From assembly GCF_014696345.1 (NCBI RefSeq), contig NZ_JACJPY010000046.1, positions 1 to 35,102 of the forward strand: DNA of 35,102 bases, read 5' to 3'. Positions 1-35,102 of this stretch are shown piece by piece. The notes beneath the pieces were generated by a model. The model searched no databases, had not been told where the DNA came from, and saw nothing but the letters and a program-made list of their open reading frames with translations. Source of the DNA: Pseudanabaena cinerea FACHB-1277 (GTDB taxonomy: Bacteria > Cyanobacteriota > Cyanobacteriia > Pseudanabaenales > Pseudanabaenaceae). Made by a program: the position numbers and the translations under genes. Numbering within the stretch: position 1 is the stretch's first letter; each line of letters opens with the position of its first letter.

Positions 1-88
1 ACTGCATTTTCTTGTTACTATTTTTATTCCTCTTTATTCTTCCTATTTCTTCCTTGCTTGTACATAAGTATATTTACTTACCGCAAAC

Positions 89-562
89 TTGGGATGCTCC
101 CTGAAGATAGAACATTGGCAACCACAAACCAAATATTCATCTAGACAACTTGATTACAGAAATTTGCTAGGTGCTTGCATGGGCAATCAAGGAGCGCGTC
201 CTCAAAATCAACATTGCGACACCAGAAAAGGTGATAGTGAAATTACTATCAATCCCATCGAAGGTGATAAAAATTGTGAAAACTTAATCAAATATCGTCC
301 TGATGGTAGGATTTACTCCGATGATGTATCTATCAATCACGATTTGAATGAAACTTTAAATCTAAATCTTGGCTTTCTGAAGAAAAATCGTAGTGATGCC
401 CTTTTTATAGTAATTCGGAAACTTGATGAGAAGTTTTCAAATAAAACTTGGGCTAAAATCACAGTACAGAAAGAAATAGACAAGTTGAATACAAAAGATG
501 AGAATGGCTTTTACGATGCGTATTGCCAGTTTATAGTTTCATACCTGAAATCCAAGTTATAG
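89..562 (+). pseudogene. C-terminal remnant of a TIGR02646-type (retron/Septu PtuB-like) HNH endonuclease
   Basis: The reading frame opens at a TTG at 89, and an in-frame stop lies at 65-67. Family resemblance starts at about residue 6 with IEHWQPQTKY, followed by LDYRNLLGACMGN and QHCDTRKGD. These are the HNH histidine, second zinc-cysteine and KGD segments of the HNH nucleases found with retrons and Septu systems. The N-terminal part, which normally carries the first zinc cysteine pair, is absent. The T-rich sequence at 1-88 shows nothing like it in any frame. The C-terminal helical part (LNLNLGFLKKNR, then WAKITVQKEIDKL) looks complete. I infer a 5'-truncated, probably inactive gene left by deletion or insertion. 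No partner ATPase or reverse transcriptase is adjacent within the window. The family call is fairly firm; inactivity is inferred. Confidence 0.6.
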
Positions 563-620
563 CGATCTGGGACACATAAAAATTCGCTTGCTATTGCTAG
601 TGTCACAACATTATTAGGGA

Positions 621-656
621 TTAACATACAATTATCCCCGTAGTATTTGCTAAAAT
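621..656 (+). promoter_or_regulatory. Possible promoter and operator of the toxin-antitoxin pair
   Basis: A TAAAAT -10-like hexamer lies at 651-656, about 27 bases before the antitoxin ATG. Just upstream an imperfect inverted repeat (GGGATTAA then AATTATCCC, about 618-637) could be an autoregulatory operator, as is usual for type II pairs. There is no convincing -35 box. This is inference from position only. Confidence 0.25.
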
Positions 657-682
657 TAAATACACATCTTTAAGGTTTAGCT

Positions 683-928
683 ATGTCTGAAATCGCTATA
701 ACTATAAACAAGAATACTCATGAGGTTCTTTTAAGACTGTCTAAACAGTCTGGTGAGAATTTGCAAACTTTGCTAGATAAGGCAGTGGAGCAATATCGAA
801 GACAATTGTTTCTTTTGCAAGCAAATCAGGCTTTTGTGGCTTTAAGGAAGAACGAGTTATTGTGGCAAGATGAGCTTAATGAGCGTCAGGAATGGGAGCA
901 AACTCTAGCTGACGGGATTGATGAGTAA
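683..928 (+). CDS. Type II antitoxin, ribbon-helix-helix/MazE-like
   Basis: This is an 81-residue acidic protein. It begins with a short beta strand (SEIAITINKNTHEVLLRLS) followed by two helices, the pattern of a ribbon-helix-helix DNA-binding antitoxin. The charged C-terminal tail (WQDELNERQEWEQTLADG) is the part that would wrap the toxin. The ATG at 683 has a TAAGG Shine-Dalgarno-like sequence at 671-675. The stop TAA at 926-928 shares its last base with the toxin start, so the two are translationally coupled, antitoxin first. By analogy with known pairs it would neutralise the downstream MazF/PemK toxin and repress its own promoter. The role rests mostly on gene order and fold pattern, because these antitoxins diverge quickly. 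Confidence 0.75.
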   Translation: MSEIAITINKNTHEVLLRLSKQSGENLQTLLDKAVEQYRRQLFLLQANQAFVALRKNELLWQDELNERQEWEQTLADGIDE

Positions 929-1272
929 TGCCTCAAAAGATTGCAAGGGGAGAGATATGGTTAGCAGATCTTAATCCAGTGAGAGGTCACGAACAGGCGG
1001 GGAAGCGTCCTTGTTTAGTGGTTTCTGTAGATTTATTCAATCAGGGATCTGCTGGCTTAGTGGTTGTTGTGCCTATCACTTCAAAGGATAAATCAATTCC
1101 TTTTCATGTGGCGGTTAATCCTCCAGATGGAGGTTTGAAGGTAAAAAGTTTTATTAAATGTGAAGATGTGCGATCAATTTCTGTCGAGAGGTTAGATAAG
1201 CGCTTAGGATCTTTATCTATTCAGGTATTTGCAGATGTAGAGGATCGATTACGCATTTTGATGGGGCTATAG
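928..1272 (+). CDS. Type II toxin, MazF/PemK family endoribonuclease
   Basis: This 114-residue protein has the usual length for the family. The N-terminal GEIWLADLNPVRGHEQAGKR segment is the hallmark MazF/PemK strand-loop, including the conserved Arg/Gly-rich loop and the RP motif next to the active site. The central VVVVPITSK strand and the C-terminal IKCEDVRSISVERL segment are also typical. Members are ribosome-independent mRNA interferases that cut single-stranded RNA at short motifs. The start ATG at 928-930 overlaps the antitoxin stop by one base. The frame is intact with no sign of decay, so the pair is probably functional. Cleavage specificity cannot be read from sequence. Confidence 0.9.
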   Translation: MPQKIARGEIWLADLNPVRGHEQAGKRPCLVVSVDLFNQGSAGLVVVVPITSKDKSIPFHVAVNPPDGGLKVKSFIKCEDVRSISVERLDKRLGSLSIQVFADVEDRLRILMGL

Positions 1273-1303
1273 TTGATTTCAATATTTTCATCAGCTAGAA
1301 ACT

Positions 1304-1639
1304 TCATGAAGCTTGCTCCACCTGACGCGCAATTAATCTGTCTCGCAATCCTTGTGGATCAAACCTTGCCTCGTTCATTTTGCGGATTGCTTGTGCTTGA
1401 TTTTGCCTTTGCTGTAAGTATGTTTCGACTTCTTGCTGATGATTGAGGTAAAAGCTAATTGTGCTATAGACATCGGCTAGTTTTAGGGATGGATAACGAT
1501 AAACAATTTCTTCAGCCGTTGCGCCATTCTGCAAGGTATTGACGACTGTATCAAGGGTGACGCGGGTTTTGCCAACGCGCACTACGTCATCGGTGTCGAT
1601 TTTGAGTGGAACTGGTTCGTTAGTAATTATTAATGTCAT
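1304..1639 (-). CDS. DUF433 family protein (orphan antitoxin-like)
   Basis: I take the ATG at 1639 as the start (111 residues), because family members begin with a stretch like MTLIITNEPVPLKIDTDDVV. An in-frame ATG at 1675 would add 12 residues that look unconserved. The core RVGKTRVTLDTVVNTLQNGA, then AEEIVYRYPSLKLADVY, is the DUF433 helix-turn-helix-like domain, and a glutamine-rich tail follows. DUF433 proteins are commonly the antitoxin of a pair with a PIN-like DUF5615 toxin encoded just downstream. Downstream on this strand there is only the convergent MazF gene, 31 bases away, so the usual toxin is missing. It may be a leftover antitoxin or an independent regulator. Confidence 0.75.
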   Translation of the reverse strand: MTLIITNEPVPLKIDTDDVVRVGKTRVTLDTVVNTLQNGATAEEIVYRYPSLKLADVYSTISFYLNHQQEVETYLQQRQNQAQAIRKMNEARFDPQGLRDRLIARQVEQAS

Positions 1640-1699
1640 AATAGTTTTAGAGATTACTAGTATTTGTGTTTCCAAAATTTATCATAATTCCAAAATCTA

Positions 1700-2638
1700 A
1701 TGATTGCATTTAATTTTGTTTTTCACAAAAAAACTAGGTCGTTGCTGACCGTATTGTCCATAATAGCAAGCCTTTCAGTTTCTCCAACAATTTTAGCAAA
1801 AGTCAATATAGAATCAGAATCTCCAAGCATTGAGTTAAATAATAGGCTAGACAGATGTCGCTTCAAAGGATTTACGGTGACTGATGAGCCTACTACAGAA
1901 TATGATCTGCGTAACTTAGTTGAAAAATGCGAATCTAAACTAAAAATTAGCTATCCAGAAAAAGACGAATTACTAAATAGATTAGATTATTGTTTACAAA
2001 AAGGATATAAAGAACAGAAATTACCAACTAGGATGACTTTAGTAGTTCTTAATGATCTAGTAGCTCAATGTGAAAAACAATTAGGTGTAAATTCTAATAA
2101 TGTTGTAATTGTAATTGTAATTGGATTATTATTTGTAGTTTTCATGTTTTCTATCGCATCAAATTCTAATCACAACTCTGGAAGCACTTATGTAGATTAT
2201 CCAGAGACAGATGAAATAAGAATTAAATATAACCAGCAGATTCTAGTTGATCAAACTCTTTTGCAAATTGATCAAATGTCAGAACCTGAATTTAAGAGAT
2301 TTTTATCGGATGTTTATTTGAAATTAAATTACACGATTAGTTTAAATGAAAAACCTTCTAATAATTCAAGCAAATTAATCATTACTACATATGATAACTC
2401 ACAATCTATAGTTATTCAGGGAATAATATTCAAATCAGAAGTAGATCGAGAGCGGTCTGAGCGAAATTCAATTAGAGAAGCATATGCAGATATTCGACTG
2501 TATAATGCTAATTATGCTTGTGTTTTCTATAACTCATATTTCACTTATATTGTAAAAGAAGAAGCAAAACAGCTTGGCTTAGTATTATGTGACCGAGATG
2601 AACTACAAAATTTAATATTTAAATATCTTTTTGAATAA
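1700..2638 (+). CDS. Membrane-anchored protein with Cys-paired repeats and a degenerate Mrr-like domain
   Basis: The protein has 312 residues. A hydrophobic segment at about 14-33 looks like a signal peptide or anchor. Two related ~37-residue repeats follow (about 47-83 and 91-130). Each opens with an NRLDxC motif and ends with a C-E-(S/K)-(K/Q)-L motif, placing cysteines at 53, 77, 98 and 124. A strong transmembrane helix lies at about 134-154. The C-terminal part (about 193-308) follows the Mrr/restriction-endonuclease-like fold: an EPEFKRFLSDVYLKLNY helix, a VIQGIIFKS strand, REAYADIRLYNANYACVFYN, and VLCDRDEL. The family's catalytic Asp (usual G-x-D segment) is replaced by SKLII, and the QxK motif is distorted, so DNA cleavage is doubtful. 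The predicted topology puts the repeats outside and the Mrr-like domain in the cytoplasm. The gene is AT-rich and sits 73 bases ahead of the OLD gene. Domain calls are by eye. Confidence 0.6.
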   Translation: MIAFNFVFHKKTRSLLTVLSIIASLSVSPTILAKVNIESESPSIELNNRLDRCRFKGFTVTDEPTTEYDLRNLVEKCESKLKISYPEKDELLNRLDYCLQKGYKEQKLPTRMTLVVLNDLVAQCEKQLGVNSNNVVIVIVIGLLFVVFMFSIASNSNHNSGSTYVDYPETDEIRIKYNQQILVDQTLLQIDQMSEPEFKRFLSDVYLKLNYTISLNEKPSNNSSKLIITTYDNSQSIVIQGIIFKSEVDRERSERNSIREAYADIRLYNANYACVFYNSYFTYIVKEEAKQLGLVLCDRDELQNLIFKYLFE

Positions 2639-2711
2639 AAAAGCAAATTAAGAGTATTCAAAAAATATTAGATAAAATTATCAAACAATCAAATTTACAA
2701 TATTTCAACAT

Positions 2712-4421
2712 ATGCAAATCAGGTTGACCATAAAAAATTATAGATGCTTTACTGAAGCTAACCCCGCTAGAATAACTATTCGCAAAGGGTTTACTGCACT
2801 AATAGGAATTAACAATTCTGGGAAAACGACTCTCCTGAAATTCTTTTATGAATTTCGCTATCTTTTGGAAACCATTAAAAATAAAGATACTTGGGAATTC
2901 TGTCTAGCTGAATCTACAAGACAATTACGTCTTCCAAAAGAAATCATAGATAATCAGGAAATTTTCTGTAATGCTAATGACCGTCCAATATCTATAGAGA
3001 TTGAATTTTCGCGTGAAAACGATTCTGAAGCCAAAGAGATTCTACTTCCAAAAAAATTAATTTTTATAGTTGAAAGGAATATGTCATATTCTTTTCAACT
3101 GTTTGCAAATTATGGGCTACTAACATCTCAAAGATTTAAAGTTGTGGATACTGGTAAGTCATTTAAGTTTCAGCAAACAAGTTTTACTGATGAAGAAATG
3201 CATCAAGGAGGTTATGATGATTATGTACCTGTTTATGTAGAAATACCATATATTGAGTTTGCAGATCTTTTACACTCTTTAGGTAATACTCTATATATTG
3301 GAGCTTTTCGCAATTCAATAAATCTTTTTCCTACTGATGATTTAGGTGCAGTTAGAAACATACAGTCACTTCATGCTAGTTATTTTGATATTAATGTTGG
3401 ATTGACTCTTATTAAACAGTGGCGTGAATCTAAAACTGGTAAGGATAAAGAATTAATTAGACGGATATATGCCTTGCAAAATGATATTAAGCGGATATTT
3501 GGTTTTGATGAACTGGATATTAATGCTTCAGTAAATGATCAGACAATTCAATTTGTTATTAATAATAATGAAGTCTATAATCTGTCAGAGCTAGGTGCTG
3601 GTCTTTCTCAATTCTTTTTAGTTCTTGCAAATGTTGCTATTAAACAACCTGCTTATATACTCATTGATGAACCTGAACTAAATCTACATCCTTCACTTCA
3701 ACTGGATTTCTTAACTACTCTTGGTAACTATGCTAGTCAAGGAGTTATTTTCAGTACACATAGTATTGGACTAGCAAGAGCGAGTGCTGAGCAAATCTAT
3801 GTAGTTCGTAAAGTAGATAAATATAAAGGTAGTGAAATAATTGATTTTGATAATGCAAAAAGTTCAAAATATTTATCAGAATTTCTTGGTGAGCTAAGTT
3901 TTTCTGCATACCGAGAATTTGGCTTTAATAAAGTTCTTCTTGTTGAAGGAGTAACAGAAGTTAAGACAATTCAACAATTTTTGCGTAAGTTTGGAAAAGA
4001 TCATGAAATTCTTTTGCTGCCTCTAGGTGGTGGTAGCCTCATCAACGCAAATTTCAGAGATGAGCTACAAGAGGTCAAACGTATTTCAGATGATATATAC
4101 GCATTAGTTGATAGTGAAAAAAGTTCTCCAGAAGAAACTTTATGCCCTAGAATACAAGACTTTGCAGATATGTGTGAAGAAATTGGAATTAAATGTCATG
4201 TGCTGGAGTATCGAGCTACTGAAAATTATTTTCCAGATCATGCGGTAAAGGCAGTTAAAGGAAATAGTTTTTCTGCACTTGCTCCTTACGAAAGCCTCAA
4301 AGATAGAACGCAATTTGGATGGAGTAAAGCAGATAACTGGCGAATTGCTAAAGAAATGACTAATGAAGAGTTGTTAGAAACTGATCTCGGTAGATTTATT
4401 AAACAGTTAATTGCTGAATAG
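2712..4421 (+). CDS. OLD-family ATP-dependent nuclease (AAA/ABC ATPase plus TOPRIM)
   Basis: This 569-residue protein has a complete ABC-type ATPase and a C-terminal TOPRIM domain. The Walker A motif GINNSGKTT is at 32-40. The signature-like LSELGAGLSQ is at 291-300, Walker B ILIDEPELNLHP at about 316-326, and the H-loop STH at 348-350. TOPRIM begins at about 407 with VLLVEGVTEV (Glu412), followed by LPLGGGS and ALVDSEK (Asp467). This is the layout of OLD (overcoming lysogenization defect) nucleases, which are used in phage defence and include Gabija GajA. No GajB-like helicase is nearby, so a stand-alone (class 1) OLD is the natural reading. An alternative is a two-gene module with the preceding membrane/Mrr-like gene, which is co-directional. 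The region is AT-rich and poor in HIP1 sites compared with chlG next door, which suggests acquisition. Confidence 0.88.
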   Translation: MQIRLTIKNYRCFTEANPARITIRKGFTALIGINNSGKTTLLKFFYEFRYLLETIKNKDTWEFCLAESTRQLRLPKEIIDNQEIFCNANDRPISIEIEFSRENDSEAKEILLPKKLIFIVERNMSYSFQLFANYGLLTSQRFKVVDTGKSFKFQQTSFTDEEMHQGGYDDYVPVYVEIPYIEFADLLHSLGNTLYIGAFRNSINLFPTDDLGAVRNIQSLHASYFDINVGLTLIKQWRESKTGKDKELIRRIYALQNDIKRIFGFDELDINASVNDQTIQFVINNNEVYNLSELGAGLSQFFLVLANVAIKQPAYILIDEPELNLHPSLQLDFLTTLGNYASQGVIFSTHSIGLARASAEQIYVVRKVDKYKGSEIIDFDNAKSSKYLSEFLGELSFSAYREFGFNKVLLVEGVTEVKTIQQFLRKFGKDHEILLLPLGGGSLINANFRDELQEVKRISDDIYALVDSEKSSPEETLCPRIQDFADMCEEIGIKCHVLEYRATENYFPDHAVKAVKGNSFSALAPYESLKDRTQFGWSKADNWRIAKEMTNEELLETDLGRFIKQLIAE

Positions 4422-4441
4422 ATCTGCCGAAAAGCTATAAT
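4411..4441 (+). promoter_or_regulatory. Candidate chlG promoter
   Basis: TATAAT at 4436-4441 is a perfect -10 hexamer about 30 bases before the chlG ATG. TTGCTG at 4411-4416 is a possible -35 with a rather long 19-base spacer, lying inside the last codons of the OLD gene. This would give chlG its own transcript despite the upstream accessory genes. It is based on sequence match only. Confidence 0.4.
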
Positions 4442-4470
4442 CAACCGCAAGTCTATAAATTTTTGTAAAT

Positions 4471-5457
4471 ATGTCGTCTCCAACCCCTGACGTACCAGCG
4501 AGCGAGTCTCGCGAAGCCCGTACCCGCCAAATGCTCGGAATGAAAGGTGCGGACGTGCAAGGCGCTTCCATCTGGAAGATCCGCCTGCAACTGATGAAAC
4601 CGATCACATGGATACCCCTAATGTGGGGCGTACTCTGTGGCGCAGCCTCCTCTGGCGATTTTACATGGTCGATTGAAAATGTCATGCGATCGCTGCTTTG
4701 TATGCTTATGTCAGGACCTTTGCTGACGGGCTATACCCAAACCATCAATGACTACTACGATCGCGAAATTGATGCCATTAATGAACCTTACCGCCCCATT
4801 CCATCGGGAGCAATTCCATTAAATCAAGTGATCGCCCAAATTTGGATCTTGCTACTTGGTGGTATCGGTGTCGCCGCCATCCTTGATATTACGGCTGGTC
4901 ACGGTGATTTCATTATTACCAAATTAGCGATCGGCGGTTCATTCCTTGCCTATATCTACTCTGCACCACCTTTGAAACTCAAGCAAAATGGTTGGCTCGG
5001 CAACTATGCCCTTGGTGCTAGTTATATTGCTCTGCCTTGGTGGGCAGGTCATGCCCTCTATGGCACATTAAATTGGACAGTGGTGGCTGTGACGTTATTT
5101 TATAGTCTTGCAGGGTTAGGGATTGCCGTAGTTAATGACTTTAAGAGCGTGGAAGGCGATCGCGAGCTAGGTTTGCAATCTCTGCCCGTCATGTTTGGGG
5201 TGCAGAAGGCAGCATTACTATCGGCAACGGCGATCGATGTTTTCCAAATCGGCATTGCTGTGTATCTAGTCACCGTTGGACAGCAATTATTAGCGAGTTT
5301 GATCGTGCTGTTAGTGATCCCGCAGATTACTTTCCAAGATATGTACTTTTTGCGCGACCCGCTTAAAAATGATGTCAAATATCAAGCCAGCGCTCAGCCA
5401 TTTTTGGTAATCGGGATGCTAGTGGCAGGTATTGCGATGGGAAATGCAGGAATTTAG
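4471..5457 (+). CDS. chlG: Chlorophyll synthase (chlorophyllide a prenyltransferase)
   Basis: This is a 328-residue integral membrane UbiA-superfamily prenyltransferase that esterifies chlorophyllide a with phytyl or geranylgeranyl diphosphate in the thylakoid, the last step of chlorophyll synthesis. The first Asp-rich motif NDYYDREIDAINEPYRPIPSG spans 93-113, with Asp at 94, 97 and 101; the long form with INEPYRPIPSG is specific to chlorophyll/bacteriochlorophyll synthases. The second motif NDFKSVEGDRELG is at 222-234. Hydrophobic helices fill the rest. The hydrophilic N-terminus (1-45) contains the usual WKIRLQLMKPITWIPL entry to the first helix. The ATG start at 4471 is supported by that N-terminus. 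The gene directly follows an accessory stretch, has its own candidate promoter and ends in a strong hairpin. Confidence 0.96.
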   Translation: MSSPTPDVPASESREARTRQMLGMKGADVQGASIWKIRLQLMKPITWIPLMWGVLCGAASSGDFTWSIENVMRSLLCMLMSGPLLTGYTQTINDYYDREIDAINEPYRPIPSGAIPLNQVIAQIWILLLGGIGVAAILDITAGHGDFIITKLAIGGSFLAYIYSAPPLKLKQNGWLGNYALGASYIALPWWAGHALYGTLNWTVVAVTLFYSLAGLGIAVVNDFKSVEGDRELGLQSLPVMFGVQKAALLSATAIDVFQIGIAVYLVTVGQQLLASLIVLLVIPQITFQDMYFLRDPLKNDVKYQASAQPFLVIGMLVAGIAMGNAGI

Positions 5458-5461
5458 GGAG

Positions 5462-5492
5462 TAGAGAAACAGCGCTTTGTGCTGTTTCTCTA
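5462..5492 (+). terminator. Hairpin after chlG
   Basis: A perfect 12-bp stem (TAGAGAAACAGC, 7-base loop, GCTGTTTCTCTA) starts five bases after the chlG stop codon. No strong T run follows, so it may act as a terminator or as an mRNA 3'-end stabiliser. The loop region GCGCTTTG resembles other short repeats in the window. Confidence 0.55.
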
Positions 5493-5556
5493 TTGTAAAT
5501 GCCCCAGTTGGCAGTATGCAGGCTTAAGGCGATCGCTTTAGCATCAACAGATAATT

Positions 5557-6909
5557 GTGATTGAAACTATGCTTGAACGTCAAAAAAATAGAAATTACCT
5601 GCAAAATTATTTACAGAATAGATCTTCAAGATTATCGAATTTTCTGAATGCGGATCTATCTAAAGCTCTATCTAAAGCTCTATATTCAGCAATTGGATTT
5701 GCCTTAGTTTCCTGCGCGGCAGCACCACCTCAAGGCGGTGGATTTGGCGCGATTCCTGTACCGATCGCCTCTGTGGAGACAGCAACCGTTACTGATAGCG
5801 CCGATTATGTGGCAAACTTGCAGTCGCGCCAATCGGTGGCATTGCAGTCCCGTGTTGATGGCTATGTGCAGGAAATCTATGTTAAGGCGGGCGATCGCGT
5901 GGAAGCAGGTGCGCCCATTTTGCGGATCGATCCTGCACGGCAACAGGCGATCGTGCAGCGATCGGTTGCCACCGTTGCCACCAGCCAAGCCGACTTTGAA
6001 AGTGCTAGAGCTACCCTTGCCCAACTTCGCGCTCGCCGTGAATCGATTCTATCCGATGTGGATTTTAACCAAAAGGAATTTAATCGCTTTTCCCAACTGT
6101 CAGCAGAGGGGGCGATCGCCCGTCAAAAGCTAGATGAAGTTTCCAATGGATTGAGGAATGCTAAGGCTGAGTTAGGACAAATCGAAGCGCAAATAGCGGC
6201 GCAAGAAGCAAGCATCAATAGTGCAGCGACACGCATTGAAGAAAGTCGAGCTAGTGCTATTCAAGAAGAAGTGCAATTGGATTTCTATACGGTGACGGCT
6301 CCTTTTGCAGGGGTGGTCGGCGATATCCCGATCAAGGTGGGCGATAATGTCAGCAACAGCACCGAATTAACTACAATTACCCAAAATCAAGTTCTCGAAA
6401 TTCAGATCGCTGTGCCTGTGGAAAATGCGCCCCGCTTAAAAATGGGAATGCCCGTTGAGCTATTGGATAGTCAAGATAAACCCCTAGTTAAGGGCAATGT
6501 GGCTTTCATTTCTCCAAGTATCGATCCGCAATCACAATCGGTGTTAGTAAAGGCGAACTTTAACAATGGCAAGAACCAATTGAAGGTGAATCAATTTGTG
6601 AGAGCGCGGCTAATTTGGGCTTCGCGATCGGGTGTGCTTGTCCCCACTTCGGCAATTTCGCGCCTCGGTGGTCAAGATTTTGTATTTGTTGCCGAATCCC
6701 CATCAACCACTTCGCAAGCACCTACCCCGCAAGCGCCTAATGCCCCCCAATTAGTTGCCAATCAAAAAGCAGTCAAGCTGGGCAAAATTATTGGTAATAA
6801 GCAGGAGGTATTGGAAGGGCTGAAACCCAATGACAAAATCGTAGTTTCGGGAATTCTGCAACTACAAAATGGTGCAGCGATCGCCCCTGCTCCTAGCACA
6901 AGTAAGTAG
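5557..6909 (+). CDS. RND-type efflux periplasmic adaptor (membrane fusion) lipoprotein
   Basis: The protein has 450 residues from a GTG at 5557; an ATG at 5569 in the same frame is equally possible. A hydrophobic segment ends in ALVSCAAA, a lipobox with lipidated Cys53, preceded by an unusually long N-region. The barrel-sandwich half VALQSRVDGYVQEIYVKAGD, then VEAGAPILRID (about 97-127), leads into a long alpha-hairpin (about 130-235). The second lipoyl half (VTAPFAGVVGDIPIKVGDNV), a beta-barrel and a membrane-proximal domain follow. Adaptors of this AcrA/MexA type bridge an inner-membrane RND pump to an outer-membrane TolC-like channel. No pump gene follows; the next gene is on the other strand, so this is an orphan adaptor within the window. 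A 12-bp tandem duplication (TCTAAAGCTCTA) encodes SKALSKAL near the N-terminus. Confidence 0.9.
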   Translation: MIETMLERQKNRNYLQNYLQNRSSRLSNFLNADLSKALSKALYSAIGFALVSCAAAPPQGGGFGAIPVPIASVETATVTDSADYVANLQSRQSVALQSRVDGYVQEIYVKAGDRVEAGAPILRIDPARQQAIVQRSVATVATSQADFESARATLAQLRARRESILSDVDFNQKEFNRFSQLSAEGAIARQKLDEVSNGLRNAKAELGQIEAQIAAQEASINSAATRIEESRASAIQEEVQLDFYTVTAPFAGVVGDIPIKVGDNVSNSTELTTITQNQVLEIQIAVPVENAPRLKMGMPVELLDSQDKPLVKGNVAFISPSIDPQSQSVLVKANFNNGKNQLKVNQFVRARLIWASRSGVLVPTSAISRLGGQDFVFVAESPSTTSQAPTPQAPNAPQLVANQKAVKLGKIIGNKQEVLEGLKPNDKIVVSGILQLQNGAAIAPAPSTSK

Positions 6910-6919
6910 CTCACCATAG

Positions 6920-7032
6920 TTATCGCGGTTTTCAAATGAGTGCGTACTCATTTGAAAAAGAAAAAATAAACACAAGCCCAGTGAGAGTTTTGAGTTTTCA
7001 TTTTGCCTACGGCAAAATGAAAACCGCTATAA
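6920..7032. repeat. Nested palindromic (MITE-like) element, 113 bp
   Basis: Two perfect 13-bp hairpins lie side by side: TTTTCAAATGAGT with its complement (6929-6958) and TTTTCATTTTGCC with its complement (6995-7023). They sit inside an outer inverted repeat (6920-6933 with 7019-7032, one mismatch in 14). The outer arms share bases with the inner stems, so two alternative folds compete. It lies between convergent genes and may also terminate transcription both ways. Confidence 0.65.
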
Positions 7033-7085
7033 GAACTAAACTCAGAATCCGTCCTGCTTGCATTGCGGAATGGACAACATGAGAA

Positions 7086-7961
7086 CTAGGATTGCAAATC
7101 CTTTGGAATTTGGCTAGAACTGTATAGAATTGTGGCAAATCCACTAATGTACATGAATAGGCTATAAATAGCCGCAGGTATTGCCATATCTTGATTATTG
7201 AGCATTCCTGCGGTAATAGCGATCGCTAAGGTTCCATTTTGAATACCAACCTCGATCGCCACCGCAATTTGTTGAGGTGGGCTAAGCTTTAATAACTTGC
7301 TGATCATCAAACCCGAAGCCATCGAAAGTATATTTAATAAAATTACACCTAAACCAGCCTGAACAATAAACTCAGGTAAGCGACTCCATTCTCTAATTAG
7401 AAGAATTAAAATAATCAAGGCTAAGAAAGCGATCGCAAGGCGACCAGTGACCTTTTCGAGGCGGTGAGCTATCTGGGGAAACTGATATTGTATATACATT
7501 CCAATCACAATCGGAATGATCGTAATCAGAAATATCTGCCCCATCGTAGAGCCAATTGGCAAAGCGATCGCGGCAATTTGTCCTAGAAAATGATTTAAGG
7601 CAAGGTTTGCCAATATAGGAATTGTGAAGATCGTAATGATGCTGCTACATACCGTTAATGTGACGGACAAAGCCACATCGCCCTTAGCCAGATAGGTGAT
7701 CATATTTGAGGATACGCCTCCTGGGGAAATGGCTATGATCATCAATCCCGCCGCGATCGCGGGAGGCATAGCGATAACCTGCGTAATTCCAAAACCAATG
7801 ATCGGTAGCAAGAGAATCTGGCTCAGTAAGCCTACCGACACAGCTTTGGGCTGTTGAGTAATGCGCTGAAAATCTTCTTGCTTAAGAGATAGTCCCATGC
7901 CTAGCATAATCAATGCTAAGGCGATCGGCAAAACCAGCGTAGTAAATATACTTTCTTGCAT
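7086..7961 (-). CDS. Bile acid:sodium symporter (BASS) family transporter
   Basis: This 291-residue protein is almost wholly hydrophobic, with about nine or ten membrane helices and the length expected of bacterial BASS proteins. Characteristic segments are LGMGLSLKQEDF near residue 21, the ISPGGVSSNMITYLAKGD motif near 78-95 that forms the sodium/substrate crossover region, and VAIEVGIQNGTLAIAI near 235. Bacterial members import organic acids such as bile acids, pyruvate, pantoate or keto-acid precursors together with sodium. The substrate cannot be assigned from sequence. It is downstream of leuC on the same strand but separated by a strong terminator, so it is probably transcribed separately. 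A link to branched-chain keto-acid transport is possible but unsupported. Confidence 0.88.
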   Translation of the reverse strand: MQESIFTTLVLPIALALIMLGMGLSLKQEDFQRITQQPKAVSVGLLSQILLLPIIGFGITQVIAMPPAIAAGLMIIAISPGGVSSNMITYLAKGDVALSVTLTVCSSIITIFTIPILANLALNHFLGQIAAIALPIGSTMGQIFLITIIPIVIGMYIQYQFPQIAHRLEKVTGRLAIAFLALIILILLIREWSRLPEFIVQAGLGVILLNILSMASGLMISKLLKLSPPQQIAVAIEVGIQNGTLAIAITAGMLNNQDMAIPAAIYSLFMYISGFATILYSSSQIPKDLQS

Positions 7962-7984
7962 AGATTTTCTGTCAGTTAAAAACT

Positions 7985-8017
7985 AAAAAGAGGTGGCGCA
8001 AAGCGCCACCTCTTTTT
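7985..8017 (-). terminator. Intrinsic terminator of leuC
   Basis: A perfect 15-bp stem (AAAAAGAGGTGGCGC, AAA loop, then its complement) lies 10 bases beyond the leuC stop. Read on the minus strand the GC-rich stem runs into a T5 tract and further T-rich sequence, the standard form of a rho-independent terminator. The symmetry would allow it to work in both directions. Confidence 0.88.
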
Positions 8018-8026
8018 GATAGAAAT

Positions 8027-9346
8027 TTAGATAAAATCGCGGGGGTCGGTGACTTTACCTGTAATCGCTGAAGCTGCCGCCGTATAGGGAGAAGCTAAGT
8101 AAATTTGTGCCTGTTTATTGCCCATGCGTCCAGGGAAATTGCGGTTAGTAGTGGATACACATACTTCCACTTCATTGATTCTGCCAAAGGTATCTTGAGG
8201 ACCGCCGAGGCAACCTGCACAGGAGGGTGAGGCTGGCTCAAGGCAACCCGACTGCAAGAAAATCTCTGAGAGGGTTAATCCATCAATTTTGAGGGTAAAG
8301 AGATCGTTGTAAACCTTTTGGGTTGCTGGCACAATGTAGGTGGGAACCTTGACCTGCTGCCCCTTGAGCAGTTGCGCTGCATGGTAAAAATCTTCAGTTT
8401 TGCCCCCCGTACAGGAGCCGATGTACACACGATCAATACTGACATCTTTCACTTCCCTAACTAGTGCGCGATTGTCTGGAGAATGGGGTTTTGCCACCAC
8501 AGGCTCTAGTTTGGAGACATCGTAATGCTTGACATAATAATATTCAGCATCAGCATCAGCATATAGTGGCTCAAAGGGCTGATCACTGCGCGATCGCACA
8601 TAGTCGAAAGTGGTTTGGTCGGGGGCAATCACCGCATTTTTGCCGCCAGCTTCGATCGCCATATTGCAGATCGTCATCCGTTCTTCCATCGTCATTTTGG
8701 CGATCGCCGATCCCGAAATTTGCAATGCACGGTAATTTGCGCCACTAACGCCAATATCGCCAATCACCTGCAAAATCAAATCCTTTGCCAAAAGATAGGG
8801 AGGCATCTCGCCATCAAAAATAAACTGCATTGAAGCAGGCACTTTGAGTAAAAGCTTGCCTGTTCCCATCACAAAGGCGGCATCGGTATTGCCGATCCCT
8901 GTGGCAAATTGTCCAAAGGCTCCTGCATTGCAAGTATGGGAATCAGTGCCAAACAGAACTTCCCCAGGACGAGTATGTCCCTCTTGGGCAAGGGCAATAT
9001 GACATACCCCTTTATAATCTGGGTTTGCCTTAAAGTCCGATAGATCGGTAATATCGTAGAAATATTTGATGTCTTGTTCTTTGGCAAAATCACGCAAAAT
9101 GTCGAGGTTGCGATTAGCACGAGCATCTTTAGTAAAAATATAATGATCGGGAATCAAAACAATTTTCTCGCGATCCCAAACCTTTGCATCATTGCCAAAT
9201 TCACGCTTAAATACACCAATTGTTCCAGGACCACAAACATCATGGGTCATTAGCAAGTCGGCATTCACCCAAATATTTTCGCCAGGACTAACGTTGTTGC
9301 GACCCGATGCTTTTGCCAAAATCTTTTCGGTGAGTGTCATGCCCAT
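8027..9346 (-). CDS. leuC: 3-isopropylmalate dehydratase large subunit
   Basis: This 439-residue aconitase-superfamily protein isomerises 2-isopropylmalate to 3-isopropylmalate in leucine synthesis, together with a small subunit (LeuD) not encoded here. The three [4Fe-4S] ligands are visible: Cys312 in GSCTGGKTED, and Cys376 and Cys379 in SPSCAGCLGG. GTDSHTCNAGAFGQFATGIG at 133-152 and KPHSPDN near 286 are further signatures. The N-terminus MGMTLTEKILAKASG with GENIWVNADLLMTHDVCGPG, and the overall length, recall plant plastid isopropylmalate isomerase large subunits more than the enterobacterial form, from memory. The start could be Met1 or Met3. A homoaconitase-like specificity cannot be strictly excluded. 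Confidence 0.9.
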   Translation of the reverse strand: MGMTLTEKILAKASGRNNVSPGENIWVNADLLMTHDVCGPGTIGVFKREFGNDAKVWDREKIVLIPDHYIFTKDARANRNLDILRDFAKEQDIKYFYDITDLSDFKANPDYKGVCHIALAQEGHTRPGEVLFGTDSHTCNAGAFGQFATGIGNTDAAFVMGTGKLLLKVPASMQFIFDGEMPPYLLAKDLILQVIGDIGVSGANYRALQISGSAIAKMTMEERMTICNMAIEAGGKNAVIAPDQTTFDYVRSRSDQPFEPLYADADAEYYYVKHYDVSKLEPVVAKPHSPDNRALVREVKDVSIDRVYIGSCTGGKTEDFYHAAQLLKGQQVKVPTYIVPATQKVYNDLFTLKIDGLTLSEIFLQSGCLEPASPSCAGCLGGPQDTFGRINEVEVCVSTTNRNFPGRMGNKQAQIYLASPYTAAASAITGKVTDPRDFI

Positions 9347-9402
9347 AGTTGTGGTTCTCTTAGTTGATAGAAAATTTAAGTTAGTAGGTTAGGCGGTATC
9401 TA

Positions 9403-9408
9403 ATTATA
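9403..9408 (-). promoter_or_regulatory. Candidate -10 box of leuC
   Basis: On the minus strand the sequence reads TGTATAAT, an extended-type -10 about 57 bases before the leuC ATG, in the 70-bp gap after the fbp gene. The -35 position (within the end of fbp) is weak. It suggests leuC can be transcribed independently of fbp. Confidence 0.35.
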
Positions 9409-9416
9409 CAGCAACC

Positions 9417-10457
9417 CTATGAGATTTTTGAGGGGGCTAAAAAGGATTCTGCAACTTTTACATTAGCGACACTGCCAATGATAAGTGGAGTGCGGGTATG
9501 TAGGCGATCGGGAATCACATCTAAGATTTCCTCAGAGCCTGTGGTCGCACGCCCACCTGCCTGCTCGATCAAAAGTGCAAGTGGTGCTGACTCATAGAGC
9601 AATCGCAATTTGCCATCGGGATGTCCGAGCGCCCCTGGATAGAGAAAAATGCCACCCTGAAAGAGAATGCGATGAATATCTGCAACTAATGCGCCTGAAT
9701 AGCGGGCTGACATTCCCTTTTGCAAGTGAATATAGCGAATATATTCCCGTATGGGTTCTTCCCATTGCCAAAAGTTCCCTTCGTTGACGCTGTAGATTGA
9801 ACCCTCTTGAGGGATAGTAATATTTTCCTGAAAGAGAATAAATTCACCGATGCTAGGATCAAGGGTAAAGGCATGGACACCTTTGCCAAGGGTATATACA
9901 AGCATCGTACTTGTGCCAAAGAGAATATAGCCAGCCCCCACTTGCTTACGTCCAGACTGAAGTAAATCTAACGCATCCCCTGACTCGTCATTCCCTTCCT
10001 GTTGGCGAATTGCAAAAATAGAACCGATCGCTAGGTTCACGTCAATATTGCTGGAGCCATCAATGGGATCATAGAGCAGGGTATAGCGACCGACGGGACA
10101 GTTTTCAGGAATATAATAGGGCTTTTCCATTTCTTCGGAAGCAAGGCGGCAGACTAGCCCACTTTGTTCAAAGGCGCGGAGAAATACGCGATTGGCATAG
10201 TGATCCATCTTTTTGACGGCTTCCCCCTGCACGTTTACCTCACCTGTTACACCAAGAACGTTTTCGGCGATCCCCGCAAGACTGAGATGGCGGGCGATCG
10301 TTTTACCTGCTAGTCCGATCCTGCCCATCAGGGCGCTGAGGTCAAAGGCTTCTCCAGAAAATGTGCCAAATTGCGAGAGGACGTGCTGCGAGAGGGTCAT
10401 GAAGTCTCGACCGAGGGCGAACTCTTCGGCGGGCTTGAGTCTGGTGGAATCAGTCAT
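9417..10457 (-). CDS. fbp: Class I fructose-1,6-bisphosphatase
   Basis: This 346-residue enzyme hydrolyses fructose-1,6-bisphosphate to fructose-6-phosphate in gluconeogenesis and sugar metabolism. The class I metal site is seen in LASEEMEKP (Glu108/109) and [12 protein letters not shown] (128-139). Other family segments are [18 protein letters not shown] near 45, [17 protein letters not shown] and GGIFLYPG in the second half, and [19 protein letters not shown] with its conserved Glu. Length matches class I enzymes. Cyanobacteria usually have this FBPase-I beside a separate GlpX-type bifunctional FBP/SBPase, which handles the Calvin cycle. The ATG at 10457 is preceded by AAGG at a reasonable distance. 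leuC follows 70 bases downstream on the same strand, though with its own candidate promoter. Confidence 0.95.
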
Positions 10458-10531
10458 GGCTTTTACCTTGAGGCTTGCTTGCTATCAGTCTAGTTCACAG
10501 ATTCGCTTATATCACCAAGTATTCCAAAAAT

Positions 10532-10600
10532 ATTAATCTTGTAAGATTAATCTTGTAAGTAGCTCACCATTATTAAAGTTAAAAGCTAAAAGCTAAAAGC
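10532..10600. repeat. Short tandem repeats before the tail-collar gene
   Basis: A 14-bp unit (ATTAATCTTGTAAG) occurs twice at 10532-10559, and a 7-bp unit (AAAAGCT) nearly three times at 10581-10600. The 16 bases GTAAGTAGCTCACCAT at 10555-10570 also occur at 6902-6917, at the end of the efflux-adaptor gene. Confidence 0.6.
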
Positions 10601-10602
10601 GA

Positions 10603-10794
10603 TTGGCACAGTCTCAGGCTTTGGATTTTCATTATGATGAGCTACTTATCCAAAACATTAAGTCTTATGTGGAATCAGCCAAAAGCCCAATAAGAGCAAA
10701 TCAGAGTCATGATACGATACCTCTGGTTTCTACTCAATCTTTAATTGATCGAGAAACCACAAACCACAATCAAATTGAAAAATTAATAGCATGA
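10603..10794 (+). CDS. Small hypothetical protein, possibly coupled to the tail-collar gene
   Basis: This is a 63-residue frame from a TTG at 10603 with no ATG or GTG option after the upstream stop at 10594-10596. It is hydrophilic (for example FHYDELLIQNIKSYVES and RETTNHNQIEKLIA) with no recognisable domain. Its stop overlaps the next ATG as ATGA (10791-10794), the arrangement of translationally coupled genes, which is the main reason to consider it real. No clear ribosome binding site precedes the TTG; the upstream bases are AAAAGCT repeats. It could be a spurious frame. Confidence 0.35.
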   Translation: MAQSQALDFHYDELLIQNIKSYVESAKSPIRANQSHDTIPLVSTQSLIDRETTNHNQIEKLIA

Positions 10795-11402
10795 ATCTCG
10801 TTACAAATTTGCGTAAGGCAGCAACTATCCTCCTCTCCCTAGTTGCTTCCATCGTGTTGGTTCTTGGATTTGCCATTGTTTCTGATTCTACACCTGCGAT
10901 CGCTGGATATGACCCATTTATTGGTGAGATTGAGCTTCTACCCTATTCATACTGTCCAGAAGGCTTTTTAGAAGCAAATGGACAGACTTTGCAAATCAGT
11001 CAAAACCAAGCTTTATTCTCTTTGCTCGGCACAACCTTTGGTGGCAATGGAACTACAACTTTTAATCTCCCTGACCTATCAGGAAGATTTCCTATGGGGA
11101 TTGGCAGAACTGCTGATCGTAATATTGTTTTAGGTCAACAGGCTGGCAGCGCGACCGTCACCTTGAATGTCAACTCGCTGCCAGCTCACAATCACGGCTA
11201 TGCTACTAGCACCGTAGCTGCGGCTAATGCTACAGCAGAAGCTGGATCTGGCACGGTAACTGTTGTGAAATCAATTACTGCCAATGCTGGTAATGCCACT
11301 ACAGCAAATACTGGCAGTGGTCAGCCAGTGAGCATTATACCTCCCTATGTGGGGATGAGATATTGCATCGCCACGCAGGGCATCTATCCTTCTCGTCCAT
11401 AG
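10791..11402 (+). CDS. Exported phage tail-collar domain protein (microcystin-dependent-protein-like)
   Basis: The protein has 203 residues. An N-terminal hydrophobic stretch (about 9-32, ending near TPAIAGYDP) is a convincing signal peptide. The mature part starts FIGEIELLPYSYCPEGFLEA and continues with NGQTLQISQNQALFSLLGTT, FGGNGTTTFNLPDLSGRFPMG and LPAHNHGY. This is the tail-collar domain known from phage tail fibres and from the MdpB-like 'microcystin dependent protein' family. A Thr/Ala/Gly-rich stretch follows, then the closing PPYVGMRYCIATQGIYPSR motif. Phage versions lack signal peptides; secreted cyanobacterial ones have no agreed function, with adhesion or surface fibres most likely. 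There are no other phage genes nearby. Confidence 0.85.
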   Translation: MNLVTNLRKAATILLSLVASIVLVLGFAIVSDSTPAIAGYDPFIGEIELLPYSYCPEGFLEANGQTLQISQNQALFSLLGTTFGGNGTTTFNLPDLSGRFPMGIGRTADRNIVLGQQAGSATVTLNVNSLPAHNHGYATSTVAAANATAEAGSGTVTVVKSITANAGNATTANTGSGQPVSIIPPYVGMRYCIATQGIYPSRP

Positions 11403-11461
11403 TTCTAAAAGCTCCCCCAAAAAATCTTTTAAGAAGTAGGAATTTCTTCCTTCTTATTTTT

Positions 11462-11893
11462 AAAAGCTACGGTGTAAACAAAAGTCTTTATCGACTAAGT
11501 TTAAAGGTGTTTAATCTGCCCCTTTGAAAAAGCTATGGTGTACACACAACAGGGAGGGAACAAGATTTCTAGTTTTTTCCCCTTGCAAAGGGGAATTAAG
11601 GGGGGGATTGAGACTTGTGTGGACATAGTAGCTTGGGACTTTAAGTAACAGTCCTGTAATAAATTACGGGCTAAAAGCTTAAACCCGTTTCAACGGGTTG
11701 ATCTTAGAAGTATTTTAGTCGGCTTCTGATTTTAGCTGTCAGCCAAGAACTTGAGTTATTGGTTTGTTTGCGTAAGTCCTATAGCTTTGCAAAAAGGGGG
11801 AGGATTTTCTTCTTTCCCCTTTGCAAGGGGGATTGAGGGAGATCTTTGAACTCACGCTATAGCTGATAACCTGTGTGTACAAGGTAGCTTTTT
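11462..11893. repeat. Cluster of short interspersed repeats with four copies of a ~21-bp motif
   Basis: This fills most of the 704-base gap at 11403-12106, where I see no gene. The motif AAGCTAyggTGTAcACACAA occurs on the plus strand at 11462-11483 and 11530-11552, and on the minus strand at 11613-11634 and 11871-11893. Between the copies are CCCCTTTGCAAGGGG-type palindromes (about 11577-11594 and 11815-11832) and G7 tracts followed by ATTGAG. These look like overlapping relics of cyanobacterial miniature repeats. The rest of the gap up to 12106 shows nothing else recognisable. Confidence 0.6.
11651..11755 (-). repeat. Structured repeat family 2, copy 1
   Basis: The reverse complement of this ~105-bp segment aligns along its length with 15561-15669: both share AGTTCTT, a GCTAAA hairpin, a (C)CCGTTGAAACGGG-like core, TTAAGCTTT and AATTTATA in the same order. 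This copy keeps intact hairpins: AACCCG with CGGGTT, and GTAATAAATTAC. It is non-coding and probably a MITE-like or structured repeat. Confidence 0.5.
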
Positions 11894-12106
11894 AGGGGGG
11901 GATTGAGAGGTCGCAAAACTTTAAATGCAGAGAGAGCTATATCTGATTGACTGACAAAAGTGTTTGTAATCCTTGTTAGGCAAGATGTCTGACCTACAAA
12001 TTTAAAATCCCTGTAGCATGAGTATTCTATTCGATCGCTGTTTGCCATTGGGAGCAGATTAAGACATACTCATTGGCAAAGCAAACAATCATCGAGATAG
12101 TTTATT

Positions 12107-13348
12107 ATGCAATTTTGGCGATCGCGATTACGAATTTTTTTGAGCATCATGGTGGGACTGATCATGGCGATCGCCCTCCATGCTTGCCAAGGTGAAACCA
12201 ATGTTGCTAATGGTGATAGCAACAATACGCCCAGCCCTAAAACGAACCAGACTGTTGCTACGACCAAACCCTCAGAGCAGCCCCCAAAAGCGGTAAAATT
12301 GCCGCCTGCGACCAAAGCGATCGTCGATCGCGTTGCCAATGGGCTGTACAATCCGCCAAGGGGTGATGTCAGATTGGCGGTAATTAGCGATTTGAATAGT
12401 GCCTATGGCTCCACCGATTATGAACCAGAAGTGGATAAAGCGATCGCCTTACTTCCATTTTGGCAGCCCGATCTGGTGGCTTGTAGTGGCGATATGGTGG
12501 CAGGTCAATATCCATCGCTGACGGAAGAGCAGATGCAAGCGATGTGGGCTGCCTTTGATGATCATGTGGCATCTCCATTACGGAAGGCAAAACTGCCCTT
12601 TGGGGTTACAATGGGGAACCATGACGCATCCAGTGCTAAGAGCGGTTCGGGTAAGTTTTTGTTCGCTCGCGAACGGGATGTTGCGACAAAGTATTGGAAT
12701 GATCCTGCCCACGATCCTGGGGTGGAATTTGTCGATCGCTTTGAGTTTCCCTTTTATTACACGTTTAAATATAAGGATGTCTTCTTTTTGATTTGGGATG
12801 GTTCATCGGATTTGATTCCTAAAGACAAATTGGCATGGGTGGAGAAGGCATTGCAAAGCCCTGAAGCGAAGGCGGCGAAAATCAAGATTTTAATAGGACA
12901 TTTGCCGCTCTATGCGGTGACGGTGGGACGGGACAGCGCTGGGGAAGTGATGTCCAATACGGAAGAATTACGCGCCATGCTAGAGCGCAATCAGGTTCAC
13001 ACTTACATTAGCGGACACCATCACGGATATTACCCCGCGCATAAGGGTAAACTGCAATTGCTGCATATGGGCGTTCTCGGTGCGGGTCCACGCCCCTATC
13101 TTGGAGGTCGGATGCCGCCCCGTAAATCCATGACGATCTTAGATATCAACTTTGCCTCTCCCGAACTGACCACCTACACTACCTATGACATGAGAACGAT
13201 GCAGCCGATCAAATATGACGAGTTGCCACGTTCGATCAATGGACATAATGGCATGGTGTTACGGCGGGATCTGAAAATGGAAGATTTGAGTACTTCTGAG
13301 CGAACCGCTTGTGAGAAACAATTGGGAGCGAGTCTCTGTAGTGCCTAA
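12107..13348 (+). CDS. Metallophosphoesterase lipoprotein
   Basis: The protein has 413 residues. Signal peptide 9-26 ends in ALHAC, a lipobox with Cys27, and is followed by a Thr/Pro/Lys-rich linker to about 70. The calcineurin-like metallophosphatase core then shows SDLN (94-97), CSGDM (126-130), MGNHDAS (169-175), IGHLPLY (263-269) and SGHHHGY (302-308). The first motif is D-x-N instead of the usual D-x-H, a variation at one metal ligand. It would act outside the cytoplasm, on a phosphomonoester or diester not identifiable from sequence. Its 3' end overlaps by 8 bases the GTG of a decayed phosphate-transporter gene, so it was probably part of a phosphate-acquisition operon. I could not see a convincing Pho box upstream. 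Confidence 0.85.
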   Translation: MQFWRSRLRIFLSIMVGLIMAIALHACQGETNVANGDSNNTPSPKTNQTVATTKPSEQPPKAVKLPPATKAIVDRVANGLYNPPRGDVRLAVISDLNSAYGSTDYEPEVDKAIALLPFWQPDLVACSGDMVAGQYPSLTEEQMQAMWAAFDDHVASPLRKAKLPFGVTMGNHDASSAKSGSGKFLFARERDVATKYWNDPAHDPGVEFVDRFEFPFYYTFKYKDVFFLIWDGSSDLIPKDKLAWVEKALQSPEAKAAKIKILIGHLPLYAVTVGRDSAGEVMSNTEELRAMLERNQVHTYISGHHHGYYPAHKGKLQLLHMGVLGAGPRPYLGGRMPPRKSMTILDINFASPELTTYTTYDMRTMQPIKYDELPRSINGHNGMVLRRDLKMEDLSTSERTACEKQLGASLCSA

Positions 13349-14200
13349 TTTTTCTGGTGATCAGATTTCTGGTGAGCAGGTTCTTAGTCGTCCGAGGCGA
13401 TCGCTTTGGTTAGATGCCACATTTCAGAAAACCTCACAAGGTCTAGCGATCACGATCCTGTTGTTAGTGGCGGCGATCGCCTTTGAACTAGCGATCGCGG
13501 CAATTCCTGCGCTGAAGGAATTTGGCTTAGGCTTTCTCTGGACGATGGAATGGAATCCTGTTAAAAATATCTATGGGATTTTGCCACAAATTTATGGAAC
13601 TGTCGTTAGTTCATTAGTGGCGATCGCTTTGGCGATGCCCTTGGGTTGAGGCATTGCGATTTTTCTCAATGAAGATATTGCACCTAAAGCTGTTCGTGTA
13701 CCGATTTCCTTTGCGACCGAATTACTGGCGGCGATTCCTAGCGGCGTTTAGTGGGTTGTGGGGGATTTTTGTGTTGTTGCCAGCGCTGCGACCATTAATG
13801 CGCGGACTGCATCAAAACTTGGGATGGATTCCTTCTGAGATATTTTTAGGGAAGATTAAAAAATGGAACGATCCCGCGATCGCCTCTCTTAATCCCAATG
13901 TGCCCCTTCCCGATCTCCCAATCACCGTAATCCATCGCTCCGATGGCAGTGGCACAACCGCCGCATTTACTGCTCATCTCAGCGCCACTAGTCCCGAATG
14001 GAAGAACGAAGTGGGAACAGGACTGAATGTGTCATGGAAGACTGGCACTGGCATCAAGGACAATGCGGGTATCAGCGCCCAAGTCCAACAAGGGGAAGGT
14101 GTGATCGGCTGTGGAATATGCCTTTGCCAATTATCAATTTTATTGGGAATATTTCAATCTAATTTCACAAGGCAATTTAGAAAGGATGAGTTTCCATTAG
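13341..14200 (+). pseudogene. Decayed pstC-pstS fusion relic (phosphate ABC transporter)
   Basis: From a GTG at 13341 the frame encodes the start of PstC permease (LAITILLLVAAIAFELAIA; WNPVKNIYGILPQIYGTVVS; ALAMPLG). An in-frame TGA at 13647 interrupts it, then it continues (GIAIFLNEDIAPKAVRVPI). A one-base insertion near 13750 shifts the frame to GLWGIFVLLPALRPLMRG. At about 13832 PstC ends abruptly after LGWIP and PstS sequence begins: SEIFLGKIKKWNDPAIASLN, LPDLPITVIHRSDGSGTTAA, VSWKTGTG, SAQVQQGEGVIG. A two-base loss near 14112 then shifts into EYAFANYQ, and PstS similarity fades by about 14140. In normal operons pstS precedes pstC, so a rearrangement or deletion joined them. It is clearly non-functional as PstC or PstS. 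The intact phosphate system must be elsewhere in the genome. Confidence 0.88.
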
Positions 14201-14254
14201 AGATTGCTAATTTATTCGCTCATGTGTGTAAATAGGTGAAGGGAGAGACAAGAA

Positions 14255-14355
14255 GACGACGGAGGAAGTCGAAATCAATATTCTTCGGCTATATGTTGTG
14301 TCGGTTGCCCTTGCGAAAATCCTCTCAGTATCAGCACGAGCTGACTACAGTTGTA
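14255..14355 (-). repeat. Twin 101-bp element, copy A (candidate ncRNA or miniature mobile element)
   Basis: The reverse complement matches 30137-30237 over 101 bases with 11 substitutions and no gaps (about 89%). Similarity starts sharply at TACAACTGTAGT and ends at CGTC in both. Conserved blocks include CGTGCTGATACTG, GCAAGGGCAACCGAC and CAACATATAGCCGA. In this copy TCAGC-TCGT-GCTGA forms a short hairpin. No protein-coding frame is shared. It lies in the 455-base gap between the pst relic and the PEP-CTERM-like gene. Confidence 0.75.
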
Positions 14356-14545
14356 GTGGCTTCCTGATAAGATCGTCTAACAGTTCAGTTAGGGGAAACT
14401 TGATCCTGTTTATGTCTGTTGTTGCGTTAAAACTTTTTTCCTATTTTTCCATTTCACCTGTTTGCCTCCATGAGCGCTTTTTCTTTGATAACAAATAGAT
14501 ACAGGTTAAATCTTTATGACCTTAGAGCCTGTTTGAAAAGTTTTG

Positions 14546-14628
14546 ATCCGCCTAAATCCCCCTTAAAAATGGGACAGAAACTAAATCCCCCCAATCTCGC
14601 TTAAAAAGAGGAATGGGGGGATCTAGAG
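14546..14628. repeat. C-rich/G-rich interspersed repeat relic
   Basis: The segment holds AAATCCCCCTTAAAAATGGGA, and then AAATCCCCCC with its partner GGGGGGAT around an A-rich centre. It resembles the CCCC/GGGG palindromic repeats at 11577-11830. No gene is evident between 14356 and 14655. Confidence 0.45.
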
Positions 14629-14655
14629 AATTCTTAAATGGTTTCTGAATACAAG

Positions 14656-15360
14656 TTAAGCTTGAGCAGCTTTCTTGCGCTTAGCAACCAACATACCAGC
14701 AGCAGCAACTAACCCAAGAGCCATGCCTGGAACTGGCACAGGTCTAGCCGCTCTATAAGCGTGGTTGTCTGATTCAAATGCAGTTCCAGTTGAACGCAAG
14801 ATCACGGTGTCAAACTGTTTATCAACACTGTTTGCAAAGAAATCTACATATACGTTAGTGTATGCATTAGTCCAAGATGCAAACTGGGTATTTGGCAAAT
14901 TGTATTTTTCCTTAACCAAGTTAGCAATTTGCTGACCGCCAAATGTTGCTAAAGATGTAGCACCTTGCTTAAACTCAATGCTGTTGTATGTGTCGATGGA
15001 ACCCCAGTACAAACCAAAGTAGTCCACTAATCCACCGAATGAAACTACTGCTTGCTGTCCTTTATTTAAAGTAAGATATTTGGTTTCATTTTTGAAAGGA
15101 GTTGCGGACAGACCTGATACACTGCCGAAAAATAGCTGAGCAGCACCACTTGGGCTGTACTGAGCAAAACCTGTGGATGGAGCGCCCGCAACAGAGTTAA
15201 AATCAATTGTTACTGCTCCTGCGACTTGTGATTTGCAACTATCAGGAGCTAGGCAGCTTACAGAAGATGTCACATCAGTAGTAAATCCGCTAGCACTTGC
15301 CGAGCCTACGCCGACGGAAGTTGTTAAAATTCCTAGTCCAACTGCAATTAATGCTTTCAT
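14656..15360 (-). CDS. Exported protein with PEP-CTERM-like C-terminal anchor
   Basis: The protein has 234 residues. A typical signal peptide ends near ASASGF (residues 1-24). The mature domain is rich in small and aromatic residues, with two cysteines (SCLAPDSCKS) and an AVTIDFNSVAGAP strand and VSFGGLVDYFGLYWGSIDTYNSIEF motif often seen in secreted cyanobacterial PEP-CTERM proteins. The C-terminus reads PVPVPGMALG, a hydrophobic helix, then KRKK, which is the tripartite sorting signal recognised by exosortases. The motif is VPVPG instead of the common VPEP, so it is an atypical signal. Function of the main domain is unknown; extracellular matrix or surface location is likely. No exosortase gene is in this window. 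Upstream 15361-15560 shows no clear gene. Confidence 0.75.
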   Translation of the reverse strand: MKALIAVGLGILTTSVGVGSASASGFTTDVTSSVSCLAPDSCKSQVAGAVTIDFNSVAGAPSTGFAQYSPSGAAQLFFGSVSGLSATPFKNETKYLTLNKGQQAVVSFGGLVDYFGLYWGSIDTYNSIEFKQGATSLATFGGQQIANLVKEKYNLPNTQFASWTNAYTNVYVDFFANSVDKQFDTVILRSTGTAFESDNHAYRAARPVPVPGMALGLVAAAGMLVAKRKKAAQA

Positions 15361-15560
15361 AATCTTTACTGCCTAAAACCTGTTTGTTACTTTTGTAAGT
15401 TTGAATCATTTCTCATGGATTAAACTATAGGTCACTTTCACTAAGGCTACAAGGTTGATAGGTTATCAGTTTAGTTAGTTTTTGTTAGGAAAAGTTATAA
15501 GAAAGTTATATCAAAGCAGATAGTGGCAATATTTTAGAAATTACGCAAAATTACTAGGAA

Positions 15561-15669
15561 CTAGAGTTCTTCGTTCAAAGCTAAAGCCTGCTTTAGCAGA
15601 CTAGAGAAGATCTATGATCAGTCCGTTTCAAGGTGGTTAAGCTTTCGGCCTACAATTTATATTGTAAGG
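15561..15669 (+). repeat. Structured repeat family 2, copy 2
   Basis: A diverged copy of the segment at 11651-11755 in opposite orientation. It keeps a CTAAAGC-CTG-GCTTTAG hairpin (15581-15597), while the CCGTTT..AAGG arm pair of copy 1 is eroded. It sits directly at the 3' end of the histidine phosphatase gene and may serve as its transcript end. Confidence 0.5.
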
Positions 15670-16248
15670 CTAAGGATCTAGTTCAGCAATTACTGTCACG
15701 TCTCCTGCGGTATTTGCCTGAACCACTACCGCAGCGCCCGATCGCGGCACAATCCCAGTGAGGGCAGTGATATTTACCTGATGCGTCACCATAACTACTA
15801 CGCCATCCTGTTGCTGATGTTCTACTATCAAACGACGGGTCTGGATGGTTTGGGCATCTTCAGTACTACGATCGCGAAAGAAAGAGTTGAGAGCAGGCTC
15901 AGGTTTCACCTCACCTAAATTTAAAAGCTTGGCAGTTTCCAAACAACGACACCATTGACTTGATAGAACTTGCTGTATCGGAATGCGCCGCTTCCGAAAC
16001 TCAGCCCCCGCTTGGCGAGCTTGTGCGCGTCCTTCCTCTGACAAATTGCGCTGGGTGCTACAGTCATCTATCTTAAATTGCTCAGGATCGCCAGTACCTG
16101 GGGCGATCGCATGGCGCATGAGGACAACTTTGCCTTTACCCCTGAGGGCGCTCCATTCGTCATTGATCCCAGATTGAGCGTCAGAACGAAAGCTGACCAC
16201 TGCGGATATCATCATCGTACTGGCGATCGCTACTATGTTTTGGATCAT
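15670..16248 (-). CDS. Exported histidine phosphatase superfamily protein
   Basis: This 192-residue protein has an N-terminal hydrophobic signal (about 1-24, MIQNIVAIASTMMISAVVSF). The phosphoglycerate-mutase-like core begins VVLMRHAIAPG, with Arg45 and the phosphoaccepting His46. RNLSEEGRAQARQAG (68-81) and SSQWCRCLETAKLL (96-109, second Arg) are standard, and the second catalytic His156 lies in VTHQVNITAL. All four phosphate-pocket residues are recognisable, so it is probably an active phosphatase, periplasmic or lipid-tethered. Substrate is unknown. The short length (no cap domain) is like the SixA-type and small exported members. It neighbours other exported proteins with which it shows no operon link. 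Confidence 0.85.
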   Translation of the reverse strand: MIQNIVAIASTMMISAVVSFRSDAQSGINDEWSALRGKGKVVLMRHAIAPGTGDPEQFKIDDCSTQRNLSEEGRAQARQAGAEFRKRRIPIQQVLSSQWCRCLETAKLLNLGEVKPEPALNSFFRDRSTEDAQTIQTRRLIVEHQQQDGVVVMVTHQVNITALTGIVPRSGAAVVVQANTAGDVTVIAELDP

Positions 16249-16330
16249 TATTTTCTCATTGTTTTATCGTTATTTATTTGAGCGCGATGCTTCGTGTCAC
16301 TCTCAGCAAACTATGGCAACCCTCAAAACC

Positions 16331-19300
16331 CTAGCCCTTCCTGTAAGTCAACACAAAATGCTGTAGCGATCGCTTGAGAGCTTTAATATCAATGGGTTTA
16401 CTGATGTAATCATTCATACCTGCCTTCAAACAGCTCTCATAGTCTTCGGGCATTACATCCGCCGTCAAAGCAACGATCCAAGGACAGCTTGCCGAGCCTG
16501 AACGTTGCCGAATTAACTTTGTGGCTGTGAGTCCATCCATTACAGGCATCTGCACATCCATTAGTACTAGATCATAGCTCAGGGTTGGGGGTGGATCACC
16601 CTGTCCAAATAGCAAAGCCAAACATTCTTCGCCATTATTGGCAATGGCGATCTCATATCCCATTCTCTCAAGCATGATCTGCACAATTTTCTGATTAAAA
16701 ATATTATCTTCCACTAGTAAAATTCTGAGAGGTAAATCCTTGGCATTTACTTCAGAAAGGTCACTAGGGGGCTTGGCGATCGCTACTTTCGGCATTTGGG
16801 ATAGTGGCAACTGCACCGTGAAATAAAACTTAGCACCGTGGCGATCGCCAGTTGCATAATTGGGCAGCCAATTAGGAGGAGGGTTGCCGCCAATATTGCC
16901 ATGACTCTCCACCCAAGTATGCCCACCCATCATTTCCACAAAGCGCTTGCAAATGGCTAGCCCCAAACCCGTGCCGCCATATTGCCTGCTAATGGAAGCA
17001 TCGGCTTGGGTGAATGGTTTAAACAGCGAACCAATGCGATCGCGGGGAATGCCAATCCCTGTATCGGCGATCGTAAATTCAAATTCATAAATTCCTTGCC
17101 CTTCCTGTTGTAGAGGCTTGCATTTATAGGCGATCGTCACATCCCCATGTTCAGTAAATTTGATGGCATTGCCGATTAAATTGATCAAAATTTGCTTTAA
17201 GCGTCCCTGATCGCCGATGAAATAGTTATTGTTTGCATCATTGTTTGCTTCATTGATGTGGTATTGCAACTTAACCCCCTTGTCAGCCGCCTGTTTGTTC
17301 AGCAAATTACAAACAGAATTCACGGTGTTGAATATGTTAAACGGCTTTTGTTCAAGTTGCAGCTTGCCTGACTCCAGTTTTGAGAAGTCCAAAATATCAT
17401 TGATGATCATCATCAAAATATCACCGCTATCCAAAATCACCTGCACAAAATTCCTTTGATCTTCCCGTAGTGGCGTTGTTGCTAATAATTGCGCCATGCC
17501 CAAAACCCCATTCATCGGAGTGCGGATTTCATGGCTCATATTCGCCAGAAAATCACTTTTAGCCCTATTAGCTGCCTCCGCTAATTCCTTCGCCTTCGCA
17601 AGATCTACTTCCGTTTCCTTTTGCGACGTAACATCAAAAACGACCCCATACCAATAGATATCTCCATTACTGCGACGTTCTGGTTGTGAATTAAACTGTA
17701 GCCATTTAGTTTTACCTGAGGTTGTAATGATACGACATTCATGCAGCAAGGTTTTGAGCGTTCTACTGCTCTCTGCAACTTTATACAAAAGACCATCAAT
17801 ATCATCACGATGTACTTGTTCAAAAACAAGATTAGGATTTTGGCAAACTGTCTCTACAGTAATTTCGTTAATATTTTCAAATCCAGGGCTAACGTATTCA
17901 AAGGCACTAGAGCCATCGACATGTTGCACAAAGATCTGGATTGCCCCTGGGACTGTTGCCATGATCTTCTGGAAGCGCTCTTCGCTCTTTCTGAGAGCCA
18001 TTTCTGCTTCGCGGCGCTCTTTGACATCCCTAGCCAGGCACAAAACTGAATGATTATCAATCTTGACAATTCTCACCTCTTCGCAATACAGATTACCATC
18101 CATCTCAAAAACCTGTTCGTAACATTGCGCTTGACCCGTGGCGATCGCGGTTTTTATTGCCCTAAATTTGCGATCAGCAATCTCTGGAGGCAACACCGCA
18201 AATATGCTCTTGCCGACAATATTACTTGCACTTGAAAATAAGTGATGGCGCAATTCATGCTGTTTTGACTCTAGATAAATGCCATCGTCACTAATGAGAT
18301 TGATCGCATCTGGCAAATTATCAACAATAGAGCGCAACTTATTTTCGCTATATGCCAATGCCCTAGTACGTTCCTGTACCTGTCGCTCTAGGGATTCGTT
18401 AGCGATTTGTAGATCTTGATAGATTAGTGATTGCTGAATGGCGATCGCTAGTTGGGTGGAGACTTGGTGCAGAAATTGCATTTCATAATCATGCCAATGG
18501 CGCGGGGCATCACACTGATGCACAATCAACAGCCCCCATAAGGTTTGATAACCTTTGCCAACATAGTCAGTTAGCACAATCGGTGCGACCAAATTTGCTT
18601 TTACCTGAAATGCTGACAACATCTGCACATGACAATCGGAGAAATTGGAGTTATAGATATCTGAACTGGCACAAATCTGTCCCTCAATATACTTCTCCAT
18701 CTGTGCCTGTTCAGGCATGACACAAGGACAGTCCGATGTAAAATTCATACAGGATATCCAAGGCTCAATCACTGACTCGGCAATTATTTTCCTGGTTTGG
18801 TCAGCATTAAATTTATAAATGACTGTGCGATTTGCTTGCAAAAATTGGCGCACCTCAATGGCGATCGCTTGGCAAATATCATTTAGGATCAAATTTTGGC
18901 GAACTTTGAGGGCAATGCGCGAAACAATCAACTCCCGCTTTTGTGACTGTTCTAACTGTTCATTCAAAACTAAATAGGCATATAAATTCCGAATACTCTG
19001 AAGTAATGAAGATTGTGTAACTTCAGACTTGATCAGGTAGTCAAATGCGCCAGCCTGCATGGCATCAACCGCATCCCGCACATGATCGCTACCCGTAATC
19101 ACAATTACGGGCAGTTTGGGGATCACGCCCACATAATCATCATTTTTTCTAATAACATTTTTAAAAATATTGTTTTGGAGAATCTTTTCCTGCTGCTCAT
19201 CATAGATCTCCTGTTGCATGGTCTTGAGAATTTGCATTCCGCTACCATCAACCAAGCGCAAATCTATCAATAAAACATCGGGCTGACGCGATCGCCACAT

Positions 19301-19435
19301 TAGTAATCCATCTTCAATCGATTCTGCCTCTAGAAACTGATATTTATTCTCTGAATCATGCTCAATATAGTGTCGATACAAAGCACGATCAGTCCTTGAA
19401 TCATCCACAATCAAAATGGTTTTTTTGGTGAGCAT
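16331..19435 (-). CDS. Hybrid histidine kinase: REC-GAF(cyanobacteriochrome-like)-PAS-PAS-HisKA-HATPase-REC
   Basis: The protein has 1034 residues. An N-terminal receiver (about 5-155, phosphoacceptor Asp58 in VLLIDLRLVDG) carries an extra ~30-residue insert at about 74-105. The GAF domain (about 180-340) has the cyanobacteriochrome hallmarks FSDCHVQML (bilin Cys268 with His269), FQVKANLVAPI and LWGLLIVHQCDAPRHW, plus cysteines 236 and 238 (DCPC) close to where DXCF proteins hold a second cysteine. Two PAS domains follow (about 363-475 and 485-605). HisKA has His635 in NMSHEIRTPMNG, the ATPase has Asn756, DTGIGIP and GTGLGLAI, and the C-terminal receiver has Asp960 in LVLMDVQMPVMDG. It is cytoplasmic; I see no membrane segment. 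It is likely a light-sensing phosphorelay kinase, but bilin binding is inferred. Confidence 0.9.
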   Translation of the reverse strand: MLTKKTILIVDDSRTDRALYRHYIEHDSENKYQFLEAESIEDGLLMWRSRQPDVLLIDLRLVDGSGMQILKTMQQEIYDEQQEKILQNNIFKNVIRKNDDYVGVIPKLPVIVITGSDHVRDAVDAMQAGAFDYLIKSEVTQSSLLQSIRNLYAYLVLNEQLEQSQKRELIVSRIALKVRQNLILNDICQAIAIEVRQFLQANRTVIYKFNADQTRKIIAESVIEPWISCMNFTSDCPCVMPEQAQMEKYIEGQICASSDIYNSNFSDCHVQMLSAFQVKANLVAPIVLTDYVGKGYQTLWGLLIVHQCDAPRHWHDYEMQFLHQVSTQLAIAIQQSLIYQDLQIANESLERQVQERTRALAYSENKLRSIVDNLPDAINLISDDGIYLESKQHELRHHLFSSASNIVGKSIFAVLPPEIADRKFRAIKTAIATGQAQCYEQVFEMDGNLYCEEVRIVKIDNHSVLCLARDVKERREAEMALRKSEERFQKIMATVPGAIQIFVQHVDGSSAFEYVSPGFENINEITVETVCQNPNLVFEQVHRDDIDGLLYKVAESSRTLKTLLHECRIITTSGKTKWLQFNSQPERRSNGDIYWYGVVFDVTSQKETEVDLAKAKELAEAANRAKSDFLANMSHEIRTPMNGVLGMAQLLATTPLREDQRNFVQVILDSGDILMMIINDILDFSKLESGKLQLEQKPFNIFNTVNSVCNLLNKQAADKGVKLQYHINEANNDANNNYFIGDQGRLKQILINLIGNAIKFTEHGDVTIAYKCKPLQQEGQGIYEFEFTIADTGIGIPRDRIGSLFKPFTQADASISRQYGGTGLGLAICKRFVEMMGGHTWVESHGNIGGNPPPNWLPNYATGDRHGAKFYFTVQLPLSQMPKVAIAKPPSDLSEVNAKDLPLRILLVEDNIFNQKIVQIMLERMGYEIAIANNGEECLALLFGQGDPPPTLSYDLVLMDVQMPVMDGLTATKLIRQRSGSASCPWIVALTADVMPEDYESCLKAGMNDYISKPIDIKALKRSLQHFVLTYRKG

Positions 19436-19473
19436 AGGGTCAAAGCGGTATTAACAGCCTTAGGGAAAGATAA

Positions 19474-19986
19474 TTATGGATTTGGTTTAACGGTGTAGTC
19501 ATCAAGAATCTCGCGCCCCTTGCGAGTCAAAGATTCCGAACCTTCTAGCAATAATAAATACTGTCCTCTCGCCAAACAATTGCGACATGATATCGACAAA
19601 CTACTTTTAAAAAACCAGCCATACATTGTACCCAAAAAGCCACCCAGCCCAATGCCAACTAGCCCTGAAGTGGCGGCGATCGTAAACAAAGATTGCGACC
19701 AATCAAGATTTGCTAAGTTTAACTTGAAAACCAAATGCAGGATCACGCCCATGACCGTACAGGCACTGCCAACCCAAAACATCCCCGCCTTGGCATAGCG
19801 CCATGTCGTATGGGCTGGACTAAATAGCCCCACACTATCAGGGTTGCTGTAACCCTTGCCAACTAGAGCAAGGTTTTCGGGAGAGATGCCATGACATTGC
19901 AGCAGACGATATGCTTCAAAGGCTGACGACTCGTCTGGCAGCACAGCAATCATAAGTCGCGAATGTTTTGAGCGGGTGTGAGTCAC
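19474..19986 (-). CDS. Membrane protein with general-stress-like N-terminal domain
   Basis: The protein has 170 residues. The N-terminal part (about 10-47: LMIAVLPDESSAFEAYRLLQ, then GISPENLALVGKG) resembles the small alpha/beta domain of DUF1269/general stress protein 17M-type proteins. Two hydrophobic helices follow (about 68-92 and 100-125). The second is rich in glycine (SGLVGIGLGGFLGTMYGWFF), a glycine-zipper-like helix. The C-terminal tail LARGQYLLLLEGSESLTRKG is soluble. I do not recognise a specific function. It ends 39 bases upstream of the large kinase gene on the same strand, so the two may be co-transcribed, with this gene first. Confidence 0.6.
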   Translation of the reverse strand: MTHTRSKHSRLMIAVLPDESSAFEAYRLLQCHGISPENLALVGKGYSNPDSVGLFSPAHTTWRYAKAGMFWVGSACTVMGVILHLVFKLNLANLDWSQSLFTIAATSGLVGIGLGGFLGTMYGWFFKSSLSISCRNCLARGQYLLLLEGSESLTRKGREILDDYTVKPNP

Positions 19987-20068
19987 AGGTTATGCCTTAT
20001 GTCGCCTGAATGTGATTCAAATATAACAAATCGAGAAATAGCTTCGTCATTTCTTAATTTAAAAATCC

Positions 20069-22303
20069 TTATTTTCGAGAACGCTGCCAAACTTTAACCT
20101 TGCCATCCAGACTACCACTGACTAGAGAACTAACATCATCGCTAAAATCCACAGACGAAACGCCGCGATCGTGTCCTGTTAAGGTTTGGATGAGGGTTTT
20201 GTCCTTGACTGACCAGATCTTAATACTTTTGTCAGCACCAGCACTTGCCAACAAGCGATCGCCTTTGCTAAAAGCAACTATATGCACCTCATTAGTATGC
20301 CCTGTCAATACATCCTGCTGACCCGTACTCACATTCCATAAACGCACTGTATTATCTTCCATTGCACTAGCGATGAGTTTATTGTCATAGCTATAGACAA
20401 TCGATCGCACCGCACTTCCTCTTTCCACAATCGTCTTCAGCACCTTGCCGCTTGCCACATCCCAGATTCTAATTGCACCATCCTTACTACCACTAACTAG
20501 CAGCTTACTATCAGCCGAAAAGGATACGTCATAGACCCATGATTTCTCTGATAACAATTGCCTCTGCTTGCCTGTCTCCACATCCCAAATCCTGATAGTA
20601 CTGTCAGAGCTAGAACTAGCCACCATCTTACCATCAGGGCTAAAAATGGTCGTATAAACTCGTTCCTGATGACCTTCGAGATTTGCCAAAATCCTACCCG
20701 TCTTAACATCCCAAATAATTGCTTCGCGGTTGTCACTGCCGCTAACCAATTTAGTTCCATCGGGGCTGAAGAAAACATCATAGACTCTGCCTTTATGTCC
20801 TCTAAAGGTTTGTAAAATTTGATTGGTTTGGAAATCCCACAGTTCAATATTTTGATTGGAAGTCCCGATCGCTAAAGTCTTCCCATCAGGGCTGAGGCTA
20901 ACCCCATAGATATTGTCATTACTGGCAACAGTGCCACCACTATTACCGATCTCCTTAACTAGAATAAATTTGGCACTAGCATCACTGTTACCATTAACTA
21001 GATTGGAATTCTGAGGATTGCGATCATTTTGAGAACTTTGAGCAGAACTAGTTTGATCTGTTAAGGCTTTTTCCTGTTGTTCTGCGTCACTTGCAACGTT
21101 AGCAGGTTTTGGTGATTCGCCCATCAGTAAGATCATTGCAGTAATAATGATTGCCCCGATGGTGACGATGCCTAAGCCAATATGCCAAGGGCGGAAATGC
21201 TGCAAAATTACGGATGGACTAGTGTTCGGGTTGTCCGTTGAATTGGTGAATGGATTCGCGGATGGATTGCTTGCTAGGTTAGTTGCGGGAATAGCTAAAT
21301 TGCCGTTGCTCCGATCCATATGCCGATCTATTGGTGTAGGTCGGTTTGATGAGGGCTGGTTAGATGGGCTGGCGGCTTTGAGATGGGTAGAAGCCTGATT
21401 TGCGATCTCTTCATGGCTGCTGATTTGGATGGTGGACAGATTGTGACTAACATTAGAAATGGGAAAGCGATCGCAAAAATTCTTAATGGCTTCGTAGGCA
21501 GTGTCGGCACTGGCATAGCGTTGACGAAAATCAAATTTGACCATGCGCGACAGAATATCAGCAAGTTCTGGATAAATTTGCGGGGCGTGTTGTCGCCAGA
21601 GAATTTCTAGGTTTTCATCTTTGCCCAAGTGACTGGGCATGATGCCTGTGAGGGCTTGAATGCCGATCATGCCGATCGCATAGATATCACTGGCAAATCT
21701 CGGTTCACCATGCGCCTGTTCGCTAGGCATATAGCCTGGAGTGCCGATGCCCACGGTGAGGTTAGTCAGTTCTTCACCAGTGGCGATCGCGGTGGAATTG
21801 GCGATTTCTTTAACCACACCAAAATCAATTAAGAAAATCTGCCCATCACGGCGGCGAATAATATTTTCAGGTTTGATGTCGCGATGGATCACATGGTTTT
21901 GATGCACAAAACTGAGAATTGTTAATATATTTTGTAACAGGATCGCTACAGTAAACTGTTCCCAAGGTTTACCCCGCAACAGCTCGTGGCTGAGATCTCT
22001 GCCATTGATATATTCCTGCACCAAATAAAATTCTGCTGCCTCCTCAAAGTGGGCAAACAGTTGTGGAATTTGCGGATGTGTCCCCAGTCGATAGAGTACT
22101 TGCGCTTCAGTTTCAAACAGGCGGCGCGAAACTTTGAGGACACTAGCTTCTTGGACACGCGGACTCAAACGTTTGATAACGCGGTTAGGGCGATCGGGTA
22201 AGTGTAGATCACGGGCGAGATAAGTTTCCCCAAACCCTCCACCTCCGAGGAGGCTGATCACTTCATAGTGTCCACCAATTACTTGCCCTGTTGTCAGACT
22301 CAT
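20069..22303 (-). CDS. Serine/threonine protein kinase with C-terminal WD40 repeats
   Basis: I take the ATG at 22303 as the start (744 residues), since MSLTTGQVIGGHYEVISLLG is the usual N-terminus of cyanobacterial Hanks-type kinases; the open frame extends to a TTG at 22390. The kinase core has the glycine loop LGGGGFGET (19-27), Lys44, HRDIKPEN (140-147) and DFG (160-162), with GTPGYMPSEQ in the activation segment. A Ser/Asn/Pro-rich linker precedes one transmembrane helix (about 375-394), so the kinase is cytoplasmic and the C-terminus exported. From about 460 there are seven WD40 units, ending in IELWD, AIIWD, IRIWD, IRIWD, VRLWN, IKIWS and VKVWQ, enough for a full propeller. A sensor role for the propeller is inferred. 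Confidence 0.92.
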   Translation of the reverse strand: MSLTTGQVIGGHYEVISLLGGGGFGETYLARDLHLPDRPNRVIKRLSPRVQEASVLKVSRRLFETEAQVLYRLGTHPQIPQLFAHFEEAAEFYLVQEYINGRDLSHELLRGKPWEQFTVAILLQNILTILSFVHQNHVIHRDIKPENIIRRRDGQIFLIDFGVVKEIANSTAIATGEELTNLTVGIGTPGYMPSEQAHGEPRFASDIYAIGMIGIQALTGIMPSHLGKDENLEILWRQHAPQIYPELADILSRMVKFDFRQRYASADTAYEAIKNFCDRFPISNVSHNLSTIQISSHEEIANQASTHLKAASPSNQPSSNRPTPIDRHMDRSNGNLAIPATNLASNPSANPFTNSTDNPNTSPSVILQHFRPWHIGLGIVTIGAIIITAMILLMGESPKPANVASDAEQQEKALTDQTSSAQSSQNDRNPQNSNLVNGNSDASAKFILVKEIGNSGGTVASNDNIYGVSLSPDGKTLAIGTSNQNIELWDFQTNQILQTFRGHKGRVYDVFFSPDGTKLVSGSDNREAIIWDVKTGRILANLEGHQERVYTTIFSPDGKMVASSSSDSTIRIWDVETGKQRQLLSEKSWVYDVSFSADSKLLVSGSKDGAIRIWDVASGKVLKTIVERGSAVRSIVYSYDNKLIASAMEDNTVRLWNVSTGQQDVLTGHTNEVHIVAFSKGDRLLASAGADKSIKIWSVKDKTLIQTLTGHDRGVSSVDFSDDVSSLVSGSLDGKVKVWQRSRK

Positions 22304-22483
22304 AAATTTTTTATCTGGATGCCTTGGACTCCCTATAATCTTGGCATATGGAGAGCTTTGCGTCTCAACAAAACTTAAAGTTATGTCCAAATTATGTGCA
22401 AATTATGTCCAAAAGATTTAGAAACACAGCGTTTGGCGCTCTAACCCCACCCCGCAACCTCGCGGACTTGGCTAGTTTACTTC

Positions 22484-22664
22484 GCACAAGTACTGCACAA
22501 GTACTTAGCTGTAATCTGTAAACGCTATGTGAGCGCCGTAAAACAATATTTTCAATATTTTCAATATTTTTAACGCCCTTCACTGGATTGATAATGCTAT
22601 AAATGTGAGATCGTGCAAATCAAAATTGCGAAAATCAAATTGCGAAAGTCAAATTGCGAAAATC
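22484..22664. repeat. Three different short tandem repeats in the kinase/blaI divergent intergenic region
   Basis: GCACAAGTACT occurs twice at 22484-22505. CAATATTTT occurs three times at 22544-22570. AAATTGCGAAAATC occurs three times (one substitution) at 22623-22664, ending 19 bases before the BlaI-family start codon. The stretch 22304-22683 contains no gene. The position suggests regulatory sites, perhaps repressor-binding. Confidence 0.7.
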
Positions 22665-22683
22665 AACCTGCTAGATAGGGACT

Positions 22684-23103
22684 ATGAACCGATTACCTCA
22701 ATATCGCCCTAAGCAAATGTCCTTAGGTCCCCTAGAATCAGAACTGTTGCAGATTATCTGGGAACAGGGGCTGATTAGCGCCAGTGATATCCACGATCGC
22801 ATTCTCAGTGATCCTGACCGTGAGCTTGCCTATGGCTCAGTGATGACCGTCCTTCGCCGCCTTGAGCAGAAGGGATGGGTGCGGTGTGAGAAGCAGGGGC
22901 GCACACTCCTATGGCAAGCGCGGATCACCTCCCAAGAGGCGCAGTCGCTTCAGGCATACGATCGCCTCAATCGCTTTTTGGCTGTGGGTGATGCTGACAT
23001 CGTGGCGGCATTTGCCAATGATCTTGACCACGATAGCCTTGATAAATTAGAGGCGATCGCCCAGCGTTTGCAGAGTTTGCGCCAGTCCAGAGAGCAGTCA
23101 TAG
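22684..23103 (+). CDS. BlaI/MecI/CopY family transcriptional repressor
   Basis: This 139-residue protein has a winged-helix N-terminal domain: LGPLESELLQIIWEQGLISA, SDIHDRI, then AYGSVMTVLRRLEQKGWVRC and a wing EKQGRTLLWQARI. These match BlaI/MecI repressors closely. The C-terminal helical part serves dimerisation. In the classical system a membrane M56 protease (BlaR1) triggers cleavage of the repressor, and here an M56-type gene follows after 13 bases, so the pair forms a regulatory operon. There is no beta-lactamase nearby, so the target genes are unknown. The ATG at 22684 is preceded by an AGGG ribosome site at about -6, and a triplet of 14-bp repeats lies just upstream. Confidence 0.92.
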   Translation: MNRLPQYRPKQMSLGPLESELLQIIWEQGLISASDIHDRILSDPDRELAYGSVMTVLRRLEQKGWVRCEKQGRTLLWQARITSQEAQSLQAYDRLNRFLAVGDADIVAAFANDLDHDSLDKLEAIAQRLQSLRQSREQS

Positions 23104-23116
23104 TCAGGTTAGAGCC

Positions 23117-24088
23117 ATGTACCTCTTCATTTCTCCCAGTTTCCTACACTTGTCGCCCCCGTTTCTGCCATCCCAATTTTTACCGTCATTTATTTCTGTG
23201 CATTCAGTGATGATTGGTGGATCGCTGATTTTGGCATGGTTGCTACGCTACGGCTGGCGATCGCCCCATGATTGTCAGCTCAACTTACAAGAACGTTGGC
23301 AAAAGGCACTAGTAAGGTTTGTGCTGTCGCCTCTTTTAGTATTTGTTAATGCGATCGCCATTTTGAGCATGGGTTCCGCAGGGCAGATGATGGGAGTGCC
23401 AGTGGGCAAGGTGAGCTATGCGATCGCGGGTATATTTTTGCTCTATTGTGGGGGGCGGATATTGCAACTGATCCTCACAGGATGGCAATCGCTCAAGCGC
23501 CTAGAAAACTTGGCGATCGCCCATAGTGACCATGACATCGCCCCAAGCATTAGCGCCGATGCCAAACTCATTGATATTAATTTACCCTTTGCTGCCCAAA
23601 TTGGTTTTTGGCGATCGCGACTTTTTGTAAGCACAGGTCTGCTCAATACCCTTGATGCCTCACATCTCGAAGCGGTGCTATGTCATGAACGCGCCCATGC
23701 CCATTACCACGATACATTTTGGTTCTTTTGGCTAGGTTGTTGCCGCCAGATTATGCCTTGGCTGCCTAATACCCAAGCCCTCTGGGAAGAACTCCTGCTA
23801 TTAAGAGAATTACGTGCCGATCTTTGGGCAGCCCAATATACCGATAATCTTTTATTAGCCGAGTCTTTGGTGGTGATGGTGCAACATAGGATTGCACCTG
23901 CATTTACACCTGAGTTTACATTTACAGCAGCCTTTGGCGAAAATCAGAATAATTGTGCTAGTCGGCTAGAGGAAAGAATTAATTTCCTGTTGACAACATC
24001 TGAGTCATTACCCAAGTTCTCTTGGCGATCGTTCCTATGGCTCGGTTTTGCATTGATGCCTCTAATCGCGATGCCTTTGCATTCCTAA
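23117..24088 (+). CDS. M56 family membrane metallopeptidase (BlaR1-like, no sensor domain)
   Basis: The protein has 323 residues. It has hydrophobic helices at about 24-45, 66-86, 100-120 and a final one at about 305-320. The zinc motif HERAH (190-194) sits in the helix EAVLCHERAHAHYHDTFW, and the third ligand is probably Glu231 in LRELRADLWAAQYTD. The preceding strand segment GFWRSRLFVSTGLLNTLD is typical of M48/M56 proteases. Unlike BlaR1/MecR1 there is no C-terminal penicillin-binding sensor domain. It follows the BlaI-type repressor by 13 bases and presumably controls it by proteolysis. The signal it senses is unknown. Ends shortly before an interspersed repeat. Confidence 0.88.
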   Translation: MYLFISPSFLHLSPPFLPSQFLPSFISVHSVMIGGSLILAWLLRYGWRSPHDCQLNLQERWQKALVRFVLSPLLVFVNAIAILSMGSAGQMMGVPVGKVSYAIAGIFLLYCGGRILQLILTGWQSLKRLENLAIAHSDHDIAPSISADAKLIDINLPFAAQIGFWRSRLFVSTGLLNTLDASHLEAVLCHERAHAHYHDTFWFFWLGCCRQIMPWLPNTQALWEELLLLRELRADLWAAQYTDNLLLAESLVVMVQHRIAPAFTPEFTFTAAFGENQNNCASRLEERINFLLTTSESLPKFSWRSFLWLGFALMPLIAMPLHS

Positions 24089-24112
24089 ACACCAAGTCTG
24101 CCATGGTTTACA

Positions 24113-24185
24113 GCGCTTTACGCTGATTTAAAACCCAAAGATGTTTTTAAGCCGCAGTGCTTAGCGTTGCCCCGAAATATCTCTA
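24113..24185 (+). repeat. Interspersed repeat family 3, copy upstream of the J-domain gene
   Basis: ACAGCGCTTTACGCTGATTT followed by AAAACCCA resembles ACAGTGCTTTGCGCTAACTT followed by AAAAACCCA at 25333. The two copies lie in the same orientation on either side of the 24230-25330 gene. This copy is shorter and its hairpin arms are eroded. Confidence 0.5.
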
Positions 24186-24229
24186 TATTACTCAAAGCCT
24201 CAATAATGCTGTAAATAACGTAAACTTCT

Positions 24230-25330
24230 ATGGATCAATCGCCCAGAGCCGCCAGGTCTCAATTTATCCGTATCAACCGTGGCATTAGTCAGTTTAACAA
24301 TGACTATTATGCTGCTTTGGGCTTGCCGATTATTAGTAGTCCGATTTATATTCGCCATGTCTATGTCAGCATTGCGCGAATTTTGCACCCCGATATCTAT
24401 GGTTTTACCCTTGAACAGAAAGCAATTGCGACAGAATATTTAGCAAAGTTAGTCAATCCTGCTTACAACATTCTCATGAAAGATGAGGAGCGCAAAGCTT
24501 ATCAAGGGATTTTTCAGTTGTTAGCCAAACGACTCATGCAGAAGTCTCGCAACATTCCCATCTATTCAAGTATTGCCTGTGAGTTGATGCAGTCTCCTAG
24601 TGATGGCTTTTATGAACGCGCTGTGTCAGCGATCGCCAAAGTTCAATTTCAATCCCTTGATCTAGTTCTCGAATATACTGCCCAAATTAGCGAACTGAAT
24701 CTTGTTTATATTCTCTATAAAGAAGGATATCGCTATGATGATTTGTATATGCCGCCTGTACTGTCGCCGCAGCCAACTGCCTTTAGCCCTGTTGGGAGCT
24801 TCTTAGGGACAGATTCAGGGCGTGTATATCCTCCATTAAGTTCTGGAGTTTCGCAACCTTTACCAAATCAACCTTTACCAAATCAACCTAGAAGCCACCC
24901 CCCATCTGCGCCAATACCACCCCGAATGACCAACCAGAGTGATAGCACGGTCATTCAAACCGCTAATAAAGCAAATCGGTCAATCGCTGATCGCCTAAGC
25001 ATTATTGAGGTCTGTATGAGTCAGGGCAATTGGAAAGTTGCTTTGAAAGAATTAAGGGAAGTTTTGCAGATCGAGCCAAATAACAGTCAGGCGCACGCCA
25101 TGTTAGGAGTGGTGTATAAAAATATTAATCAGCCCCAAATGGCAAAAATCAGTTTGATGCGATCGCTGCAAATTAATCCCCATCAGCCCTTAGCCCTCAA
25201 ACATATTCAAGATCTACAAAGACCTGCCACTTCTGAAAAATCCCCTGAGCCACAACCCATCATTTCAGCGCCCCAAAAGCGCAACTGGCTGTCTAATTTA
25301 CTGGGCTGGACTAATAATGAGAGTAAGTAG
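24230..25330 (+). CDS. J-domain-like protein with TPR repeats
   Basis: The protein has 366 residues. Residues 25-95 resemble a divergent DnaJ J-domain: DYYAALGLP, a helix, then ARILHPDIYG with the diagnostic HPD at 53-55, and LVNPAYNILMKDEERKAYQG. The third helix and KDEERKAY ending are typical. A middle helical part and a Pro/Gln-rich linker with a duplicated LPNQP unit follow. At about 263-335 are two tetratricopeptide repeats (GNWKVALKELREVLQIEPNN, then QPQMAKISLMRSLQINPHQP). There is no Cys-rich zinc domain, so this is a class C J-protein, probably a specialised DnaK co-chaperone or scaffold. The loop before HPD is altered (SIARILHPD), so DnaK stimulation is likely but not proven. Confidence 0.8.
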   Translation: MDQSPRAARSQFIRINRGISQFNNDYYAALGLPIISSPIYIRHVYVSIARILHPDIYGFTLEQKAIATEYLAKLVNPAYNILMKDEERKAYQGIFQLLAKRLMQKSRNIPIYSSIACELMQSPSDGFYERAVSAIAKVQFQSLDLVLEYTAQISELNLVYILYKEGYRYDDLYMPPVLSPQPTAFSPVGSFLGTDSGRVYPPLSSGVSQPLPNQPLPNQPRSHPPSAPIPPRMTNQSDSTVIQTANKANRSIADRLSIIEVCMSQGNWKVALKELREVLQIEPNNSQAHAMLGVVYKNINQPQMAKISLMRSLQINPHQPLALKHIQDLQRPATSEKSPEPQPIISAPQKRNWLSNLLGWTNNESK

Positions 25331-25332
25331 TA

Positions 25333-25455
25333 TACAGTGCTTTGCGCTAACTTAAAAACCCAGAGAAAACTTTAGAAGTGGTGCAAAGCGCCGCTCAAAA
25401 ATATTTCTGGGTTTTTGGTAAGTACGAAGCGCTATATTTGCGAAGCGCTGTTTAG
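25333..25455 (+). repeat. Interspersed repeat family 3, full nested-hairpin copy
   Basis: The outer arms ACAGTGCTTTGCGC and GCGAAGCGCTGT are near complements. Inside them, AAAAACCCAGA and TCTGGGTTTTT form a perfect 11-bp stem around GTGGTGCAAAGCGCCGCTC, itself hairpin-like. It fills the gap between two convergent genes and may terminate both. Confidence 0.6.
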
Positions 25456-25456
25456 T

Positions 25457-26911
25457 TTAACGGAAGGGAATAATTTCGGCTCTTAGACCCGATTGGGCTA
25501 ACTTACTCACTAAACTATCGGCGGTAGGGCGATCGCTATAGGCTCCCACCTGCAACACATAGCGCCCACTCCGCAACAATCGAAAAGCATCAGGAACAAT
25601 TGTCCTAACTCTCTGCGTAATAGAATTGGAAGGATTAGCAACCACCACCCGATATTGAAATGCTTTGCCTGTACTGGGGTCAAGGGCAGTAGGAGGCAAA
25701 GCAGCGACTGCTGGTCTAGAAGTATTTGGTTTAGCATATTCTCGTTCTATTACAATCGCAGTGGAGTTCCCATTGGGCGAAACTACAGAACTAGGCAATG
25801 GCTTGTTATTGGCAGGCGGCGCGGGAATGAATAATGTCGCAGGGGGATTAGCCGCAACATTGTTCGGGGCAGGAACTGTTGCCAAGGGTGCAGCAGGTGT
25901 AGCGGGTCTGTTGCTGATGATAGAATTGGAAGTAGTTGTGGCGGCTCGGTAGTCGAGAGCGCCTTTGACCCGCGATGCTGTCACCTGATTTCCCACTGCG
26001 GCAATGGGAATGGTTGTCGCATTATTAATATCAAATTCGCGATTATTTCTAAAGGTGTTATTGCCAACAGAGCTGATCGTGCCAAGATCGGGGCGCGGTG
26101 AGCCATTTGTCCCTGTTAAGACCACTAGTCCATTGCGCTGATTGTCAGCAATCACATTGCCGCGCAATATTGGTTGAGCAGTATTGGAGATGACGATGCC
26201 ATCAATGTTCCGTAATACATTGTTATTCACCAGTACAACTTGCGATTGCTGTCCAATGGATAGACCAAAGCCCGTGTTCTCAAAGCGATTATCGCGAATT
26301 TCGCCTGTGCTTGTGCCGAGCGCAGAAATGCCACTGCCTGTATTGCCTGCAAATACATTATTGCCAATATAAGCATTCGCATTACCTGTCAGAAAGATGC
26401 CATCGTGGGTGTTGCGCGTAAAGTTGTTATTGGCGATCGCCACATTGCGGCTAGATTCTAGCCATAGTCCGTAACCACGGGGATTGTTGTTGGTCAGGGT
26501 GATGCCTTCGATGCGGGAATTGTGGGCAGCCACGATCGCAATATTTTGACTGGCAAAGGTCGGACTCACGAAGCGTCCACCACCATTAATAATTACGTTA
26601 TTGCCATTTGTCGATGGATTACCCCTCAAAATCGTTCCTTTGGGCAGAAGGATCGGGAAATTTTCCCCTGTTGTGCGGCTATAACTTCCATCTGCTAATT
26701 GAAAGATAGTTCCTTCCTGCGGATGGTTGGCGATCGCGGCGCTAATTGTCCGAAAAGGTTGATTGACCGAGCCAGAATCAATATTATCAACACCTTGGGG
26801 GGAGATATAAATTACTTTCGTTGATGCTGATGCCTCAAAGACTGGCGCAACAACAGACAGGGCGAAAACAATGCCAGCAAGGTTTTTAAGCAAACAGGGA
26901 AACTTAATCAT
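25457..26911 (-). CDS. Exported right-handed beta-helix protein with C-terminal SPOR domain
   Basis: I prefer the ATG at 26911 (484 residues), which begins a clean signal peptide (MIKFPCLLKNLAGIVFALSV to ASAS); the frame could start at 26974. The mature protein opens with KVIYISPQGVDNIDSGSVNQ, PFRTISAAI, the DUF1565 start of a parallel beta-helix. Repeated turns such as NNNFTRNTHDGIFLTGN, NNVFAGNTGSGIS and NNVLRNIDGIVISN (about 100-300) follow, each about 22 residues. A long Pro/Ala/Asn-rich linker (about 320-415) leads to a SPOR-like domain ending RYVLQVGAYSDRPTADSLV, KLAQSGLRAEIIPF. SPOR domains bind denuded peptidoglycan, beta-helices often bind or cut polysaccharide. I infer a cell-wall-associated protein; no catalytic residues can be assigned. 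Confidence 0.82.
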   Translation of the reverse strand: MIKFPCLLKNLAGIVFALSVVAPVFEASASTKVIYISPQGVDNIDSGSVNQPFRTISAAIANHPQEGTIFQLADGSYSRTTGENFPILLPKGTILRGNPSTNGNNVIINGGGRFVSPTFASQNIAIVAAHNSRIEGITLTNNNPRGYGLWLESSRNVAIANNNFTRNTHDGIFLTGNANAYIGNNVFAGNTGSGISALGTSTGEIRDNRFENTGFGLSIGQQSQVVLVNNNVLRNIDGIVISNTAQPILRGNVIADNQRNGLVVLTGTNGSPRPDLGTISSVGNNTFRNNREFDINNATTIPIAAVGNQVTASRVKGALDYRAATTTSNSIISNRPATPAAPLATVPAPNNVAANPPATLFIPAPPANNKPLPSSVVSPNGNSTAIVIEREYAKPNTSRPAVAALPPTALDPSTGKAFQYRVVVANPSNSITQRVRTIVPDAFRLLRSGRYVLQVGAYSDRPTADSLVSKLAQSGLRAEIIPFR

Positions 26912-27027
26912 AGGTTTTATCAGTAATACAATGTGTAATACAGTGTGTGTGAGCATACTGAGGAGAATCAGCAAACATGATTTAATAGACTAGCGCAAGT
27001 TGTATTTGTTTCGCTTGGAGTTAAATT

Positions 27028-27396
27028 TTGACTACGATTGATCTGTTTAAGAACGCCCAGGAATTTACCACCGTTCCCGCAGGACAGGTAATTTTTGACA
27101 AGGGTGGTGTCGCTGATCATATGTATGCGATCGTTGAAGGCGAGGTGGATATCTTCGTTGATGGTAAGTTTTTAGACTCAACTACAGTTGGCGGCATTAT
27201 TGGTGAGATGGCGATGATCGAGTCCACACCCAGAAAATCAACGGCGATCGCCAAAACTGATTGCAAGTTGGTGGCGATCGATGAACACCGCTTCATGTTT
27301 TTGGTGCAACAGACCCCCAATTTTGCCATCAATGTCATGAAAATTATGGTTGAAAGAATTAGAAAACTTAACGCACTGGTTCTAGCCAACAAGTAA
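27028..27396 (+). CDS. Stand-alone cyclic nucleotide-binding domain protein
   Basis: The protein has 122 residues, from a TTG at 27028 with GGAG about 10 bases upstream. It consists of a single CAP_ED domain: VPAGQVIFDKGGVADHMYAI, VEGEVDIFVDGK, then the phosphate-binding cassette GGIIGEMAMIE and STPRKSTAIA (Glu60, Arg69), and a closing helix VMKIMVERIRKL. Both the Glu and Arg that contact the cyclic nucleotide in CRP-like proteins are kept, so cAMP or cGMP binding is plausible. There is no DNA-binding or enzyme domain, so it must act through a partner. It is transcribed away from the beta-helix gene. Gap 27397-27665 shows no gene, only T/A-rich sequence and a short AGCTTCGCCATTTC repeat motif near 27527. 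Confidence 0.85.
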   Translation: MTTIDLFKNAQEFTTVPAGQVIFDKGGVADHMYAIVEGEVDIFVDGKFLDSTTVGGIIGEMAMIESTPRKSTAIAKTDCKLVAIDEHRFMFLVQQTPNFAINVMKIMVERIRKLNALVLANK

Positions 27397-27635
27397 TTGA
27401 GCCTTAATAATCGAGCCTTAAAAATTAGCGCTGTGGCGATTCGTGCTACATCGTTAATTTGGGGTTATTAATGCCTGTTTTCAATCTGAAAAATGGTTAG
27501 AATTTCCTATGACTATCTCAGAAAAACAATAGCTTCGCCATTTCTCTTTTGAGAAAAAGTTTTTTAATGAAAGCCTAACAATTGAGTCATAGAGCATTGC
27601 AAAATTGTAAGATTAGGGCGAATAGCTTAGCTTAA

Positions 27636-28949
<1,314 letters not shown>

Positions 28950-28970
28950 TAGTCGTACTATACAAACAAA

Positions 28971-28989
28971 GAAATGGCGTAGCCATTTC
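28971..28989. repeat. Small palindrome after eno
   Basis: GAAATGGC-GTA-GCCATTTC, a perfect 8-bp hairpin 22 bases after the eno stop. Related sequences (AGCTTCGCCATTTC, AGCTTCGTCATTTC) appear near 27527 and 20040, also next to gene ends. Confidence 0.5.
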
Positions 28990-29021
28990 CTTATTTGAAA
29001 ACTCCTACTGGATTTGGTCTT

Positions 29022-29057
29022 CAACTCACAAAAGTGTATGCACATTTTTGTGAGTTG
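29022..29057 (+). terminator. Long hairpin between eno and psaE
   Basis: CAACTCACAAAA pairs with TTTTGTGAGTTG, and GTG/CAC extend the stem past a one-base bulge to a TATG loop. It lies about 70 bases after the eno stop. Confidence 0.5.
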
Positions 29058-29070
29058 GTATTAGTTCATT

Positions 29071-29107
29071 AAAAAAGGTTCGTCTGCATTGCAGATGAAC
29101 CTTTTTT
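29071..29107. terminator. Bidirectional intrinsic terminator between eno and psaE
   Basis: AAAAAAGGTTCGTCTGC and GCAGATGAACCTTTTTT form a 17-bp stem with one G-T pair and a three-base loop, with T6 on either strand. It serves the convergent eno (plus) and psaE (minus) transcripts. Confidence 0.88.
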
Positions 29108-29173
29108 GATTTAGCCTGACTTAAGGTTTTACAAATAGCGCATGACTATTTGCAACACCTCAAGTCAATGAGT

Positions 29174-29365
29174 CTAGGCAACTTCTTCGACTTCATCGAT
29201 CGCAAAGTTATTGGTTGCGATGTTGGAGTAGTTGACGCTCTCGAAACGAACAATCACTGGATAGATGATGCCGCTCTTGTCAACGGAAGCTACAGTACCG
29301 ACTTCACGATACCAGTAAGACTCTTTACGCAAAATGCGAACCTTAGAACCACGTGCAACTGCCAT
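29174..29365 (-). CDS. psaE: Photosystem I reaction centre subunit IV
   Basis: The 63-residue protein begins [20 protein letters not shown], continues [12 protein letters not shown], then [20 protein letters not shown] and ends in AIDEVEEVA. This is an almost textbook PsaE: a small SH3-like barrel on the stromal (cytoplasmic) face of photosystem I. It helps dock ferredoxin and flavodoxin and supports cyclic electron flow. It is slightly shorter than many cyanobacterial versions because the surface loop before TNNF is brief, a known variable position. An AAGGA ribosome site lies 8-12 bases before the ATG. A single TTTACATT half-site of the RpaB/HLR1 type is at 29393-29400 on the minus strand, which hints at high-light control but is only one half-site. 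Confidence 0.96.
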
Positions 29366-29503
29366 AGTTTTATCCTTATGCCTAAAGGCTGTAATGTAAA
29401 AAATAAAATGATTACAGATATCCCCTCTAGGTTACTGTGAGGCGATCGCCTCTGTCTATTTCTAATGCGTTAAGTTTTATTTAGCACCCATACCGCTTTG
29501 TGG

Positions 29504-30055
29504 TTAACGGACAACCACAGTTGTCCCAACCTCAGCCCATTGATAGAGCCATGCTGCATGGTCGGGGGCAACATTAGTACAACCGCGACTCACTGGGATG
29601 CCAAAACTGCGATGCCAATATGCCCCATGTATCGCATAGTTGCCACTGTAGTACATCACATGGGGAACGTCGGGGATGTTGTAGTCATCGCCGCGCATTC
29701 TGGCGACTGGATATTTAGTTTGAATCTTGAAAATGCCCGTGGGTGTGGGGTTGTTGCTTTTGCCTGTGGACACAATTACGGCATAGACCAACTTACTGCC
29801 CTGCCACGCCAATAATCTCTGGCTACGCAGCCTTACCTCAATCCAGCGCTGTCCCGATCGCCGCAATCTTTCGATATCGCGATTGGTGGGTGATCGCCGC
29901 GATGATGTCTGTGCGATCGCTGCATCCAAATTTAATAAATTAGCCATGCTACTGATAGCTGCAAGGCTGACACCAAATAAATTAAAACCAAATGAATTAA
30001 ATAAAAACACAGCCGCTAAGCAATTAGTAGCTATTCCTTGTCGATGCTTATCCAT
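29504..30055 (-). CDS. Exported L,D-transpeptidase (YkuD domain)
   Basis: This 183-residue protein has an N-terminal hydrophobic signal (about 10-35, possibly cleaved near AIAQT at 46-50). The YkuD domain covers about 70-183: RWIEVRLRSQRLLAWQG, VSTGKSNNPTPTGIFKI, YAIHGAYWHRSFGIPVSRGC. The catalytic residues are seen as His143 (IHG) and Cys159 in SRGCTN. These enzymes make 3-3 cross-links or attach proteins to peptidoglycan in the periplasm. There is no LysM or other binding domain, so it is a minimal version. Upstream, on the opposite strand, is the 101-bp twin element copy B. Confidence 0.92.
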   Translation of the reverse strand: MDKHRQGIATNCLAAVFLFNSFGFNLFGVSLAAISSMANLLNLDAAIAQTSSRRSPTNRDIERLRRSGQRWIEVRLRSQRLLAWQGSKLVYAVIVSTGKSNNPTPTGIFKIQTKYPVARMRGDDYNIPDVPHVMYYSGNYAIHGAYWHRSFGIPVSRGCTNVAPDHAAWLYQWAEVGTTVVVR

Positions 30056-30136
30056 TACTTGATCATTTCAGCTTATTGAGGCATTAATGTAGTACAAAAG
30101 ATAGTAAAAAATTTCGCTTGTGTGGGTAAATATCTT

Positions 30137-30237
30137 TACAACTGTAGTCTGATCGTGCTGATACTGCGGAGATTTTTGCAAGGGCAACCGACGCAACATA
30201 TAGCCGATGAATATTGATTTTGACTTCCGCCGCCGTC
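30137..30237 (+). repeat. Twin 101-bp element, copy B (candidate ncRNA or miniature mobile element)
   Basis: This copy matches the reverse complement of 14255-14355, ungapped, with 11 differences. It lies in the 210-base gap between the L,D-transpeptidase start and the 3' end of the 1322-residue kinase gene. Similarity to copy A begins and ends abruptly. ATGAGCGA follows directly after the element. No open frame longer than 17 codons is evident in it. Confidence 0.75.
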
Positions 30238-30265
30238 ATGAGCGAGAAAAAGAGCGCTAGGATGC

Positions 30266-33200
30266 TTAAATCAACAACTTTTGAATTGTTCTAGCTAGTT
30301 CCCGTAACTTGACGGGTTTGCTGAGATAGCCAGTTGCACCTGCGGCAAGGCATAGATCAACATCGTTTGGCATCGCTAGAGCCGTAAGCGCAATGATCGG
30401 CGTACTGGCAAAGGCGGGAAGTTGGCGGATTTTTTGAGTCGCTTCTAATCCATCCATGATCGGCATTTGGATGTCCATCAAAATTAAATCAGGCTGTAAC
30501 GATCTCAAGATATTGAGGGCTTCTTGTCCATTGTGGGCAAGGATGATTTCGTAACCCTTGGCGATCAGATAACTGGAGAGGGTTATGATATTGGCTTCGC
30601 TATCTTCCACTAACAAAATTATGAAGGTGCGAGAATTTTGCGGGTCAGCCTGACTATTGACAGTGGCGGTAATGTTTTGATGGGGCGTTAATGCAGCAGA
30701 AGTAGGGGTGAAGTGAGGGATATCAATCATAAAGCAACTGCCGACCCCTAATTCGCTAGCTACGTTAACCCGACCACCATGCATTTCGACAATCCGCTTG
30801 ACGAGGGGCAGCCCTAAGCCCGTGCCTTGATATTGGCGGTTGAGGGCGCTATCAATTTGGAAGAATGGTTGAAATAGTTTGCTGATGTTTTCGTGGGAGA
30901 TGCCAATACCTGTATCCTTGATGGCGATTCGCACATAACCTTGAATGTCGGTTTTATCAAGATTATCAGCTATGTCAACGGGCAGTAAGGTTACTTCTAG
31001 GCTAATTGTGCCTTCTTCTGGAGTAAATTTTACGGCGTTACTTAGTAGGTTGATCAGTGCTTGACGAATGCGCCGTTCATCAATACTTAATTCAGGAAGG
31101 TTATTTGGGAATTGGGTGTGCAGTTGAATCCGCCTTTTGAGGGCTTGCTGCTTGATAAAAGCGAGACTAGATTGGCAGAGTGGCTCGATCTCCACATTAC
31201 TATATTCCAGTTCGAGTTGTCCCGATTCGATTTTGGCTACATCTAGAATGTCATTGATGAGATCTAGTAAATGGGAGCCACTGCGCTCGACTGTTTGCAA
31301 TGCCTTGATTTGAGGTTCGGTCACATGACCAAAAATGCCCTCTTGCAGCCCTTCGGTCATGCCGAGGATGGCATTGAGAGGGGTACGCAATTCATGGCTC
31401 ATATTTGCCAAAAATTCATCTTTGAGGCGGGTGGCCCGCGCCAGTTCTTCGTTGGAGATGGCGAGCTGCTCGTTGCGTTCGGTGAGTTGTTGTTGTGCTT
31501 TTTTTCGATCGCCTAATTCCTGTTGTAGCTGCTCATAGAGACTTGCCTGTTGAATGGCGATCGCTAGTTGGATGGCAATTTGCTGGGTGAGGTTAATCTC
31601 AAATCTTTGCCAAGTCCTTGGGCGATCGCATTGATGGACACATAACAGTCCCCATAGTTTTTCACCATAAAACAAAGGAATGATCAGGTTAGCGCGGATC
31701 TGAAATTGTGTCAAAACCTCAAGATGGCAAGGCTTTAACCCATGGTTGTAAATATCATCCATTGCTGAAAATCGCCCCTCTAGATATAAGGGTGAATAGT
31801 CTTCGCCAAAGCAATGGTCATGGACGGGCTGGGCCAATACCGATCGCAAACCCGCAATAGCTGCCTCAGCAACAAACTCGCCATCATCACAGCCAGAGTC
31901 GATATTAAATCTAAAAATACCAACGCGATCGGCATTGAGCAGGTGGCGAATCTCTTGGCAAGCAGTATCAAAAATGGTTTGCAGGTTGAGCGAAGTGCGA
32001 ATGCGTTGAGTAATTTCCCGTAATAATATTTCTTGCTGTGCCTGTTGCGCGATGATTTGTTCAGAATGCTTGCGATCGCTAATATCGCGGCAAACACAGA
32101 TCAATAGCCCATCATCCGTCAGGGACAGAGATAGCTCTTCGTCAAAGGTGGAGCCATCTTTACGGATCGCGATCATTTCCCCAGCCCAAGATCGGTCTCT
32201 TTGCAGCGCTGGGAAAATCTCATATTCAAATCGCTCTAGCTGCGCTGGCGAATATGAAATATGCCAACTCTTGCTCAACAATTCATCCACTTCGGCATAG
32301 CCAAACATCTTGGCATGGGAGCGGTTTAGGTAAATATATTGATCCGCTTTCTTGATGGCAATGCCATCAATGGCAGTCTCAATCGTTGCTAGTTTTTGCT
32401 GAAGTTCTTTTTCGGTGCGTTTGAGATCGCTAATGTCAACCACCACACAAACGCATTCTGTCTCTGACACCATGGCGAGACTGCTCAATACTGACACAGG
32501 GTAGCCATCTTTGTGAAAGTACACCTTTTCCCAAGGTTCAATCACTCCATTCAATTTGACATGGGCGATCGCGTGCATATCCATAGACAAATATTCGGGG
32601 GCAGTCATCCTTGCCCAGTCCAGTTGACCAAGCTGGAGTTCATCGCGGCTATAACCCACGAGATTTAAGAAACAATCATTTGCGTCAGTAATTTCCCCAT
32701 TTAAGTTGACAAATAGCATCCCCACCACATTGGCATCAAATATGCCCCGAAATCTCGCTTCACTAGCTTTTAAGGCTAATTCTGTCCGCTTAGAATCAGT
32801 TTGATCACGGAGGATAATCATAGCCTCATCACTGCCGATCGGCACAATCCGCACCTCTTCAAAAACTAGGCGATCGTGCTTGTCATACAACTGATGTTCA
32901 TAGACCTGCAAATTCCCTGTGATTAGGGCTTGATCGATGGCTTCAAGCTGTCGTTGGTACAAATCTGGCGGTAATATTTCCGAAATATTTTCATGAATTT
33001 GGTGAAACTTATCTCGATATTCGCCCGTGTTGATATATTCTAAACATTCGCCCTGACGATTTACCCGCAACAACAAATCAGGTAAAGCATCGATCATGGC
33101 GCGAACTTTGGCATTGCTAGTCCGCAACTCCTGCGTGCGTTTGGCAATCTTCGCTTCTAAGGATTGATTAAGCTCAAGGAGTGCCAGTTCTGTTTTTTGG

Positions 33201-34234
33201 CGTTCTTGCAGCTCTTCCTGGAGTTGTCGGTAAGTTAAGATCTGTTGCTGCTCTAGCTCTATATTGCGATGTTCAAGGAGGGCAATTTTTTCCTCCTCTA
33301 GACGTAATACTCTCTGTTCTAGCTCTGCGGCTAGATTATAAATTTCAACGGGGTTAAGGGCTTGGAGCAAACTGCTTTGTGTAATTATGCCTAAAAGTTG
33401 GTTGTCGGGATCGGTAACAGCTAAGCGACTAATAAAGTGCTGCTCCATCAACTGATAAACCACTAATAGCGAATCCGTTGGCTTTACCGTAAAGATGGGG
33501 CTGCTCATCATCTCACTGGCGGTGCTGCGATCGAGGTTTAAGCCCAATGCCTGAAACTGGACGATATCCCGCTCGGTGACAATTCCGATCGGCACTTGTG
33601 AGGTTGGTTGCGTCTGAGCATGATCGTTCTGAGTGGTAATAATTACCGAACTGACGCAATGGGTTGCCATGAGTTTGGTGATCGCCAGCATTGGTTGTTC
33701 TGCTTGAGCGCAAACCACATCAGAGGTCATCACCTCAGAAACCAGTCGCAAACGCAAGAGGTCGATCGGGCGGGAGGTTTGGCGCAAACTTTCATGGGTG
33801 ACAATGCCCACCAAGCGATCTTGATCATCAACGATGGGCAGATGGCGAATATGTTGTTGTTGAATTAAATTTACTGTCATGAATAAGTCGGTAAAAGCTG
33901 ACTCCCGCATGGTCACAACTGGATGCGTCATCACTTCTTGGACTGTCAACACATCCAGCGATCGCTGCTCAGCACTAAGACGCACCACATCCCGCTCGGT
34001 CATAATCCCCAAAATTCGCTCCTGTTCCACAACTAACACACAGCTTGAGCGCACATCTATATGCAGTTGCGCTTGTTTGTGGGGTTGATCTTGCATGGTG
34101 GCACATTGCGATCGCAACTCACTCATCTTGCATATCGCCGCCATGACTGTAGTGACTGGAGACACCACAATCGGATTGCGAATGATTGCCGCATCTAGCT
34201 CTGATTTAGTAATTGCGTGAAAGTGCGTGAACAT
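30266..34234 (-). CDS. Hybrid histidine kinase: 4xCBS-PAS-PAS-PAS-GAF(DXCF cyanobacteriochrome)-HisKA-HATPase-REC
   Basis: The protein has 1322 residues. Four CBS domains (about 18-90, 98-155, 166-227, 240-297) have the usual GIMTERDVV, GIVTHESL, GIVTERDIV and GIITQSSL endings. A long coiled coil (about 300-372) follows, then three PAS domains (about 373-482, 490-605, 612-722). The GAF domain (about 750-900) has the DXCF motif DHCF (806-809), the bilin site KPCHLEVL (Cys836-His837), FQIRANLIIPL and LWGLLCVHQCDRPRTW, which define dual-cysteine cyanobacteriochromes that usually sense blue and green/teal light. His947 (NMSHELRTPLNA), DTGIGIS, GTGLGLPL and the receiver Asp1254 complete the kinase. 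It is cytoplasmic. CBS pairs bind adenine nucleotides, so it may integrate light and energy status (inference). No output DNA-binding domain is attached. Confidence 0.92.
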   Translation of the reverse strand: MFTHFHAITKSELDAAIIRNPIVVSPVTTVMAAICKMSELRSQCATMQDQPHKQAQLHIDVRSSCVLVVEQERILGIMTERDVVRLSAEQRSLDVLTVQEVMTHPVVTMRESAFTDLFMTVNLIQQQHIRHLPIVDDQDRLVGIVTHESLRQTSRPIDLLRLRLVSEVMTSDVVCAQAEQPMLAITKLMATHCVSSVIITTQNDHAQTQPTSQVPIGIVTERDIVQFQALGLNLDRSTASEMMSSPIFTVKPTDSLLVVYQLMEQHFISRLAVTDPDNQLLGIITQSSLLQALNPVEIYNLAAELEQRVLRLEEEKIALLEHRNIELEQQQILTYRQLQEELQERQKTELALLELNQSLEAKIAKRTQELRTSNAKVRAMIDALPDLLLRVNRQGECLEYINTGEYRDKFHQIHENISEILPPDLYQRQLEAIDQALITGNLQVYEHQLYDKHDRLVFEEVRIVPIGSDEAMIILRDQTDSKRTELALKASEARFRGIFDANVVGMLFVNLNGEITDANDCFLNLVGYSRDELQLGQLDWARMTAPEYLSMDMHAIAHVKLNGVIEPWEKVYFHKDGYPVSVLSSLAMVSETECVCVVVDISDLKRTEKELQQKLATIETAIDGIAIKKADQYIYLNRSHAKMFGYAEVDELLSKSWHISYSPAQLERFEYEIFPALQRDRSWAGEMIAIRKDGSTFDEELSLSLTDDGLLICVCRDISDRKHSEQIIAQQAQQEILLREITQRIRTSLNLQTIFDTACQEIRHLLNADRVGIFRFNIDSGCDDGEFVAEAAIAGLRSVLAQPVHDHCFGEDYSPLYLEGRFSAMDDIYNHGLKPCHLEVLTQFQIRANLIIPLFYGEKLWGLLCVHQCDRPRTWQRFEINLTQQIAIQLAIAIQQASLYEQLQQELGDRKKAQQQLTERNEQLAISNEELARATRLKDEFLANMSHELRTPLNAILGMTEGLQEGIFGHVTEPQIKALQTVERSGSHLLDLINDILDVAKIESGQLELEYSNVEIEPLCQSSLAFIKQQALKRRIQLHTQFPNNLPELSIDERRIRQALINLLSNAVKFTPEEGTISLEVTLLPVDIADNLDKTDIQGYVRIAIKDTGIGISHENISKLFQPFFQIDSALNRQYQGTGLGLPLVKRIVEMHGGRVNVASELGVGSCFMIDIPHFTPTSAALTPHQNITATVNSQADPQNSRTFIILLVEDSEANIITLSSYLIAKGYEIILAHNGQEALNILRSLQPDLILMDIQMPIMDGLEATQKIRQLPAFASTPIIALTALAMPNDVDLCLAAGATGYLSKPVKLRELARTIQKLLI

Positions 34235-34338
34235 AAATTTAGGGAAAAATCAATGAATTTAGCCTAGATTTAGACCTTGGCAGTTGGCATAGCAAAAATC
34301 GGCAATGTAATACTTACTGTTGTTTGCTCTTTACAATA

Positions 34339-35101
34339 CTACGGACAAAATTGGTGAGAAATAGAACCGTAAGAGCAAAGCTTGTGGAAATTAGGGTGTA
34401 ATTTAATCGAAGTAAGGTCTAAATCTAACAGGGAAATAAAGCGGTCGAGGAGATGGCGATTGAAAGCCAAGCGTTTGTAACTCGCCATCGAAAAGACAAA
34501 AGTTTTGTGAGGATGAGCGGCAAGATGAGATTGCCAAGCATCGAACTTAGCCAGATTTAGAGCCATCAAAGAAGCATTGAAATGAAAGTCAAGCTTAGTC
34601 AAATCACGAGCTTGGCAATCGGATAAACCCGTAAACTGTTTAGCATCACGAAAGATGAATTCAATCTGAAAGCGAGATTTATAGAAAGACAGAATTTCTA
34701 ATGCATCAAGATTGATATCGGTAGAAAACAACAGAGCCAGCCCAACACGCTCAGGATTACGGCAGTCTCGAATGTAAGCAAGGCGGACTTTACGTTTCAT
34801 GCTGACCACCCAAACCTCAATCGTGTAAAGGTAAAGCTGTGGTTCGATTTGCGAGACTAAGGTCATCCGACTGACATCAGTCAAATCCACCTTGCCATCG
34901 TACTTGCGTTTTCGCCCACGCGGTTTCTGCTCTCCTGTATAGACATATTGCAGATCCGCATCACAACGTAACTTGCCAATCACCTCTAAGTCCAAATTAG
35001 TGACACCATCGACCCACTTAATTTTGCTATAAAATCCATCACTGACGACGTGTTTGACTGATTTGGGGAAATAGGGCTTAGTGGCGGCTAATTGCTCCAG
35101 A
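34339..35101 (-). mobile_element. IS4-family transposase, partial (C-terminal ~254 residues)
   Basis: The frame is open from the window edge to a stop at 34339, so the N-terminus lies outside. A DDE active site is visible: VVSDGFYSK (first Asp), LLFSTDINLDA (second Asp), and the YREK-like signature FYKSRFQIEFIFRDAKQFTG with the catalytic Glu, followed by LSDCQARD. This layout and the RKRKYDGKVDL region are those of IS4-type transposases. The element lies just upstream of the 1322-residue kinase start (105-base gap) and points the same way, so it may have replaced that gene's promoter. I cannot define the terminal inverted repeats because only one end could be in the window. No decay is visible in the part seen. 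Confidence 0.85.
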
Positions 35102-35102
35102 T

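Follow-up and report, generated by a model that had tools for sequence, protein, structure and literature searches.

The 101-bp sequence that occurs twice in the window (the whole stretch of DNA analysed, 35,102 nucleotides of Pseudanabaena cinerea FACHB-1277) is, on comparison of the sequences, almost certainly what two decayed elements have in common, both of them non-autonomous, MITE-like derivatives of an IS1595-family insertion sequence (IS) resident in the genome. A 1018-bp IS lost 589 bp of its transposase gene at a deletion junction (junction 1) carried by both copies. In the history proposed from there on, the deleted element would have been moved in trans by the transposase of full-length copies. 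The second copy would have come about through intramolecular (replicative) transposition that inverted a 15.6-kb segment, or the present arrangement through recombination of two copies after separate insertions; either inversion route would exchange the 8-bp target duplications. Decay of both copies would have followed, in which copy 2 was shortened by the loss of a further two pieces. The explanation calls for no RNA or protein function, and the element is most likely a defunct non-autonomous one.

The repeat and the two elements that contain it

Alignment bears out two ungapped 101-base copies with 11 differences, 14255-14355 on the plus strand and 30137-30237 on the minus strand, and with them the inverted orientation described in the original prediction. 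The pair is 89% identical with E = 5.7e-32 in a search of its own genome (4,772,465 bases in 179 contigs), which excludes chance. Both stretches are intergenic, as had been said, and overlap no listed ORF of at least 80 aa; copy 1 in its full extent does, at its left end (14217-14235), reach into the end part of ORF 13654-14235, the broken remnant of a pstS gene. Real as they are, the sharp boundaries that had been noticed are not the termini of the elements, which are larger units (Table 1), and the description of the flanks as unrelated is only partly right because both copies extend past the 101 bp into the end sequences of the same IS. As the alignment has it, the 101 bp is the overlap of copies 1 and 2 that remains after two further deletions in copy 2.

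Table 1. Coordinates of the two elements, their parts, and the adjoining 8-mers (IS positions in L032 numbering)
Feature	Position	Strand	Composition or basis
Copy 1, 260-bp internally deleted IS1595-family element	14217..14476	+	IS 1-63, 653-743, 915-1018 of L032
Copy 1 IS left end, IS 1-63; transposase C-terminus on opposite strand	14217..14279	+	92% to own-genome IS left end
101-bp stretch, overlap of both copies, spans junction 1	14255..14355	+	alignment
Deletion junction 1, IS 64-652 missing, common to both copies	14280..14280	.	alignment
Copy 1 internal piece, IS 653-743; N-terminal transposase part on opposite strand	14281..14371	+	87% to L032
Copy 1 IS right end, IS 915-1018	14373..14476	+	90% to L032, 93% to own-genome IS right end
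8-mer CTTTTTCT abutting copy 1 right end	14477..14484	+	identical to 8-mer at copy 2 left end
Copy 2, 130-bp further-deleted element	30115..30244	-	first 8 bp of IS, IS 39-63, 653-727, about 18-22 bp of right end
Copy 2 internal piece, IS 653-727	30137..30211	-	87% to L032
8-mer CTTTTTCT (AGAAAAAG on +) abutting copy 2 left end	30245..30252	-	flank alignment

Both copies are collinear with the 1018-bp IS at locus L032, copy 1 in three blocks (90, 87, and 90% identity, in order along the IS) and copy 2 in two blocks plus short ends. Junction 1 (63/653) is common to both, which makes them descendants of a single deleted element; the remaining deletions of copy 2 can postdate this junction. The ends of copy 1 are the parent's inverted repeats and agree with each other at 19 of 24 positions. 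Against the parent, copy 2 has its left end cut to 8 bp and matches at 16 of 18 positions on the right. Its two ends agree poorly with each other (10/24; 6/8 at the very end), which counts against the explanation preferred here. On the other strand, the core reads YNCSQLVLILRGFSQGQPTQHIAEEY up to a stop in copy 1 and YNCSLIVLILRRFLQGQPTQHIADEY up to a stop in copy 2 vs YNCSQIVLILRGFLQGQTTQHIAEE in the full-length IS at locus L033. The opposite strand of both copies holds a transposase frame broken by deletions and stops, with no intact ORF.

The original prediction had taken certain conserved blocks to be under special constraint and had guessed at an RNA. The block in question, GCAAGGGCAACCGAC, is old transposase coding DNA on the opposite strand and corresponds to the segment LQGQ(T/P)TQHIA of the protein. 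The claim of constraint does not hold up: the 11 differences fall 5/2/4 on codon positions 1/2/3 of the old transposase frame (3/2/3 before its stop), and this spread, with no excess at the third position, points to no constraint at the protein level. A structured small RNA, whether an ORF-less HEARO/omega RNA or another, would fit the intergenic position and the existence of two similar copies. This reading is nonetheless extremely improbable, since the whole 101 bp except a single base at the deletion junction aligns with transposase-gene sequence, the old frame is recognisable in the core, and the differences between the copies show no unusual constraint block by codon position. The Rfam search that had been asked for along with the HEARO/omega guess gave the guess no support. 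At gathering level, the whole window has zero matches; at E up to 5, the region 14100-14500 has two weak sRNA matches only (E 2.7 and 4.1), both outside 14255-14355, and the region 30030-30330 has zero. Neither copy matches the Rfam covariance model of HEARO/omega RNA, and HEARO/omega RNA and the other Rfam families were rejected for want of a supporting match.

The neighbourhood of copy 1 has further features. The stretch 13311-14130 is a remnant of a phosphate-transport (pst) operon, whose genes we take to encode a phosphoesterase, a permease, and PstS. In G010, the order is the phosphoesterase gene, then a 641-aa permease gene, then a 386-aa pstS. About 2 kb is missing from the remnant between 13834 and 13835 (2.0-2.3 kb relative to G010, G022, and G007), and the pstS similarity ends at 14130 against all three, 86 bases before copy 1. 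On the other side, at 14548-14640, lie stretches of intergenic DNA rich in C and in G (AAATCCCCC... and the complementary sequence) that by eye resemble a separate hairpin-forming repeat.

The parent insertion sequence and the reach of the deleted form

The parent IS is 1018 bp long in both L032 and L033, which belong to other genomes of Pseudanabaena. L033 has an intact transposase frame of 314 aa; that of L032 is broken. The L033 protein is an IS1595-family transposase by its match to PF12762 (E = 9e-16, 58.7 bits, cut-off 27), and it also matches NF033547 (90.3 bits, cut-off 75). The full-length parent thus encodes an IS1595-type transposase, an assignment that rests on the L033 protein, the parent copies of the own genome being seen only as ends that are not assembled through. 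The window copies have the same ends and the same sequence in all main blocks as this IS1595-family IS (ISXO2-like transposase domain, PF12762 / NF033547). Unlike it, they retain only a minor part of the transposase gene and are unable to move by themselves.

When 14240-14370 is used as a query against the own genome, 14 matches near contig ends are found besides the two copies, all to query positions 3-40, which is a single IS terminus. These 14 contig ends carry the common terminus CGCTCATGTGGGTAAATAGG..., and the DNA outside it differs among them. In those of them that were translated, the opposite strand of this left terminus encodes the C-terminus of a transposase. The other (right) terminus is found at 13 contig ends, internal fragments of the IS lie on contigs C79, C171, and C117, and the inverted repeats of the parent match at 25 of 26 positions. 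The contig-end matches are a repeated insertion sequence that the draft assembly does not bridge.

The deleted form has a far narrower distribution than its parts. With copy 2 as the query, matches are found in 9 of 58 genomes (own included), all of one genus, and at an E threshold of 0.001, parts of the element are found in 16 of 26 genus genomes (own included). Outside the own genome, the listed matches to copy 1 fall in three blocks that break, within a few bases, at its two deletion junctions, and among the matches listed for the 25 other genus genomes, none crosses junction 1. On the basis of these block-wise matches, the deleted form is known here only from its own genome, where the search finds no copy beyond the two. 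A pattern laid across junction 1 also has 0 matches in genome contigs (exact matches only, the own genome possibly excluded). A wider family with the same junction was rejected on these two results, and a plasmid-borne repeat was rejected because the plasmid collection holds no match.

Several observations concern the full-length IS. Transposase relatives (57-70% identity over the best segment) occur at five places (L162, L163, L174, L175, and L176) on long contigs of one Anaerolineales MAG, possibly a case of transfer between phyla. Two contig ends of the own genome (L014 on C16 and L064 on C14) belong to a single IS copy flanked on either side by the 8-mer AATAAAAT; by eye, this copy sits in the middle of a palindrome resembling a terminator hairpin. 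At two other contig ends (L009 and L062), the IS flanks share 13 bases (AAAATCAAAAATT), seen by eye and not forming an aligned 8-bp repeat; these may reflect a longer duplication or a pre-existing repeat.

Flanks of the copies and a possible 15.6-kb inversion

The flanks of the IS ends in the own genome (14 left and 13 right) show how the IS treats its target. For nine of the 13 right ends, the adjoining 8-mer is exactly that of a left end, although in the collapsed assembly such a match is not assignable to one copy. The other 173 left-right pairs include 9 with agreement at 6 positions and none with agreement at 7 or 8. The exact matches indicate that the IS makes 8-bp target duplications. 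When the flanks are compared as reverse complements, the 91 left-left pairs include a single near match (L009/L013, at most 1 mismatch) and the 78 right-right pairs include none; this comparison has no bearing on the inversion test used here.

Neither relic retains a target duplication of its own. In element orientation, copy 1 is flanked by AATTTATT on the left and CTTTTTCT on the right, and copy 2 by CTTTTTCT on the left and AAATTTTT on the right; in each case the two flanks agree at 4 of 8 positions. Compared crosswise, the right flank of copy 1 and the left flank of copy 2 are identical at 8 of 8 positions, exactly at the element ends. The other crosswise pair agrees at only 6 of 8, a level also reached by 9 of the 173 control pairs. 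Random pairs of 8-mers from the window are identical in 104 of 2,000,000 draws, and CTTTTTCT has four occurrences in the window on both strands together, two of which abut the elements exactly. The 8/8 crosswise pair is suggestive, though no proof, of an inversion, brought about either by recombination or by intramolecular transposition. From these flanks, it is reasonably probable that the pair inverted the DNA between the copies by one of these two routes, a segment that would comprise 15,638 bases.

An exchanged target pair is the footprint of intramolecular replicative transposition described for IS26 in an excerpt of the literature (PMC12502706), and, by reasoning, recombination between two inverted copies would leave the same exchanged pair. 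As in the IS26-type inversion, to the extent that the excerpt describes it (PMC12502706), the window has two inverted copies with the same 8-mer beside one end of each, the two 8-mers being reverse complements on one strand. Unlike the IS26 case as described there (PMC12502706), the IS belongs to another family, an exact match is seen in just one of the two flank pairs where it would be expected, and no ancestral order has been found. As a tentative reading, replicative transposition of a non-autonomous IS1595-family derivative within the chromosome may have inverted the 15.6 kb and left the 8-bp target as the exchanged pair. By reasoning, the same flank pattern would result if the two copies had inserted separately, each making an 8-bp duplication of its own, and homologous recombination between them in their inverted orientation had then swapped the outer flanks; for this they have at least 101 bp in common, at present 89% identical. 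This route is doubtful in its turn, because the substrate is short and two nearby insertions are required, yet no other copy of the deleted form has been found in the genome.

The two copies may instead be independent insertions of one MITE-like element with no inversion at all, the shared 8-mer being due to chance. The second flank pair, at only 6/8, speaks for this account, and the gene order of relatives lends an inversion no support. It sits poorly with own flanks that agree at only 4/8 in each copy while one crosswise pair reaches 8/8, and with control pairs of which 0 of 173 reach 7 or 8, and is rather unlikely. Gene order was compared by searching for the four flanking genes in 26 genus genomes, own included. 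The gene at 14656-15360 has a match in 8 of the 26, a close one only in G010 (72%). In that genome, each of the four genes has its best match on a separate contig. Across 15 regions compared by tblastn (rows above 40% identity), 12 of them also by blastn, no adjacency of the flanking genes is seen in either order. Synteny around the breakpoints is lost, and gene order therefore neither supports nor refutes the inversion.

Classification and significance

Prokaryotic MITEs are characterised, in an excerpt of one paper (PMC3852290), as internally deleted IS derivatives. The window element resembles them, insofar as that excerpt describes them (PMC3852290), in that copy 1 has the inverted repeats of the parent IS, and the element has an internal deletion, no intact ORF, and presumably a history of movement in trans. 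It differs from them in that two copies were found, both decayed and lacking target duplications of their own. A MITE, which the original prediction had offered as another option, is thus right as to the inverted repeats of copy 1, the internal deletion of an autonomous IS, and the absence of an intact ORF, and falls short as to several copies with target duplications. Given two copies and no own target duplications, the term MITE-like derivative is used here and not MITE family. Two copies of the deleted form are also fewer than usual for a MITE family, which counts against the preferred explanation; as the IS is collapsed in the draft assembly, hidden copies are possible. Movement in trans by the transposase of the parent is suggested only by the presence of junction 1 in two places.

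The element derives from a known IS family and is an unexceptional, MITE-like relic. In the titles and abstract openings of the few papers found on IS1595, MITEs, and cyanobacteria, it is not reported, and its absence from print is not claimed. A candidate unknown RNA is struck off the list, and a trap is exposed: internally deleted relics of an IS that is collapsed in a draft assembly resemble unexplained intergenic repeats. If replicative transposition of the derivative is the true course of events, the exchanged 8-mers would be footprint evidence that transposases of the IS1595 family can take a copy-in (replicative) route when they act in trans on a 260-bp derivative. If the inversion holds, the pair would give a modest hint as to the way IS1595-family elements move and remodel chromosomes.
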